From Pseudomonadota bacterium (GTDB lineage: Bacteria > Pseudomonadota > Gammaproteobacteria > Burkholderiales > Methylophilaceae), in NCBI GenBank assembly GCA_029556915.1, contig JAKQIT010000074.1, forward strand, positions 62,001 through 126,000: DNA of 64,000 bases. The letters run 5' to 3'. How positions within the stretch are numbered: position 1 is the first letter of the stretch; every line of letters starts with the position of its first letter. The notes beneath the pieces are model-generated. The model was not told where the DNA came from. It did not search any database and saw only the letters and a list, made by a program, of their open reading frames with translations. Made by a program: the position numbers and the translations under genes. Positions 1 through 64,000 of this stretch are shown piece after piece.

Positions 1-531
1 CACAATGCCGTAACGCTGATTATAACTTTGCACTTTTTGGTTAACATCTGCCAAACTTTTATGCGAAACCATCAGCACCTCAGCGCCTTGTTTAGCGGCA
101 ATCACCGCCGCACAGCCACCGACGGGGCCAGTAGCGCCAAAAATAGCAATTTTCTTGCCCGCCAAATTGGTTTTGAAGTGTTTTTTTAGTTGATTTTCCA
201 CTTTTGCAACCATCGCCGCTGCCGTGGTAAAAGCACCTGATGGATCAGCAAATAGCGAGCACTCAAAAGGTGCAAACATTGCTTTTTTTGCGGCGTCGAG
301 CATATCCATTGCCAAATCAATATCACGACCGCCAATAAATATGCCTTCTAACTTTACCCCTGAAGGGCTGCGTGAAAAAATCGCATCTTGCACTAATCCC
401 GTCACCTCGTTCAGAGCAACGTTGGTATAAGGCATAATATTGTCAAAGCCAGCATCAAACGCCATATTGACATCAAATGGGCTGGCATTTTTGGCTGGGG
501 CTAACAGGTGAAGAATGGACACTTTTTTCAT
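1..531 (-). CDS. mtdB: NAD(P)-dependent methylenetetrahydromethanopterin dehydrogenase (C-terminus outside window)
   Basis: Oxidises methylene-H4MPT to methenyl-H4MPT in the cytoplasmic H4MPT-linked formaldehyde oxidation route of methylotrophs. The first 177 codons are visible, reading inwards from ATG at 531; the rest lies beyond the left edge. The N-terminus (MKKVSILHLLAPAKNASPFD, then VNMAFDAGFDNIMPYT) and the segment GIFIGGRDIDLAMDMLDAAK resemble MtdB more than MtdA. A nucleotide-binding glycine motif, FGATGPVGG, follows around residues 130-138. The beta-RFAP synthase gene upstream on the same strand makes the cofactor this enzyme uses, which supports the call. A hairpin repeat separates the two genes. 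MtdA is the alternative but fits less well. Confidence 0.88.
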   Translation of the reverse strand, partial: MKKVSILHLLAPAKNASPFDVNMAFDAGFDNIMPYTNVALNEVTGLVQDAIFSRSPSGVKLEGIFIGGRDIDLAMDMLDAAKKAMFAPFECSLFADPSGAFTTAAAMVAKVENQLKKHFKTNLAGKKIAIFGATGPVGGCAAVIAAKQGAEVLMVSHKSLADVNQKVQSYNQRYGIV

Positions 532-621
532 AAAAACTTTCTCACTAAATGGCGCGCCAAATTGGCGGTAAAACTAACTTAATATTGCACATTAAAACTC
601 TAAAAATATAGCTAAAAAACA

Positions 622-694
622 CCCGAGCATTTTTTATGCCTCTGGAAGCCGCATGCAGACTGGCTTGCAGAGGTGCTGTTATGAAGATGTCATT
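622..694 (-). repeat. Hairpin repeat copy 1
   Basis: Copy of the dispersed roughly 70-bp family, read on the minus strand: CTCGGG-type end at 622-627, arms 639-650 and 662-673 (one mismatch), 11-nt loop, and an AAATGACATCTTCAT-like end near 694. It lies between beta-RFAP synthase and mtdB, which are in tandem on the minus strand. Confidence 0.85.
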
Positions 695-724
695 TAAGAC
701 CGCTAAAAAAAGAGCGATATTTAC

Positions 725-1684
725 TTAACATATCGTGCCATGATGTTGCGCTTGTGTCACGACAAATGACAAGGCTTTTTCAAAAGCAAAATGTACATTT
801 AAACTATTTACGAAACTTTGTGCTTTTTCTTGAGAGTCCACAATGGCAAAACCTGTTGGCCCCCAAGAGCTTTGTCCTGCACACGCTACGCCTTGCTGCG
901 CCAACCAATCTAATACTTGCGCGACTTTAGGGCTTGCGTAGCGCCCGCCCTGCGCAGGTGAAAAATAATCCCCTGTGGCAATTTGTAATGCGCGCACCGC
1001 TACGCCAAAGCTGGCTAAATCTTGCTCAGCAAGTGCGGGCAATGCTTGCATCAACACCAAGTGGCAAAGCATTTCAGCAACTGTTTTTGACACTGGCGAC
1101 AATTGATTAAACGCATTAACCTCTTGTTCACCATGCACACCCTGATTACTTGTATCCAAAATCAAAATAACGCGCCAATCTCGCGGAAAATTGGCTCTTG
1201 CAATGATGGGCGGCATGATGGTGTTAGCACCTCGCCCGCCATCCACCACCACACCACCATATAAAAATGTGCCTACCCCAATGCCAGAGCGCGCGCCACG
1301 TGCTGTAAATTGCGCAATTTCATGTGCCTGCAAATTTAAGTCATAAAGCTTGCTATAGGCCATGCCCACTGCCAGCGCCAACTGCGTGCCAGAGCCTAGG
1401 CCTGCGTGCGCTGGAATGACTTGTTTAATCTGAATATTTGCGCCATGTGTTTTGGGCATGCTTAAGGCATGCTGTATTTTTTGAATAACTTGCAGCGCGC
1501 GGGTGGAATCTTCACCAATGGCCTTACTTTCCAGACTTTTTTCCATCAACACTTGGGTTGCAGGTTGTGCCAGTGCAATTCCTAAACTGCCAAATTTTCG
1601 GCCTTGTTCGCCGTTTAAGTCAAAAAAACCTAAATGTAGTCGGGCACTGCTAGTGATGCTGATAGTGGCTGGTTTGTTTGACAT
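725..1684 (-). CDS. Beta-ribofuranosylaminobenzene 5'-phosphate synthase (H4MPT biosynthesis)
   Basis: Condenses p-hydroxybenzoate or p-aminobenzoate with PRPP in the committed step of tetrahydromethanopterin synthesis. The protein has 319 residues, typical for the family. It opens with a beta-RFAP-synthase-like segment (SARLHLGFFDLNGEQGRKFG, residues 13-32) and carries the GHMP-kinase-fold glycine motif PAHAGLGSGTQ at 91-101. Later family-typical segments include GARSGIGVGTFLYGG and SSWGPTGFAI. It lies on the same strand as mtdB and is divergent from ppsA. Bacterial H4MPT genes of this kind mark methylotrophs and relatives. The 220 bp between this start and ppsA hold both promoters, but no element stands out. 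Confidence 0.92.
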   Translation of the reverse strand: MSNKPATISITSSARLHLGFFDLNGEQGRKFGSLGIALAQPATQVLMEKSLESKAIGEDSTRALQVIQKIQHALSMPKTHGANIQIKQVIPAHAGLGSGTQLALAVGMAYSKLYDLNLQAHEIAQFTARGARSGIGVGTFLYGGVVVDGGRGANTIMPPIIARANFPRDWRVILILDTSNQGVHGEQEVNAFNQLSPVSKTVAEMLCHLVLMQALPALAEQDLASFGVAVRALQIATGDYFSPAQGGRYASPKVAQVLDWLAQQGVACAGQSSWGPTGFAIVDSQEKAQSFVNSLNVHFAFEKALSFVVTQAQHHGTIC

Positions 1685-1904
1685 GAATCAAAATTTATCA
1701 ATATTTTTAAGTAGTTTCAATAACACACTAATTATTAGTCACAATAGGCTAATGCAATGGCCTGATTCCTGCGTGACTTCGCCTAGGTTATTTGGCATAA
1801 TGCTAAGCAAGAGTTTAAACTAAAATTCAATCAACCGCGCGTTGCTTTGTATGTTTCATCGTATTGTTTATCATTTTTAAAGCGCAATTTTTAAGGGGTT
1901 AGTT

Positions 1905-4277
1905 ATGTCCACACATGTCATTCCATTTGAAAACCTACGTAATAGCGACGTGCCTTCAGTTGGCGGTAAAAACGCTTCATTAGGTGAAATGATTTCGCAA
2001 CTCAATGCTAAAGGCGTGCGCGTGCCAACGGGCTTTGCCACCACGGCAGATGCTTATCGAGAGTTTTTGGCGCAAGATGGTTTAGACAAAAAAATCAATA
2101 ACTTGCTGGACAATCTTAATGCAGATGATACGCAAGCGTTAGCTAAATGCGGTACGCAAATTCGTCAATGGATTATGCAAGCTGAGTTTCCAGCTGCGCT
2201 CAATAAAGCGATTGCCGAAAATTATGAAACGTTAACTGCTAAGTCGGGCAATGGTGCAACGTTTGCCGTGCGCTCATCTGCCACCGCAGAAGACTTGCCG
2301 GATGCTTCATTCGCAGGTCAACAAGAATCATTCTTGAATATTCAGGGTTTAGATAACATTTTGCACGCGATTAAAGAAGTGTTTGCTTCTTTATATAACG
2401 ACCGCGCTATTTCATATCGTGTCCATAAAGGCTTTGTCCATGCGGATGTTGCTTTGTCTGCTGGGGTGCAGCAAATGGTGCGTTCTGACATTGGCTGTGC
2501 AGGTGTGATGTTTACAATTGACACTGAGTCAGGTTTTAAAGATGTGGTATTTATCACTTCAAGCTATGGCTTGGGTGAAACGGTAGTACAAGGCGCGGTC
2601 AACCCAGATGAATTTTATGTACACAAACCGACACTTGCACAAGGCAAGCCTTCTATCGTGCGCCGTACTATGGGTTCTAAGCTCATTAAAATGGTATTTT
2701 CAGACAGTACACAAGCAGGCAAAAGTACGCACACGGTGGATGTTGACCATGCTGACAGCGATCGCTATTCACTCACCGATGCTGAAGTGCTTGAGTTAGG
2801 CAAATATGCCATGACTATTGAAGCGCACTACGGTTGCCCAATGGACATTGAATGGGGCAAAAATGGTGTGGATGGCAAACTTTATATCTTGCAAGCGCGC
2901 CCAGAAACTGTGAAATCACAAGAAAAATTAAGCAACACGACTGAAACATTTAAGCTCAATAAGCATAGCGAAAAACCACTAGTGGTTGGTCGTGCGGTAA
3001 CACAAAAAGTGGGGGTTGGTCCGGTGCGTATTGTATTAGACCCTGCTGAAATGCACTTGGTACAACCTGGTGACGTTTTAGTGGCAGACATGACAGACCC
3101 TAACTGGGAACCAGTCATGAAACGCGCTTCAGCGTTAGTTACAAACCGGGGCGGCCGCACTTGCCACGCAGCGATTATTGCTCGTGAATTAGGCATTCCT
3201 GCCATTGTAGGCGCGGTGAATGCCACTGATGTTTTACGTGAAGGTGAAATCGTCACAGTTTCTTGTGCAGAAGGCGAATCAGGCTTTGTTTACCATGGCG
3301 CTATTGAATACACGGTAGATGCACAAACGCAAGCCGAATTACCTCCTGCACCATGCAAAATCATGATGAACGTGGGCAACCCCGATATGGCATTTGGTTT
3401 TGCTAAAACACCAAACGACGGTGTAGGTTTAGCGCGGTTAGAGTTTGTGATTAACAATATGGTAGGCATCCATCCAAAAGCTATTTTAAACGCAGAAGCC
3501 ATGCCTTCTGCGATTAAAACCGTGATTCAAAACCGTGCGCGTGGTTATGCTAGCCCTAAACAGTTTTACATTGATAAAGTGGCTGAAGGCGTTGCCACCA
3601 TTGCTGCTGCGTTTTACCCAAAACCAGTGATTGTGCGTACTTCTGACTTTAAATCAAACGAGTACAAAAAATTGGTGGGCGGTGAAATTTACGAGCCAGA
3701 TGAAGAAAATCCAATGATTGGCTTCCGTGGTGCAGCACGCTACATGGCAGAAGACTTTAAAGAGTGCTTCGCCATGGAGTGTATCGCCATGAAGAAGGTG
3801 CGTGATGAAATGGGCTTAACAAACGTTGAATTGATGTTGCCGTTTGTGCGCACATTAGAAGAAGCTAAAGCCGTGACTGAAATTATGGCGGCCAATGGCT
3901 TAAAACGTGGTCAAAATGGCTTACGCCTCATCATGATGTGCGAAATTCCTGCCAACGCCTTAATTGCCGAGCAATTCTTGCAATACTTTGATGGCTTCTC
4001 TATCGGCTCTAACGATTTAACGCAATTAACCTTAGGTATGGATCGCGATTCAGGTATTTTGGCAGATGGCTTTGATGAGCGTAACGACGCTGTAAAAGAA
4101 CTATTAAAAATGGCAATTGGTACTTGCAACCGCTTAGGTAAATATGTGGGTATTTGCGGCCAAGGCCCTTCTGACCACCCTGACTTTGCGGAATGGTTAG
4201 TGGCACAAGGGATTAAATCTATTTCACTTAACCCTGATACAGTGGTAGCGACTTGGCAGCGTATTGCTAAAAAATAG
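1905..4277 (+). CDS. ppsA: Phosphoenolpyruvate synthase
   Basis: Converts pyruvate, ATP and water to phosphoenolpyruvate, AMP and phosphate, at the entry to gluconeogenesis. The protein has 790 residues, the usual length. It has an N-terminal ATP-binding domain ([11 protein letters not shown] near residue 19; [20 protein letters not shown]), the phosphohistidine motif GGRTCHAAI with the catalytic His at codon 421, and a C-terminal PEP/pyruvate-binding barrel with GICGQGPSD, Cys at codon 751. Both residues coincide with E. coli numbering. The start has an AAGGGG Shine-Dalgarno seven bases upstream. ppsR follows after 40 bp, so the two probably form an operon. Confidence 0.97.
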
Positions 4278-4317
4278 CTGGCTAATTAACCCTAAGCAAA
4301 CATAAAAGGTTTCTGTT

Positions 4318-5130
4318 ATGCAAAAACGCACGGTATTTTTTATTTCAGATGGTACTGGTATTACTGCGGGTGCTTTGGGTAAACTACTAGAGCATTTTCC
4401 TAGTACGACATTTGCCCAAGTGCGCCTCCCTTTTACCGATACCTTAGATAAAATTAAACTCGCGCAAGAAGCTATTGCCCACGCAGAGGAAGACGATAGT
4501 CATCGTCCTGTGGTTATTATGTCTTTAGGTGACATGAAACTTCGCACCAGTTTAAAAGAGTCAAATGCGTATTTTATTGACTTGTTTAATGCCTTTATTG
4601 ACCCGTTGGGTATTGAGCTCGCGCAAAAACCGCTCACTGGCGCAGGTATAGCGCATAGCGTGATGGGTACTAAATATAATGACCGCATGGAAGCGATTAA
4701 CTTTACGCTCAACCATGACGACGGCATGACCAACTCTGGCTTAGAAGAAGCGCAAGTTATATTAGTCGGTGTTTCTCGTTGTGGCAAAACACCTACGAGT
4801 GTTTATTTGGCGATGCAGTTTGGCATTAAAGCTGCCAACTACCCACTGATTCCTGAAGATTTTGAACGTGGTGCTTTACCAGCAGCCTTGCTCAAGCATA
4901 CCGATAAAATTTTTGGCCTGACGATTAAGCCAGAACGCTTACACGCTGTGCGCAACGAACGCAGAGCGGGTAGCTTTTATGCATCGTTAGATAATTGCAA
5001 AAAGGAAATTGCGACAGCTGAAAATTTAATGCGTAATGCAGGCATCACGTGGGCAGATTCTACCAGCCGCTCGGTAGAAGAATTATCTGCTATTATTTTA
5101 GAAAAAACTCGAAAGTCAGCCAACGCTTAA
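4318..5130 (+). CDS. ppsR: PEP synthase regulatory kinase/pyrophosphorylase
   Basis: A DUF299-family bifunctional enzyme. By family knowledge it inactivates PpsA by ADP-dependent phosphorylation of a threonine near the catalytic histidine, and reactivates it by phosphate-dependent dephosphorylation. The protein has 270 residues. It opens with FFISDGTGITAG and carries the P-loop GVSRCGKT at residues 151-158. The position 40 bp after ppsA is the usual pairing. Transcription probably ends at the hairpin-plus-T-run terminator at 5253-5280; a hairpin repeat lies between. Confidence 0.96.
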   Translation: MQKRTVFFISDGTGITAGALGKLLEHFPSTTFAQVRLPFTDTLDKIKLAQEAIAHAEEDDSHRPVVIMSLGDMKLRTSLKESNAYFIDLFNAFIDPLGIELAQKPLTGAGIAHSVMGTKYNDRMEAINFTLNHDDGMTNSGLEEAQVILVGVSRCGKTPTSVYLAMQFGIKAANYPLIPEDFERGALPAALLKHTDKIFGLTIKPERLHAVRNERRAGSFYASLDNCKKEIATAENLMRNAGITWADSTSRSVEELSAIILEKTRKSANA

Positions 5131-5168
5131 TTAAGCAAAATTTTCGCACTTTTTAGCGCGAATTTTAA

Positions 5169-5236
5169 CATCTTCCATCATGATGCTCTGCAGGCCAGTA
5201 TCCATGCGCCTTACAGAGCATTGTTTTTTGCTCGAC
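5169..5236 (+). repeat. Hairpin repeat copy 2
   Basis: Arms 5185-5196 (GCTCTGCAGGCC) and 5208-5219 (GCCTTACAGAGC) around the loop AGTATCCATGC, with a CTCGAC-type right end. It sits between the convergent genes ppsR and torF, just before the intrinsic terminator. Confidence 0.8.
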
Positions 5237-5252
5237 AGTAAAAAACCTAATA

Positions 5253-5280
5253 AAAAAGAGCCTTTCGGCTCTTTTTTATT
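5253..5280 (+). terminator. Intrinsic terminator between ppsR and torF
   Basis: AAAAGAGCC-TTTC-GGCTCTTTT: a stem of at least nine base pairs with a TTTC loop, flanked by an A-run on one side and a T-run on the other. It could stop transcription arriving from either strand, which suits the convergent ppsR/torF pair. Confidence 0.9.
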
Positions 5281-5300
5281 AGCTGCAGTTGCTTGCTAAA

Positions 5301-6251
5301 TTACCATGCACGTTTTACAAAAAACCAAACCGTTTCTTGATTTACATCTCTGCCATCCGCAGTAACATAGTAAGCTTCATCTTTCACGTGGAATGTATCT
5401 GTGTAATAAGCACCAGCGCTGAAGCCTTCAATTGGCTTGCCTGCGCTAGGGATACTGAAGTTACGGCTTAAACCAATTGCAACGTCGCCTTGTGAACCTA
5501 AGAGGTTAGGTGTATGTTGATAGCCCACTTTTGCCAACAAATTCAAACTCGCCACGGGTAGTGTGTAGTTAAATTTCAATTCATTGTAAGTTGCACCATC
5601 TGTGTCTTTTTTGCCATTTCTTGTACCTGACGCCGCAGCACCGTAGTAATTGGTTGGAATATAGTAAAAAGTATAAGTCAACCATTTGTAAGTTAAGCCG
5701 ATAGATGCCTCGAATGTATCTTGCTTACGGCCATCACCTGAGCCATCGTAACTGAATGAATCTTCACGATCTGGATAGTAGTAATAGTTACCCATTACGT
5801 TAAAACCAAAACCGTTTTCAAATGATTTTGCAAAACCTAAATACCAGTCAGTTTCAAGTTTGTTACCACCTGAAAACCCATCACCGTGACCAGTAAATTC
5901 TTTATCAATGTTTGACCACCAAGTACCCGCATAAAAACCACTGCTATGCGCATAATCAATACCGCCCTGAACCGCTGGGCCGTCGCTTAAAGCCACACCA
6001 CGGAACATATACTCACTATAAAGACCCAAGTTAAAAGTCAGCGAATGTGGAGATGCAGGCTCTGCTGGGGCGGCGGCTTCTGCTACAGGCGCAGCCGCTT
6101 CAGCAGCTGGTGCAGCTTCTACTGCGGCAGCTGGGGCTGCTTCAGCCTCTGGTGCGCCATCAGCAAAAACTAAAGCACTGCCAAAAACCATAGGTGCAGC
6201 AAAAAGTGCGCTAACTAAATTTCTTTTAATCATCCATTTCGAGGTTTGCAT
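5301..6251 (-). CDS. TorF-family putative outer-membrane porin
   Basis: Predicted outer-membrane beta-barrel of 316 residues. A signal peptide (about residues 1-30, ending ALVFA) precedes an Ala/Pro/Glu-rich low-complexity spacer (about 33-68). The barrel begins at SLTFNLGLYSEYMFRG, which resembles the TIGR02001/TorF family, and aromatic-rich alternating strands run to the C-terminal VKRAW. In many betaproteobacteria a protein of this family is encoded next to glnK-amtB (general knowledge); those genes are not here. Two NtrC-like sites lie upstream. GGAAG sits eight bases before the ATG. Transport substrate unknown. Confidence 0.8.
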   Translation of the reverse strand: MQTSKWMIKRNLVSALFAAPMVFGSALVFADGAPEAEAAPAAAVEAAPAAEAAAPVAEAAAPAEPASPHSLTFNLGLYSEYMFRGVALSDGPAVQGGIDYAHSSGFYAGTWWSNIDKEFTGHGDGFSGGNKLETDWYLGFAKSFENGFGFNVMGNYYYYPDREDSFSYDGSGDGRKQDTFEASIGLTYKWLTYTFYYIPTNYYGAAASGTRNGKKDTDGATYNELKFNYTLPVASLNLLAKVGYQHTPNLLGSQGDVAIGLSRNFSIPSAGKPIEGFSAGAYYTDTFHVKDEAYYVTADGRDVNQETVWFFVKRAW

Positions 6252-6318
6252 TTGATTACTTCCTTTTTCATTAAATTAACAAAAGTTTACTAAAATTCGT
6301 AGGAACCATATTCTCGCA

Positions 6319-6335
6319 TTCACCAAATGCGTGCA
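6319..6335 (-). promoter_or_regulatory. NtrC-like site 2 upstream of torF
   Basis: Minus strand TGCACG-CATTT-GGTGAA matches 10 of 12 defined positions of the NtrC consensus TGCACC-N5-GGTGCA. It lies about 70 bp upstream of the torF ATG. No sigma-54 promoter is visible between site and gene, so the mode of action is open. Confidence 0.4.
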
Positions 6336-6417
6336 ATAGTAAATTGTATAAATTGTTAATTTTTAGCATAAAAACAACAAATTGCCGCTAACATTTTTAG
6401 TGCATTTGCGATAAGTA

Positions 6418-6434
6418 TGCACCTAATTTGTGCA
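6418..6434 (-). promoter_or_regulatory. NtrC-like site 1 upstream of torF
   Basis: TGCACC-TAATT-TGTGCA matches 11 of 12 defined positions of the NtrC consensus TGCACC-N5-GGTGCA. It is about 100 bp from the second site and directly adjoins the gabT stop codon. The 183-bp gap 6252-6434 is otherwise AT-rich upstream sequence of torF. Confidence 0.45.
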
Positions 6435-7712
6435 TTAAGTATTTGCGGTTAGCAAAGCACCCTCTAGTATGGCTAAAGCTTCGTCAAACACCTTATCTTC
6501 AATCGTAAGCGGATATAAAAATCGCAAAGCATTGGTATATACGCCGCAAGTGAGTAAAATCAAGCCCTTATCAAGCGCAGCCTGTTGCACACGCTTAGTG
6601 ATTTCAGGTGATGGCTCATGCGTTTTTGGGTCAAAAAACTCGGCAGCAATCATCGAACCCAAGCCGCGTACATCTTTTAACGCGGGCACTTTAGCTTGCA
6701 ATGCTTTTAATCGTTCGGTCAACTTTTCGCCTAAGATGTTGGCACGCGCAACAAGTTGCTCTTCTTCCATTACGTCTATCACCGCATGCGAGGCAGCAAT
6801 GGCTAAAGGATTCCCCGCATAGGTGCCCCCTAAACCACCCGGCGCTGGGCCATCCATCACCTCGGCTTTGCCACTGACGGCGGATAGTGTTGTTCCGCCA
6901 GCCATACTTTTTGCCATGGTCATGATATCCGGCAACACATCATAATGCTCAGCAGCAAACATTTTACCGGTGCGTCCAAAGCCGGTCTGAATTTCATCAA
7001 AAATCAGCAACATACCATGTTCGTCACATAAAGCGCGTAGTTCACGCATCAATGCCGGTGGCGTGACATAAAAGCCGCCCTCACCTTGCACAGGCTCAAT
7101 AATAATGGCGGCAACACGTTTGGGGTCAATATCTGATTTAAACAACGTATGTATCGCATGAATCGCATCATCAACACTCACACCATGTAAATCTACCGGG
7201 AATGGCGCATGATAAATCTCAGCGGGAAAAGGCGCAAAGCCAATTTTATAGGGCGCCACCTTGCCAGTGAGTGCGCAACCCATCATGGTACGGCCGTGAA
7301 ATGCGCCTGAGAAAGCAATAATCCCTGGGCGCCCCGTGCTCGCACGGGCAATTTTAATGGCATTTTCTACCGCTTCAGCCCCACTTGAAAAAAAACAAGT
7401 CTTCTTGGCGAAATTGCCTGGCGTAAGCTTATTAATGCGTTCTGCTAGTGTTACGTAGTTTTTATAGGGCAATACTTGGTAGCAAGTATGGGTAAAGTGC
7501 TGTAACTGTTGTTCTATCGCAGCCATTACCTTGGGGTGTCGATGCCCAGTATTGAGCACCGCAATGCCGCCAGCAAAATCAATATAGCGTTTACCTTCAA
7601 CATCCCAAACTTCAGCATTTAAGGCGCGCTCAATAAAAAAATTAGCCATCACCCCAATACCACGCGGTGTTGCAGCTAAACGACGTTGATGTAAATCTTG
7701 ATTACTGATCAT
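6435..7712 (-). CDS. gabT: 4-aminobutyrate aminotransferase
   Basis: PLP-dependent class III aminotransferase, predicted to move the amino group of GABA to 2-oxoglutarate, giving succinate semialdehyde. The protein has 425 residues. PLP-site features are SSGAEAVENAIK (109-120), the Asp motif IFDEIQTGFGRTG (237-249) and the Schiff-base lysine in MTMAKSMAGG at residue 268, the same position as in E. coli GabT. The start is supported by AGGA seven bases upstream. It is the last gene of the minus-strand polyamine cluster and pairs with the downstream-acting succinate-semialdehyde dehydrogenase at 9489-10949. A hairpin repeat separates it from the neighbouring aldehyde dehydrogenase. Confidence 0.93.
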   Translation of the reverse strand: MISNQDLHQRRLAATPRGIGVMANFFIERALNAEVWDVEGKRYIDFAGGIAVLNTGHRHPKVMAAIEQQLQHFTHTCYQVLPYKNYVTLAERINKLTPGNFAKKTCFFSSGAEAVENAIKIARASTGRPGIIAFSGAFHGRTMMGCALTGKVAPYKIGFAPFPAEIYHAPFPVDLHGVSVDDAIHAIHTLFKSDIDPKRVAAIIIEPVQGEGGFYVTPPALMRELRALCDEHGMLLIFDEIQTGFGRTGKMFAAEHYDVLPDIMTMAKSMAGGTTLSAVSGKAEVMDGPAPGGLGGTYAGNPLAIAASHAVIDVMEEEQLVARANILGEKLTERLKALQAKVPALKDVRGLGSMIAAEFFDPKTHEPSPEITKRVQQAALDKGLILLTCGVYTNALRFLYPLTIEDKVFDEALAILEGALLTANT

Positions 7713-7776
7713 TTTTTATCCTAAATTTTGCTCATGATTTCATATTATTAACCATCAAAAACGCACTTTTTCTCTT

Positions 7777-7846
7777 CGAGAGATTTTTTATGCTCTGAAA
7801 CCCGCATAGAATAAGGCTTGCAGAGGTGCTACTGGGAAGATGTGTT
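7777..7846 (-). repeat. Hairpin repeat copy 3
   Basis: Minus-oriented copy. The CTCG-type end is near 7777, the loop GCATAGAATA at 7803-7812 and the arm GGCTTGCAGAGG at 7814-7825; the left arm is degenerate. It lies between puuC and gabT, in tandem. Confidence 0.75.
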
Positions 7847-7867
7847 AAAAATGATTAAAAAAATGCT

Positions 7868-9361
7868 TTATTTCAACTTAATCCAAGTGGTTTTTAATTC
7901 GGTATATTTTTCTAGCGCGTGTAATGATTTATCGCGTCCATTACCACTTTGTTTATAACCGCCAAATGGCACGGTAATATCATCTTCATCATAACTATTT
8001 ATATGCACTGTGCCTGCGCGTAAACGTTGTGCCACTAAGTGTGCACGACTGATATCTTGCGTCCACAGCGCAGCCGCTAGGCCATATTGGGTGTCGTTGG
8101 CAATCTTAATCGCTTCTTCTTCCGTATCAAAAGCAATAATCGACAACACCGGGCCAAAAATTTCTTCTGCCGCAATGGTCATCTCATTCGTTACTTCATC
8201 AAACACGGTAGGGCTAATATAAAAACCGCCCGTTTCTGCGCGTGCTTGCTCACCACCAGCCAGTAATTTTGCACCCTGCGCTTTACCGCTAGCAATATAT
8301 TTCAACACATTAGTCATTTGCCCGCAATCGACCAGCGCACCCATCGTGGTACTTTCATCCAAAGGGTCGGCCGGCTGATATTTTTTAAGTTCTGCCAAGA
8401 TTTTTTTAACCAGCGCATCTTTTATCGAGCGCTCAACCAGCAAGCGTGATGGCGCATTACAACTTTCCCCTTGGTTATAAAATATAGAAGCTGCACTTGC
8501 CGCTGCCGCAGTGTCTAAATCTTTGCAATCAGCAAACACGATATTGGGTGACTTTCCACCCAGCTCGCACCATGCGCGTTTTAAATTGCTTTGCCCCGCC
8601 ATGATTTGAATTTTTTTGCCCACGCCTGTTGAGCCAGTAAATGCAATGCAATCGACATCCATGTGCATGGCAAGCGGTGTGCCAGCATCTGGGCCAAAAC
8701 CTGGCACCACATTAAATACGCCAGCCGGAATGCCTGCCTCTAATGCGAGCTCGCCCAATCTAAGTGCGGTTAATGGGGATTTTTCTGAAGGTTTTAGCAC
8801 CACGCTATTGCCTGTCACCAGCGCGGGGGCAATTTTCCAACATGCCATTAAAATGGGGTAATTCCACGGTACGATTGTCCCCACGACCCCTACAGGTTCG
8901 CGCGTAATCATCGCCAATACGCTTTCGGTTGTTGGCGCAATTTCGTCATACACTTTGTCAATAGCCTCTCCAAACCAGCGCAAGGTATTAGCCGAAGCGG
9001 GCACATCGCCTTCAAAACTTGCAGAAATCGGCTTACCCATGTCCAGCGTTTCTAGCAAAGCAAGTTCTTCAGCATTTTCTATCAACAAATCTGCAAAACG
9101 AATCATGACCTGCTTGCGCGTTTTAGGTGGCAAGCCGGCCCAACGTCGATCGTTAAATGCTGTTCTAGCGCACGCCACCGCCAAATTTATATCTACCTCT
9201 TGGCAGCTGGCTACGTCCGCTAATTTACGGCCATCAATCGGTGAAAAACATTCAAAAGTTTGTCCGCCCGCTGCAGGCATACGCACACCGCCAATAAATG
9301 CGCGGCCATCAATTTTTAAGGTTTTTGCACGTGCGTGCCAGTCAATTTTAGTGTTTGCCAT
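7868..9361 (-). CDS. puuC: Aldehyde dehydrogenase, gamma-glutamyl-gamma-aminobutyraldehyde type
   Basis: NAD(P)-dependent aldehyde dehydrogenase of 497 residues. Catalytic Cys301 lies in NQGESCNAP, the general-base Glu266 in CELGGK and the NAD-binding motif in FTGSTGVGK (241-249). It resembles PuuC/KauB enzymes, which oxidise gamma-glutamyl-aminobutyraldehyde, 4-aminobutyraldehyde or 4-guanidinobutyraldehyde. Its place between gabT and gabD, with PuuA, PuuB and PuuD genes upstream, fits the aldehyde step of the glutamylated putrescine pathway. Substrate preference cannot be read from the sequence. Hairpin repeats flank it on both sides. Confidence 0.85.
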   Translation of the reverse strand: MANTKIDWHARAKTLKIDGRAFIGGVRMPAAGGQTFECFSPIDGRKLADVASCQEVDINLAVACARTAFNDRRWAGLPPKTRKQVMIRFADLLIENAEELALLETLDMGKPISASFEGDVPASANTLRWFGEAIDKVYDEIAPTTESVLAMITREPVGVVGTIVPWNYPILMACWKIAPALVTGNSVVLKPSEKSPLTALRLGELALEAGIPAGVFNVVPGFGPDAGTPLAMHMDVDCIAFTGSTGVGKKIQIMAGQSNLKRAWCELGGKSPNIVFADCKDLDTAAAASAASIFYNQGESCNAPSRLLVERSIKDALVKKILAELKKYQPADPLDESTTMGALVDCGQMTNVLKYIASGKAQGAKLLAGGEQARAETGGFYISPTVFDEVTNEMTIAAEEIFGPVLSIIAFDTEEEAIKIANDTQYGLAAALWTQDISRAHLVAQRLRAGTVHINSYDEDDITVPFGGYKQSGNGRDKSLHALEKYTELKTTWIKLK

Positions 9362-9398
9362 GATAAAAAAACCTTTACATTTTTAACGCATTTTATCC

Positions 9399-9467
9399 AA
9401 CATCATGATAGGTGCTCTGGAAGCCAGTATCCATGCGGCTTGCAGGGCATCAAATTTTTCTCGGGGG
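9399..9467 (+). repeat. Hairpin repeat copy 4
   Basis: Plus-oriented copy with arms 9414-9425 and 9437-9448 (two mismatches), loop AGTATCCATGC and a TCTCGGGGG right end. It lies between gabD and puuC, which are in tandem on the minus strand. Confidence 0.85.
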
Positions 9468-9488
9468 TTTTCTGCACTATTGTTAACC

Positions 9489-10949
9489 TTAAAGCCCGGC
9501 CATTGCAATGTATTTAATTTCTAAATATTCATCTATGCCATGATGCGAGCCTTCACGCCCTAAACCAGATTGTTTCACGCCGCCAAATGGCGCTACTTCA
9601 TTAGAAATCATCCCTGTATTGACGCCCACCATGCCGTATTCCAACGCTTCTGCTACGCGCCAAATACGACCAATATCACGACTGTAAAAATAAGAAGCCA
9701 AACCGAATTCAGTATTATTTGCCATGGTAATCACGTCTTCATCGGTTTTAAAGCGGAATAACGGCGCCACGGGGCCAAACGTTTCTTCTTTAAAAATCAG
9801 GGCATTAGATGTAACGCCCGCAAGCACCGTTGGCTCATAAAACGTGCCACCTTGCGCGTGACGTTTGCCACCTTGTAGCAAGGTGGCGCCTTTAGCCACC
9901 GCATCAGCCACGTGGCTTTCTACCTTTTCCACAGCCGCTTCGTCAATCAATGGGCCTTGCGTGACCCCTTCAGTTGTGCCATCCCCTACTTTTAGCGTTG
10001 CAACTTTGGCTGCCAGCTTGGCTGCAAATGCATCAAACACGCCATCTTGTACAAATAAGCGGTTGGCGCACACGCAAGTTTGTCCTGCGTTTCTAAACTT
10101 GCTCACCATCGCGCCTTCAACTGCAGCGTCTAAATCCGCATCGTCAAACACAATAAATGGCGCATTACCGCCCAACTCGAGTGATAGTTTTTTAATCGTA
10201 TCAGCACATTGGCGCATTAAAATGCGTCCTACTTCGGTTGAGCCTGTAAATGATAATTTGGTCACAATCGGGCTTTCACACAGCACGGCACCGATTTCGC
10301 GCGCCTTGCCTGTCACCACTTGCAAAACACCTGCGGGTACACCTGCTTCCTCTGCCAATACGGCCAAAGCAATCGCAGATAATGGCGTATTTTCTGCCGG
10401 CTTGATTATCATAGAGCAGCCCGCCGCCAGTGCCGGTGCTGCTTTGCGCGTAATCATTGCGACTGGAAAATTCCACGGGGTAATTGCAGCCGTCACACCG
10501 ATGGGCTGCTTAATTACAAGCAACTTACGGTCTGCCATGGGTGCGGGAATCACCTCTCCGTACACCCGTTTGGCTTCTTCTGCAAACCACTCCACAAAGC
10601 TAGCGCCATATGTAATCTCACCGCGCGCCTCTGCGAGTGGTTTGCCCTGCTCTGCTGTTAAAATTTGGGCTAAATCTTCATGGTGCTCAACCATTAAACC
10701 AAACCAGCGTTTAAGAATTGCCGCGCGCGCTTTGGCGGTAAGTGCTTTCCACTGTTTTTGTGCAGTTTCTGCTGCATGAATGGCACGGGTCGTTTCTACT
10801 TTACCCATACGCGGGACTTCAACAATTATCTGACCATTCGCAGGGTTAGTGACGGTAAATGTTTCACCAGAATCCGCCCCAACCCATTGACCAGCTAACA
10901 GAGTGCGGTTATTTTTTAGTAATGCTGTGTGCTTGATTTGAAGCGCCAT
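9489..10949 (-). CDS. gabD: Succinate-semialdehyde dehydrogenase
   Basis: Oxidises succinate semialdehyde, the product of GabT, to succinate for the TCA cycle. The protein has 486 residues. Catalytic Cys292 lies in NAGQTCVCANR, the base Glu258 in LELGGNAPF and the cofactor motif in FTGSTEVG (234-241). These resemble the GabD subfamily. It is transcribed in the same direction as the potFGHI genes just upstream, with a hairpin in the 58-bp gap. Overall resemblance and the gabT partner make this call firmer than that of the neighbouring PuuC-type enzyme. Confidence 0.93.
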   Translation of the reverse strand: MALQIKHTALLKNNRTLLAGQWVGADSGETFTVTNPANGQIIVEVPRMGKVETTRAIHAAETAQKQWKALTAKARAAILKRWFGLMVEHHEDLAQILTAEQGKPLAEARGEITYGASFVEWFAEEAKRVYGEVIPAPMADRKLLVIKQPIGVTAAITPWNFPVAMITRKAAPALAAGCSMIIKPAENTPLSAIALAVLAEEAGVPAGVLQVVTGKAREIGAVLCESPIVTKLSFTGSTEVGRILMRQCADTIKKLSLELGGNAPFIVFDDADLDAAVEGAMVSKFRNAGQTCVCANRLFVQDGVFDAFAAKLAAKVATLKVGDGTTEGVTQGPLIDEAAVEKVESHVADAVAKGATLLQGGKRHAQGGTFYEPTVLAGVTSNALIFKEETFGPVAPLFRFKTDEDVITMANNTEFGLASYFYSRDIGRIWRVAEALEYGMVGVNTGMISNEVAPFGGVKQSGLGREGSHHGIDEYLEIKYIAMAGL

Positions 10950-10973
10950 GATGTTCTACTTTTAAGGTTTTAA

Positions 10974-11001
10974 GCTAGGTGCTTTAGATATCGCACCTAG
11001 C
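10974..11001 (-). other. Intercistronic stem-loop, potI-gabD
   Basis: Perfect 9-bp inverted repeat, GCTAGGTGC and GCACCTAGC, around a 10-nt AT-rich loop just after the potI stop codon. There is no T-run, so it is more likely a processing or partial-attenuation hairpin than a full terminator. Confidence 0.55.
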
Positions 11002-11007
11002 AAACTG

Positions 11008-11856
11008 CTACTTGTTGCTATCGCTATAGGCCTGTGCCTCTTCACGTTTACGCTTGCGCTCTTGGTGCGAGGTATAAAAGCTCGATGCGATTACAGCAAT
11101 AGTTACAACCACAATGGTGACTGTCGCCACCGCATTGATGGTAGGATTTAACCCTAATCTCGCACGCGAGAAAATCACCATTGGCATAGTAGAGTAGCCT
11201 GGGCCAGATAAAAATGACGATAGCACTACATCGTCAAAGGATAAAGTAAACGTCAGTAAAAATGCGGAAATCAGTGCTGGCAATAACAGCGGCAATGTTA
11301 CCAAGTAAAATACTTGCCAAGGTTTACAGCCTAAATCCATGGCCGCTTCATCCAGTTTTCCATCCATTTCTCGTAAACGTGATGTGACCACGACTGCGGC
11401 ATAAGCCGTGCCCAATAATGCATGGCCCAGCAAGATAGTAAACAAGCCCTTATCAGGAAAACCTAGCCAATGCTGCACTGAAATAATCATCAATAACAAT
11501 GATAAGCCCACGATAACATCGGGCATCACCAGCGGCATGCTAGACATGGATGATAGCAAAGTGCGACCTGTAAAACGTTTATAACGGTTTAAGGCAAACG
11601 CTGTAAACGTACCAAAGAACACGGACATGAGCGCAGAAATGCCTGCAATTTTAAGTGACAACAAAACGGCTGAAATCAAATCATCGTCTTTAATTAAAGC
11701 TTCGTACCAGCGCAAACTTGCATGCGTCCAAGTGGAAATCAGTTTTGAGTCATTAAAAGAGTAAACTACCAGCGTGAGGATGGGTAAGTACAAAAATAAA
11801 TAAACCGCAATCATCCATAGGTTAGAAAATATTTTGTTATTGGTCGCTTGGCTCAT
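11008..11856 (-). CDS. potI: Putrescine/spermidine ABC transporter permease, PotI type
   Basis: Inner-membrane subunit of a polyamine importer, 282 residues. About six hydrophobic segments are visible, starting with NLWMIAVYLFLYLPILTLVV. The cytoplasmic EAA loop (DEAAMDLGCKPWQVFYLVTLPLLLPAL, about residues 170-200) is the site that contacts the ATPase. The C-terminus is short, charged and cytoplasmic. Its ATG shares one base with the potH stop codon (TAATG), so the two are probably translationally coupled. Confidence 0.92.
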   Translation of the reverse strand: MSQATNNKIFSNLWMIAVYLFLYLPILTLVVYSFNDSKLISTWTHASLRWYEALIKDDDLISAVLLSLKIAGISALMSVFFGTFTAFALNRYKRFTGRTLLSSMSSMPLVMPDVIVGLSLLLMIISVQHWLGFPDKGLFTILLGHALLGTAYAAVVVTSRLREMDGKLDEAAMDLGCKPWQVFYLVTLPLLLPALISAFLLTFTLSFDDVVLSSFLSGPGYSTMPMVIFSRARLGLNPTINAVATVTIVVVTIAVIASSFYTSHQERKRKREEAQAYSDSNK

Positions 11857-12755
11857 TATTTGGCCTCCGCTTCTGCTTGAGATTTATTGTATATCGCCAT
11901 TGGCACTAAAATAAGCAATATCATCACTACCGCCACAGCAGAAGCCATCGGCCAATCATTGTTGCTAAAAAATTCATTCCAAAGCACACGACCAATCATC
12001 AACGTGCTTGACCCCCCCAATAGTTCTGGAATAACATACTCACCAATAGTAGGAATAAATACCAGCATCGAGCCTGCAATAATGCCCGCTTTCGAAAGCG
12101 GTACGGTAATCAACCAAAACGCCTTAAATGGGCTTGTACCGAGGTCTGCGGCAGCTTCTAAATAGCGAATATCTAACTTGGACAAATTTGCGTACAGAGG
12201 CAAAATCATAAATGGTAGGTAAGAGTACACCATGCCTATCATCAAAGAAAAAGGCGTGTTCATCATTGCGATTGGCGCATCAATCACTCCCATACTCATC
12301 AATACATTGTTGATAATGCCATTATTTTCTAATAGCGTTTTCCAAGCATAAATGCGTAGTAAAAATGATGTCCAAAATGGCAACATAATGAGCATAAGCA
12401 ACATAGGCTGTAAATGCTTGGGTGAACGTGCCATAAAATAGGCAAATGGATAACCAATCACCAAACAAATCAATGTGGTTAGTAAGGCATACTTAATTGA
12501 CGATAAGTATGTTTTAAGATACAAAGAGTCGCTGAAAATAAACTGATAACTTGAAAAATTAAGTGTTAGTTTAGGCCAACCGTTACTCCAATCAATCATA
12601 TTAGAAACTGAAGTACCTTGCATTTCAGATAAACTAATTTTTAGAATTATCAGAATAGGGATGGCTGCCAATAGAATAAACCAAAAGTATGGAATGCTAA
12701 TGACAGCATGCTTTCCATCTAACAACCGCGAGAAAAAACCTTGGTTAATCGCCAT
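11856..12755 (-). CDS. potH: Putrescine/spermidine ABC transporter permease, PotH type
   Basis: Partner inner-membrane permease. The ATG at 12755 is preceded by GGAGAG at good spacing; a TTG four codons further upstream is unlikely to be used. About 299 residues with several strongly hydrophobic segments and an EAA loop (LEAAADLGTSPFKAFWLITVPLSKAGI). It lies between potG (15-bp gap) and potI (1-base overlap) in one minus-strand transcript. Confidence 0.92.
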   Translation of the reverse strand: MAINQGFFSRLLDGKHAVISIPYFWFILLAAIPILIILKISLSEMQGTSVSNMIDWSNGWPKLTLNFSSYQFIFSDSLYLKTYLSSIKYALLTTLICLVIGYPFAYFMARSPKHLQPMLLMLIMLPFWTSFLLRIYAWKTLLENNGIINNVLMSMGVIDAPIAMMNTPFSLMIGMVYSYLPFMILPLYANLSKLDIRYLEAAADLGTSPFKAFWLITVPLSKAGIIAGSMLVFIPTIGEYVIPELLGGSSTLMIGRVLWNEFFSNNDWPMASAVAVVMILLILVPMAIYNKSQAEAEAK

Positions 12756-12770
12756 TTTTCTCTCCAATTT

Positions 12771-13892
12771 TTATTGTGCTAGTACAACCATCGCCAAATC
12801 GTTCCAATGCGCGTAAGCTCTATCACCCCATGTAAGTCCACAGCTCAAATCACGCGTATTGTTAAGCTCTTGCGCTTTAATCACCTTGCCACTGTCAAGT
12901 TTAAGGTGATAAGTCGTATGCGCTCCAAAATAGACAATTTCGATGACTTCACCTTCACACCAGTTATATTCACCCTTGGGTTTTTTATCAGACAAAATAA
13001 TCTTTTCTGGACGTAACGCAACACCAACAACCATACCCGAGTGCCCGCTCACGCCATGCCCCACATAATGTATACATTCAGGACACCGCACGGTCACGTG
13101 ATCGGCCTCATCCTCTTCAATTACACCATCAAATAAATTCACATTGCCAATAAAATCAGCCACTTTGCGACTATTAGGCATTTCATACACTGCGTCTGGC
13201 GCACCTACTTGTAAAAAATAACCTTCTGACATCACCGCTATACGCGATGCCATAGTCATGGCTTCTTCTTGGTCATGTGTGACAAGTACACAAGTCACGC
13301 CAACCTCTTCAATAATATTGACCAACTCTAGTTGCGTCGTTTCACGTAACTTTTTATCAAGAGCACCCAATGGCTCATCTAGGAGAAGCAATTGAGGACG
13401 CTTTGCCAGACTGCGCACCAAAGCAACACGTTGTTGCTGTCCACCTGAAAGTTGATGAGGCTTACGTTGTGCGTACTTGTTAAGTTGCGCAAGATTCAAC
13501 ATTTTTTCTACGCGTTCTGCGATTTGATCTTTAGGCATGCCATCGCGCTTTAGGCCAAATGCAATGTTTTCCCATACGCTCAAATGTGGGAACAACGCGT
13601 AAGACTGAAACATCATGTTAATAGGACGTTGGTATGGCGGCAAATTGGTAATATCTTGTCCTGCTAAGTAAATTTTCCCTTTAGTAGGGGTTTCAAAGCC
13701 CGCCATCATGCGTAAAAGCGTTGATTTTCCACAACCTGAACCGCCAAGAAGCGCAAATATTTCACCTTTATTCACGGTCAATGAAACATCATCTACCGCT
13801 TTTACTGTGCCGTCGTAAATTTTAGTTACATTTTCTACACGCAATAAAACTTCTTCTGCAGACTGATTGACTTCTTTAGGTGCGGTTGCCAT
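12771..13892 (-). CDS. potG: Polyamine ABC transporter ATP-binding protein, PotG type
   Basis: Cytoplasmic ATPase that drives polyamine uptake, 373 residues. Walker A is GGSGCGKST at 50-58, the ABC signature LSGGQ at 148-152 and Walker B LLLLDEP at about 168-174. A C-terminal TOBE-like domain contains VALRPEKI. AAGGG lies seven bases before the ATG. A 10-bp stem-loop separates it from the binding-protein gene upstream. Confidence 0.95.
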   Translation of the reverse strand: MATAPKEVNQSAEEVLLRVENVTKIYDGTVKAVDDVSLTVNKGEIFALLGGSGCGKSTLLRMMAGFETPTKGKIYLAGQDITNLPPYQRPINMMFQSYALFPHLSVWENIAFGLKRDGMPKDQIAERVEKMLNLAQLNKYAQRKPHQLSGGQQQRVALVRSLAKRPQLLLLDEPLGALDKKLRETTQLELVNIIEEVGVTCVLVTHDQEEAMTMASRIAVMSEGYFLQVGAPDAVYEMPNSRKVADFIGNVNLFDGVIEEDEADHVTVRCPECIHYVGHGVSGHSGMVVGVALRPEKIILSDKKPKGEYNWCEGEVIEIVYFGAHTTYHLKLDSGKVIKAQELNNTRDLSCGLTWGDRAYAHWNDLAMVVLAQ

Positions 13893-13933
13893 AAAAAACC
13901 CTTAATGAGTGGATGCCCAGTGAAGAATGCTAT

Positions 13934-13960
13934 GTGTGAGGCGAGTTTTGCGCCTCACAC
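13934..13960 (-). other. Intercistronic stem-loop between potF and potG
   Basis: Perfect 10-bp inverted repeat, GTGTGAGGCG and CGCCTCACAC, with a 7-nt loop, 12 bases after the potF stop codon. There is no T-run on the transcribed strand. Hairpins in this position of importer operons often protect the binding-protein message and let it exceed that of the membrane subunits; that role is inferred here. Confidence 0.6.
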
Positions 13961-13971
13961 TTTTAAACAAA

Positions 13972-15201
13972 CTAAACGCCAGATTTGAATTTCGTATATA
14001 AACGCGTCAAAGTGCGTTTAGCTTCTTGGCTCTCCACACCAGGGGGTACCATTTTTGCTAAATCCTCATCAGATAAATATACAGATTTATTGTTTTTAAT
14101 TTCATCATCAACAAATTCAGTTGCTGCTCTGTTTGGATTAGCATAGGTGACCTCATTGGTAATGGCTGCAGCTACTTTTGGTTGCATCACATAGTTCATA
14201 AATATATGTGCATTATTAGGGTGTTTAGCATCGGCTGGAATCGCCATGGTATCCATAAAAATCAAGCCACCCGTTTTTGGTACAAGCGCTACAATTTTTT
14301 GCTCTGATTTATTCTCAATAGAGCGTTTACGCGCCAAATTAAAATCACCAGCCCAACCATAAGCCACACAAACATTGCCCCCAGCTAAATCTTCAATTTG
14401 ACCGCCAGAATTGAATTTTTTAATATCAGGTCGCACTTTCATCAGCATCTCAAACGCAGCTTGGTAGTCTTCATTTGAGGCTGTAAATACTGGTTTACCC
14501 ATATAATGCAATGCTGCTTGAAACACATCAGTGGGAGTGTCCAACATGGTAATACCACACGATTTTAATTTATTAGTATATGTTGGATTAAATATCAAAT
14601 CCCAAGCATTGTCAGGCATAGGGGTGTCGCCAAGCGCAGCTTTGACTTTATCTTCGTTAATGCCAACTGTGTTATAGCTCCACATCCAGTCAATCAAATA
14701 CTGGTTACCAGGGTCTACACCTTCCATTTGCTTGAGAATGCCTGTATCTAGGTTTTTCCAGTTGGGGAGTTTTGTCTTATCTAACTTTTGAAATAATCCA
14801 CCATCTAACTGCTGTTTAGCCCAATTTGAAGATGGCACAACGATGTCATAACCCGTGTTTTTAGCAATTAATTTTGCATGCAAAATCTCATTGCTATCAA
14901 ACACATCATAGCGTACTTTGATGCCCGTTTCTTTTTCAAAATTTTCGATAGTATCTGGCGCTATATAATCAGACCAGTTGTAAATATTAAGAATCTTTTC
15001 TTCATCTGAAGCATTTGCTGATGGCGTTTGGCTAGATGCACTGCTTGATGCAACATTAGCGTCTGAAGTTGAAGCAGGTTTATCTTCAGCTGTTTTTTTA
15101 CCAGAGTCACCGCATGAAGCAGTCACCAAAGTCATACCAATAATCAATAATGCATTTAGCACACTTTTATTCAACAAACTTATATTGAATGAATTGTTCA
15201 T
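13972..15201 (-). CDS. potF: Polyamine ABC transporter substrate-binding lipoprotein, PotF type
   Basis: Captures polyamine for the PotGHI importer. The protein has 409 residues, with a lipoprotein signal ending in LVTASC (Cys30 as the lipidation site) and a Ser/Ala-rich tether to about residue 67. The binding-protein body starts at LNIYNWSDYIAPDTIENFEK, typical of PotD/PotF. GGAG lies seven bases before the ATG. It is the first gene of potF-potG-potH-potI. A lipid anchor is unusual for Enterobacteria-type PotF, which is periplasmic. Putrescine versus spermidine specificity cannot be told. Confidence 0.92.
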   Translation of the reverse strand: MNNSFNISLLNKSVLNALLIIGMTLVTASCGDSGKKTAEDKPASTSDANVASSSASSQTPSANASDEEKILNIYNWSDYIAPDTIENFEKETGIKVRYDVFDSNEILHAKLIAKNTGYDIVVPSSNWAKQQLDGGLFQKLDKTKLPNWKNLDTGILKQMEGVDPGNQYLIDWMWSYNTVGINEDKVKAALGDTPMPDNAWDLIFNPTYTNKLKSCGITMLDTPTDVFQAALHYMGKPVFTASNEDYQAAFEMLMKVRPDIKKFNSGGQIEDLAGGNVCVAYGWAGDFNLARKRSIENKSEQKIVALVPKTGGLIFMDTMAIPADAKHPNNAHIFMNYVMQPKVAAAITNEVTYANPNRAATEFVDDEIKNNKSVYLSDEDLAKMVPPGVESQEAKRTLTRLYTKFKSGV

Positions 15202-15253
15202 TTAAAGCTCCAAAATTTTAAAGTTAAAAGTAATCAAAAAATCCCAAATCGTA

Positions 15254-15263
15254 TTGTATACAA
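15254..15263. promoter_or_regulatory. Palindromic operator candidate upstream of potF
   Basis: TTGTATACAA is a perfect 10-bp palindrome about 55 bp before the potF ATG. It resembles sites of GntR/FadR-type regulators. No such regulator gene is visible in the window, so the binding protein is unknown. Confidence 0.35.
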
Positions 15264-15352
15264 AGCAATTAACCATCTCTAACTAGCTTTCTAATCATAT
15301 ATCCTCGCACACTCAACTCAAAAATAATTCTATCAGTAATTATGTTTGATGA

Positions 15353-15368
15353 AGCATTTAATATGCCA
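15353..15368 (-). promoter_or_regulatory. Sigma-54-like promoter element for potF
   Basis: Minus strand TGGCATATTAAATGCT has the required GG and GC dinucleotides ten bases apart and most of the TGGCAC-N5-TTGCW consensus. It predicts a start near 15342 and a leader of about 140 nt before potF. The match is imperfect. Confidence 0.4.
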
Positions 15369-15433
15369 AACTAAGTCTTTTTTTACGTTCCTAAATTAAG
15401 TTCAAGTGTTTAAATGTGCTGTTTCAATAAATA

Positions 15434-15446
15434 TGGTCTAAGACCA
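15434..15446. promoter_or_regulatory. 13-bp palindrome, possible activator site
   Basis: TGGTCTAAGACCA is a perfect odd-centred palindrome about 100 bp upstream of the start predicted from the sigma-54-like element. That is a normal position for an enhancer-binding protein. The role is inferred from position only. Confidence 0.3.
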
Positions 15447-15587
15447 GTGTTTAGCGCGCAATACTTCAAATTATTCGTCATTAAAAAAGAAATAAACACG
15501 CGCTATAAAAGAGCATGCGCGACACATTTGACCAATGGTGGTGCGTCAACCATAAACATCAAGCTGTTCTCCATTATTGCTTGACGA

Positions 15588-16955
15588 CTACATCACGCCT
15601 AGTTTTTTTAAATCAGCTAATGTAGCATCCAAACACAAATATATTAACCCAGCCATTTCATCAATTTGTGCTTTAGTGGTCACGAGTGGCGGCGCAATAA
15701 TCATACGATCGCCTACTGCACGCATAATTAAACCATTTGCAAAACAATGCCCGCGACAAATCATGCCTACCTCTAAATTTTCGTCAAAATGTGTATGGTT
15801 ATTTTTATCTTTCATCAGCACAAAACCAGCCACCAAGCCACACGTTTTGGCGTCAGCCACTAAAGGATGCTTAGCTAATTCTCGATATTTTTGTGCTAAA
15901 TATGGACCTGTCTCATAACGCACCTGATTGACTAAGTCTTCTTTTTCGATAATTTCTAAATTGGCTATTGCCACAGCGCAAGCGGTGGGGTGTCCTGAAT
16001 ATGTATAGCCATGATTAAACTCTCCGCCCTGCTCTATCAGAACTTTTGCAACGCGTTTACCCACCACAACTCCACCCAATGGAATATAGCCAGAGGTCAC
16101 CCCTTTGGCAAAAGTCATTAGATCTGGTTTAGCGCCCATGAGTTGTGAACCAAACCATGTACCAAGTCGCCCAAAACCGCAAATAACTTCATCACAAATC
16201 AACAAAATTCCGTATTTATCACAAATACGCTGAATTTCTGGCCAGTAAGTTTTAGGTGGAATAATCACCCCACCAGCACCTTGTACTGGCTCGCCAATAA
16301 ATGCTGCAACCTTATCTGCGCCCACTTCTAAAATTTTAGCCTCTAACCAACCTGCCGCTTTAATGCCAAATGCATCACTATCTTCATTCGGGGCAAGATC
16401 ATATTGATATGGTTGCTCGATATGCACTATATCTGGAATAACACCACCTTGTGTGTGCATACCTTCCATGCCACCAAGCGATGAGCCTACCATCGTAGAG
16501 CCATGATAAGCATTTTTACGGCTGATGATTACAGTGCGCTGCGGTTGCCCAAGTGTTGCCCAATAATGGCGCACCATACGCACATTAGTGTCGTTAGATT
16601 CAGAACCAGAGCTACTAAAAAACACATGGCTAAAGTTGTTACCAGCCAGCTGAATAATTTTTTCAGCCAGCTTTACCGCGGGAACATTAGTGGTTTGGAA
16701 AAAGCTATTATAAAACGGCAACTCCGTCATCTGTTTGGCAGCGGCATCCACTAGCTCTTTGCGTCCGTAGCCCACATTGACGCACCACAAGCCCGACATT
16801 GCATCAAAGATTTTATGCCCTTCAGAATCCCAAATGTGTACATTATCTGCTTTGGTAATAACACGTGCGCCTTTAGCCGCCAGACTTTTATGGTCTGTGA
16901 ATGGATGCATATAGTGCGCTGAATCTAACGTCTGAATTTCTTTGGTATTCGTCAT
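15588..16955 (-). CDS. spuC: Putrescine-pyruvate aminotransferase (SpuC type)
   Basis: Class III PLP aminotransferase of 455 residues. The PLP-binding motif is LLICDEVICGFGR (251-263) and the Schiff-base lysine is Lys284 in TFAKGVTSGY. The pattern HYMHPFTDHK near the N-terminus and AMSGLWCVNVGYGR resemble SpuC/putrescine- or diamine-pyruvate transaminases. It would give 4-aminobutyraldehyde directly, a second route beside glutamylation. It follows puuA by 28 bp, with GAG upstream of the ATG, so it is probably co-transcribed with puuD and puuA. Confidence 0.88.
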   Translation of the reverse strand: MTNTKEIQTLDSAHYMHPFTDHKSLAAKGARVITKADNVHIWDSEGHKIFDAMSGLWCVNVGYGRKELVDAAAKQMTELPFYNSFFQTTNVPAVKLAEKIIQLAGNNFSHVFFSSSGSESNDTNVRMVRHYWATLGQPQRTVIISRKNAYHGSTMVGSSLGGMEGMHTQGGVIPDIVHIEQPYQYDLAPNEDSDAFGIKAAGWLEAKILEVGADKVAAFIGEPVQGAGGVIIPPKTYWPEIQRICDKYGILLICDEVICGFGRLGTWFGSQLMGAKPDLMTFAKGVTSGYIPLGGVVVGKRVAKVLIEQGGEFNHGYTYSGHPTACAVAIANLEIIEKEDLVNQVRYETGPYLAQKYRELAKHPLVADAKTCGLVAGFVLMKDKNNHTHFDENLEVGMICRGHCFANGLIMRAVGDRMIIAPPLVTTKAQIDEMAGLIYLCLDATLADLKKLGVM

Positions 16956-16982
16956 GATATTCTCGATATAACTAAATTAACT

Positions 16983-18353
16983 TTAAACGTGCATTAAAAG
17001 GTGTTCGCGTTCCCATGGACTAATCACACGCATAAACTCATCATGTTCAGCATCTTTTACTGCTAAATATACATCGACAAAATTTTTGCCTAACACTTCA
17101 TGCAAAGCTTTTGCATCTTCTAGTTCGCGAATCGCCTCAGAAAGACCACGTGGCAATTGGTAATCCAGCGCGTAGGCACTACCAGTGGTTTCTGCGGTGG
17201 GTTGCAATTTTTCTTTAATGCCTAAATATCCACAGGCCAAAGTGACTGCCATTGCCAAATAAGGGTTTGCATCTGCACCCACCACCCGATTTTCAACCCG
17301 ACGTGCATTAGGCTCTGAAATCGGCACACGAATACCCACTGTGCGGTTATCATATCCCCACTCAATGTTAATCGGCGCAGCGCCATTACGCACGATGCGA
17401 CGATATGAATTCACATAAGGTGCAAGCAGCACCATTGCCGCAGGTAAGTATTTTTGAAGCCCTGCAATATAGTTAAAGAAAATGGGCGAAGCTGTGCCAT
17501 CGGCTTTACTAAAAATATTGTTGCCTGTTTTAGCATCAATCACGCTTTGGTGTATATGCATGGCCGAGCCTGGCTCATTTTGCATAGGTTTTGCCATAAA
17601 AGTCGCATACATGCCGTGACGCATGGCGACTTCACGCAGGGTGCGCTTAAAGAAAAAGGTCTTATCAGCCAGCACCATAGGCTCGTCATGTAAAAAGTTG
17701 ATTTCCATTTGCCCTGCACCAAACTCATGAATCAACGTATCCAACTCTAAGCCCATTAAATCGCAATAATCATAAAGGTCTTCAAATACCGGATCAAACT
17801 CATTCACCGCATCAATGCTAAACAACTGACGGCTAGTTTCTTTGCGACCGCTTCGACCTACTGGCGGACTGAGCGCAACATCTGGATCAGTATTGCGCTC
17901 AAGCAAATAAAACTCTAGCTCAGGCGCAACAATAGGAGTAAAGCCTAAATCTTTATACAAATTGGTCACGCGACGCAATACGTTTCTTGGTGCAAAATCA
18001 ATCGGCTTACCATGATGATCAACACAATCCATAATCACTTGTGCGGTTGGGTCTTGCGCCCACGGTACCACACGTAATGTGCTGGGGTCTGGAATCAACA
18101 CCATGTCTTTATCGGTAAAGCCAAATACCCTATCGTAACCTTCGTGATCCTCTGGAGATTCCCCCGTTACCGTCATACCAAATACCGCTTCTGGCAAGCG
18201 CATGGCTCGGTCTGTTGAGAATTTCTCACGCGGTAAGATTTTCCCCCGTGCCACACCTGTTAAATCGGGCACCAAGCATTCCACTTCGGTAATATTATTA
18301 TCTGTTAGCCACTTATCCATATCGATATGATTTGTTACGGTTTTTTCTGTCAT
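16983..18353 (-). CDS. puuA: Gamma-glutamylputrescine synthetase (glutamine synthetase family)
   Basis: ATP-dependent ligase, predicted to join glutamate to putrescine as the first step of the Puu pathway. The frame is open to 18401, but GGAG eight bases before the ATG at 18353 favours that start and a protein of 456 residues. Glutamine-synthetase core motifs are APELEFYLLE, EFGAGQMEINFLH, GSAMHIHQSV, NGAAPINIEWGYDNRTVGIR and ENRVVGADANPYLA. The N-terminus (LVPDLTGVARGK) resembles PuuA/SpuI rather than GlnA. It lies between puuD and spuC. Confidence 0.9.
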   Translation of the reverse strand: MTEKTVTNHIDMDKWLTDNNITEVECLVPDLTGVARGKILPREKFSTDRAMRLPEAVFGMTVTGESPEDHEGYDRVFGFTDKDMVLIPDPSTLRVVPWAQDPTAQVIMDCVDHHGKPIDFAPRNVLRRVTNLYKDLGFTPIVAPELEFYLLERNTDPDVALSPPVGRSGRKETSRQLFSIDAVNEFDPVFEDLYDYCDLMGLELDTLIHEFGAGQMEINFLHDEPMVLADKTFFFKRTLREVAMRHGMYATFMAKPMQNEPGSAMHIHQSVIDAKTGNNIFSKADGTASPIFFNYIAGLQKYLPAAMVLLAPYVNSYRRIVRNGAAPINIEWGYDNRTVGIRVPISEPNARRVENRVVGADANPYLAMAVTLACGYLGIKEKLQPTAETTGSAYALDYQLPRGLSEAIRELEDAKALHEVLGKNFVDVYLAVKDAEHDEFMRVISPWEREHLLMHV

Positions 18354-18401
18354 TTTGCTTGCTCCTGAAGTTTTGTGAGGTTTAAATTTACATTCAAACA
18401 C

Positions 18402-19208
18402 TCAATCAGGTGGTTCGTGTCGTCGCATTCTTAATTTGCAAGCCACGCCAAATGCTTTAAAAATCGCTAAATATTGTGGATTTTCCATCACTTTCCACTC
18501 GGGGTGCCATTGCACGCCCAGCGCAAAAGTTTTGGCATGATTGACTGAAATCGCTTCAATCAGCCCATCAGGTGCAGTCGCCTCAGCGGTTAGCCCTAAG
18601 CCTAGTTGGTCAACGCCTTGCCCATGTAGCGAATTAACTTGCATACTGCTTACTTGGGTAATTTTTGCCAACATACCGCCTTGCGTTAAGTGCACGGGGT
18701 GTATGGGCGCGTACTGTGTTTCAATATCGGCATTTTTATCTTCACGGTGGTCATTCAAATGACCTGTAGCCTGCACAGCTTGATGCAAGCTGCCGCCAAA
18801 AGCAACATTCATCTCTTGAAAACCACGGCAAATGGCCAGCAATGGCACACCTATTTGCACAGCATGTTGAATTATTTTTAAAGTCAGTGCGTCGCGCGCG
18901 GGGTCTAAGGGCAAGCTAGGATCAAGCACTTTTTGACCAAAATGTGAGGGGTGGACATTAGATACTGAGCCTGTCAGCACAATACCATCGGCCATATCGA
19001 GCAAATTTTCAATATCTAAATAATCGCTAACCGCAGGAACTAACAGTGGTGTCGCTTCAGCAGCATCGGCCACGGCTAAAATGTACTTTTGCCCCACCGC
19101 GTGAAATGGATGCATGCCAAGCTGTTTAACATCAGCAGGCAAGAGAACAACTGGTTTTTTATGCTTGGTTTTCATAGCAGAGCTATTGCTTAGCAGCGTT
19201 ACCGCCAC
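18402..19208 (-). CDS. puuD: Gamma-glutamyl-GABA hydrolase
   Basis: Class I glutamine-amidotransferase-like hydrolase, predicted to release GABA and glutamate from gamma-glutamyl-GABA. The longest reading begins at GTG 19208 (268 residues); ATG at 19175 is an alternative, and neither has a strong ribosome site. The nucleophile is Cys127 in LLAICRGFQEMN (long-form numbering), with His235 and Glu237 in GVQWHPEW. It is the first gene of puuD-puuA-spuC on the minus strand. Confidence 0.9.
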   Translation of the reverse strand: MAVTLLSNSSAMKTKHKKPVVLLPADVKQLGMHPFHAVGQKYILAVADAAEATPLLVPAVSDYLDIENLLDMADGIVLTGSVSNVHPSHFGQKVLDPSLPLDPARDALTLKIIQHAVQIGVPLLAICRGFQEMNVAFGGSLHQAVQATGHLNDHREDKNADIETQYAPIHPVHLTQGGMLAKITQVSSMQVNSLHGQGVDQLGLGLTAEATAPDGLIEAISVNHAKTFALGVQWHPEWKVMENPQYLAIFKAFGVACKLRMRRHEPPD

Positions 19209-19625
19209 TGGTTACTTCAAGTCTCTTATTTTATTTAGTTGGGTTGATACTTTCCACAAGCACATACTACGCTTGTAGCAACATTTCTAGCAAGCAGTTT
19301 AATACGTTTATTTTTAAATATTCTGTTTATAATTGTTGATTAAAAAAAACCTAAAATTAACCTTATTTTCACATCAAATCATTTTGATGCTCTGGAAGCC
19401 GCATAGAATAAGGCTTGCAGAGGCGAAATTTTTTCTCGGGCGATTTTCGTGATTTTATTTATCATTTTTTATAGTTAAAAATCATGTAAACGCTGAATAA
19501 GTGAGCGAGTGGGATGAAGAGTGAGGCGCACGGAACGCAGAAGCCGAGATAGTACCGTTGTACAGCGAGGCTAAGAGTACCGCGCAACAAAGCTATTCGC
19601 CCGCGCAGGCACTGATTCAGCGTTT
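19209..19625. other. Gap between puuB and puuD (no gene, two repeat structures)
   Basis: This 417-bp gap contains hairpin repeat copy 5, a separate long imperfect inverted repeat, and the upstream region of puuD. Short reading frames across the inverted repeat look incidental. Confidence 0.75.
19371..19444 (+). repeat. Hairpin repeat copy 5
   Basis: ATCAAATCATTTTGATG-type left flank and TTTCTCGGG right flank on the plus strand. Arms lie at 19389-19400 and 19412-19423 with loop GCATAGAATA. The loop and arm asymmetry are reversed relative to the flanks when compared with most copies. Confidence 0.85.
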
Positions 19626-19626
19626 T
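19487..19626. repeat. Long imperfect inverted repeat after puuB (about 140 bp)
   Basis: The ends AAACGCTGAATAAGTG and CACTGATTCAGCGTTT pair with one mismatch. Further inward the arms keep partial complementarity (GTGGGATGAAGAG against the complement of CTATTCGCCCGC). The GC-richer body contains a shorter inner hairpin around GTAC-CGTT-GTAC. The right end touches the puuB stop codon. It looks like a MITE-like or strongly structured RNA-forming element; its identity is unknown. Confidence 0.6.
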
Positions 19627-20942
19627 CAGCCCAGCGCGTCGCGCAATTGATACCACGCCATACCCAACACTAAAGCAGGCGTGCGCAGCCATTTTCCCCC
19701 TTGAAAATCATGGTGTTTAATTTTCGCAAATACATCTAAACGTTGCGATTGCCCAGCAATCGCCTCTGCCACCAATTTGCCAGCCAAGCCTGTCAGGGCT
19801 ACGCCGTGGCCAGAAAAACCTTGTAAATAATAAATATTATTGCTAATGCGCCCAAAATCTGGCGCACGACTCATGGTAATGTCCACAAAGCCGCCCCAAG
19901 TGTATTCCACTTTAGTGTTAGCCAGTTGCGGAAAAGTCTCAGCCATGCGTGCTTGCATTTTACCGGTGAGGTTAAATGGCGTCATCGCGCTATAGCTGAC
20001 ACGCCCGCCGTAAATCATCCGAGGCTTGTTTTTTGCGTTACTAGCAGAAAATCTAAAATAATCCAACACAAAATTGGTGTCGCACACAGCGGCGTTTGAA
20101 GCTATAAGTTCTTTAGCTAAATCTGCATCAATCGGCTCAGTGCCAATAATATAAGTGCCGACAGGCATAATCCGTTTTGTGAGGCTAGGCGCCAATTTTG
20201 GTGAGATTTCTGGCAAATACATATTGCCCGCCAGCACCACAAATTTAGCTTTCACCGTTCCGCGCTTGGTATGCAACGTAGCCGTTTCGCCTTGCTGCAT
20301 GTCAATCACTGCCGAATTTGTAAAAATGCGCACGCCTAAACTTTTCGCTGAGTTTGCCAACCCTAAACAATAATTGAGCGGATGAATATGCCCGCCAGTT
20401 TTGTCAAAATAGCCGCTATGGTAACGTGGACTGTTTATCCATGTTTTGATGTCATTGGGCGCAATGCGCTGAACATCATAAGCGTAGCGTTGCGCCATTC
20501 CGTCTAGCCAATCATTGAGTTTGGCCGTTTTTTTTGCATTCACCGCCACCCCCATAAATCCATCCGTTAAGTCACATTGAATATCAAAACGTTTGACGCG
20601 TTCACGCACCAAATCGAGTGCTTCCAGCGACATATTCCATACTTGTTTAGCAGCCTCAAACCCCAATGCGTTTTCAATCACATCTTGCTCGCATGCTAAA
20701 CCCGCAATTAACTGCCCACCATTGCGACCACTCGCGCCAAACCCAATATGATGCGCTTCGAGCACCACCACCGAATAGCCACGGTCTGCCAATTCAATTG
20801 CCGCCGATAACCCTGCAAATCCGCCACCCACCACACAAACATCCGCCTCTACATCCTCTCCAAGTGTAGGGTAATTGGGCTGTGCATTGGCGCTGGCAGC
20901 GTAATAAGAGTTTTGCGTGAGTTTTAAATCGTTAGCGAACAT
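19626..20942 (-). CDS. puuB: Gamma-glutamylputrescine oxidoreductase
   Basis: FAD-dependent amine oxidase of the DAO family, 438 residues, predicted to oxidise gamma-glutamylputrescine to gamma-glutamyl-aminobutyraldehyde. The dinucleotide fold is at VCVVGGGFAGLSAAIELADRG (about 35-55), followed by GFGASGRNGGQ, a PuuB-like segment. The C-terminal FAD contact is NIYYLQGFSGHGVALTG. It lies five bases after speB and, with PuuA, PuuC and PuuD, completes the four-step pathway. Confidence 0.9.
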   Translation of the reverse strand: MFANDLKLTQNSYYAASANAQPNYPTLGEDVEADVCVVGGGFAGLSAAIELADRGYSVVVLEAHHIGFGASGRNGGQLIAGLACEQDVIENALGFEAAKQVWNMSLEALDLVRERVKRFDIQCDLTDGFMGVAVNAKKTAKLNDWLDGMAQRYAYDVQRIAPNDIKTWINSPRYHSGYFDKTGGHIHPLNYCLGLANSAKSLGVRIFTNSAVIDMQQGETATLHTKRGTVKAKFVVLAGNMYLPEISPKLAPSLTKRIMPVGTYIIGTEPIDADLAKELIASNAAVCDTNFVLDYFRFSASNAKNKPRMIYGGRVSYSAMTPFNLTGKMQARMAETFPQLANTKVEYTWGGFVDITMSRAPDFGRISNNIYYLQGFSGHGVALTGLAGKLVAEAIAGQSQRLDVFAKIKHHDFQGGKWLRTPALVLGMAWYQLRDALG

Positions 20943-20947
20943 GTGAA

Positions 20948-21883
20948 CTACCTACTCTTCTTGTTGTAAAGTTGGCCACACAGCCAAGTCCACACCATCA
21001 CAGCGGCAGCGTTTGAGGTTAGTTCCGCATGATCATAAGGTGGTGAAACTTCTGTTAAATCCATACCAACCCAGTTTAAGTCGTGCCAAGCTTCTAATAA
21101 AGTCATGGCTTGTGAAGTAGATAAGCCCCCTACTTCTGGCGTGCCTGTGCCGGGCGCAAATGCTGGGTCTAAGGCATCAATATCAAACGTTAAATACAGC
21201 GGCGGATGGCCAGCTTTTGCCATGCGGGCACGCACTTCATCAATCACACTTTGTAGAGCATCACCATCTTTTCCACGTAGCTCACGTGCGGTATAAATTT
21301 TGCCACCTTGGTCACTCACAAACTCGCGCGCAGCGCGCTCACCTGCCGAGCGTATGCCAATTTGCACAAAGCACGCGGGGTCAACCAAGCCTTCGGTAAT
21401 GGCCTCATACACCCAAGTACCATGGCCAGAAGGCTCGCCAAAATGGTCTGTCCAAGTATCGCAATGGGCATCAAAATGAATGCAGGCAAGCGGTTGTTGG
21501 TATTGGGCTTTATACGCGCGCAACAGTGGCAGCGTAATCGAGTGATCTCCACCTAGCCAAATCATGGTGCTATTTTTAATGAGCGCTGAGGCTTGTGGCA
21601 TCAATGCATTGCGCATGGCTTCTAAACTGGTATTAGGTAAAGCTAAATCGCCCACATCTTGCAGATGCGCGAGTGGTGTAACATCAAATACGGGATGTAT
21701 CGCATCGCATAACATTTGGCTGGCATGACGTATTGCACTTGGCCCAAAACGTGCGCCGGGACGATTAGTGCAACTGCCATCCCAATTAATACCAGCAATG
21801 GCATAAGGCTTTTTACCTGCGTTGTTATCTATAGGTAAACCTAAAAATCCGCTGGTAGAAAGATATGCAAATGCGTGATCCAT
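20948..21883 (-). CDS. speB: Agmatinase / ureohydrolase
   Basis: Mn-dependent ureohydrolase of 311 residues, predicted to convert agmatine to putrescine and urea. Metal-binding motifs are GGDHSITLPLL, HFDAHCDTW and TFDIDALDPAFAPGTGTPE. The start is ATG 21883 with AAGG eight bases upstream; the frame extends to a TTG at 21901. It feeds putrescine into PuuA, and its stop lies five bases before puuB. Guanidinobutyrase activity would look similar and would also fit this context. Confidence 0.87.
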   Translation of the reverse strand: MDHAFAYLSTSGFLGLPIDNNAGKKPYAIAGINWDGSCTNRPGARFGPSAIRHASQMLCDAIHPVFDVTPLAHLQDVGDLALPNTSLEAMRNALMPQASALIKNSTMIWLGGDHSITLPLLRAYKAQYQQPLACIHFDAHCDTWTDHFGEPSGHGTWVYEAITEGLVDPACFVQIGIRSAGERAAREFVSDQGGKIYTARELRGKDGDALQSVIDEVRARMAKAGHPPLYLTFDIDALDPAFAPGTGTPEVGGLSTSQAMTLLEAWHDLNWVGMDLTEVSPPYDHAELTSNAAAVMVWTWLCGQLYNKKSR

Positions 21884-21958
21884 ACAATTGACCTTAAACA
21901 ACGATAAGATTAAATAGTATTATAGGTGTAATCATCGTTTAGTGTGTTCAATATAAAA

Positions 21959-23320
21959 ATGAATTCTCAAACACTCGCCTGCAATGCCGAACAACTGTTA
22001 GCAAACGAGCGTGAACGTTATCAGCAATTGCATCCTAACTCTATGGCGCTTGCCGCAAGCGCTCAACAGCATTTTTTATATGGCGTGCCCATGCACTGGA
22101 TGAACGATTGGGGTACGCCCGCGCCACTCTTTGTTAGCCATGCGCAAGGCGCACATTTCACTTGTGCGGATAATATTGATTACACGGATTTTTGCTTAGG
22201 CGATACCGGTGCGATGTTTGGTCATTGTCCAGCTGCGGTTGCGCAGGCCATTGCAAACCAAGCCAATAAAGGCTACACCGCTATGTTGCCCTCGACATTA
22301 GCCCCAGATGTAGGCAATGCGCTTACAGCATTTTTTGGCTTACCGTATTGGCAACTTGCCACCACTGCAACTGACGCTAATCGCTTTGTTTTGCGGTGGG
22401 CGCGTGCGGTGACGCAACGTAGAAAATTACTGGTATTTGATGGTTGTTATCACGGCACGGTAGATGACACTATGGTGGATGTGGTTGACGAAAAAACTGA
22501 AAACCGCGCCAGTTTGCTTGGCCAAGTGCACAGTTTAGGCTTATACACCGTTGCCGTGCCTTTTAATGACTTAGACGCAGTTGAACAGGCTTTGGTCAGC
22601 GGCGAATTTGCTGCCTTGCTCACAGAACCCGCACTCACCAATTGCGGCATGGTGTTGCCAAATGATGGTTTTATTGAAAGTTTACGCGCACTTTGCACAA
22701 AATACGGCACGCTTTTAATATTAGATGAAACTCACACTATTTCAACTGCGCACGGTGGCTGGGCAAAAGCCAATAAGGTAACACCTGACTTTTTAGTAGT
22801 AGGCAAACCGATTGCTGGCGGATTACCAGCTGCCGCTTATGGATTTAGCGCTAAAATGGCTGCACGGATGCAAAGCGCTAAAGACGCCGCGCCAGCTGGG
22901 CACTCTGGCATTGGCACAACGCTATCTGGCAATATGATGACGCTTGCTGCGATTCATGCTACGCTAACACAAGTGGCGACAGAATCCGCTTACCAACACA
23001 TGCGCAATTTAGCCAGCACGTTAGAAGTTGCTTTAATGAAAACCATTCAAGCGCACGATTTACCTTGGCAAATTTCACGCATGGGCGCAAGATTAGAACT
23101 GCAATTTTGTGAAAAAGCGCCGAATAATGCTGCCCAAGCGCGCGCTGCCCAAAATGAAACTTTAGAAAGCGCAATCCACTTATATTTGCTCAACCGTGGC
23201 GTATTGCTCACACCTTTTCACAACATGATGTTAGTCTGCCCTTCAACCACGCAGGCAGACGTTACCAAGCTCGCCAACACGTTTAATGACTGTTTATCAA
23301 AACTTAAAGCTACATATTAA
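21959..23320 (+). CDS. Class III aminotransferase, glutamate-1-semialdehyde-mutase-like, substrate unknown
   Basis: PLP-dependent fold-type I enzyme of about 453 residues. The start is ATG 21959, with GTG 21944 as an alternative; neither has a clear ribosome site. The Schiff-base lysine is probably in VVGKPIAGGLPAAAYGF, and the Asp motif reads LILDETHT rather than the usual DEV. The N-terminal part (FCLGDTGAMFGHCP) resembles glutamate-1-semialdehyde aminomutase relatives. It is divergent from speB, which suggests a role in amine metabolism. It is unlikely to be the tetrapyrrole enzyme HemL, given the context and the variant motif. Confidence 0.75.
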   Translation: MNSQTLACNAEQLLANERERYQQLHPNSMALAASAQQHFLYGVPMHWMNDWGTPAPLFVSHAQGAHFTCADNIDYTDFCLGDTGAMFGHCPAAVAQAIANQANKGYTAMLPSTLAPDVGNALTAFFGLPYWQLATTATDANRFVLRWARAVTQRRKLLVFDGCYHGTVDDTMVDVVDEKTENRASLLGQVHSLGLYTVAVPFNDLDAVEQALVSGEFAALLTEPALTNCGMVLPNDGFIESLRALCTKYGTLLILDETHTISTAHGGWAKANKVTPDFLVVGKPIAGGLPAAAYGFSAKMAARMQSAKDAAPAGHSGIGTTLSGNMMTLAAIHATLTQVATESAYQHMRNLASTLEVALMKTIQAHDLPWQISRMGARLELQFCEKAPNNAAQARAAQNETLESAIHLYLLNRGVLLTPFHNMMLVCPSTTQADVTKLANTFNDCLSKLKATY

Positions 23321-23342
23321 CTAAATTAGTTAATATATTGAA

Positions 23343-23714
23343 TTATAACGATACAATCGCTTCAATTTCCAGTAACACATCGCGTGGCAATTTAGCCACT
23401 TGCACGGTTGAACGTGCTGGCGTATGGCTGCCAAACGTTTCACCATAGACTTTATTCATCGCCACAAAGTCATCCAAGTTTTTCAAAAACACCGTGGTTT
23501 TCACCACTTTATCTAAACTTGCGCCTGCGGCTTCAACCACCCCTTTTAAGTTGGCCAATACTTGTGTGGTTTGCACGCTAATGTCGCCATCATTGAGCGT
23601 GCCATCTGGGCGCAATGGAATTTGCCCAGAAGTAAATAAAAAATTACCCACCGCAATGGCTTGTGAGTAAGGGCCAATGGCGGCTGGAGCGTCGGGAGTT
23701 TGAATCACTTTCAT
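23343..23714 (-). CDS. ridA: RidA-family enamine/imine deaminase
   Basis: Small trimeric protein of 123 residues that hydrolyses reactive enamines and imines released by PLP enzymes. Signature features are PAAIGPYSQAI, FTSGQIPL, and PARSTVQVAKLP with the substrate-binding arginine. It converges on the preceding aminotransferase gene. Damage control for the many PLP enzymes nearby is a sensible role, inferred from context. Confidence 0.93.
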   Translation of the reverse strand: MKVIQTPDAPAAIGPYSQAIAVGNFLFTSGQIPLRPDGTLNDGDISVQTTQVLANLKGVVEAAGASLDKVVKTTVFLKNLDDFVAMNKVYGETFGSHTPARSTVQVAKLPRDVLLEIEAIVSL

Positions 23715-23823
23715 GGTTATGGCTTTCTAAAGTAACTGGAGGGATTTGGAGGTAAAATTATAAAGGGAAATGCAGTTTAGCGACATCTTCAATCAAAGGT
23801 TGAAAATGTAAAGTTAAGACTAT

Positions 23824-23851
23824 CAATTAATGGAGTCTAACTATATTGATT
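23824..23851 (-). repeat. Left inverted copy flanking the immunity-like gene
   Basis: Contains AATGGAGTCTAAC and ATTGATT. It matches the reverse complement of 24351-24378 at 21 of 28 positions, 19 of the last 23. The two copies face each other across the 396-bp gene. Confidence 0.5.
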
Positions 23852-23891
23852 ATCAAGGTGTCGCACTTCGTAGTTGAATCCAACTTATCTC

Positions 23892-24287
23892 TTATATCCA
23901 GCCAGTCTTGGATATAAAGCTTACTAAATCATTCAGAAATTGAGCTTTATTAAAATCGGTTACTTTATATTTAGATAACACTTCTGCAACCTCTGCTAAC
24001 AGTTTCTCAGCGACAATTCTTTTTCGAAGTTTAAAGTCTGCTTCAACCATCGTTGGCAAATCAAGCATAATATCCATGTAAAGCACTTTATCTTTTTTCG
24101 ATAAGCGGACACGACGTTTAAAATTTAAAGCTGGGTCTCGACACATATAAAAAACGGCAATTTCAGCTAATCCCTCTCCATAGTCCTTACCAGCAAAAAA
24201 ATCTTTGTATCCAAAATCTGATAAAGCGTGTAACGTAACATTTACTTTAGATTCCCAATTAGCATCACTCGTAATAAAAAACTTCAT
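23892..24287 (-). CDS. Small protein resembling Imm44-type immunity proteins
   Basis: 131 residues with no signal peptide or membrane segment. The order MKFFITSD, then KDYGEGLAEIAVF, then FKRRVRLSKKDKVLYMDIMLDL, then an alpha-helical C-terminus recalls the Imm44 family of contact-toxin immunity proteins. This is from memory of the family and not certain. No toxin gene lies beside it, and it interrupts a run of amine-metabolism genes. Inverted copies of a 28-bp sequence flank it. A short hairpin (TTATATCCA and TGGATATA) overlaps its 3' end. It may be an orphan immunity gene brought in horizontally. Confidence 0.55.
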   Translation of the reverse strand: MKFFITSDANWESKVNVTLHALSDFGYKDFFAGKDYGEGLAEIAVFYMCRDPALNFKRRVRLSKKDKVLYMDIMLDLPTMVEADFKLRKRIVAEKLLAEVAEVLSKYKVTDFNKAQFLNDLVSFISKTGWI

Positions 24288-24350
24288 ATTTATCCCACCT
24301 ATCTATTAACTTTATTACCAGGGTAGCGTGTACTGTACAAAACCAATGAA

Positions 24351-24378
24351 AATCAATGGGGTCAGACTCCATTGAATT
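24351..24378 (+). repeat. Right inverted copy flanking the immunity-like gene
   Basis: Core GGGGTCAGACTCC within a longer near-palindrome (CAATGG to CCATTG). Similar GGGGTCAGACTCC strings are common beside REP-associated transposases; none is present here. Confidence 0.5.
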
Positions 24379-24423
24379 ACAAAAACCACTTTAAAACCCA
24401 TTAAATCAACCCGTTTTAACACA

Positions 24424-24489
24424 AAATCATTTCACCACCTCTGCAAGCCGATTGCAGACTGGCTTACAGAGGTATAAATTTCTCTCGGA
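24424..24489 (+). repeat. Hairpin repeat copy 6
   Basis: ATCATTTCACCA left flank, arms 24438-24449 and 24461-24472, loop GATTGCAGACT (reversed relative to the flanks), and a TCTCTCGGA right end. It lies between dadA and the immunity-like gene, which are in tandem on the minus strand. Confidence 0.85.
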
Positions 24490-24542
24490 TAGCATTGAGT
24501 TGATATAACTAAAAAGAATAAACCATAAAAATACTTTGGTAA

Positions 24543-25817
24543 TCAGCTTCCGTATCGATTTAACCCCAAATCATCTACTTTAATTTCTGGTGTTTGGTTT
24601 GCTATCATATCCGCCAACACGCGGCCTGAGCCGCAGGCCATTGTCCAGCCTAATGTGCCGTGGCCGGTGCTTAACCATAAATTATTAAAGCTGCTTGATG
24701 CTTTGCCAATAATCGGCGTGCCGTCAGGTGTCATGGGGCGTAAGCCAGTCCAAAACTCGGCTTTGCTCACATCGCCCGCTTGAGGAAATAAACCATTTAA
24801 CACCATTTCTAAGGTTTCACGGCGGCGTGGGTTTAAGCTTAAATCAAAGCCTGCCAACTCTGCCATGCCGCCAACCCGAATGCGTTGATCAAAGCGCGTA
24901 ATAGCCACTTTATAGGTTTCGTCCATCACGGTTGAAATGGGCGATGCTGTACTATTCACAATAGGCACAGTGAGTGAATAGCCTTTTACTGGATAAACGG
25001 GGATTTGAATCGCCAATTGCTGAAGCATGGCCCGTGAATAACTGCCCAGCGCCACTAGGTATTGCTCCGCTTTTAAGGTTTGTACGCCCTGCTCGGTTTG
25101 AATTTCAATGCCAGTTAGTTTACTTTCGCTCGCAATCAGCTTGTTGATGGTGACATTGTGAATAAATTGAACGCCCAACTTTTGCGCTTCTAAAGCCAAT
25201 GCAGAGGTAAATAATTGGCAATCGCCAGTTTCATCATGCGGTAAGCGTAAACCACCGAGTAGTTGATTTTTTACAGTGGCCAATGCAGGCTCCGCACACA
25301 CGCAGCCATCGGGGTCTAAATGCTCAAACGGCACGCCTAAGCGCGCCAATACAGCAATATCTTTGGCTTCAGCGTCTAATTGTTTTTGGGTGCGAAACAC
25401 TTGTAGAGTGCCTTGGGTGCGCCCTTCATATTGAATCCCCAGTTGCTCTCGCAAGCCATCTAAGCAATCACGGCTATACTCCGCCAAGCGCATCATGCGC
25501 TCTTTGTTAAGGTCATAACTTTTTGCATTGCAGTTTTGCAATAATTTGAACGTCCATTGCAATTGCCACAGGGTAAAGTCTGGCTTGAGTGCTAAGGGCG
25601 CGTGGCGCTGAAACAACCATTTAAGGGCTTTCATCGGCACACCTGGCGCAGCCCACGGGGCGGAGTAACCAGGTGAAATTTGCCCAGCATTGGCAAAACT
25701 GGTTTCTAAACCAACGGCAGCTTGGCGGTCAATCACCGTCACCTCAAAGCCATTTTTAGCTAAATAATAAGCGCTTGTTACGCCGATGACTCCTGCACCT
25801 AACACCAAAACACGCAT
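24543..25817 (-). CDS. dadA: D-amino acid dehydrogenase small subunit
   Basis: FAD-dependent, membrane-associated dehydrogenase of about 424 residues that deaminates D-amino acids such as D-alanine to 2-oxo acids. The FAD-binding fold is at [21 protein letters not shown] (residues 3-23). DadA-like segments follow: [22 protein letters not shown] and, near the C-terminus, [12 protein letters not shown] and [13 protein letters not shown]. The frame has two adjacent ATG codons. It is divergent from the omega-aminotransferase at 25925. Confidence 0.93.
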
Positions 25818-25924
25818 CATTCACCCCGTTTTTTCTTTGTCTATAAGTGTACTCCTAAACCTACCTTGACAAGCCCATGTAAACAGCTGAATATGCTAAA
25901 AATAAGTAAAATCTTGGAAATCAC

Positions 25925-27343
25925 ATGTCGCAAGCCTCGCAAGTTTCTTTACCCAATTTATCCCATTACTGGATACCATTTACCGCAAACCGTCAGTTTA
26001 AGTCTATGCCGCGTTTATTTAAGGCCGCAAAGGGTAACTACTACACATCAATAGACGATAGACAAATTTTAGATGGCACTGCCGGTTTGTGGTGCACCCC
26101 TGCAGGCCATGGGCGCGAAGAGATTGCCAATGCCGTTGGCAAGCAACTATTAACGCTCGATTACGCGCCCGCTTTTCAAAGTAGCCATCCGTTGGCTTTT
26201 GAAGCCGCCACCCAATTAGCTGACTATATGCCAGCTGGCTTAGACCGCGTGTTTTTTACTAATTCCGGTTCGGAATCTGCAGATACTGCGCTCAAAATCG
26301 CGCTGGCCTATCATCGTGCCTGTGGCAACCCCTTGCGTAATAAACTGATAGGCCGAGAGCGTGGTTACCATGGGGTCAACTTTGGGGGTATTTCGGTAGG
26401 CGGTATTGCTGGCAACCGCAAAGCATTTGGTAACGCATTAGCGGGTGTTGACCATATTCGCCACCCACTCGACATCACGAAAAATGCCTTTACTAAAGGC
26501 GTGCCAGCAGATGGCGGCGTGGCATTAGCAAATGAGTTTGAACAACGTATTTTAGCGTTGCATGACCCCTCAACGATTGCAGCACTGATTGTTGAGCCCA
26601 TGCAAGGCTCTGCAGGCGTCATCATTCCACCAGCGGGTTATTTAAAACGCTTGCGCGAAATTTGCACACAATATGGCATTTTGCTGATTTTTGATGAAGT
26701 CATCACCGGTTTTGGCCGATTAGGCACCAAATGGGGGGCTGATTATTTTGATGTTATACCAGATATTTTGACCTGCGCAAAAGGCCTGACTAATGGCGTG
26801 GTGCCAATGGGGGCTGTTGCAGTAAAGCGCGAAATTTATGACGCTTTTATGGAAAAATCCCCTGCTGGAGCTATAGAACTACCCCATGGTTATACTTACA
26901 GCGCCATTCCTATTGCCTGTGCCGCTGCAATCACCACACTAGAAATTTTCAAATCGGAGCAGTTAGAAAACCGTACTAACAGTTTAAGCGTGCATTTTGA
27001 GCAAGCCGCGCACAGTTTAAAAGGCTTGCCTATGGTGAAGGATATTCGCAATATCGGCTTGGTGGCTGGTATTGAGTTTGAGGCAATTGCAGGCAAAGCT
27101 GGCGCGTTTGCCTTTGCCACCTATCTAAAATGTTACGAATTAGGTTTGCACGTGCGCTATACGGGCGACATAATTGCAATTTCCCCGCCGCTTACCATTG
27201 AAAAAGATGAGATAAATCGTATTTTTAACACCTTAGCTGATGCAATTCAGTTTGTTTCTAAGCAAGGTGAAGCAGGCCTAGATGCCAACAACTATCTTAA
27301 AAATGAACAAGCTTGGGCAGCGCACCAACAGTCACACATTTAG
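25925..27343 (+). CDS. Omega-amino acid / beta-alanine-pyruvate aminotransferase
   Basis: Class III PLP aminotransferase of 472 residues. Schiff-base Lys286 lies in [18 protein letters not shown] and the Asp motif in [19 protein letters not shown] (253-271). [15 protein letters not shown] and [13 protein letters not shown] are typical of beta-alanine-pyruvate transaminases. GGAA lies six bases before the ATG. A TTGACA hexamer at 25866-25871 may be part of its promoter, with a weak -10. The semialdehyde dehydrogenase starts 22 bp after its stop. Together they would turn beta-alanine into malonate semialdehyde and then acetyl-CoA. Confidence 0.87.
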
Positions 27344-27365
27344 TCTTTACACATTGGAAAAAAAC

Positions 27366-28868
27366 ATGAGCTCTAATATCATCGGTCATTACATCAATGG
27401 GCAACACTTTGCAGGCAACAGCAATCGATTGAGTGATGTTTACAACCCAGCAACGGGTGAAGTTTCTGCCAAACTTTGCAATGCTACCGCGGCTGAAACG
27501 GAAGCCGCCATTGCTACTGCGCAAGCGGCTTTTCCTGCATGGGCTGCCACGTCACCACTACGTCGCGCACGCATTATGTTTAAGTTTAAGGCGTTGCTAG
27601 ATGAGCACGCTAACGACTTAGCTAAAGCGATTTCTCTTGAGCATGGCAAAACCATATCAGACGCGCGCGGCGAAGTGACACGCGGCATTGAAGTGGTTGA
27701 GTTCGCTTGCGGTATGCCGCATTTGCTCAAAGGTGACTTTAATGAACAAGTGGGCACAGGCATTGACACTTACAGCATGCACCAACCGCTAGGGGTAGTG
27801 GCAGGCATAACGCCGTTTAATTTTCCCGTTATGGTGCCGTTGTGGATGATTCCGATGGCGTTGGCGACAGGCAACACCTTTGTGCTCAAACCTTCCGAAA
27901 AAACGCCGAGCGCCAGCCTGATGCTGGCAGATTTACTGGCTGAGGCTGGTTTACCTACGGGAGTTTTCAACATTGTGAACGGCGACAAAGAGGCCGTAGA
28001 TGTGCTGCTGACGGATAAACGTATTCAAGCGATTAGCTTTGTTGGCTCAACGCCAATTGCCGAGTATATTTACAGCACGGGTACTAAAAATGGCAAACGT
28101 GTACAAGCTTTAGGCGGCGCAAAAAACCATTTAGTGGTGATGCCCGATGCTGATTTAGACCAAGTGGCCGATGCACTAATTGGTGCGGGTTACGGCTCTG
28201 CGGGTGAACGCTGTATGGCGATTTCGGTTGCAGTCACGGTGGGTAATATTGCTGATGCATTAGTTGAAAAACTCAAAGAAAAAGTCAAAACGATTACGAT
28301 AGACCAAGGCTTAAATGAAAAAGCCGATATGGGGCCGCTAGTGACCCCACAGCACTTTGCCAAGGTGAAAGAATATGTCGATTTAGGCGTGAGTGAAGGT
28401 GCAAAACTGGTCATTGATGGGCGTGGTTTCAAATTAAAAGGCCATGAACAAGGCTTCTTTTTAGCACCCTGCTTATTTGACCATGTCACCAGAGATATGC
28501 GTATTTATAAAGAAGAAATTTTTGGCCCTGTACTGTCTATGGTGCGCACGAACACTTTTGAAGAAGCATTGCAATTAGTCAACGACCATGAGTTTGGCAA
28601 TGGCACGGCTATTTTCACGCGTGACGGTGAAGCCGCGCGTGAATTCACCAGCCGCGTACAAGCCGGTATGGTGGGCGTGAATGTGGCGATTCCTGTGCCG
28701 ATTGCTTTTCATAGTTTTGGCGGTTGGAAACGCTCATTATTTGGTGACCACCACATTTACGGCACGGAAGGCATGCGTTTTTACACACGCCTCAAAACCA
28801 CCACTTCGCGCTGGCCATCAGCCGCAAAAAGCTTGGGCTCAGAGTTTGTGATGCCTACAATGAAGTAA
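27366..28868 (+). CDS. mmsA: Methylmalonate/malonate-semialdehyde dehydrogenase (CoA-acylating)
   Basis: CoA-dependent aldehyde dehydrogenase of 500 residues from ATG 27366; an upstream in-frame start at 27282 lies inside the previous gene. Features are [14 protein letters not shown] (148-161), [12 protein letters not shown] and catalytic Cys283 in [11 protein letters not shown]. The MmsA subfamily lacks the general-base glutamate of hydrolytic dehydrogenases, and [15 protein letters not shown] at the corresponding place fits. Directly behind the omega-aminotransferase it most likely handles malonate semialdehyde. Confidence 0.92.
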
Positions 28869-28904
28869 TGCACACTTACCCTGATACCACTTAGAGTTGA
28901 GCAT

Positions 28905-30245
28905 ATGTCATCTTTAAAAAAAGTCGCCGAGTTAATCAAAAAGCATCACATCACAGAAGTTGAGTGTGTATTCCCTACGATTAACGGCACGCTCCGTGGC
29001 AAAGTGATGCGCGGTCAGGACTTTGCCAATGGCAAAGAATTACGCATTGCCCGTGCGGTGATTTTGCAAACAATCAATGGCGAATACTGCGAAGAGCATG
29101 TGATTGGTGCAACGGATAACGACACTATACTCAAGCCAGATTACAGCACTTTTAAAATATTGCCTTGGCAGCCACAACGAGCTTGGGTATTGCACGACTG
29201 TATGAACTTTGACGGCACGCCTTCAGAGCACGCGCCGCGCAACGTGCTAAAAAAAATATTGGCACAATATCTTGCACTCGATTTGCAACCAGTTGTTGCG
29301 CCTGAAATTGAGTTTTATTTGTTTAAGCGCGACGGGCAAGAGGCTTTAGGCTTTACACCCCCTAATATGCGTGGCGGTGCCGTAGAACTTGAACGTCAAA
29401 TGGGCTATAGTCTCAACTCCACTGCTGAAATGCACGATTTTTGGCAGGCGCTACAAACCACTTTTGATGCGCTTGAAATCCAAACGGATACTTGGCTGCA
29501 TGAAATGGCGCCCAATCAGTTTGAAATCAATTTAATACATGGTAATGCATTGAAACTCGCCGATGATGTGGTGCTGTTTAAGCTTGCACTGCGTGAAATT
29601 GCCGCACAACATGGCTTAAATGCGGTGTTTATGGCCAAGCCTTTGGCCGATTATGATGGCAGTTCTATGCACCTTCACCAAAGCATTGTTGACGCTAAAG
29701 GCAATAATATTTTTAGCGACAAAAAAGGGAATGCTACACGAGATTTCTATGCATACATTGCCGGCCTACAAAACTACATGGCAGATTTAATGCCATTTAT
29801 GGCGCCCTACTTCAACTCTTGGCGCCGCTATGCGCGTGGTACACAGGCTCCAGTAAACTTGCAATGGGGACATGATAACCGCACTATTGGTCTGCGTGTC
29901 CCTCATTCAAATGCGGCGGCTCGCCGTATTGAAAATCGCTTTGCGGGTAGCGACGCAAACCCGTATTTGGCAATGGCAGCCTCACTGGCTTGTGGCTTAC
30001 GTGGCATGCAAGAAAAACTTAAACCCACTGAACCCATTGATGATAGAGACGGCTACGAATTTCCGCGCCAAATTGCCATTGGTTTAGAAAGTGCGATTAC
30101 GCAACTGAAACAAAGCCAAACTGCCCGAGAAATGTTTGGCGATGCTTTTATAGATGCTTTTATCAATGTTAAAGAGATTGAATTAGCGCACTTTATGTAT
30201 GATGTCAGTAGCTGGGATAGACGTTATTTAGCCTCTCAGGTTTAA
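28905..30245 (+). CDS. Glutamine synthetase family protein, second gamma-glutamylpolyamine synthetase-like
   Basis: 446 residues with the glutamine-synthetase fold: APEIEFYLFKRDG, EMAPNQFEINLIHG, GSSMHLHQSIVDAKG, APVNLQWGHDNRTIGLRVP and ENRFAGSDANPYLAMA. The N-terminus (ECVFPTINGTLRGKVM) groups it with PuuA-like ligases rather than GlnA. It is clearly distinct from the product of 16983-18353. It lies 36 bp after mmsA, in the beta-alanine branch, so 1,3-diaminopropane or another amine is a plausible substrate. That assignment is inference. Confidence 0.8.
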   Translation: MSSLKKVAELIKKHHITEVECVFPTINGTLRGKVMRGQDFANGKELRIARAVILQTINGEYCEEHVIGATDNDTILKPDYSTFKILPWQPQRAWVLHDCMNFDGTPSEHAPRNVLKKILAQYLALDLQPVVAPEIEFYLFKRDGQEALGFTPPNMRGGAVELERQMGYSLNSTAEMHDFWQALQTTFDALEIQTDTWLHEMAPNQFEINLIHGNALKLADDVVLFKLALREIAAQHGLNAVFMAKPLADYDGSSMHLHQSIVDAKGNNIFSDKKGNATRDFYAYIAGLQNYMADLMPFMAPYFNSWRRYARGTQAPVNLQWGHDNRTIGLRVPHSNAAARRIENRFAGSDANPYLAMAASLACGLRGMQEKLKPTEPIDDRDGYEFPRQIAIGLESAITQLKQSQTAREMFGDAFIDAFINVKEIELAHFMYDVSSWDRRYLASQV

Positions 30246-30269
30246 CACAATCTATCCATTGTATTGAGC

Positions 30270-31448
30270 ATGCAAGACTACACGCCACCTGAGACTTCTG
30301 CCAAACATCGCAACATCAGCATTATCGCGCTCAATATTGTCTCTGCACTGGCGCAGTTTGGTCAATATGGCTTAGGTGTTACTTTAATCCCTATCGCATT
30401 AAAGGCTAGAAACGCTAGCGTTGAAAATATCGGTTTTACCAGTGCTGCATTTTGGGTTGGTATGCTCGTTGGCTTACTGCTGGCAGGCCAGCTTACTCGC
30501 CAGTTTGGCTATCGCCTCACCTTGATTTTTGGCATTAGTTTAAGTGCATTAAGCTTTGCATTCATGCCGCTCATACATTGGCCATTGTGGTTTATCCCTG
30601 CGGCTTTGATAGGTTTTGGTCTGGGACTACGATGGATTGCGCTAGAAACTTGGCTCTATAATCTCGTTCCAACAAATGCACGTGGGCGCGTTGTTGGCAT
30701 TCATGAATCTCTACTCGCATTTGCTGCGATTTTAGGACCATTGTTGATTGTGTCGATAGACACCGTTAAGCCGGATGCATTTTGGGTTGCTAGCACTGTC
30801 ATCATGTTGGCTTTAGCAATCATTCCATTTGCTATGCCTGTTGCCATCAACAATCAAGCGCAGACGGTAACACAGACTTTCTCTCTGAGTAACAGTCTAA
30901 AATTTTGGCTAGGCTTTGGTGCAATTGTTGCTGGGTTAGGTGGCTATGCTGAAGGTAGCCTGTTGGCCTTTATTCCCGTTTATATTGCTGATATTGGCTA
31001 TACACCAGCCAATGCTGCGTTTTTACTCACCCTTTTTCAAACTGGAGCGATGTGCTTTCAATTTCCAGTCGGCTGGATGGCAGATCATCACGGACTCTTT
31101 AAAACCACAAAAATGTGCGTGGCTATTGCCATTATGACTTTGGTTTTTGCGCTAATTTTTGGGCAACAGTTAACCATGTTTTCTATCGCCGCCTTTGTGT
31201 TGGGTGGTGCGGTTGCCAGTACACTTTCACTCGGTCTTATATGGGCAATTCACAATAATACTGGGGATGAAATTACCTATAAAGTCAGACAAGTTTCCAT
31301 TGTTTATACCTCACTATCAGCAGTTGGCCCGCTGGTGACAGGTTTAATCATCAGCCATACCTCAAGTGCAAGTTTGTTTTGGCAGCAGTTAGCAATTATG
31401 CTGCTTCTTATGCTGATGATACACCACGAAAACATCAAAAAATCATAA
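30270..31448 (+). CDS. MFS transporter, probable amine or drug carrier
   Basis: Inner-membrane major-facilitator protein of about 392 residues with around 12 hydrophobic segments. The first is ISIIALNIVSALAQFGQYGLG, and the conserved loop 2-3 region reads AGQLTRQFGYRL. Overall pattern resembles YcaD-like carriers. ATG 30270 is preferred over TTG 30264. It lies 24 bp after the glutamine-synthetase-like gene and nine bases before mnmD, probably one transcript. Substrate unknown. Confidence 0.75.
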   Translation: MQDYTPPETSAKHRNISIIALNIVSALAQFGQYGLGVTLIPIALKARNASVENIGFTSAAFWVGMLVGLLLAGQLTRQFGYRLTLIFGISLSALSFAFMPLIHWPLWFIPAALIGFGLGLRWIALETWLYNLVPTNARGRVVGIHESLLAFAAILGPLLIVSIDTVKPDAFWVASTVIMLALAIIPFAMPVAINNQAQTVTQTFSLSNSLKFWLGFGAIVAGLGGYAEGSLLAFIPVYIADIGYTPANAAFLLTLFQTGAMCFQFPVGWMADHHGLFKTTKMCVAIAIMTLVFALIFGQQLTMFSIAAFVLGGAVASTLSLGLIWAIHNNTGDEITYKVRQVSIVYTSLSAVGPLVTGLIISHTSSASLFWQQLAIMLLLMLMIHHENIKKS

Positions 31449-31457
31449 AATACTGGC

Positions 31458-32183
31458 ATGTGCAATATCTCAAAACCAATCCAGCACGCAAATGTTGAGT
31501 GGCGAAACGGCCAACCTTTCGCAACAGATTTTCAAGACGTATATTTTTCTAGCGATAACGGCTTGGCCGAAACTGACTACGTGTTTTTGCAAGGCAACGA
31601 TTTATTAAATCGTTGGCAAAGTCTCACTTTCAATACTTTTACTATTTTTGAAACAGGCTTTGGTACTGGGTTAAACTTTATCTGCGCCGCAGACCTGTGG
31701 CTAAAAACCGCCCCGCCAGCAGCCGTATTACAATTTTATAGTGTTGAAAAATATCCGCTTACCTTGCAAAGCATCACGCAGGCTTTGCAAAATTGGCCAC
31801 AGTTAAGCACGATTTACCAGCCATTTTTATATGAATATCCACAACTGCTTCAGCATCAAACGGTTGCGTTATTTAACGGACGTGTTCAGCTCACATTACT
31901 TATTGGTGATGCTACCGAGCAACTGAGCAGCCTGAGCATGAATACCGATGCGTGGTTTTTAGATGGCTTTGCCCCCAGAAAAAACCCAGCCATGTGGCAA
32001 CCCGCATTATTTGAGCAAATGGCAAGGTTATCAACTCCGCTATGCACTTTTGCCACCTTTACCAGCGCAGGTGATGTACGTCGCGGTTTATTACAAGCGG
32101 GATTTGATGTCAAAAAACAGGCCGGTTTTGGTAAAAAACGTGAAATGCTGCAAGGCAAATTTGTAGGTATCGCACATGACTAA
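31458..32183 (+). CDS. mnmD: tRNA 5-methylaminomethyl-2-thiouridine methyltransferase
   Basis: SAM-dependent methyltransferase of 241 residues that finishes the mnm5s2U34 modification of tRNA. The SAM site is FETGFGTGLNFICA (about residues 53-66) and the catalytic region DAWFLDGFAPRKNPAMW. In E. coli this is the N-terminal half of fused MnmC. Here it is a separate gene, overlapping the oxidoreductase gene by eight bases in another frame. Confidence 0.92.
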   Translation: MCNISKPIQHANVEWRNGQPFATDFQDVYFSSDNGLAETDYVFLQGNDLLNRWQSLTFNTFTIFETGFGTGLNFICAADLWLKTAPPAAVLQFYSVEKYPLTLQSITQALQNWPQLSTIYQPFLYEYPQLLQHQTVALFNGRVQLTLLIGDATEQLSSLSMNTDAWFLDGFAPRKNPAMWQPALFEQMARLSTPLCTFATFTSAGDVRRGLLQAGFDVKKQAGFGKKREMLQGKFVGIAHD

Positions 32184-33390
32184 AACAGCTATCGTCATTG
32201 GCGGTGGCATTGCAGGCTGCGCCACCGCCTACGCACTTGCCCAGCGCGGAGTAAAAGTCACCCTCGTTGAGCAACATGCTGCACTAGGCCAAGAAGCCTC
32301 TGGCAACCCGTGCGCTATGCTTTACCCACGGTTAAGCAGCGGCGATTCACTCAGCACCTTCAATCTAGCTGCATTTTTGCATAGCCTCTCATTTTATGCC
32401 TCACTCCATTTACCTGCCCACACTTTTAATGCTTGTGGGATGTTGCAACTGGGTTTTAATGCGCGTGAGCAAGCACGTATACAAAAAGTGGCGCATTTTT
32501 TTACTGAAAATTCACCTTGCCAACATGTGAGTGCCGAAATTGCTAGCCAACTATCAGGCACGGCGCTAAAACATGCTGCTTTGTACTTTAAGCAGGCCGG
32601 CTGGATTAAACCCAACATACTGTTAACGCACTTAACGCAACATAAAAATATATCAACCATTACTTTAAATAAAATAAATATTATATTGAATAGTAACAAT
32701 ATATTTGAATTAGAATTAGACAAAAATAAAACAATCTTTGCTGAAAATGTGGTGATTTGCTGCGCTAATTCTGCTAAACATTTTGCGCAATCTGCTCATA
32801 TTTCCACGCAAGCTGTGCGTGGCCAAGTGAGCTTTTTACAAGCAACTGAAACCAGCCAAACCTTAAAAACCATCATTTGCAGCGATGGCTATTTAAGCCC
32901 TTGTGTGGAAGGAGTTCACAGCTTAGGCGCAACCTTTAGCACAGAAAATACCGACTTACATTTAACAGATACAGACCACCAAGCCAATTTAAACACCTTA
33001 AAATTGTTATCTGCACCACTTTATGCGCAGCTAAATACACAGCCAGTTGCAGGCCGCGCCAGTCTGCGTTGTACCACACCAGACTATTTTCCATTGCTTG
33101 GTCAATTATTAGATGCTTCCACTTTAGGCGCAAAACCACCCCGCGCAAACGCAAATGCTACAAGTTTACCTTGGCTCAACGGCTTATACATCAACACAGC
33201 ACATGGCAGCCGCGGATTTACCAGCGCGCCTTTATGCGCCGAACTGATAGCAAACATGATTTGTAATGAACCACTCAATTTAAATTGCGACTTGCTCGGG
33301 TTACTCAATCCCAATCGTTTTTTGCTACGCAAACTTGGGCTAAAACGTTTGGCAAAACTGCCCGCTTTCTCCTACGAAAAATCAACTTAA
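32176..33390 (+). CDS. mnmC: FAD-dependent cmnm5s2U34 oxidoreductase
   Basis: 404 residues, corresponding to the C-terminal domain of E. coli MnmC, which removes the carboxymethyl group before MnmD methylates. The FAD fold is AIVIGGGIAGCATAYALAQRG (residues 4-24), followed by GQEASGNPCAMLYPRLS, which is specific to this family. The C-terminal GLYINTAHGSRGFTSAPL fits. Residues 150-180 are Asn/Ile/Lys-rich and more AT-rich than the rest. Translation is probably coupled to mnmD. Confidence 0.92.
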   Translation: MTKTAIVIGGGIAGCATAYALAQRGVKVTLVEQHAALGQEASGNPCAMLYPRLSSGDSLSTFNLAAFLHSLSFYASLHLPAHTFNACGMLQLGFNAREQARIQKVAHFFTENSPCQHVSAEIASQLSGTALKHAALYFKQAGWIKPNILLTHLTQHKNISTITLNKINIILNSNNIFELELDKNKTIFAENVVICCANSAKHFAQSAHISTQAVRGQVSFLQATETSQTLKTIICSDGYLSPCVEGVHSLGATFSTENTDLHLTDTDHQANLNTLKLLSAPLYAQLNTQPVAGRASLRCTTPDYFPLLGQLLDASTLGAKPPRANANATSLPWLNGLYINTAHGSRGFTSAPLCAELIANMICNEPLNLNCDLLGLLNPNRFLLRKLGLKRLAKLPAFSYEKST

Positions 33391-33408
33391 AACAGGATGT
33401 TTTTATCA

Positions 33409-33477
33409 CATATCATTTGACCACCTCTGGAAGCCAGTATCTATGCGGCTTCCAGAGGCATAAAAAATCCTCGGGGA
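33409..33477 (+). repeat. Hairpin repeat copy 7
   Basis: Best-preserved hairpin: arms 33424-33435 and 33447-33458 are a perfect 12-bp inverted repeat around AGTATCTATGC. The left flank is ATCATTTGACCA and the right end CCTCGGGG. It lies between mnmC and the TPR glycosyltransferase gene, in tandem. Confidence 0.9.
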
Positions 33478-33542
33478 GAATTTTCAAAATTTGGAGTGAA
33501 AATTTCATGCGCGTTTTAAGTGTGTTGCGCTAAAATCACGCC

Positions 33543-35387
33543 ATGCAAACACCTGAAAATCAACTGAAACATTATCAACACATTTTATTGCGCAACCCCA
33601 AAGATTTGGCCGCGCAAATTGAATGTGGTAATTTATGTGTTGAATTAGGCCGATTTGAAGAAGCCGCTGGTTATTTTCGACGTTTGGTACGCATCCTTAA
33701 AACAAACTTAAACGTGCGCGATGCTTTATGCTACGCGCTGCAAGCACTAGGTAATGAGTCGCACGCATTAGGCAACTTTGCCATGGCCGAAGCGTGCTTT
33801 AGCGAGGCGCTGGCGTATGAACCCAACAATGCAGCGTATTTGTACAATTTAGGCAATGCCTTACGCGAACTGGGCAAACCCAAAGAGGCCGCCTTGCATT
33901 ACCAAAAAGCGCTCACCATCACACCCAATGATGCGGATATTCATAACAATCTAGGTAACGTGCAGCGCGAATTGGGCGCCTTGGATTTAGCCATTACCAG
34001 TTATCAAAAAGCTCTGTCGCTTAACCCTACGCTCTTTCACGCCAAAGTGCATTTGGTGCATCAAAAACAGCATATTTGCGATTGGGCGGGGTTAGATGAC
34101 GATATTACGCAAATTCGGCATTGGGTAAAAACGATGCCAAGCGCGCAAATTTCACCGTTTGCTTTCCTCGCCATGCCGGGCACCACGGCGGAAGAGCAAA
34201 AACAATGTGCAACAAACTGGGTGCAAAATCGTTACGCCTCACTCATTAAACAAGCGCAACAACTTAATTTTCAATACAAAAAAAATCATCAAAAAATCAG
34301 AATTGCTTATTTATCAGCAGATTTTCGTTTGCATCCACTGGCATTTTTAATTACTGAACTCATAGAGTTACACGATAGAAATCAGTTTGAAGTTTTTGCA
34401 TTTTCATATGGGGTCAATGACCAAAGTAGTGCGCGAGCAAGACTAGAAAAAGCATTTGACCAATTTATTGATATTCGTCAACTATCTGACCTAGATGCCG
34501 CAAAAAAGATTAACGCCTGCGAAATTGACATTTTGGTAGATTTAACTGGCTTTACACAAACCAGCCGCACTGGCATTGCGGCTTTGTGCCCCGCCCCCAT
34601 TAATGTCAATTGGCTAGGCTTTGCCGGCACGATGGGCAACCTGCCTAGTGGTAAGCCATTATTTGACTACCTGCTGACAGACCATTTTATTACACCACCA
34701 GAGTCTGCTCTGCACTACGCTGAGCAATTAGTCAACTTGCCTTGCTATCAACCCAATGACCGCAATCGGCCAATTGGCATAACGCCAAGCCGGGCTGAAT
34801 GCGGCTTGCCAGAGCATGCATTTGTATTTTGCTGTTTTAATCAAACGTTTAAAATTACCCCAGAGGTTTTTAGGGTATGGATGCAGATTTTACAAGCAAC
34901 ACCTAACAGTGTGTTGTGGTTACTTGATTGTAACGTTTGGGCTAAACAAAATTTATTACGCGAAGCAGAACAATTGGAGGTGAGTAAAGAAAGATTAGTG
35001 TTTGCCCCACGTGTTTCGATAGCCGACCATTTAGCTCGCCACAAACACGCTGATTTATTTTTAGATACTGCGCCATATAACGCGCACACCACCTGTAGTG
35101 ACGCTTTATGGATGGGCTTACCTGTGCTCACCTGCGCAGGCGAAACATTTGCATCGCGCGTGGCTGGCAGTTTGCTTCAATCGGTAGCATTGCCAGAGTT
35201 AATTACTTTCACGCTTGATGACTACAAATGCAAAGCGATTACACTCGCGGCAGAGCCACAAAAGCTAGATGCCATTCGCAAAAAATTGCAGACAACTAAA
35301 AATAATGCGCATCTTTTTAACACTGTTGATTTTGCCAAATCACTTGAGTCAAGCTATCAACGGATGTTAAAACAACATTTAAGTTAA
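33543..35387 (+). CDS. TPR-containing GT41 (O-GlcNAc-transferase-like) glycosyltransferase
   Basis: 614 residues. Tetratricopeptide repeats occupy about residues 15-175, with NNAAYLYNLGNALRELGKP and NDADIHNNLGNVQRELGA as the clearest. From about 255 the SPINDLY/OGT catalytic region follows: IAYLSADFRLHPLAFLI with the conserved histidine, then INVNWLGFAGTMG, and near the C-terminus DLFLDTAPYNAHTTCSDALWMG, the nucleotide-sugar-binding segment. Bacterial members modify proteins such as flagellin or pilins, or remain uncharacterised. The next gene encodes PilU, so a pilus-linked acceptor is possible but unproven. Confidence 0.85.
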   Translation: MQTPENQLKHYQHILLRNPKDLAAQIECGNLCVELGRFEEAAGYFRRLVRILKTNLNVRDALCYALQALGNESHALGNFAMAEACFSEALAYEPNNAAYLYNLGNALRELGKPKEAALHYQKALTITPNDADIHNNLGNVQRELGALDLAITSYQKALSLNPTLFHAKVHLVHQKQHICDWAGLDDDITQIRHWVKTMPSAQISPFAFLAMPGTTAEEQKQCATNWVQNRYASLIKQAQQLNFQYKKNHQKIRIAYLSADFRLHPLAFLITELIELHDRNQFEVFAFSYGVNDQSSARARLEKAFDQFIDIRQLSDLDAAKKINACEIDILVDLTGFTQTSRTGIAALCPAPINVNWLGFAGTMGNLPSGKPLFDYLLTDHFITPPESALHYAEQLVNLPCYQPNDRNRPIGITPSRAECGLPEHAFVFCCFNQTFKITPEVFRVWMQILQATPNSVLWLLDCNVWAKQNLLREAEQLEVSKERLVFAPRVSIADHLARHKHADLFLDTAPYNAHTTCSDALWMGLPVLTCAGETFASRVAGSLLQSVALPELITFTLDDYKCKAITLAAEPQKLDAIRKKLQTTKNNAHLFNTVDFAKSLESSYQRMLKQHLS

Positions 35388-35510
35388 GCGATGAGATATA
35401 CATTGTAAACTAATGATATAAATGATTAAATTAAGCATTTTTATGCTAGAGTGGTGCCCATTTACATTAAACGTTGTATTTGTTTTAACAAATAAGCAGT
35501 AGGAATAAAC

Positions 35511-36629
35511 ATGGAATCTATCGACATCAGTCCCATTTTACCCATTTTAAAGTTTATGACCGATAAAAATGGGTCAGATTTGTTTTTCAGTACGGGCACG
35601 CCAATACATGTGGAAATTGAAGGGGAAATCTTACCTATCAATGCGCAAAAAATGCAGCCAGGCATGATTAGAGACCTCGCTTACTCCATTATGACTCCGG
35701 CACAAATTAAAGAGTTTGAAGAAAACTTGGAGTGTAATTTTGCTATTGGCAGACAAAGCATCGGTCGCTTTCGCGTCAACGTGTTTAAACAACGTGGCGA
35801 AGTCGGTATGGTTGTTCGTCATATCAAAACTGAAATTCCAACCATTGATAAACTTGGTTTACCGCCCATCTTAAATAACTTAATCATGCGCAAGCGTGGT
35901 CTTATTTTAATTGTAGGTGCCACAGGTTCAGGCAAAACCACCTCATTAGCGGCCATGATTGACTATCGAAATGCCAACGCTACTGGCCATATCGTGACTG
36001 TGGAAGATCCCATTGAGTATATGTACACCCACAAAAAATCCGTGGTAGATCAGCGTGAAGTTGGAATTGATACGCACTCTTTTGAAAATGCCTTAAAAAA
36101 TGCCATGCGCCAAGCACCAGATGTGATTTTAATTGGTGAAATTCGTGATATGGAAGGGATGAAAAATGCCTTGGCTTATGCTGAAACGGGTCACTTATGC
36201 TTAGCTACATTACACGCCAATAATGCTAACCAAGCCTTAGAGCGTATTATCTCGTTCTTCCCAGAAACCGATAGAAACGGCCTGCTATTGGGTATCGCAA
36301 TGAATTTAGTGGCGATTGTTTCACAGCGCCTAGTGCCAGGCACCTTAAGTAAACGTGAGCCAGCTGTTGAAGTGATGATTAACACTCCGTATATTTCCGA
36401 CCTCATCCAAAAACAAAAAATGGGGGAAATTAAATCCATGATGGCTGACAGCAACGACATTGGTATGATAACCTTTGACCAATCACTATTTAAGCTATTT
36501 TCTGTGGGTCGCATTGATGAAGAATCTGCATTGGCGAACGCGGACTCCCGCAATGACTTATCGCTCAAAATCCGCTTTGCCGCAGAAGCTAACCGCAATG
36601 TGAGCGCAAGTTTTGGCGAAATAGGTTAA
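35511..36629 (+). CDS. pilU: Type IV pilus retraction ATPase PilU
   Basis: Hexameric cytoplasmic ATPase assisting PilT in pilus retraction, 372 residues. Walker A is GATGSGKT at 136-143. The Asp box (VTVEDPIEYMY), Walker B (VILIGEIRDMEGM) and His box (TGHLCLATLHANNANQALERI) follow. The C-terminal extension and sequence detail fit PilU rather than PilT. AGGA lies seven bases before the ATG. pilT is not in the window. Confidence 0.92.
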   Translation: MESIDISPILPILKFMTDKNGSDLFFSTGTPIHVEIEGEILPINAQKMQPGMIRDLAYSIMTPAQIKEFEENLECNFAIGRQSIGRFRVNVFKQRGEVGMVVRHIKTEIPTIDKLGLPPILNNLIMRKRGLILIVGATGSGKTTSLAAMIDYRNANATGHIVTVEDPIEYMYTHKKSVVDQREVGIDTHSFENALKNAMRQAPDVILIGEIRDMEGMKNALAYAETGHLCLATLHANNANQALERIISFFPETDRNGLLLGIAMNLVAIVSQRLVPGTLSKREPAVEVMINTPYISDLIQKQKMGEIKSMMADSNDIGMITFDQSLFKLFSVGRIDEESALANADSRNDLSLKIRFAAEANRNVSASFGEIG

Positions 36630-36653
36630 TGGGATGTTGCTAATCATTCATCG

Positions 36654-37541
36654 TTAGTCTGCTGCTTGTTGGCTTGCAGCAAATATCGCTGCAAGCACAA
36701 TTAAACTACCGCCTAACCATTCGTTCCATGTCATATGCTCGTTAGCCAAATAATATGAAGCGATAGCTGCCACCACTAATTCAAACAAAAATAATATAGA
36801 AGCACGCGTGGCCGCGATACGCGTTACGCCGTATTGCACAAAACTCGTTGCTGCCATGAGTAAAAGTGCTATAAACCCCATAATCATCCAATGCCGCGCA
36901 TTAAAAAAATCTGGCCGCAGTATCGCGCCGTCTTGATACAACATAAAAATTGCCGAAACGACAGATACCCCCACCCATACCGCCATAGACTTAGCCACTA
37001 AACTCAGTTCCTGCGCCTTACGCGTAATAATATTGGTCATAGCAAAACCTATCCCAGAGGTTAAAGCCAGCCACTCGGCCGTATTTTTTGGCACGGGCAG
37101 ACCGCCAGACTGCGGATCATAGAGCATCACAAACGCACCTAACAGTGAAATTAACATAGCCACATAGCCAATTACATGTGTTTTTTCTTTGAGCCAAAAA
37201 TGTGCCAATATTAGTGTCCAAATAGGCGATAAGTAAAACAACAGCATCACTCGCATCACATCGCCATCAATCACAGCGAGCACATAGCTTAAATTGGTAT
37301 AGCCCGACATCAAGCCTAACAAGATGATAATCTTTGGCTGCTTAAACATTCCTCGCCATAAGCGCGCCGTAATCAAGCCACCTAACACGACTGCAATGGC
37401 GTAGGTATAAACACTCGAAGCAACGCCCGAAACCCCCGCTTGCGCCATCAAGCGATAGGGATACCAAACTATTCCCCAGCAAAAAGCGCCAAATAAGAGC
37501 CCAAATACTGCTAAATGATTTTGTTGATTGTTTTTACTCAC
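36654..37541 (-). CDS. EamA/DMT-family transporter
   Basis: Inner-membrane permease with about ten hydrophobic segments and duplicated EamA architecture. GTG 37541 is preferred as start (about 295 residues) because AGG lies upstream and a longer reading to 37604 would overlap dapC. Such proteins usually export amino acids or metabolites; the substrate is unknown. It is divergent from dapC, sharing a 26-bp intergenic stretch that carries TATAAT-like sequence on both strands. Confidence 0.82.
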   Translation of the reverse strand: MSKNNQQNHLAVFGLLFGAFCWGIVWYPYRLMAQAGVSGVASSVYTYAIAVVLGGLITARLWRGMFKQPKIIILLGLMSGYTNLSYVLAVIDGDVMRVMLLFYLSPIWTLILAHFWLKEKTHVIGYVAMLISLLGAFVMLYDPQSGGLPVPKNTAEWLALTSGIGFAMTNIITRKAQELSLVAKSMAVWVGVSVVSAIFMLYQDGAILRPDFFNARHWMIMGFIALLLMAATSFVQYGVTRIAATRASILFLFELVVAAIASYYLANEHMTWNEWLGGSLIVLAAIFAASQQAAD

Positions 37542-37561
37542 TGAGCAACCTAATTTATAAT
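37533..37561 (+). promoter_or_regulatory. Sigma-70-like promoter for dapC
   Basis: TTTACT (37533-37538), a 17-bp spacer, then a perfect TATAAT (37556-37561). The predicted start is within a base or two of the dapC ATG at 37568, implying a leaderless transcript. No Shine-Dalgarno is present. Confidence 0.55.
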
Positions 37562-37567
37562 ACCTGC

Positions 37568-38755
37568 ATGAACCCAAATCTTGATTTATTACAACCTTAC
37601 CCATTTCAGCGTTTGCGTGATTTGTTTAGCGGTATTACTCCCAACGCTAACTTTAGTCCGATTAATCTATCGATTGGTGAACCTAAACACGCCACACCGC
37701 AACTGATTAAAGACGCGCTAACGAATAATCTGGCTGGCCTTGCAAGCTACCCAACCACCATTGGCGTGCCAGCCTTGCGCAAAGCCATTTCACAATGGAT
37801 TGCGCGCCGTTATAACATTGCCCCACCCAACGCCGAAACCGCTATTTTACCTGTGAATGGCAGCCGTGAAGCGTTATTTGCATTTGCCCAAGCAGTCATT
37901 GACTCTAGTAATGAAAAGCCTGTTGTCATTTCACCTAACCCCTTTTACCAAATTTATGAAGGCGCTGCTTTTTTAGCTGGCGCTGAACCTTATTTTTTAA
38001 ACACATTACCTGAAAACAACCACGCCATGGACTTCGCCAGCGTGCCTGTGGAAGTGTTGAAACGTACACAGTTGGTATTTGTGTGTAGCCCAGGCAACCC
38101 TTCTGGCAAGGTGATGGATTTAAACCAGTGGAAAACCATTTTTGACCTCTCCGACCAATACGGTTTTGTGGTTGCGGCAGATGAATGTTATTCAGAAATT
38201 TACTTTGACGAAAACAAACCACCACTTGGCGCGCTACAAGCCGCGCATTTGTTAGGCCGTGATTTTAAAAACTTAGTAATTTTCAGCTCACTTTCTAAGC
38301 GCTCTAACGTGCCGGGCATGCGCTCTGGCTTTGTGGCGGGTGATGAAAGCATTATTGAAAAATTTGCGCTTTATCGCACTTACCACGGCTGCGCGATGAA
38401 CCCAGCCGTACAAGCGGCTTCAATCGCGGCGTGGAATGATGAAGCGCATGTGATAGAAAACCGCACACTTTACGCACAAAAATTTAATACGGTTACGCCC
38501 ATTTTAAAAAATGTGCTGGAAGTTGAAATGCCTAATGCCGCTTTTTACTTATGGGCGCGTGTGAAAGATAAAAGCATTTCAGACACCGATTTTGCGATAA
38601 AACTTTACCGTGATTTCAATATCACCGTGCTGCCCGGCAGCTTTTTGGCACGTGAAGCGCATGGCATTAACCCCGGCAAAAATTTCATACGCATGGCGTT
38701 GGTGGCAAGTTTTGATGAGTGCGTGGAAGCCGCAAAACGCATATCAGCACTTTAG
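37568..38755 (+). CDS. dapC: N-succinyldiaminopimelate aminotransferase
   Basis: Class I/II PLP aminotransferase of 395 residues in the lysine/diaminopimelate pathway. INLSIGEPKHATPQ near the N-terminus and the PLP lysine Lys244 in SSLSKRSNVPGMRSGFVAGD are typical of DapC (TIGR03538 type). It has no ribosome site but an excellent -10 element seven bases before the ATG. It converges on miaA, with a hairpin repeat between. Confidence 0.9.
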   Translation: MNPNLDLLQPYPFQRLRDLFSGITPNANFSPINLSIGEPKHATPQLIKDALTNNLAGLASYPTTIGVPALRKAISQWIARRYNIAPPNAETAILPVNGSREALFAFAQAVIDSSNEKPVVISPNPFYQIYEGAAFLAGAEPYFLNTLPENNHAMDFASVPVEVLKRTQLVFVCSPGNPSGKVMDLNQWKTIFDLSDQYGFVVAADECYSEIYFDENKPPLGALQAAHLLGRDFKNLVIFSSLSKRSNVPGMRSGFVAGDESIIEKFALYRTYHGCAMNPAVQAASIAAWNDEAHVIENRTLYAQKFNTVTPILKNVLEVEMPNAAFYLWARVKDKSISDTDFAIKLYRDFNITVLPGSFLAREAHGINPGKNFIRMALVASFDECVEAAKRISAL

Positions 38756-38798
38756 AAATTTTCTACAAAAAAATAGCCAAAAAAACGCTTTTTTTTGC

Positions 38799-38867
38799 AT
38801 CAAATCATTTCACCTCCTCTGTAAGCCAGTATCTATGCGGCTTCCAGAGGCATAAAAATCGCTCGGA
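38799..38867 (+). repeat. Hairpin repeat copy 8
   Basis: CATCAAATCATTTCACCTC left flank, arms 38816-38827 and 38839-38850, loop AGTATCTATGC and a GCTCGG right end. It lies between the convergent genes dapC and miaA. The left flank is identical to copy 10 for over 20 bases. Confidence 0.9.
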
Positions 38868-38872
38868 TGAAA

Positions 38873-39814
38873 TCAAGCGTTCAAAAACCGCTTTATTTTA
38901 TCCAAAATTAGCGCATTCAACTGTGGATTTAAGCAGTCAATTTCGACCACATCATCCATCCCACGCAACCATGTAAGTTGACGTTTTGCCAGTTGGCGCG
39001 TGGCAAAAATGCCTCTATCACGCAACTCAGTCAAATCATAATCGCCGCGCATATACTCTAAAGTTTGCCTGTAGCCTACGCAGCGCATCGAAGTCGATTC
39101 TGGCGTTAGGGTTGGGTATTTTGCAATCAGCGCATTCACCTCATCCACAAAACCCGCCGCCAGCATTTGGTCAAAACGCATGGCTATGCGCTCGTGCAGC
39201 ACTTTGCGCTCGCTCGGCACTAAAGCAATTTTAAGCAAATTGTAGGGCAACGTTTCTCTTGTTTGCTTGGCAATCAGCGTTGACATCGCCTCACCCGTAA
39301 TTTCAAATACCTCTAAAGCGCGTTGAATGCGCTGCACATCGTTTGGCTCTAAGCGCGCGGCTGTCACAGGGTCAACCAAAGCAAGTTTTTCATGCATGGC
39401 TGGCCAGCCAGTCAGTGCAGCGCGCGCATCTAACCTTGCGCGAATTTCAGGGTTAGCCTCTGGCAAACCGCTTAAGCCTTCTTGCAAGGCTTTAAAATAC
39501 AGCATGGTGCCACCCACCAACAGCGGCACTTTTCCACGCGCGGTGATTTCTGCCATTAGGCTCAGTGCATCATTTCTAAAGTTTGCAGCAGAATACGCCT
39601 GCGTCGGTAGGATTAAATCAATTAAATGATGCGGTGCCTTCGCAAGCATGGCTGAGTCAGGCTTAGCGGTACCGATATTCATGTCTTTAAACACCAAAGC
39701 TGAATCCACACTGATAATTTCAACGGGGAGTTTTGAATACAACTCGACCGCTGCGCCTGTTTTGCCGCTGGCGGTTGGGCCCATTAAAAAGATGGCAGAG
39801 GGAAGTTGCTTCAT
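38873..39814 (-). CDS. miaA: tRNA dimethylallyltransferase
   Basis: Adds the dimethylallyl group to A37 of tRNAs reading UNN codons. The protein has 313 residues. The P-loop is IFLMGPTASGKTGAAVEL (about 8-25), then ISVDSALVFKDMNIGTAKP, and PHHLIDLILP. It lies seven bases after the peroxiredoxin gene, in a mutL-peroxiredoxin-miaA order. The classical pair mutL-miaA is thus kept, with one gene inserted. Confidence 0.96.
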   Translation of the reverse strand: MKQLPSAIFLMGPTASGKTGAAVELYSKLPVEIISVDSALVFKDMNIGTAKPDSAMLAKAPHHLIDLILPTQAYSAANFRNDALSLMAEITARGKVPLLVGGTMLYFKALQEGLSGLPEANPEIRARLDARAALTGWPAMHEKLALVDPVTAARLEPNDVQRIQRALEVFEITGEAMSTLIAKQTRETLPYNLLKIALVPSERKVLHERIAMRFDQMLAAGFVDEVNALIAKYPTLTPESTSMRCVGYRQTLEYMRGDYDLTELRDRGIFATRQLAKRQLTWLRGMDDVVEIDCLNPQLNALILDKIKRFLNA

Positions 39815-39821
39815 TGATATT

Positions 39822-40388
39822 TTAAATTAATGAGTGGCTGCTAAGCCATTCAAGAACTTGCGCCGCGTTTTCATTCGGCGGAAACACTGGATAAAATACT
39901 TCACAGATTTTGCCATCTTTAACAATAAGCGTAAGCCGTTTGATTAACATGAGACCATGGTATTCAAAAGTTGGCAGCATCAATGCATTTGCAAAGCTAA
40001 GAGAATCGTCACAGAGTAACTCAAAAGGAAGATGCAATCTTCCAACTGCCTCTTGCTGAGCATCATGCGTTTGAGCACTTAAACCATATATTTTTGCCCC
40101 TAAATTTAGAAAATCATCATGGTTATCTCTAAACGCGCAAGACTGCGGCGTGCAACCTCTTGCACCGGGGATTTCATTCCAGCCTGTCATGGGCGGTCCA
40201 TCAGGTCTGCCTATCATCGGGAAAATGTAAACAACGGTTGTTCCACTTAATTTACTCAAATCTACCTGCTGCCCTGATGTGCTCAACAGTTTAATAGATG
40301 GTAGCAAGCGCCCTTCAAGGTGTTTGCAAGCGCCATCATCTTGCGGAATAGGTAAATTTGGCGGCAACTCAAGCAGGTTTTTCGTCAT
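39822..40388 (-). CDS. Peroxiredoxin (AhpC/TSA family)
   Basis: 188-residue thioredoxin-fold peroxidase. The active-site segment is GARGCTPQSCAFRDN, with CTPQSC carrying the likely peroxidatic and resolving cysteines, as in some BCP-like peroxiredoxins. It follows the mutL stop codon by one base; GGGGTAAGTGAG lies just before its ATG. The insertion into the mutL-miaA operon suggests constitutive expression. Confidence 0.82.
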   Translation of the reverse strand: MTKNLLELPPNLPIPQDDGACKHLEGRLLPSIKLLSTSGQQVDLSKLSGTTVVYIFPMIGRPDGPPMTGWNEIPGARGCTPQSCAFRDNHDDFLNLGAKIYGLSAQTHDAQQEAVGRLHLPFELLCDDSLSFANALMLPTFEYHGLMLIKRLTLIVKDGKICEVFYPVFPPNENAAQVLEWLSSHSLI

Positions 40389-40389
40389 C

Positions 40390-42249
40390 TCACTTACCCC
40401 GCATAAACATCTTATCCAAATCGCTCATGCCCACCTGAAACCACGTAGGGCGACCATGGTTACATTGTCCACTGCGTTCAGTGGCTTCCATGTCGCGCAG
40501 TAGCGCGTTCATTTCTGGGATGGTTAAACTGCGATTGGCACGCACGGCGGCATGGCAGGCCATGGTACCCAGCAATTCGTTGCGTCGCTCGGTGAGCGCA
40601 CGGCTAGCACCAAATTCGCGTAAATCTCGCAGCACATCGCGCGCTAGGGTGACGGCATCGGCTTGTTGTAGCATCACTGGCACGCCGCGCACAGCCAACG
40701 TGGTGGGCGAAATAATGGCAATATCAAAACCAAGTTGCTGAAAAATATTATCTTGGCTCGTCAAAGCCTCACTTACCGCCGCTACTTCTAGTTTATCCGC
40801 ATGAAAGCTGATGGGTAGCAATAAAGGCTGCATGGCAACCGCTTGAGTATCCAACGCGTTTTTGAGCTTTTCATACATAATACGCTCGTGCGCAGCGTGC
40901 ATATCCACCACCACCAAACCTTGCGCATTTTGCGCCAGCACGTAAATGCCGTGAATTTGCGCCACAGCAAAACCTAAAGGAAATTCGCCATTATTTTCAT
41001 TTAAATTTACACCATTTTCTGCCCGAGAAAAATTTGCACCGCTGGCAGCCCCATCCAGACTGGCTTGCAGAGGAGGTGAAATGATGTTGTGCGAATTTTC
41101 GCTTTGAAAACTGTTTTTTTGCCCGAATAAAGTTTGATAAAAATCGGTGGGCTGCTGCGCAGATAATTGGATTTGCGATTGGTATGTGGGGTATGGCGTG
41201 TTCGCATTTTTATCCGCAAAAGGATTATGCGCAGCCTGCCCTGCCGTGACCGCATTTGAGTTACCAGTTGGCGCTGCTAACGCTTTGTGAAGCGAGTGAA
41301 AAATAAAGCGGTGAATGGCTTGGCTGTCTCTAAAACGCACTTCTGTTTTGGCGGGGTGTACGTTCACATCCACCAGCGTTGGGTCGCACTCTAAAAACAG
41401 CACAAACGCAGGGTGGCGGTCATGGTGCAGCACGTCTTGATACGCTTGGCGAATCGCGTGGGCAATCAGTTTATCGCGCACAAAACGCCCATTTACATAC
41501 ACATACTGCGTATCGCGACTATGGCGATTAAACGTCGGTTTGGCCGCCCTGCCCCATAATCGCAAGCCTGCGGCAGACTCATCTAAGCTCAGTGATTCTG
41601 CAAAAAACTCATCGCCTAACACTTCTGCAAAGCGCCGCTCTGGCGCGCCAACAGCATAGCGACTTAACACGCGGCCATTATGCTGCAATTGAAATGCTAC
41701 ATCTGGACGCGATAGCGCAATGCGTTCAAACGCATCTTCGCAATGGCTAAATTCAGTTGCCTCAGTTTTTAAAAATTTGCGCCGCGCGGGGGTGTTAAAG
41801 TATAAATCGTTGACTTCAACAATTGTGCCGGCATCCAGTGCAGTAGGCTCAATGGGCGAAATTTCACTGCCATTAGAAGCAATGCGCCACGCGTGCTTGG
41901 TGTTTTGCTCGCGGCTTAAAATTTGCGCACGCGAAATGGAAGCGATACTGGCTAAAGCCTCACCCCTAAACCCTAAACTCGCCACCGATTCTAAATCTTC
42001 CAGCGAGGCAATTTTGCTGGTGGCGTGGCGTGTCAAAGCCAGTGCTAAGTCATCTTGCGCAATGCCTTTGCCGTTATCTGCCACGCGCAGTTGCTTAACA
42101 CCCCCTTGCAAAAGCGCCACTGCAATATCGGTGCTACCTGCATCTAGGCTATTTTCTAGCAACTCTTTTAACGCTGAAGCTGGACGTTCCACCACTTCGC
42201 CTGCGGCGATTTGGCTAATGAGTTGGTCTGGAAGTAAGTGAATGCGCAT
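40390..42249 (-). CDS. mutL: DNA mismatch repair protein MutL, with a hairpin repeat in its coding sequence
   Basis: 619-residue GHKL ATPase coordinating mismatch repair. The start is ATG 42249 (MRIHLLPDQLISQIAAGEVV), 19 codons inside the longest frame. ATP-site motifs are LLENSLDAG, VADNGKGI and SLGFRGEALASI. The C-terminal domain holds DMHAAHERIMYE, matching the DQHA(X)2E(X)4E endonuclease motif of MutL proteins that nick DNA, then ACHAAVRA and QCNHGRPT. Residues 389-409 of the linker are encoded by a dispersed hairpin repeat. The 5' end overlaps that of the helicase on the other strand by eight bases. Confidence 0.96.
   Translation of the reverse strand: MRIHLLPDQLISQIAAGEVVERPASALKELLENSLDAGSTDIAVALLQGGVKQLRVADNGKGIAQDDLALALTRHATSKIASLEDLESVASLGFRGEALASIASISRAQILSREQNTKHAWRIASNGSEISPIEPTALDAGTIVEVNDLYFNTPARRKFLKTEATEFSHCEDAFERIALSRPDVAFQLQHNGRVLSRYAVGAPERRFAEVLGDEFFAESLSLDESAAGLRLWGRAAKPTFNRHSRDTQYVYVNGRFVRDKLIAHAIRQAYQDVLHHDRHPAFVLFLECDPTLVDVNVHPAKTEVRFRDSQAIHRFIFHSLHKALAAPTGNSNAVTAGQAAHNPFADKNANTPYPTYQSQIQLSAQQPTDFYQTLFGQKNSFQSENSHNIISPPLQASLDGAASGANFSRAENGVNLNENNGEFPLGFAVAQIHGIYVLAQNAQGLVVVDMHAAHERIMYEKLKNALDTQAVAMQPLLLPISFHADKLEVAAVSEALTSQDNIFQQLGFDIAIISPTTLAVRGVPVMLQQADAVTLARDVLRDLREFGASRALTERRNELLGTMACHAAVRANRSLTIPEMNALLRDMEATERSGQCNHGRPTWFQVGMSDLDKMFMRGK
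41022..41085 (-). repeat. Hairpin repeat copy 9, in frame inside mutL
   Basis: Read on the minus strand it begins ATCATTTCACCTCCTCTG, continues through CAAGCCAGTCTGGATGG and ends TTTTTCTCGGG. All landmarks of the family are in order at full length. The right arm is degenerate, so the hairpin is weak. It encodes residues IISPPLQASL and onwards to NFSR in MutL. Confidence 0.85.
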
Positions 42250-43813
42250 AGAGATTGGTATTTTACCTGTTTTGGGCGAAAATCTTGTGCGTATGATTTC
42301 AAACAAACAAGATTTTATTGAAAATGCTTATATTGCAAGCTTTAGCAACGCGCGCGCGATTAAACGTCATCACCATTTTTATTTAGGGCCAACTAACTCG
42401 GGCAAAACGCATCACGCCTTGATTGCTTTGCAACATGCGCAGTCTGGCGTTTACTTAGCACCTTTGCGTTTACTCGCCATGGAGATACGTGACCGCCTTG
42501 TGGCCGCTGGCATTTCTTGTAACCTGATAACAGGCGAAGAGCGCGTGTTGATGGAAGGTGCACAGCACACAGCCTCTACCATTGAAATGATGAATCCGAG
42601 CAAAGCCGTTGAAGTGGCCGTGATTGATGAAATTCAAATGTTGCAAGACCCTGACCGTGGCAGCGCTTGGACTGCGGCTTTAGTGGGTGTGCCAGCAAAG
42701 CAAGTGTTTATTTGCGGCTCAACCGCTGTCACAAAGCCTTGTATTGCTGTGGTTGAGGCGATGGGTGAAACGCATGAAATCACTTATTTAACCCGCAAAA
42801 CACCGCTCGTGCTGGAAGATGAAAGCCTATGCGGTAAGCGCTATAGCAAGCCGAAAGTAAAAACTAAACTACAAAAAGGTGATGCGGTAATCGCATTTAG
42901 CCGTAAAGATGTTCTGACACTCTCGGCGCGATTTCGCCAGTGGGGCTTTACCGTTGCTAGCATTTATGGCGCACTTGCGCCCGAGGTAAGACGCACGGAA
43001 TCTGAACGCTTTAACTCTAGTGCCGCTGATATTTTAGTGGCCACCGATGCGATTGGTATGGGCTTAAATTTACCAATTCGCCGTGTGATTTTTTCTAACA
43101 TTTATAAATTTGATGGGTTTGCTTCACGCCCACTCAACGCTACTGAAGTACGACAAATTGCGGGGCGCGCTGGGCGGTTTGGTATTTATGAAACAGGCTA
43201 TGTGAATGTGCTTGAAAACGATGAGCGCATTCATATTGAACACATGCTGAACGTGGATGACACCACTGATTTACAAAAGCTGCCCGTTAGCTTGCCATTT
43301 AGCAGTATCGAGACACTTTCAGTAAAACTAAATACGCGAAAAATTGCAGAGATTTTGGCTTATATTCAAGAGCGCTCGCGCGACCAAGACGAATTTTTTG
43401 AACAATCATCATTAAATAGCCAAACAATACAAGCAGCGATTGTAGATGAACATGCGCCTAACTTGTCATTAAAAGATAAGTTTATCTTCGTATGTGCGCC
43501 AATCGCGCTGAATGTGGCATTTGAAAAAGATTACTACTTACTGTGTTTGCAAAGCGTCGCACTATCTCATCCACGGCGTTTGCCCACTGCACCTGCATGG
43601 CTCAGCACAACCAACCCGAAACATTTAGAAGCCGCTGAATTACTCAGCCACAACATCAGTTTGTATGCTTGGCTAAGTTTTAAGTTTCCACAGATATTTA
43701 TTGATAGTTGCCAAGTTAGCGCATTGCGCCAACAGGTAGCGCGATATATTGAAGGTGCGTTATTGACACAAGCTGGTTATGGTGAAATTAGTCGTGAAGT
43801 GGACTTTAAGTGA
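42242..43813 (+). CDS. Suv3-like ATP-dependent RNA helicase
   Basis: 523-residue superfamily 2 helicase. Motif I is GPTNSGKTHHAL (49-60), motif II VIDEIQM with DEIQ (about 130-133), motif V ATDAIGMGLNLPIRRVIFSN and motif VI QIAGRAGR (about 304-311). GPTNSGKT, DEIQ and QIAGRAGR are diagnostic of the mitochondrial Suv3 family, the helicase of the RNA degradosome. GGAAG lies seven bases before ATG 42242, so the gene probably begins inside the mutL start region; ATG 42293 is an alternative. The cellular role in bacteria is not established. Confidence 0.87.
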   Translation: MRIEIGILPVLGENLVRMISNKQDFIENAYIASFSNARAIKRHHHFYLGPTNSGKTHHALIALQHAQSGVYLAPLRLLAMEIRDRLVAAGISCNLITGEERVLMEGAQHTASTIEMMNPSKAVEVAVIDEIQMLQDPDRGSAWTAALVGVPAKQVFICGSTAVTKPCIAVVEAMGETHEITYLTRKTPLVLEDESLCGKRYSKPKVKTKLQKGDAVIAFSRKDVLTLSARFRQWGFTVASIYGALAPEVRRTESERFNSSAADILVATDAIGMGLNLPIRRVIFSNIYKFDGFASRPLNATEVRQIAGRAGRFGIYETGYVNVLENDERIHIEHMLNVDDTTDLQKLPVSLPFSSIETLSVKLNTRKIAEILAYIQERSRDQDEFFEQSSLNSQTIQAAIVDEHAPNLSLKDKFIFVCAPIALNVAFEKDYYLLCLQSVALSHPRRLPTAPAWLSTTNPKHLEAAELLSHNISLYAWLSFKFPQIFIDSCQVSALRQQVARYIEGALLTQAGYGEISREVDFK

Positions 43814-43822
43814 ATTTAGCTT

Positions 43823-43841
43823 AAGTGTAAGGCACTTTTTA
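43823..43841. terminator. Weak hairpin/T-run between helicase and diguanylate cyclase genes
   Basis: AAGTG-TAAGG-CACTT followed by TTTATT, directly after the helicase stop codon. The stem has only five base pairs. It is a plausible terminator for the convergent pair, but weak. Confidence 0.35.
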
Positions 43842-43846
43842 TTGCA

Positions 43847-45070
43847 TTATTTCTTTGCCATATAGGCGGCCATCGCCGCTTCATCAAATGTTTTAACATT
43901 GTTACGGCCAGAATTTTTTGCATGATATAGCGCCATATCTGCACGTTCAATTAACTTTTCAACCGTGTCGCCCACTTTATAATAAGCCAGACCGAATGAT
44001 GCGGTCACATTGATAGTTTTTTGGTCAAATTCAAAACTTTGTTCGGCAACCATTTCACATAAACGCTGAATAATCGCTTTAGCTTCCAGCTCCTTTGTTT
44101 TTGGTAGCATGATTAAAAACTCTTCGCCACCAAAACGCGCTACCGTATCAACCTCGCGCAACTGTTGCTTAATCACAGATGAAAAACGCCGTAGCACCTC
44201 ATCGCCAGCAGGGTGACCAAAACGGTCATTGATAGATTTAAAATGGTCAATATCTGCCAGTACCACGACAAAATTTTCATGGTGACGTTTAAGTTCAGCA
44301 AATACTTTATCAAGATACGTCATGGCATAACGACGATTGAATACTTTTGTTAACTCATCATTGGTCGCGAGCATTTCAAGGCGATTTTGTGCCGAAATCA
44401 AGTTCTCATTTTTTACCACAAGCTCCATATTTGCCTGCTGCATACTGAGTTTTAGTTTATTTAACTCATCAATATAGCGATTGTTTTGAAGTTGGCTATC
44501 AATGTGCTGTAACGAATGCTGATGGTTAAAATGCGCAAACAATACACTAGAGGCACCCAGCATAATAGTTCCAAAAAACCACCAATGAAATTGACTAATA
44601 TCCATCGCAAAATATAACAGCAAACATAATAAAAAAGGTGTCACAAATGACAACATACCTGTCTTAGAAGCTGACATAATGGAAGCAGAATAAGCAATCG
44701 CAACTGATAGTACAGTAATTACCAAGGTTTGATTAAGACTTAAGATACCTTTGGGTAATAACAAAAAGCAAGCACTGCCCCACGCCAACCCCAACAACAC
44801 TTGCAACACAAAATGCCATTTGATATAACGAGAAAACTTATCTTCATCCATCTGTGCATCAAAGAATTTAATGCTCAGTAATTTAGTGATATCAATCGAT
44901 AAAACCAATGCCAACCAAACCATCGTTCGAGTGAACCCAGCAGTTGAGAAGGTTAATAATGCAATTTGAATCATTGCAATAGCAGCAACCGCTGTACCCT
45001 TGCGGGCGTCGTTGAGATAGCTTTCAAACAGCGCTAAATTGAAATGATGCCTTGTATTTTCTTTTGTCAT
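43847..45070 (-). CDS. Membrane-anchored diguanylate cyclase (GGDEF)
   Basis: 407 residues. The N-terminal half has about six or seven hydrophobic segments forming an uncharacterised membrane sensor. A short coiled-coil-like stretch (about 200-235) leads to the GGDEF domain with DELTKVFNRRYA, DIDHFKSINDRFGH and the active-site GGEEF. An RxxD inhibitory site (REVD) lies five residues before it. It should therefore make cyclic di-GMP with product inhibition. It separates tsaE-amiC from mutL on the same strand. Confidence 0.93.
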   Translation of the reverse strand: MTKENTRHHFNLALFESYLNDARKGTAVAAIAMIQIALLTFSTAGFTRTMVWLALVLSIDITKLLSIKFFDAQMDEDKFSRYIKWHFVLQVLLGLAWGSACFLLLPKGILSLNQTLVITVLSVAIAYSASIMSASKTGMLSFVTPFLLCLLLYFAMDISQFHWWFFGTIMLGASSVLFAHFNHQHSLQHIDSQLQNNRYIDELNKLKLSMQQANMELVVKNENLISAQNRLEMLATNDELTKVFNRRYAMTYLDKVFAELKRHHENFVVVLADIDHFKSINDRFGHPAGDEVLRRFSSVIKQQLREVDTVARFGGEEFLIMLPKTKELEAKAIIQRLCEMVAEQSFEFDQKTINVTASFGLAYYKVGDTVEKLIERADMALYHAKNSGRNNVKTFDEAAMAAYMAKK

Positions 45071-45203
45071 TATGCTAAATATATCGTTTTTATTGTTATT
45101 GCTAATTTTAAGTTAGCTATAACTAAGCATTAAATATGCCAACTATTAGCGAGTGTATTTAAACATGAGAAAATAAATAAAAGATTTGAAAATCAGCTAA
45201 AAA

Positions 45204-46649
45204 TTAGTCTTGTGCGGCCTTGGTTTTAGCCAATGCAGGGTTACTAGCGAAGTATTTTTTTATGCCCGCCAGGATGGAAGAAACCAACTTAGCTTGGTAC
45301 AAATCATCATTCAATTTACGCTCTTCTTCAGGGTTGCTGATAAACGCTGTTTCTACCAGAATTGAGGGAATATCAGGGGATTTTAATACTGCAAAACCTG
45401 CTTGTTCTACATGATTTTTATGCAATTTATTCACATCCGCAATTTTACCAAGCACGGCCTTGCCTAACTTAAGACTATCGTTAATCGTGGCAGTTTGCGA
45501 TAAATCGAGTAAGGTTTTGGCAAGAATTGGATCTTTCACGCGCAAGCTTACGCCGCCGATTAAGTCAGACTCATTTTCCTTTTTCGCTAAATAACGGGCA
45601 CTGGCACTGGTTGCCCCTTTTTCGGACAAAGCAAAAACCGATGACCCCCGTGCAGCAGGGTTTGTAAAGGCATCTGCATGAATGGAAATAAACAAATCAG
45701 CCTGCATGGCGCGCGCCTTAACTACTCGGTCATGCAATGGAATAAAAAAATCACTGTCGCGCGTCAAGACGGCTTGCATATTAGGTTCAGCATCAATTTT
45801 TTCTTTGAGTTTTTTTGCTATGTTGAGGGTAATATCTTTTTCTCTGCTTCCGCTTGCGCCCCTTGCGCCAGGGTCTTCCCCGCCGTGCCCAGCATCAATA
45901 GCGATGATAATTTGACGCCCTTGTTTTTTAACTTCAGGTTTAGCTTCACTTTTAGGTTGATCTACAGGCTCTTCCGCTTTGTTATCAGCGGGCTTAGTTT
46001 CTTGCAATTTAACATCCGTAGGCTTAACTTCTGAAGAGCTAGGCGGCTCAGTCGGTTTGGTTTTCTGCGTGGTTGGCAAGGCTTGCTCATTTTGGACAAC
46101 TACAACGTCGGCAGGTTTATTTTCAGCTTGTGTACCAGATTGTTCTGGCAACACATCAGTCGCGGTATTTTCTGCGGTAGCGGTTGCGCTCACTTCTGGT
46201 GTTTGCTCATTTTCACGCTCTGCCAACATCGCCATAATTGGGTCTTGAAGCGGCAAAATATCAAGCACTAAACGATGTTGATATTCGCTCATTGGCTTTA
46301 AGCTAAAAGCATTCGCTTTGGCTGCGTTTTTAAGATCCACCACTAAACGCACCGTATTTTGTTGAAACTTCGCCACGCGAATCTGCTTAATATAGGGGTC
46401 GCTAGGTAACACTTTGTCATTAAATGACTTCATCATCTGGCTAAGTTCGATGTTTTCAATATCTAGCACTATGCGGTCTGGATTTTCAATCACCAGCATT
46501 TTGTAGCTAAATGGCTTGGCAGATTCAAGCGTAATGCGGGTGTAATCTTGCGAAGGCCAAACCCGTGTTGCAATCACGGCATCTGCGGCTAATGCGATTT
46601 GCTGCAAACTTGCGCACAACAATAGCCATAATAAACCTAGGCGTGTCAT
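45204..46649 (-). CDS. amiC: N-acetylmuramoyl-L-alanine amidase with AMIN domain
   Basis: Periplasmic zinc amidase that cleaves septal peptidoglycan for daughter-cell separation, about 481 residues. A signal peptide (MTRLGLLWLLLCASLQQIALA) precedes the AMIN domain (about 22-130) and a long Thr/Pro/Glu/Lys-rich linker (about 150-245). The Amidase_3 domain follows: IDAGHGGEDPGARG, EKDITL, SIHADAF and VETAFISNPEEE. The ATG at 46649 overlaps the tsaE stop as ATGA. The linker is longer than usual. AmiB naming would be equally defensible. Confidence 0.93.
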   Translation of the reverse strand: MTRLGLLWLLLCASLQQIALAADAVIATRVWPSQDYTRITLESAKPFSYKMLVIENPDRIVLDIENIELSQMMKSFNDKVLPSDPYIKQIRVAKFQQNTVRLVVDLKNAAKANAFSLKPMSEYQHRLVLDILPLQDPIMAMLAERENEQTPEVSATATAENTATDVLPEQSGTQAENKPADVVVVQNEQALPTTQKTKPTEPPSSSEVKPTDVKLQETKPADNKAEEPVDQPKSEAKPEVKKQGRQIIIAIDAGHGGEDPGARGASGSREKDITLNIAKKLKEKIDAEPNMQAVLTRDSDFFIPLHDRVVKARAMQADLFISIHADAFTNPAARGSSVFALSEKGATSASARYLAKKENESDLIGGVSLRVKDPILAKTLLDLSQTATINDSLKLGKAVLGKIADVNKLHKNHVEQAGFAVLKSPDIPSILVETAFISNPEEERKLNDDLYQAKLVSSILAGIKKYFASNPALAKTKAAQD

Positions 46650-47140
46650 AGATTGTTTTTGTGCGTTAAAAATGTGTCTAAACATTGTGTTCCTAAAGCG
46701 GTATTAGCTACGATGTGCATGCTACGACCTGCCCCTTGTATTGCCAAATAAACATCCATATCTGCTGCGGGTAGCACTTGTTGCGCCTTTTCTGGCCACT
46801 CAATTATACACACGCTTTGCATATTAAAATAGTCTCTAAAACCTGCATTATCCCATTCTTCATCATCATTAAATCTATATAAATCAAAATGATAAAGATT
46901 ATAATTAGAAAACACTTTAGAAGTAATTTCGTAACTTTCAACTATGGTGTAAGTAGGACTTTTCACCTTACCTTGATAACCCAAGGCATGTAAAATGCCG
47001 CGCACCAAGGTGGTTTTGCCTGCGCCTAAATCCCCATGCAAGTAAATGGTTAAATGTGGACAAATGGCGGGAGCAAATTGTGTTGCAAAAGCTAAAGTTG
47101 CGGCTTCATTCGGTAAATCGCGTGTAAAATTAGCATTCAT
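46646..47140 (-). CDS. tsaE: tRNA threonylcarbamoyladenosine biosynthesis ATPase TsaE
   Basis: Small ATPase required for t6A37 modification of tRNA with TsaB and TsaD. About 164 residues from ATG 47140 (MNANFTRDLPNEA). The P-loop is LHGDLGAGKTTLVRGIL and family motifs KSPTYTIVESY and HFDLYRF are present. The frame extends further, but that part overlaps queG antisense. It is followed by amiC with a four-base overlap, the common tsaE-ami order. Its start codon shares two bases with that of queG on the other strand. Confidence 0.95.
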   Translation of the reverse strand: MNANFTRDLPNEAATLAFATQFAPAICPHLTIYLHGDLGAGKTTLVRGILHALGYQGKVKSPTYTIVESYEITSKVFSNYNLYHFDLYRFNDDEEWDNAGFRDYFNMQSVCIIEWPEKAQQVLPAADMDVYLAIQGAGRSMHIVANTALGTQCLDTFLTHKNNL

Positions 47141-48206
47141 GACTGACCTTAACGACTTTAACAAACTGGCGGATGACATTAAAAGCTGGGGACGCGCATT
47201 GGGCTTTGCCAGTATCGGGATTACCGATACCAATTTGAAGCGGGCAGAAATTGAGCATCAGGTATGGATTAATAAAGGCTTTCATGGTGACATGGATTAT
47301 ATGGCAAAACACGGCACTAAGCGCACGCGGCCTGCCGAATTAGTGCCAAATACCATGCGTATTATTACTGCACGGTTAGATTATTTACCCCCAAATACCG
47401 CGGATAGCTGGCAAACCATCAGCAATACTGAGCAAGCGTTTATTTCACGCTATGCTCTGGGGCGTGACTATCACAAAGTGATGCGGCAAAAATTGCAAAA
47501 ACTGTGCGACCAAATTCAAGTGTATATCGCCAACTTTGAATATCGCGTTTTTACTGACAGCGCGCCAGTACTCGAGGTGGCCTTGGCAGAAAAATCTGGC
47601 CTAGGCTGGCGCGGCAAGCACACTTTACTGATTAACAAAGACCACGGCTCATGGTTTTTTTTAGGTGAAATTTATACAAACCTACCCCTGCCAGTCGATG
47701 CGCCAACGAGCAACCATTGCGGCAGTTGCACGGCTTGCATCGACATTTGCCCCACCAAAGCCATAGTCGCCCCTTATGAAGTGGACGCACGGCGCTGTAT
47801 TTCATACCTCACCATTGAGCTTAAAACAGCGATTCCACTTGAATTTAGAAAACTGATTGGCAACCGTGTATATGGTTGCGACGACTGTCAGCTTACGTGC
47901 CCGTGGAATAAATTTGCGCAAATCACGCAAACGTCAGATTTTCACGTGCGTCATGGACTGGATAATATTAGCTTGGTGGAATGCTTTAGATGGAGCGAAA
48001 CCGAGTTTCAACAAAAAATGACGGGCAGTGCTATATATCGCATTGGCTACGCGCACTGGCTACGCAATATTGCGGTAGGCTTAGGCAACGCGCCAAGCAC
48101 GCCGCAAATTATTTCCGCATTAAAAAGCAGAGAAAATGATGACAATGCCTTGGTGCGTGAGCATGTGATTTGGGCGCTTGAGCAACATCAAAATAACACA
48201 GTTTAA
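47139..48206 (+). CDS. queG: Epoxyqueuosine reductase
   Basis: Cobalamin- and iron-sulfur-dependent reductase for the last step of queuosine synthesis in tRNA, 355 residues from ATG 47139. Two ferredoxin-like clusters are visible: CGSCTACIDICPTKA and CDDCQLTCPW. KSGLGWRGKHTLLIN and a HEAT-like C-terminus fit the family. Longer readings upstream lie inside tsaE and are unlikely. The divergent tsaE/queG pair starts from a CATG. Confidence 0.96.
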   Translation: MTDLNDFNKLADDIKSWGRALGFASIGITDTNLKRAEIEHQVWINKGFHGDMDYMAKHGTKRTRPAELVPNTMRIITARLDYLPPNTADSWQTISNTEQAFISRYALGRDYHKVMRQKLQKLCDQIQVYIANFEYRVFTDSAPVLEVALAEKSGLGWRGKHTLLINKDHGSWFFLGEIYTNLPLPVDAPTSNHCGSCTACIDICPTKAIVAPYEVDARRCISYLTIELKTAIPLEFRKLIGNRVYGCDDCQLTCPWNKFAQITQTSDFHVRHGLDNISLVECFRWSETEFQQKMTGSAIYRIGYAHWLRNIAVGLGNAPSTPQIISALKSRENDDNALVREHVIWALEQHQNNTV

Positions 48207-48230
48207 ATTGCATTATTGGGTGGTTTTTTG

Positions 48231-48302
48231 CATCAAATCATTTCACCTCCTCTGCAAGCCAGTATCCATGCGGCTTACAGAGCGGTAAAAATCTCTCGGG
48301 AA
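48231..48302 (+). repeat. Hairpin repeat copy 10
   Basis: CATCAAATCATTTCACCTC left flank, arms 48249-48260 and 48272-48283, loop AGTATCCATGC and a TCTCTCGGG right end. It lies between the convergent genes queG and the ROK kinase. Confidence 0.9.
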
Positions 48303-48342
48303 TAAAAAGACTGTATTTATTAAAAATTTTGTCTTAATTTTT

Positions 48343-49260
48343 TTACTGTGCTTGCGCTAAAGCAGCTGCGCCCAACATGCCGGCAACATCACCAGAAGTT
48401 GAAAGTTTGATGTCAATCTTATTACGCAACACAGCGATTAAATCTGCCTCTAAGCGCGCTGAAAATGCTTTTTTCATTAAAGGCCACGCGCCAATTAAAC
48501 CACCGCCAATCATAACAGTTTGCACATCTAGCACTTTCAAAATACTGGCTAAGGCTTGCGCTAACCCGTTGGCAGCCAGTTCAAAAGCAGCAATAGCAGC
48601 ACTATCGCCTTCAGCCGCTAATTTTGCAATTTCTGCCGCGACTATTTTTTTTTGTGTGGCATTAAAATAGCTAAATGCCACACCACTAGCCGAAGCGTAT
48701 TGCTCCATACAGCCTAAGTTGCCGCAGCCGCATAAGCGCCCATTTGGCTCTATAATAATGTGCCCTACTTCCATTGCTGTGCCATGCTGACCAGCGAAAG
48801 GCTTGCCATTCAAAATTAAGCCGCCACCCACGCCTGTGCCTAAGCCTAAATAGATTAAGCCCCCTTCTGGTTTGCCTGCTAAGCAATATTCGCCATAAGC
48901 CGCCGCATTGGCATCGTTTTCAACAATCACATTTTTAGCGAGACGCTGCCCTAAGTTGGCAGCAAGATTGACACTTTTTAAACCTGCTAAGTTGGGTGAT
49001 TGGGCGATTGTTTTAGTGACTGGGTCAATAAAACCAGGAAATCCAATACCTATCGTTTGTGCATCATGCTTGGCTAACACCGCCCGAATGGCTTTTTCCA
49101 TCATATTTAAAATTTGCTGCCATGCCACATTAGCCGAATTATTTTGGCAAATACCGCTAAAATCCGCCTGAAAACGTGCCTCTTCCACTAACTGCAAGCC
49201 ATCAAAAACGCCAATGCGTAAATTGGTACCACCCACATCTATTCCTATTGCAAGCGCCAT
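48343..49260 (-). CDS. ROK-family sugar kinase (probable glucokinase or fructokinase)
   Basis: 305-residue ATP-dependent hexokinase of the ROK family. Phosphate motif IGIDVGGTNLRIGV (5-18), VENDANAAAYGE, the ExGH sugar site (MEVGHIIIEPNGR) and the zinc motif CGCGNLGCMEQYAS are all present. Its ATG follows the malQ stop codon without a gap. In this position it would phosphorylate glucose released by MalQ. Fructose or N-acetylglucosamine specificity is not excluded. Confidence 0.85.
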   Translation of the reverse strand: MALAIGIDVGGTNLRIGVFDGLQLVEEARFQADFSGICQNNSANVAWQQILNMMEKAIRAVLAKHDAQTIGIGFPGFIDPVTKTIAQSPNLAGLKSVNLAANLGQRLAKNVIVENDANAAAYGEYCLAGKPEGGLIYLGLGTGVGGGLILNGKPFAGQHGTAMEVGHIIIEPNGRLCGCGNLGCMEQYASASGVAFSYFNATQKKIVAAEIAKLAAEGDSAAIAAFELAANGLAQALASILKVLDVQTVMIGGGLIGAWPLMKKAFSARLEADLIAVLRNKIDIKLSTSGDVAGMLGAAALAQAQ

Positions 49261-50748
49261 TTAATGACGCCCTGCTTGTTGAATAGCTTGCGTGATGTCG
49301 GCTTGTAAGTTTGGCTTGAGCTGCTTCCAGCTAAAGCGCCAATGCCAATTTCCCTCGCAGGTACCGGGCGTATTCATGCGGTGCGCACCATCTAAATGCA
49401 ATATATCTTGCATCGGGATAATCGCTAAATTAGCAAGTGTGGATAATGCTAAATTGGTTAAATCTTGCGGCATTTTTACAGTTTGGTGAGGATGTTTTTT
49501 TTGCAAATAAGCATACAAGTGCTCGCGTTGTTGCGCATCTAAGTTGTTAAACCAGCCCAGCGTGGTGTCGTTGTCGTGGGTGCCCGTATAAACCACGCTA
49601 TTTTCTTCAATGTTTTCTGGTAAATAAGGGTTATCTTCGCTTCCGCCAAAAGCAAATTGTAAAATTTTCATACCAGGTAAATGATATTGATTTCTTAGGG
49701 CGTTGACCTCATCAGTAATGATGCCTAAATCTTCAGCCACCAAGCAAATATTTGGTAATGCATCGGTAATTGCCGCCAATAAAGCATCGCCCGGGGCAAG
49801 TACCCATTGCCCATTGATAGCGGTATCTTCATGCGCAGGAATCTCCCAAGCCGCTTCAAGCCCCCTAAAATGGTCAATACGCACAATATCGAATAGCGCG
49901 CTTTGTGTGGCCATGCGTTGCACCCACCAATGATAATTGTCAGACGCCATCGCCTGCCAATCATAATGTGGGTTACCCCAACGTTGGCCTGTCGCAGAGA
50001 AATAATCCGGTGGCACACCAGCCACTACGGCCATATTTTTGTTAGCGTCAAGTTTAAATAGATGCGGATTAGCCCAAACATCGGCACTGTCATAGGCAAC
50101 AAAAATAGGAATATCGCCAAATAAATAGACTTTTTTCTTTGCTGCGTATGCTTTTAGCGCCGCCCACTGCGTAAAGAAAATAAATTGGGTAAATTGAATG
50201 GTCGCTATCTCAAAGGCTAACTCTTTACGTGCAAACTTTAATGCATCCACATCACGATTTTTATAGGCCTCAGGCCAAAACTGCCAGCCTGCTTGGTTAT
50301 GCTTATTCTTAAGTGCCAAAAATAAAGCAAAATCATCTAGCCAATGCGCTTGCTTTTTGCAAAACCGAGTAAATGCGAGTTGTTCCTTTTTTTGTACGCG
50401 GATTTTAAATGCTTCATACGCGTTCGCAAGTAGTTGCGATTTACTCATGTTGGCATTTGCATCCGCTTTACGCAAAAGCAAACCCTGCGCTTGTAATGCC
50501 TCGATGCTAATAAAATCAGGATTGCCCGCAAACGCGGATAGCGCCTGATAGGGAGAATTGTCTGCATGCGGTGCATTGATAGGCAAAGTTTGCCACACGC
50601 TTGCGCCAATTTCATGTAAAAAATCTACAAAACGATAAGCTTCAGCACCTAAATCTCCAACTGCACCCTTGTTTGGTAGCGAGCTTATGTGAAGCAACAC
50701 ACCCGCGCGCCGCTGGCTTAAAGGAGATTTTTTTGCTACTTTTATCAT
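49261..50748 (-). CDS. malQ: 4-alpha-glucanotransferase
   Basis: GH77 amylomaltase of 495 residues that disproportionates malto-oligosaccharides. N-terminal RRAGVLLHISSLPNKGAVGD and SVWQTLPINA are typical. Active-site segments are DIVRIDHFRGLEAAWEIP (nucleophile Asp), LVAEDLGIIT (acid/base Glu) and VVYTGTHDNDTTLGW. It is directly followed by the ROK kinase gene and preceded by a hairpin repeat and the GH57 gene. Confidence 0.95.
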   Translation of the reverse strand: MIKVAKKSPLSQRRAGVLLHISSLPNKGAVGDLGAEAYRFVDFLHEIGASVWQTLPINAPHADNSPYQALSAFAGNPDFISIEALQAQGLLLRKADANANMSKSQLLANAYEAFKIRVQKKEQLAFTRFCKKQAHWLDDFALFLALKNKHNQAGWQFWPEAYKNRDVDALKFARKELAFEIATIQFTQFIFFTQWAALKAYAAKKKVYLFGDIPIFVAYDSADVWANPHLFKLDANKNMAVVAGVPPDYFSATGQRWGNPHYDWQAMASDNYHWWVQRMATQSALFDIVRIDHFRGLEAAWEIPAHEDTAINGQWVLAPGDALLAAITDALPNICLVAEDLGIITDEVNALRNQYHLPGMKILQFAFGGSEDNPYLPENIEENSVVYTGTHDNDTTLGWFNNLDAQQREHLYAYLQKKHPHQTVKMPQDLTNLALSTLANLAIIPMQDILHLDGAHRMNTPGTCEGNWHWRFSWKQLKPNLQADITQAIQQAGRH

Positions 50749-50796
50749 GAAGTTTTCATTTCAAATTTGTATCGCTAAAAGCGAGAAAAAACCACA

Positions 50797-50862
50797 ACAT
50801 TATTTCACCCCTCTGGAAGCCGCATAGAATAAGGCTTGCAGAGGCATGAAAATTTCTCGGGC
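50797..50862 (+). repeat. Hairpin repeat copy 11
   Basis: TTATTTCACCCC left flank, arms 50810-50821 and 50833-50844, loop GCATAGAATA reversed relative to the flanks, and a TTTCTCGGG right end. It lies between the GH57 gene and malQ, in tandem on the minus strand. Confidence 0.88.
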
Positions 50863-50883
50863 GTTTTTTATAAGATAAATCGT

Positions 50884-52623
50884 TTACTCGCTGCCCCGCC
50901 GCATGGTGCCAGAATTTTCTGCGTTACCGCCACCTTCGCTAATTTTTTTATACAAGACTTGCGGTATTGGCTGGCCTAATAATGTGTATAAATTGATTAA
51001 ATTGCGGCGGTAAAGCTGGTCAAAACTGGATACGCTGTCTGATGCGTTGTAGTCACCAAACCACCAAAACCAATCGGAGCCTTCACAAATGGCCAATTGG
51101 CGCTCTAACAATGCGAGCTTTTCAGACGAAATTCCGTTTTCTGACAACACGCGGTCATAGACTTTTTTAGCTTCACAGAGTAAATCCCACGCCGCGTTTT
51201 TATCTTTGCTGCCTATCCAAGTGCTAAACGTGCCGTAAACCCAGCTACCCGCCGCCACCTGTGGCAACACTGGTGCGGCGATACCGCTACTTTTGTATTC
51301 TGGCGATTGATATAAATCTACCATATCACTAAAAGTCGTCATTTTAATATCTGGGTGGCTGGTGAGCGCAGCATAAAGCTCATTTAAGAAATAGTAACCA
51401 TTGTAAGGATAATATTCCCACGCATTTTCGCCATCTAAAATCACACTCACTACTTTAGGTTTATCCGACGATTGCCCAATATGCTCAAGTGTTTTAATAA
51501 AATCATTCACTGCGTCAGGTGTGTGCATTTTGGCGTATTCAAAACCAATTTTGTCCGATAATCCGTCATCTCTAAAAAAGCACAAAATATCTTGTTTGCC
51601 ATTGGTGACGCGGTATGGCTGATACAAATAAGCTTGTTTGTCGTAAGCTGGCAGTTGCGATTTAAATAAACTATTGGCCAATACTGATTGCCCTGTTGCC
51701 GCCCATTCAACACCATGTTCAGCCATTAATGACAAAGCCGCATTAGAAACCCCACCTTCAGCAGGCCACATGCCACGCGGTTTTTCACCAAATAAATTTT
51801 TGTGATATTGATTTGCCGCTTCTACATGGCTAGCGGCACGCATTAACCCTCCTGGGTATTTCACGTGCTTAGGTAAAGGTGCATAAGGCATCACATCTAC
51901 AGTCGATTTAAAATCGAGCAGCAATGGCAAAATCGGATGGTAATAAGGCGTTGTTGAAATTTCAATTTGCTTGGTTTTTAGCAATGCTTTATAGCGCGGA
52001 ATTAGGCCAGAGATGGTTTCTCCAATCACTTGGAATAAATCTTTTCTATCTTGCAGTGTAAACAGTACGCCTTTGGTCATTAAGTTTTGGATGGTTTTAT
52101 TGTTTCTGCGCAAGCTTTCACCGCACCATGCAAGGTGATACCACACCAGCAAATCGGCTTTATATTGTGCAGATAAATAATGAAAATCATCTACGCCTAC
52201 AATCGGCTCAATCAACTGATATAGATGCAAAAGTCGTTGATAATGCGGAAACGGACTCAGCATTTTTTCATGATGACTTTTAAAGCAACTCGACACAATC
52301 AAGCGACATTGTGCTTGGTCTATCGCAGCTAAATCTTCGGTAACCAACAAGGCAAGCAATGGGTCGCGAATTTTATTTTGCTTAAATTGCTGCGTATAGT
52401 CTTCAAGTTGCTCCAGCAAAATGGGCACAAAATTAAAACTAACACGCGCTTTGCTATTTTCTTCTAAATGAAAAGCCATATCACTGTAGTCTTTAATCGC
52501 ATGCAAATAGGTCCACGGAAGCACATATTCATTGCTCACCGTATCGCGATAATCTGGCTGATGCATATGCCAGTAAAGATTAAGATATATTTTTGGTTTT
52601 TTTGAAGCTAGGGTGGATTTCAC
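50884..52623 (-). CDS. Glycoside hydrolase family 57 (alpha-amylase/amylopullulanase type)
   Basis: 579-residue intracellular GH57 enzyme acting on alpha-glucans; no signal peptide. Family motifs in order are WHMHQPDYRD, GMWPAEGGVS with the likely nucleophile Glu, FFRDDGLSDKIGF with the likely acid/base Asp, and ILDGENAWEYYPYNG. The frame begins at GTG 52623, with AAGG 12 bases upstream. It sits between glgC and malQ, so glycogen or maltodextrin turnover is the probable role. Exact specificity is open. Confidence 0.88.
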   Translation of the reverse strand: MKSTLASKKPKIYLNLYWHMHQPDYRDTVSNEYVLPWTYLHAIKDYSDMAFHLEENSKARVSFNFVPILLEQLEDYTQQFKQNKIRDPLLALLVTEDLAAIDQAQCRLIVSSCFKSHHEKMLSPFPHYQRLLHLYQLIEPIVGVDDFHYLSAQYKADLLVWYHLAWCGESLRRNNKTIQNLMTKGVLFTLQDRKDLFQVIGETISGLIPRYKALLKTKQIEISTTPYYHPILPLLLDFKSTVDVMPYAPLPKHVKYPGGLMRAASHVEAANQYHKNLFGEKPRGMWPAEGGVSNAALSLMAEHGVEWAATGQSVLANSLFKSQLPAYDKQAYLYQPYRVTNGKQDILCFFRDDGLSDKIGFEYAKMHTPDAVNDFIKTLEHIGQSSDKPKVVSVILDGENAWEYYPYNGYYFLNELYAALTSHPDIKMTTFSDMVDLYQSPEYKSSGIAAPVLPQVAAGSWVYGTFSTWIGSKDKNAAWDLLCEAKKVYDRVLSENGISSEKLALLERQLAICEGSDWFWWFGDYNASDSVSSFDQLYRRNLINLYTLLGQPIPQVLYKKISEGGGNAENSGTMRRGSE

Positions 52624-52720
52624 TTAAATAACAACCTTAAAACAAACTAAAAATAGATAGAAAAATTTCAGTTAAAACGCACGGCTATCGGCACTTTAAC
52701 TGAAATCAATCATGAAATAA

Positions 52721-54013
52721 TTATATGACGCGGTATAAGTCTTGCCCTAACATATCAGGGGTCACTAAAGTGATGCCTTTTTCTGACACATAAAAGCGTT
52801 TTGCATCCAGCTTTAAATCTACACCTATCTGCATGCCTTCAGGAATCACACAACCGCGGTCAATTACAACATTTTTCAAAATCACATTACGGTTAACTGT
52901 GACTTTTGGCAAGATGACTGAGGCTTCAATTTCACTATAGCTATGCACCCGCACATCAGAAAATAGCACTGAACTCGTAACACAAGCACCACTGACAATG
53001 CAACCGCCAGAAACCAAAGAGTCCGTTGCTTTGCCTGTTCTGCCTTCATCATTAAACACAAATTTTGCGGGAGGTAACTGCTCTTGATAGGTCCAAATCG
53101 GCCATTCTCTATCATACAAATTTAACTCTGGAATCACCTTGGTAAGCTCCATGTTGGCTTCCCAATAGGCATCAATCGTTCCCACATCACGCCAATAAAA
53201 GTTGCCATTTTTTGCGCCTACGCAACTATCGGTAAATCGGTGCGCCTGTACTTTATATTTTTTAATGATATAGGGAATAATGTCGCCACCAAAATCATGG
53301 CTTGATTTTGGGTCACCCGCGTCACGTATTAATTGCTCATAAAGAAATTTAGCATTAAAAATATAAATGCCCATGCTGGCAAAAGCTTTTGTGGGGTCAT
53401 CGGGCATGTGCTTCGGGTTGGCAGGCTTTTCCGCAAACTCTACAACACGGTCAGTATCATCTACCGCAAGCACCCCAAAACCCTTGGCGTCTTCAAGTGG
53501 TACATTAATGCAAGCAACAGTCATATCTGCGCGGTTCAGCGCATGGGTTGCCAACATTTTACCGTAGTCCATTTTATAAATATGGTCACCTGCTAAAATC
53601 AGCACATACTCTGCCCCGCCTTCACGAAGCAAGTCAATATTTTGAAAAACCGCGTCAGCTGTGCCCTTGTACCATTCTTCAGATATTCGCTGCTGCGCAG
53701 GAATAATATTGACATATTCATTAAACTCACCACGCAAGAAACCCCAACCACGTTGAATGTGCTGAATCAAACTTTGGGCTTTATATTGCGTTGCCACGTT
53801 AATGCGGCGAATACCTGAGTTTATGCAGTTAGAAAGAGGGAAATCAATAATACGGAATTTACCGCCAAACTGCACCGCAGGTTTTGCGCGCCAGTCTGTG
53901 AGGCTCTTTAGACGACTACCACGACCACCTGCTAGGATAATTGCTGTAGTTTGTTTTGTTAAATTACTAATAAAACGATCTGAATGCGGATCGATTGGTC
54001 GATTTTGCGACAT
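52721..54013 (-). CDS. glgC: Glucose-1-phosphate adenylyltransferase (ADP-glucose pyrophosphorylase)
   Basis: Makes ADP-glucose for glycogen synthesis, 430 residues. The nucleotide-binding start is [23 protein letters not shown] (about 26-48), then [38 protein letters not shown] and VEFAEKP. The C-terminal part is the left-handed beta-helix. A strong GGAGGG site precedes the ATG. It is divergent from glgB over a 189-bp AT-rich gap, which contains the inverted hexamers AACTAG and CTAGTT and two TATAAT-like stretches. Confidence 0.96.
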
Positions 54014-54202
54014 GATGCCCTCCGAGTATTTTACTAACTATTGATAACTTAGCACTGACTAAGGTTTAACTAGCTGGGCCAACTAGTTTTAAAATAATTT
54101 TTATATATTAGTTATATTATAATCAGCTTAAAGCACTATAATCTAGCCATATCTTTAGAAAAATTAAAAATATTTTATAGCTTGAACTTAAGGGAATCTA
54201 TC

Positions 54203-56392
54203 TTGGTAAAATCTAACTCTATTTCCAATGATTTAAAACGCATTTTAAAAGCTAAGCATCATGACCCATTTAGCTACTTAGGTGTGCATCAAGACAATAA
54301 TGCTTATGTTTATCGTGCTTTTTTGCCAAAAGCATCTGAGGTTGCGCTCAAGGTTGCCAGCAAGTGGGTTAAGCTAAACAAAACGCATGCTGATGGACTG
54401 TTTGAAACAACACTAAAAACTGCTCTTAAATCACAAGCGCAATTACAAATCACGGTAGGCGAACACGTGTTTGAAACACATGACCCCTACACCTTTGGTT
54501 CAAGCCTTACCCAAGATGAGCTGTATTTATTCGGCGAAGGTCGTTTGATGCTCGCCTACAAAACGCTTGGTGCACAAGTCATGCAACAAAACGGCATTTC
54601 TGGCGTGCGCTTTGCAGTATGGGCACCTAATGCAGAACGTGTAAGCGTTATTGGTAGCTTTAATGATTGGGATGGTCGTGTACACAGTATGCGCTCGCAT
54701 GGTTCAAGCGGCGTGTGGGATATTTTCATTCCACACTTAACCACATTTGATACTTATAAATTTGAAATCCGCAATCGTCACACTGGTGCCATTTTGGTCA
54801 AAACGGATCCTTACGGCTTTGAGTTTGAGCAACGCCCAGGAACAGCCGCAAAAATTAGCGCTAGCCATCATCAATGGCAAGATAAGCAATGGCTTGAATC
54901 ACGCAAAAAACGTGATTGGTTACATAGCCCCTTCAACTGCTATGAGGTACATTTAGGCTCATGGCAACGCAATAATGAAAATCACTTTTTAACCTATCGT
55001 GAACTAGCAACAACCCTAGTGCCTTATGTGGTTGAAATGGGCTACACACACGTAGAATTAATGCCTATTTCTGAACACCCACTGACTGAATCTTGGGGCT
55101 ACCAAACCACGGGTTACTTTGGTGTCACCAATCGTTTCGGCTCACCAGATGACTTGCGTTTTTTGATTGACGCTTTCCATCAAGCCAATATTGGTGTGAT
55201 TTTAGACTGGGTACCCGGCCACTTCCCTAAAGATGATTGGGCGCTGGCGCGCTTTGATGGCACGGCCTTATACGAACATGAAGATCCAAGGCTTGGCGAG
55301 CACCAAGACTGGGGCACGTATATTTTTAATTATGGCCGCAATGAAGTGCGCAATTTCTTAATGGCTAACGCGCATTTTTGGCTTAACGAATTCCACATTG
55401 ATGGTTTACGTGTAGATGCTGTCGCCTCTATGCTTTACCTCGACTACTCACGTAAAGCGGGTGAATGGCTGCCCAATAAGTACGGCGGACGCGAAAATTT
55501 AGATGTGATTGAGTTTTTAAAACAACTGAATGTGATGGTTGGTGAGGATTTCGCTGGTGTACTCACCATCGCTGAAGAATCCACCGCATGGCCAGCCGTA
55601 TCTCGCCCGGTGTATTTAGGTGGGCTAGGCTTTAGCATGAAGTGGAATATGGGCTGGATGAATGACACTTTGTCATACATCGAGCATGATCCAGTTCATC
55701 GTCGCTATTATCATGACAAGCTTACATTTGGGCAACTTTATGCCTATTCTGAAAACTTCGTATTACCGTTTTCACATGATGAAGTAGTTCATGGAAAAAA
55801 ATCATTATTAGACAAAATGCCGGGGGATGCTTGGCAAAAATTTGCGAATTTACGCTTACTTTTAACCTACCAAATGACCTCACCTGGTAAAAAACTTAAC
55901 TTTATGGGTAATGAGTTTGCCCAAGGTCGTGAGTGGAACGTCAATAGCAGCCTAGATTGGCACTTACTCAGCCCTGATTATGTAGGAAATGAGTGGCATC
56001 AAGGCTTAAAACTGGCGACAAAAGACTTAAACCATTTATACCAATCATTAAATGCACTACATACACTTGATTTTGAAGTGCAAGGCTTTGGGTGGATTGA
56101 CTGTCATGACAGCGATCAATCCATTATTAGCTATATTCGACGCGGTTTGGACAATAGTTTTGTTATAATAGTACTCAATTTCACGCCTGTGTTGCGTAAC
56201 GCTTATCGAATTGGTGTACCCGTTGCAGGCCAGTATCATGAAATATTTAACAGCGATGCAGCCTGCTATGGCGGTAGCAATCAAGGCAATGGCTCAGGGT
56301 TAACTACTGAAAACATTGCTTGGATGCATCAAAGCCAATCGTTAGAAATCACGCTACCGCCTTTAGCGGGGATTGTTTTGCAACTGAAATAA
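54203..56392 (+). CDS. glgB: 1,4-alpha-glucan branching enzyme
   Basis: Introduces alpha-1,6 branches into glycogen, about 729 residues. The best start is TTG 54203, with AAGGGA seven bases upstream; TTG 54182 has no such site. Order: N-terminal CBM48-like domains (GVRFAVWAPNAERVSVIGSF), then the GH13 barrel with FHIDGLRVDAVASML (nucleophile Asp), TIAEESTAWP (acid/base Glu) and LPFSHDEVVHGKKS (third Asp), and a C-terminal beta-domain. pgi follows after 36 bp. No glgA lies nearby. Confidence 0.95.
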   Translation: MVKSNSISNDLKRILKAKHHDPFSYLGVHQDNNAYVYRAFLPKASEVALKVASKWVKLNKTHADGLFETTLKTALKSQAQLQITVGEHVFETHDPYTFGSSLTQDELYLFGEGRLMLAYKTLGAQVMQQNGISGVRFAVWAPNAERVSVIGSFNDWDGRVHSMRSHGSSGVWDIFIPHLTTFDTYKFEIRNRHTGAILVKTDPYGFEFEQRPGTAAKISASHHQWQDKQWLESRKKRDWLHSPFNCYEVHLGSWQRNNENHFLTYRELATTLVPYVVEMGYTHVELMPISEHPLTESWGYQTTGYFGVTNRFGSPDDLRFLIDAFHQANIGVILDWVPGHFPKDDWALARFDGTALYEHEDPRLGEHQDWGTYIFNYGRNEVRNFLMANAHFWLNEFHIDGLRVDAVASMLYLDYSRKAGEWLPNKYGGRENLDVIEFLKQLNVMVGEDFAGVLTIAEESTAWPAVSRPVYLGGLGFSMKWNMGWMNDTLSYIEHDPVHRRYYHDKLTFGQLYAYSENFVLPFSHDEVVHGKKSLLDKMPGDAWQKFANLRLLLTYQMTSPGKKLNFMGNEFAQGREWNVNSSLDWHLLSPDYVGNEWHQGLKLATKDLNHLYQSLNALHTLDFEVQGFGWIDCHDSDQSIISYIRRGLDNSFVIIVLNFTPVLRNAYRIGVPVAGQYHEIFNSDAACYGGSNQGNGSGLTTENIAWMHQSQSLEITLPPLAGIVLQLK

Positions 56393-56428
56393 ATTTTAAC
56401 TTAACGAAAAAGTAATTAAAAAACACAA

Positions 56429-58081
56429 ATGGCTGCGCTAACTACACTACCCGTCTGGCAAACACTTTGTCAACATCAACAATCTGTCGTCAAATTGCAT
56501 ATGCGTGATTTATTCGCCAATGACCCACTGCGATTTGAGAAATATAGTTTTAAATTAGACGACATTTTGTTTGATTTCTCAAAGCACCGCATTACCGACG
56601 AAACTTTACCTTTGTTATTTCAAGTTGCACGTGAAGCAGACATTGAAGGCTGGCGTGACCGCATGTTTGCAGGTGAGAAAATCAACTTTACTGAAAACCG
56701 TGCGGTTTTACACACAGCGTTGCGCAATCGTAGCAACACGCCTGTGATGGTAGATGGTAAAGATGTGATGCCAGATGTGAATGCAGTGCTGGCGCAAATG
56801 CGCGACTTTTCAACTAAAGTACGTAGTGGCGAATGGAAGGGCTATACAGGCAAACGCATTACTGACATTGTCAATATCGGTATTGGCGGCTCAGATTTAG
56901 GCCCAGTCATGGTGTGCGATGCGCTTAAACCTTACGCTAGCCCAGATTTAAATGTCCATTTTGTTTCTAATATCGACGGTGCACATTTAATGCGTGCGCT
57001 TGAAAAATGTAAACCCGAAACTACCTTATTTATTGTGGCATCAAAAACTTTTACCACGCAAGAAACCATGACCAACGCCACATCAGCGCGCACATGGTTT
57101 TTAGAAACTGCAAAAGATAATGCTCATGTCGCGAAACACTTCGTTGCGCTATCTACCAACGCTAAGGCAGTACAAGAGTTTGGCATTGACACCAAAAATA
57201 TGTTCACCTTTTGGGATTGGGTCGGTGGACGCTATTCACTCTGGTCTGCCATCGGTTTATCAATTGCCTTGTACGTGGGGATGGACAACTTTGAGGCCTT
57301 GCTAAATGGCGCGCATGAAATGGACAACCATTTCAAAACTGCGCCATTAGAAAAAAACATTCCCGTGATTATGGCGCTGATTGGTGTTTGGTATAACAAC
57401 TTTTTTCATGTCGATACCAACGCTATTTTGCCTTATGACCAAGGCATGGCGCGCTTTCCAGCCTATTTGCAACAAGCAGATATGGAAAGTAACGGAAAAT
57501 TTATCTGCCGCGATGGCGAGCGCATTAAATATAAAACTGGCCCAGTGATTTGGGGTGAAGCAGGTACTAATGGCCAACATGCTTTTTATCAGCTGATTCA
57601 TCAAGGTACACAAATCGTACCTTGTGACTTTTTAATGCCTGTGCATAGCCACTATGCAATTGGCAAACATGGCTATGCACACCATAAAATATTGCTTGCT
57701 AACTTTTTAGCGCAAACACAAGCGTTAATGTTAGGTAAAACCAGAGAGCAAGCACGCACCGAGCTTGAAAAACAAGGCATGAGTGGCGAAGCATTAGAAA
57801 CGTTATTGCCACACAAGGTATTTGAAGGCAACCGCCCAAGCACTTCTATTATGTTTGATAAACTCACGCCTAACACGCTGGGTAAACTGATTGCCCTGTA
57901 CGAACACAAAATATTCGTGCAAGGTTTTATTTGGAACATTAACAGTTACGATCAATGGGGCGTGGAATACGGCAAGCAAATTGCTTCAGAAATTTTACCC
58001 CTGCTTACTAGCGAAGACATGATTACTAACTTTGATAGTTCAACAAATGGTTTAATTAATTATACAAAAATGCATAAATAG
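56429..58081 (+). CDS. pgi: Glucose-6-phosphate isomerase
   Basis: Interconverts glucose-6-phosphate and fructose-6-phosphate, 550 residues. Signatures: [60 protein letters not shown] and, near the end, [16 protein letters not shown]. It lies between glgB and ppk2, linking glycogen metabolism with the central (ribulose monophosphate and gluconeogenic) sugar-phosphate pool. The ribosome site is weak. Confidence 0.97.
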
Positions 58082-58089
58082 CCCAAAAA

Positions 58090-58902
58090 ATGGCCAATTT
58101 TGAGCAGTATATTGTTAATCCTAAGAAATTTTCGCTCAATAATTTTAAAGCGAATGACAAAAGTGAGCGGAGCAAAACTAAAGCAGATGATGCACTTGAG
58201 TTAGCAAAGCTCGCTACTGAAATTAACGCATTACAAGATATTTTAAATGCCGAAGGCAAACGTAAAGTATTATTGGTATTGCAAGGCATGGATGCCAGTG
58301 GAAAAGATGGCACCGTGCGCCATGTGTTTAGTGAATGCGACCCGCTTGGTATTCGCCTCGCCAGTTTTAAAGCGCCGTCAAGTGATGAACTAGCGCATGA
58401 TTACTTATGGCGCGTACACAGCCAAGTCCCCAAAGCAGGCGAATTGGTCATTTTCAACCGTAGTCATTATGAAGACGTATTGATTGTAAAAGTGCACGAT
58501 TGGATTGATGATGCAGAATGTCAACGTCGCTACAAACAAATCAACGACTTTGAGCAACTGCTGACTGAAACGGGCACGGTTATCATTAAATGCTTTTTGC
58601 ACATTTCAAAAGAAGAGCAAAAAGCTAGGATGCAAGAACGTTTAAATGAACCAACCAAAACTTGGAAATTTAACCCAGATGATTTAAAAGAGCGCGCTTT
58701 ATGGCCAAAATATATGCAAGCTTATGAACAAGCCTTAAAAGCCACTTCAACAAAACATGCGCCTTGGTATGTGATTCCTGCCGACTCTAAAACCAACCGT
58801 AATTTGTTAATTTCTCGACTGTTACTCAGCGCACTCAAGAGTATGAAATTAGCTTATCCACCCGTGCCTGCAGAATACAAAACTATCGTTATTGAAGACT
58901 AA
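58090..58902 (+). CDS. ppk2: Polyphosphate kinase 2 family nucleotide phosphotransferase
   Basis: Cytoplasmic enzyme of 270 residues that phosphorylates nucleotides with polyphosphate. Walker A is LQGMDASGKDGTVRHV (about 58-73), Walker B-like FNRSHYEDVLI, and the lid ERLNEPTKTWKFNPDDLKER. The single-domain form resembles the PPK2-related class that can act on AMP and ADP; the precise class is uncertain. It starts nine bases after the pgi stop codon with no clear ribosome site, so it is probably co-expressed. Confidence 0.9.
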   Translation: MANFEQYIVNPKKFSLNNFKANDKSERSKTKADDALELAKLATEINALQDILNAEGKRKVLLVLQGMDASGKDGTVRHVFSECDPLGIRLASFKAPSSDELAHDYLWRVHSQVPKAGELVIFNRSHYEDVLIVKVHDWIDDAECQRRYKQINDFEQLLTETGTVIIKCFLHISKEEQKARMQERLNEPTKTWKFNPDDLKERALWPKYMQAYEQALKATSTKHAPWYVIPADSKTNRNLLISRLLLSALKSMKLAYPPVPAEYKTIVIED

Positions 58903-58968
58903 CTTCCCTTAAGCAGGGCTGGAAGCCTTATTTCATGCGGCTTCCAGAGGTGTTATTTTCTCTCGGCA
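58903..58968 (+). repeat. Hairpin repeat copy 12
   Basis: Arms about 58916-58927 (GGGCTGGAAGCC, degenerate) and 58939-58950 (GGCTTCCAGAGG), loop TTATTTCATGC and a TCTCTCGG right end. The left flank is poorly preserved. It lies between the convergent genes ppk2 and gltX. Confidence 0.75.
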
Positions 58969-58989
58969 GTTTTTTGGCTATAAATTTGA

Positions 58990-60402
58990 CTATAAAGCAG
59001 TTATTAATGCCAAGCGAGATAACGTTTCTTCTTTGCCTAAAATCGCCATCACAACATCGATGCTAGGTGATTGCGCGCCACCCGTTATCAACACACGAAG
59101 TGGCATCGCGACTTTTGGAAATTTCAAAGAATTGCTGGTAACCGCGTGTTCAATCGCTGTGTGAATCGCTTCTGCTTTCCATTCAACATGTTCTAATTGT
59201 TGAACGAGCGATTGAATGACAGGCACGATATCTATCGTGATATGTTTTTCTTTAGCAGCTTGGTCTATGAGTGGTTTGCCGTAGAAGTAAGCAATGCTTT
59301 GCGCCAATTCATTTAGCGTGTTTGCACGGTCGCGATACAAACCAATCGCTTCAGTCACGTTTGGTTGAGCGGTGACTGAAATATCCAAACGTGCTAAACG
59401 CTTGGTAATATCTTTGGCTAACACATTTAAATCAGCCGCTTTAATGTAATGGTTATTGAGCCAATTGAGCTTTTCGGTGTTAAATTGCGCAGCCGATGGC
59501 GTAATGTGGTCTAAATCAAACCATTCGCAAAATTGCGCCATGCTAAACACTTCATCGTCGCCATGACTCCAACCCAAACGCGCGAGGTAATTCAACACCG
59601 CTTCTGGTAAATAGCCATCATCATCATATTGCATCACGCTCACGGCACCATGACGTTTAGAAAGTTTTTGCCCATCTGGACCTAAAATCATGGATAAATG
59701 TGCGTATTTAGGCAACTGAATTTTGCTGTCAATCTGCGCCAAAGCTAACAACATATTGATTTGGCGTGGAGTGTTGTTGACATGGTCATCGCCGCGAATG
59801 ACTTGCGTAATCCCCATATCACTATCATCCACCACCACACAAAAATTATACGTTGGCGTACCATCGGCGCGAGCGATAACTAAGTCATCCAATTCGCTAT
59901 TGGCAATTTCTATGCGCCCTTTCACCAAATCATCCCACGCCACTACGCCCTCAGTCGGGTTTTTAAAGCGAATCACAGGCTCTACCCCAGCAGGAATTTC
60001 AGGCAAGGTTTTGCCTACTTCTGGTCGCCATTTTCCGTTGTAACGCGGTTTTTCTTTGTTAGCCATTTGTTGCTCGCGTAAGACTTCCAACTCTTCACGA
60101 CTTGAATAACAATAATAAGCACTACCAGCATTCAACATGGTATTGATGACTTCTTTATAGCGTTCCATGCGCTGCATTTGATAAAACGGACCTTCATCAT
60201 AATCTAAACCTAACCAGTTCATGCCATCTAAAATAGCTTGCACTGCTTCTGGTGTACTACGTGCCACATCGGTATCTTCAATGCGTAATATAAAAGTACC
60301 CTTATTTTTTTTGGCAAACGCCCATGAAAACAATGCAGTGCGCGCACCGCCAATATGTAAAAAACCAGTGGGGCTAGGAGCGAATCGAGTACGGACAGTC
60401 AT
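58990..60402 (-). CDS. gltX: Glutamyl-tRNA synthetase
   Basis: Class I aminoacyl-tRNA synthetase of 470 residues. The HIGH-type motif is SPTGFLHIGGARTALF (10-25) and the KMSKS-type motif is DGQKLSKRHGAVSV. The N-terminal catalytic half ends with an alpha-helical anticodon-binding region. It is divergent from the unknown gene at 60649 and convergent with ppk2. Confidence 0.97.
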   Translation of the reverse strand: MTVRTRFAPSPTGFLHIGGARTALFSWAFAKKNKGTFILRIEDTDVARSTPEAVQAILDGMNWLGLDYDEGPFYQMQRMERYKEVINTMLNAGSAYYCYSSREELEVLREQQMANKEKPRYNGKWRPEVGKTLPEIPAGVEPVIRFKNPTEGVVAWDDLVKGRIEIANSELDDLVIARADGTPTYNFCVVVDDSDMGITQVIRGDDHVNNTPRQINMLLALAQIDSKIQLPKYAHLSMILGPDGQKLSKRHGAVSVMQYDDDGYLPEAVLNYLARLGWSHGDDEVFSMAQFCEWFDLDHITPSAAQFNTEKLNWLNNHYIKAADLNVLAKDITKRLARLDISVTAQPNVTEAIGLYRDRANTLNELAQSIAYFYGKPLIDQAAKEKHITIDIVPVIQSLVQQLEHVEWKAEAIHTAIEHAVTSNSLKFPKVAMPLRVLITGGAQSPSIDVVMAILGKEETLSRLALITAL

Positions 60403-60433
60403 AGTGTGTATTATTTGACAAAGATGTTGTTAT

Positions 60434-60500
60434 TTTAACATGGGCAATCATAGTGGTTTAAGGTAAATATGGCGATTTGCCCCCTTCCACCCATGTTAAA
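60434..60500. repeat. Inverted 11-mers upstream of a sigma-54 promoter
   Basis: TTTAACATGGG (60434-60444) and CCCATGTTAAA (60490-60500) are perfect inverted copies 45 bp apart. They end 68 bp before the sigma-54 element, in the range where enhancer-binding activators act. Function inferred from position. Confidence 0.45.
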
Positions 60501-60567
60501 GCGGGTTTTAGTAAGGCAAAGTTGACCTTTTAAGCATTCTTTAAGTGTTTAATTAGCCAACAATTGC

Positions 60568-60583
60568 TGGCACAAGGCTTGCA
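60568..60583 (+). promoter_or_regulatory. Sigma-54 promoter
   Basis: TGGCACAAGGCTTGCA matches the consensus TGGCAC-N5-TTGCW at every defined base, with GG and GC ten bases apart. The predicted transcription start is near 60595, about 50 nt before the next gene. Confidence 0.82.
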
Positions 60584-60648
60584 TAATATACGGTGTAGAT
60601 TAGGCATATATTAAAAAATATGCCAAAATTAAAGGGATGTTATTCAAA

Positions 60649-62325
60649 ATGTTTAAAAAAATAATCAGTTTTACTACAAGTCTAATGGCAAAAAAGGTAC
60701 TGCCATGGGCACATGAAATTGATGCCATGACCGATCTCGCGGCGATTGGGCATGCAACCAAACAACTTATTGCGGACTACAACAAAGGTTTGTTTGATGA
60801 CCATCAGCATTTAGAAGCTTTTTTTGCATTGGATGAAAAAACTCAAGTAATTGTTGAAAGAATTACCGAAGAGTATGTTGAAACTGATCATATAGATTTA
60901 GATTACGCTGCACATATTGCTAACGTCGTTTTTTTATACCATCGCCAAATCTATAACACCTATCTTAAGCTGATTAAAAATCCTGCCGAGCTTGAACAAA
61001 AAATTCTGCTCACTATGCTTTTACGTGCTACGAATAGCGCTACCGCAATGATCAAATGGCGCTATTATCAATTTCAAAGTGCGCCAGCAAATATTTGGAT
61101 TCAGCTTTCAAAGCTTTACAGCATTGCCGAAGACAAATTCATGCAAAATGAATCAATGCAACTTTATTTGGGTCCCGAAAGCACTGAAAACGAGCCTCAT
61201 GTAGAAGTTAAACCTGTCATGATAAACATGACCTATGCATACATGAGAGCTTGCATGCTGGGCACATTAGAAACCTTAAGTTTTAAAGCACCACAAATTA
61301 TGTTGGTCTGCAAAATATTAGATACGTGGTCAGCAAAATTAAGTTTAGACAAAGAATACGATGCCCAAAAACACTTATTTTATGTGGACGTGACGCAAAA
61401 TGCACCAGCTAAACGCATTAGAAAATTTAAGCCTAGCAAACAATACCGTTATTGGGCATTAGATGCCATTAACTCAAAAATTGAGCTATGCCTTTCTTTA
61501 CTCGAATTTAATATTGCGCCTAAACAAGCAAAAATCATTGAAATCACGCAGCAAAAGCATGCACTCATTACATTAAGTGCTTTACGTTCAGAATGGTTTC
61601 GTCTTGATGCGTCATGTCAACGCAGGAGTGCTGAACGCTTAGTGACCACAAAAGAAGCGACAATTAGTTATGGGTTTGATAGCACATGCGACCATATCAA
61701 ACTTGAAGAGGATCTTTTAATTTCGCGAAGAAATGCAGTCGTGCAAGCAAACAACAGCGACGAAAATGCTGAGGACATTAAACCTATCACTAAAACTAAA
61801 CTTACCTATGTTGATTTAAATGTGGATGCACATTCTAGTATTGTCGACGAAAGTAATAAAGGCATTGGTTTGCAAGTACGCAAACAAGCGAATGAACTCA
61901 GTTTGGGCATGCTAGTGGGCGTTGCCGCAAATGATAAAAAACAAGAACAAAAAGTGGGGGTGATTCGCAATATTAAGCCTGTGACTGGCAATCAATTTCA
62001 CCTTGGAGTAGAGCTTTTAAGTCGTACAGCATTTGCTGCTGAAGCCGAAAATATTAGTAGTCAGTTTGAAAATACGCAAGAGGCTAATGAATTTAGTGAC
62101 TCAATCAGCAACTTTAGTCACGACTTTACACGCTTTACATGCTTGTTTTTACCAAAAGCTTTTTCAAACACTAAGGAAGATACGTTGATTATTCCTAGGC
62201 ACCAATACAAAAAAAATAATCAATATAGTGTCAATATTCTTGGTAAGAACCTCTTGATTAAACCTACCGAAACGCTTGAGCAACATGAAAACTGGGTGCG
62301 CGTTGCTTATCGGTCTGTTAAATAA
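60649..62325 (+). CDS. Unknown protein, possible C-terminal PilZ-like domain
   Basis: About 558 residues, not recognised as a named family. ATG 60649 is preferred; ATG 60637 directly abuts AAAGGG and so lacks usable spacing. The first 330 residues look alpha-helical and soluble. Around residues 385-455, LTYVDLNVDAHSSIVDESNK, then GIGLQVRK and VGVIRNIKPV followed by QFHLGVELLSR are reminiscent of a PilZ-type beta-barrel that binds cyclic di-GMP, but the canonical RxxxR is not obvious. A sigma-54 promoter drives it. A 7-bp inverted repeat (GGCATAT and ATATGCC, 60603-60624) lies in the leader. Confidence 0.7.
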   Translation: MFKKIISFTTSLMAKKVLPWAHEIDAMTDLAAIGHATKQLIADYNKGLFDDHQHLEAFFALDEKTQVIVERITEEYVETDHIDLDYAAHIANVVFLYHRQIYNTYLKLIKNPAELEQKILLTMLLRATNSATAMIKWRYYQFQSAPANIWIQLSKLYSIAEDKFMQNESMQLYLGPESTENEPHVEVKPVMINMTYAYMRACMLGTLETLSFKAPQIMLVCKILDTWSAKLSLDKEYDAQKHLFYVDVTQNAPAKRIRKFKPSKQYRYWALDAINSKIELCLSLLEFNIAPKQAKIIEITQQKHALITLSALRSEWFRLDASCQRRSAERLVTTKEATISYGFDSTCDHIKLEEDLLISRRNAVVQANNSDENAEDIKPITKTKLTYVDLNVDAHSSIVDESNKGIGLQVRKQANELSLGMLVGVAANDKKQEQKVGVIRNIKPVTGNQFHLGVELLSRTAFAAEAENISSQFENTQEANEFSDSISNFSHDFTRFTCLFLPKAFSNTKEDTLIIPRHQYKKNNQYSVNILGKNLLIKPTETLEQHENWVRVAYRSVK

Positions 62326-62340
62326 AATGACTATTTGTAA

Positions 62341-63777
62341 TTAGTTAGTTTGAGGATGCCAACCACCACCCAAGGCTTTAAACAAGGCTACCGAAGCACT
62401 TAAACGCGCCTGACGGCTTTGTAAAAACGTCAATGCAGTTTCATTATGCACACGCTGCGCATCAAGCACGTCTAAATAAGCGGAATACCCTGCTTGATAA
62501 CGATTTTTGGCTATTTCTAATGCTTTTTTTGCAGAGGCCTCGCTTACTTTAAGTGCAGTTTCACGCTCGGTTAGTTGCCGCAAATTGATCAATGCATCAT
62601 TCACCTCGACAAATGCATGTTGAATAGCACTTTCATAATTTGCTAACGCTTGCTTTTGCTTGGCACTGGCTTGGTCAAGGCGTGCATTTCGTTTACCAGA
62701 ATCAAAAATAGGTAAATTTAAACTCAGCCCACCAGTCCAAATCCGCGCAGCAGATTTAAGTATATCGCCAAGTTCTAAGCTTTCTCCGCCTAAATTAGCT
62801 GTGAGTGAAATAGTCGGATACAAAGCTGCTTTTGCCACCCCAAAATTGGCATTCGCAGCTATCATTTGCTGCTCGGTTTGCTGTATATCAGGTCTCATCT
62901 CTAGCAAGCGAGAAGGCAAACCTGCTGGAGGAACAGGTGGAATTGGAAGAGTTTGAATGTCTGCGGCGGCAATACTTAAGTTTAAATCCCCCGTTAGCAA
63001 AGCTAATTGATGTAAGCTCAAACTGCGCTGCCTAGTGAGCTCAGCAATTTGAGCCGCCAAGTTTGCGCTCGCCACCTCAGCCTGATGTACATCTAATATT
63101 GAAGCTATGCCACCATCTAAACGCCGCTGCGTTAATGCTAGACTTTCATTGCGAATTTTTAAATTTTCTTGGCTGAGTGCGATTTGTGAATCTAAACTGC
63201 GTAACACTAAATATTGATTAACAACAAGACCTGACAACGATAATGCCACCGTATCTTTCGCATAACTTGTAGATAACGCTTGAGCACGTGCCGACTCTTT
63301 TGCGCGCTGTAATTTACCCCAAAAATCGAGCTCAAAAGATGTGCCAAGCTGAGCTTTAAAATTATTACGAGGATTATTTATGACATCTTCAGCTACGCCA
63401 GCCTCTGTAACGCGAGAACGATTTGCAGAAGCGCTGACATCCACTTGCGGTAAAGATGCCGCCCCAATTTCTCTTTCCGCTGCCTGCGCCTCTTCGATGC
63501 GAGCAACAGCCATTTTTATATCAACATTATTTTTTAACGACTTCTCCACTAAGCTATTCAATACCGTGTCTTCGTATAAAGTCCACCAACTCTTTGATAT
63601 ATTAGCTTCTGATACCTGAGTTTGCGCTGTGTATTGACTAGGCAATTCAATCATTGGCCGTTGATAATCATGGCTAACAGATTTACAACCAGTCATTAAA
63701 ACGACTGGGATGATGAAGCTTGTCAACTTAAACTTAAAGGGAGTATTTGCGTTTTTAGTTAAATATTGATTCATCAT
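62341..63777 (-). CDS. RND efflux outer-membrane lipoprotein (NodT/OprM family)
   Basis: TolC-like outer-membrane channel of 478 residues. The lipoprotein signal ends LMTGC (Cys about 31). Duplicated OEP domains contain PLVEKSL-type helices and the hallmark segments RPDIQQTEQQMIAANANFGVAK and YQAGYSAYLDVLDAQR. The ATG overlaps the pump gene stop as ATGA, so pump and channel are translationally coupled. Substrate unknown. Confidence 0.93.
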   Translation of the reverse strand: MMNQYLTKNANTPFKFKLTSFIIPVVLMTGCKSVSHDYQRPMIELPSQYTAQTQVSEANISKSWWTLYEDTVLNSLVEKSLKNNVDIKMAVARIEEAQAAEREIGAASLPQVDVSASANRSRVTEAGVAEDVINNPRNNFKAQLGTSFELDFWGKLQRAKESARAQALSTSYAKDTVALSLSGLVVNQYLVLRSLDSQIALSQENLKIRNESLALTQRRLDGGIASILDVHQAEVASANLAAQIAELTRQRSLSLHQLALLTGDLNLSIAAADIQTLPIPPVPPAGLPSRLLEMRPDIQQTEQQMIAANANFGVAKAALYPTISLTANLGGESLELGDILKSAARIWTGGLSLNLPIFDSGKRNARLDQASAKQKQALANYESAIQHAFVEVNDALINLRQLTERETALKVSEASAKKALEIAKNRYQAGYSAYLDVLDAQRVHNETALTFLQSRQARLSASVALFKALGGGWHPQTN

Positions 63778-64000
63778 ACCGTCTCCTGCGCATTTAAAGC
63801 ATTTTCAATGCTACCGTGATGGCGCACATGCTTACCTGATAGCCAAGTGAAAAACAGGGGAATAAATAAAGTCGCGATAAAGGTAGCTAAAATCATGCCA
63901 CCAAATACTCCCGTGCCCATACTACGTCGTGCAGCAGCCCCCGCACCAGTAGCAAATACCAACGGTACAATCCCTAACACAAAAGCCATAGAAGTCATTA
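63774..64000 (-). CDS. RND efflux pump inner-membrane subunit (C-terminus only)
   Basis: Last roughly 75 residues of an AcrB-like proton-driven pump; the gene continues beyond the right edge. MTSMAFVLGIVPLVFATGAG followed by AAARRSMGTGVFGGMI is the conserved transmembrane helix 11-12 region of HAE1-type pumps, and the final helix reads LATFIATLFIPLFF. It directly precedes the OprM-like gene. Confidence 0.93.
   Translation of the reverse strand, partial: MTSMAFVLGIVPLVFATGAGAAARRSMGTGVFGGMILATFIATLFIPLFFTWLSGKHVRHHGSIENALNAQETV

Follow-up and report, generated by a model that had tools for sequence, protein, structure and literature searches.

Intragenic repetitive extragenic palindromes (REPs) of the GTAG and CGTC super-families have been known since 2013, and many of them lie in ORFs for DNA synthesis or repair functions, including PolA, UvrABC and RecBCD (main-text passages of Di Nocera 2013, PMC3733652). 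Palindromes found in frame in unrelated genes, each with a recognisable peptide, were described earlier from Rickettsia as Rickettsia palindromic elements (RPEs) of about 150 bp (passages of PMC10969869). REP/REPIN sequences and their TnpAREP transposases are a third described system (passages of PMC8266576 and PMC8049555).

The family described here shares features with each of these. Like the REPs in the passages of PMC3733652, its members are short palindromes that are mainly intergenic, with some wholly inside ORFs and with associated transposase genes, but they carry neither a GTAG nor a CGTC tag. The main text of that paper has no mention of Methylotenera or methylo-, and no frame rule, recurrent codon change or lineage-specific overwriting is reported in its main-text passages. 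As in the RPEs of PMC10969869, in-frame palindromes occur in unrelated genes, each with a recognisable peptide; however, the element is about 67 bp long, the genome has a REP-associated transposase gene, and most of the copies sampled (108 of 120) have no long open frame running through the core. The family would be RPE-like by effect only. Features shared with REP/REPIN and TnpAREP, as passages of PMC8266576 and PMC8049555 describe them, are palindromes in high copy number, a single NF047646 transposase gene and a repeat at the end of that gene, whereas the absence of the GTAG tetranucleotide from the repeat, and its conserved AACATC-like and CTCG flanks, set it apart.

Literature searches found no report joining Methylotenera with repetitive extragenic palindromes, and none joining mutL, repetitive extragenic palindromes and in-frame insertion. 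What looks new within the literature searched is the repeat family itself, its presence in MutL, the use of one frame with its codon, and an overwriting that differs by lineage. Methylotenera is a genus of free-living methylotrophs. In-frame palindromes are best known from Rickettsia; here there are hundreds of extragenic copies that can serve as a control, sister species and a clean gap in rlmD, which makes it testable whether the frame is set by insertion or by selection, how the repeat comes to be tamed as protein (the AGC codon), and whether coding sequence is still overwritten by mobile repeats long after they inserted.

The repeat in mutL and its family

The window, a stretch of 64,000 nucleotides from the genome under study (G000, judged to be a Methylotenera by the relatives of its MutL), contains 12 copies of the repeat including the one in mutL (Table 1). 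The other 11 fall between long ORFs, and an extra weak match at 34786-34816 (14.0 bits) was under the cut-off. No Rfam match above the gathering score was found in the 64-kb window.

Table 1. Repeat copies and associated features in the window.
Feature	Position	Strand	Score or remark
Copy outside long ORFs	615..690	-	nhmmer 72.4 bits
Intergenic copy	5170..5234	+	34.5 bits
Intergenic copy	7777..7843	-	43.5 bits
Intergenic copy	9397..9471	+	59.2 bits
Intergenic copy	19373..19447	+	52.8 bits
Intergenic copy	24421..24492	+	55.0 bits
Intergenic copy	33408..33482	+	72.8 bits
Intergenic copy	38799..38871	+	72.6 bits; just downstream of gene 38873-39814, presumably miaA
mutL (DNA mismatch repair protein MutL)	40390..42249	-	ORF with ATG at 42249; NCBIfam NF000949, 892.9 bits (cut-off 750)
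REP-like element within mutL, AACATC...CTCGGG	41022..41088	-	about residues 388-409; nhmmer 56.3 bits, E 7.9e-16
AGC (Ser) codon in mutL copy	41041..41043	-	Arg codon (AGA/AGG) in same frame in most other copies
Hairpin right arm in mutL copy, GGCTGCCAG	41042..41050	-	usual form in the family, GGCTTNCAG
Hairpin left arm in mutL copy, CTGCAAGCC	41062..41070	-	translated Leu-Gln-Ala
Intergenic copy	48232..48302	+	70.2 bits
Intergenic copy	50794..50868	+	61.7 bits
Intergenic copy	58900..58973	+	42.7 bits; overlaps the end of ORF 58090-58902 by 3 bases

The mutL copy (AACATCATTTCACCTCCTCTGCAAGCCAGTCTGGATGGGGCTGCCAGCGGTGCAAATTTTTCTCGGG, minus strand) is full-length at about 67 bp, in frame and wholly within the gene. 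The initial annotation had quoted ATCATTTCACCTCC, CTGCAAGCCAGTCTG and TTTCTCGGG from 41085-41022 on the minus strand, and had stated that the mutL frame crosses the element without a stop or frameshift at residues 389-409, in the linker. The quoted sequence and the open frame are as described, and the residues agree closely with the count from the ATG. The linker placement is borne out by solved MutL structures, which match residues 2-321 and 422-618 (first Met uncounted) and leave the element between the two parts. An AlphaFold model of MutL (20 sequences) was poor, with a mean pLDDT of 56.4 and about 30 in the repeat region; as much of the C-terminal domain was also low, the model lends weak support to this placement.

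A profile made from 24 other copies, with the mutL copy excluded, matches 41018-41090 at 56.3 bits (464 kb searched), and chance is excluded as the origin of the mutL copy by this score and its E value. Codon-shuffled versions of the mutL ORFs from this genome and its relatives, 1760 in all, reached a profile score of 14.0 at best. The 15-mer CTGCAAGCCAGTCTG has two exact matches in the window (656-670 and 41056-41070), and nine at up to 3 mismatches against 1.83 expected. The assembly is a draft of 165 contigs with an estimated contamination of 5.65%, but an assembly artefact, like chance similarity (E 8e-16), is a negligible explanation given that mutL is on a 498-kb contig and that the site is occupied in two other assemblies.

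Genome-wide, a symmetric palindrome pattern (up to 1 mismatch) gave 296 sites and a control gave 0, while an asymmetric hairpin pattern (up to 3 mismatches) gave 244 forward and 233 reverse matches, some sites possibly being counted twice. Any such palindromic site was present in 15 of the 52 genomes in a survey of the genus, and counts after G000 were highest in G058 (179), G057 (165) and G001 (40), with 19 or fewer in the others. The flanks are conserved: the left one is AACATC-like, and 98 of 111 copies have CTCG as the right one. Of these 111 copies, 2 have GTAG close to the hairpin on its left and 4 on its right; for CGTC the counts are 0 and 1. The element is named REP-like because these tags of described REPs are absent.

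A single Y1 transposase match was found in G000, a REP-associated tyrosine transposase (NF047646, 196.3 bits, cut-off 80), and this enzyme probably mobilises the repeat. A repeat (L166:14156-14231) overlies the 3′-end of the transposase gene (13690-14229) and supplies its last residues and TAG stop, in another frame than the embedded copies described below.

At L166:11867-11990 and L175:10011-10141, two repeat copies are interrupted by nearly the same segment of about 60 bases, which contains a palindrome of its own, AGTGCGTACGCACT. The split repeats form a composite element, and half-elements with the same junction are located at L162:8937, L168:14556 and L175:16377.

Copies embedded in genes

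A sample of 764 kb, or 23% of the genome, was made up of the window and 35 stretches of 20 kb each. It contains 121 places scoring at least 18 bits, the cut-off for a copy, and 120 of these have a recognisable core. An open frame of at least 220 codons, taken as a gene call, runs through the core in 12 and is lacking in the remaining 108. In three of the 12 the copy is no more than 34 codons past a stop, ahead of the probable start and in another frame; these are probably untranslated and were set aside, so that nine of the 120 copies are counted as inside genes. The hosts, named by family search, are MutL, PolA, PabB, RlmD, RsmE, RsxC, a ZIP transporter, a formylmethanofuran dehydrogenase subunit B-like (FhcB-like) protein, for which the match of 243.8 bits is below the cut-off of 327.8, and HemW, whose copy is at the N-terminus. 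The core claim of the initial annotation, that a mobile-looking repeat has become protein sequence in MutL, is supported, and MutL is one of several such hosts.

The first sub-sample (the window and the first stretches), picked before any list of embedded copies existed, has 67 copies with 6 embedded. The second, picked after a pattern search containing CAGCG, has 53 copies with 3 embedded; rsxC and rlmD had already been listed by that pattern and are therefore not blind finds. A tenth embedded copy, in an HldE-like frame of L297 (named by look only), was found by the pattern search but lies outside the sample. Two copies at gene ends, the one in the transposase gene and one in L158, were not counted.

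In rlmD the copy is a clean insertion as judged by alignment. The 27 extra residues in G000 RlmD are missing in 24 of 25 alignable relatives, including both sister species (rows L321, L323, L332 and L338 excluded), and in the solved RumA chain 1uwv, which we take to be that of E. coli. A repeat is also present at the same place in rlmD of G001, and is probably a separate event since its flanks imply the opposite orientation. In polA, a copy in the inter-domain linker, ahead of the Klenow part that starts at residue 330, was identified by eye in G000, G057, G058 and G024, and in altered form in G001, among 30 aligned sequences.

A second, unrelated repeat family occurs in frame in the same mutL and polA linkers in other species, with peptides like RPESFDKLRTGF or PEPFDQAQESPVE, presumably a common REP-derived peptide. 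It was seen in the mutL linkers of L005 (G007), L014 (G024) and L017 (G020), and in the polA linkers of G015, G061, G023, G007, G020, G046 and G060.

Reading frame and the AGC codon

All nine embedded copies are translated in the same frame of the core, frame 0, in which the left arm reads L/P-Q/E-A. Among 110 other copies, frame 0 of the bare core stays open less often (60% and 53% for the two strands) than the remaining four frames (78-98%). When 22 bases on each side are included, the values are 47% and 42% for frame 0 and 25-57% for the others. The odds of nine out of nine in frame 0 are 3e-6 for the core and 1e-4 with the flanks; for the first sub-sample, where all 6 are in frame 0, they are 2e-4 and 2e-3, respectively. 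With flanks, openness differs little between frame 0 and the others, so that the frame argument rests on the nine copies.

The embedded copies also differ from the others in one codon. CAG in the right arm is followed by CG in the gene sense, which gives AGC (Ser), in 8 of the 9 embedded copies but in only 4 of 222 other arms (Fisher p 2.5e-11, copies assumed independent). In the first sub-sample the corresponding counts are 5/6 and 1/122 arms (p 1e-7), or 4/5 when mutL is left out (p 2e-6). In frame 0, the arms of the other copies have the Arg codons AGA (151/222) and AGG (50/222). A count over 15 long ORFs of the window shows AGC to be used more than any other serine codon (15.1 per 1000), and AGA and AGG to be rare (2.4 and 1.3 per 1000). 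Exceptions to the AGC codon are the fhcB-like gene, where CG is on the antisense arm, and polA of G001, which retains CAGAGC; the copy in the ZIP gene has CG on both arms. The initial annotation had described the arm on one side as decayed. This holds in that the changes include the recurrent Ser codon, whereas lower hairpin stability is weaker evidence, the median for embedded and other copies being -13.3 and -17.9 kcal/mol with 6 flanking bases on each side (p 0.018) and -16.8 and -19.7 kcal/mol with 20 (p 0.11).

The orientation of the copies bears on the origin of the CG change. In pabB the copy clearly runs opposite to the gene, and the change is found on the arm that reads in gene sense. 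The polA and rsxC copies look reversed when judged by their nearest copies, polA also by its CCGAG-type flank, but the best stretch of the profile orients both with the gene. By profile orientation, CG also falls on the right arm of the repeat itself in 8 of 9 copies, so that the change may belong to the copies that insert rather than result from selection in the gene. On balance, the evidence leans towards a change that follows the gene rather than the element.

A coding sub-family that already had a CAGCG arm and moved between genes would account for the identical base change in 8 of 9 embedded copies, for its place on the repeat's right arm in the profile orientation, and for the likeness of some pairs of copies (zupT-like and rlmD 73%, pabB and rsxC 70%). 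This appears improbable, as embedded copies are on average hardly closer to each other than to the rest (mean ungapped identity 0.556 and 0.543) and form no separate group, and as the change in the reversed pabB copy follows the gene sense; the polA and rsxC copies also look reversed by their nearest copies, though the profile disagrees. Under selection in the gene, the surviving frame would be the one that yields small polar residues (LQASxxxAASSGA), and the Arg codon may have been changed to Ser through selection on the protein or its translation.

Frame-0 copies were also seen in other genomes of the genus (L273, L274, L278 and L151). They are C-terminal in a Gfo/Idh-type oxidoreductase of G066 and in a DAO-type oxidoreductase of G001, and lie within the G001 prephenate dehydrogenase and within a frame of 335 codons in G024 that has no name.

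The mutL site in related species

In a MutL tree calculated with the linker left out, G000 is sister to G057 and G058 (SH-aLRT 99). The initial annotation had expected a gap at the element in close relatives. None is present in these two species, the closest relatives found, and a copy of their own type occupies the site instead. In G000, G057 and G058 the repeat is at one place in mutL with one right junction, CTCGG followed by CAGAAAA or a near form. As both sisters carry the element at the same place, the insertion probably predates G000's species. Of the intergenic repeats in the stretch around mutL, the two at 33408 and 38799 are missing from the corresponding places in G058, and the second is missing from G057 as well.

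The reading that we regard as likely is that the mutL segment is a copy of the genome-wide REP-like family, probably moved by the transposase and inserted in frame into the MutL linker in an ancestor common to G000 and its two sisters. Alternatively, the mutL linker and a few other places may be hot or permissive, and each lineage may have gained its own repeat. Two insertions per site do occur, as rlmD of G000 and G001 has repeats at one place in opposite orientation. On the MutL tree the label for REP-like linkers requires 11 changes, at least 6 of them forced by well supported branches, though this label is a loose regex (24 rows, of which G191 is probably false) and the profile score is preferred. 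Different REPs have also been described near one recB site in two Xanthomonas species (a passage of Di Nocera 2013, PMC3733652). Nevertheless, the same orientation and a common junction are found at three genes in G000, G057 and G058, which inheritance explains more economically than re-insertion, and separate gains are considered rather unlikely while retaining some weight.

Beyond the sisters, the mutL site is occupied in some relatives and not in others. With rows L084 and L086 left out, 5 of 88 MutL rows (G000, G057, G058, G024 and G177) score above all 1760 shuffles, and G180, G174, G001, G052 and G055 have weaker linker matches at the same place (11.1-13.4 bits, the two best shuffles scoring 14.0). 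Many relatives, for example G042 and G013, have no repeat in mutL. Species around G012 and G063 have LQTNRDGLAGGA-like versions at the mutL site that match a repeat type found outside long open frames in G020. The AATAGGGACGGGC repeat type is real, as 7 of 7 elements in G020 outside mutL have no open frame longer than 70 codons. The initial annotation had named as contrary evidence the same residues, with codon-level divergence, in all relatives including species that lack the family. This was found in part: divergent versions of the segment do occur at the mutL site of species in which repeats are few or absent. Because they resemble the repeat type outside long open frames in G020, these are read as relics and not as counter-evidence. 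A guessed second repeat consensus with the loop AATAGGGACGGGGGTAA was absent from 187 genomes of the family at up to 3 mismatches.

The segment is most likely filler without function that the linker tolerates; notable are the manner in which it is kept harmless and its apparent rewriting. Recruitment for a MutL function, or for an RNA or DNA hairpin in the mutL message, would be consistent with its persistence in three species, with related versions at the mutL site in other genera of the family, and with the recurrent AGC. However, the segment is absent in many relatives, the hairpin is weaker in genes than elsewhere, and the occurrence of the same peptide in unrelated enzymes suits tolerance better than a MutL function, which makes recruitment very unlikely.

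Although the three species share one junction per gene, the repeat cores between the junctions differ. Of 29 bases, 10 differ between the mutL cores of G000 and either sister, 6-7 in pabB and 7-8 in polA. The nearest repeat in the copy's own lineage has 1-4 mismatches versus 3-6 across the split, and the own lineage is closer in 9 of 9 copies (mutL, polA and pabB in three species). G057 and G058 are not independent, and this measure does not separate them. The repeats compared were the first 24 listed for each of G057 and G058, whether between genes or not, and a much larger set of 111 for G000. The nucleotide identity of mutL between G000 and G058 is 73.8%, and the differences between orthologous cores (6-10/29) are near this ordinary divergence, so that the case for overwriting is carried by the likeness to own repeats. 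The most economical reading is a single old insertion in each of mutL, pabB and polA, the core of which was probably swapped for the genome's current type once the species had diverged, with the genome's own copies as the source and either gene conversion or a fresh insertion into the old repeat as the route. More tentatively, and with some doubt, we suggest that these segments of core genes (MutL, PolA and PabB) are under continuing concerted evolution with the mobile repeats, their cores being overwritten as the repeat type of the genome changes, within one tolerated frame and with one corrected codon. If this is true, a selfish family of DNA goes on rewriting stretches of DNA-repair enzymes.

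In 15 of the 88 MutL rows (for example L003, L010-L013 and L088), a peptide like QFASPVCYAxEF replaces the repeat at the linker place. An origin as a frame-shifted copy of the repeat seems unlikely, as the shared GCAAGCC falls in another frame. The peptide is scattered over the MutL tree, with at least 4 forced changes.
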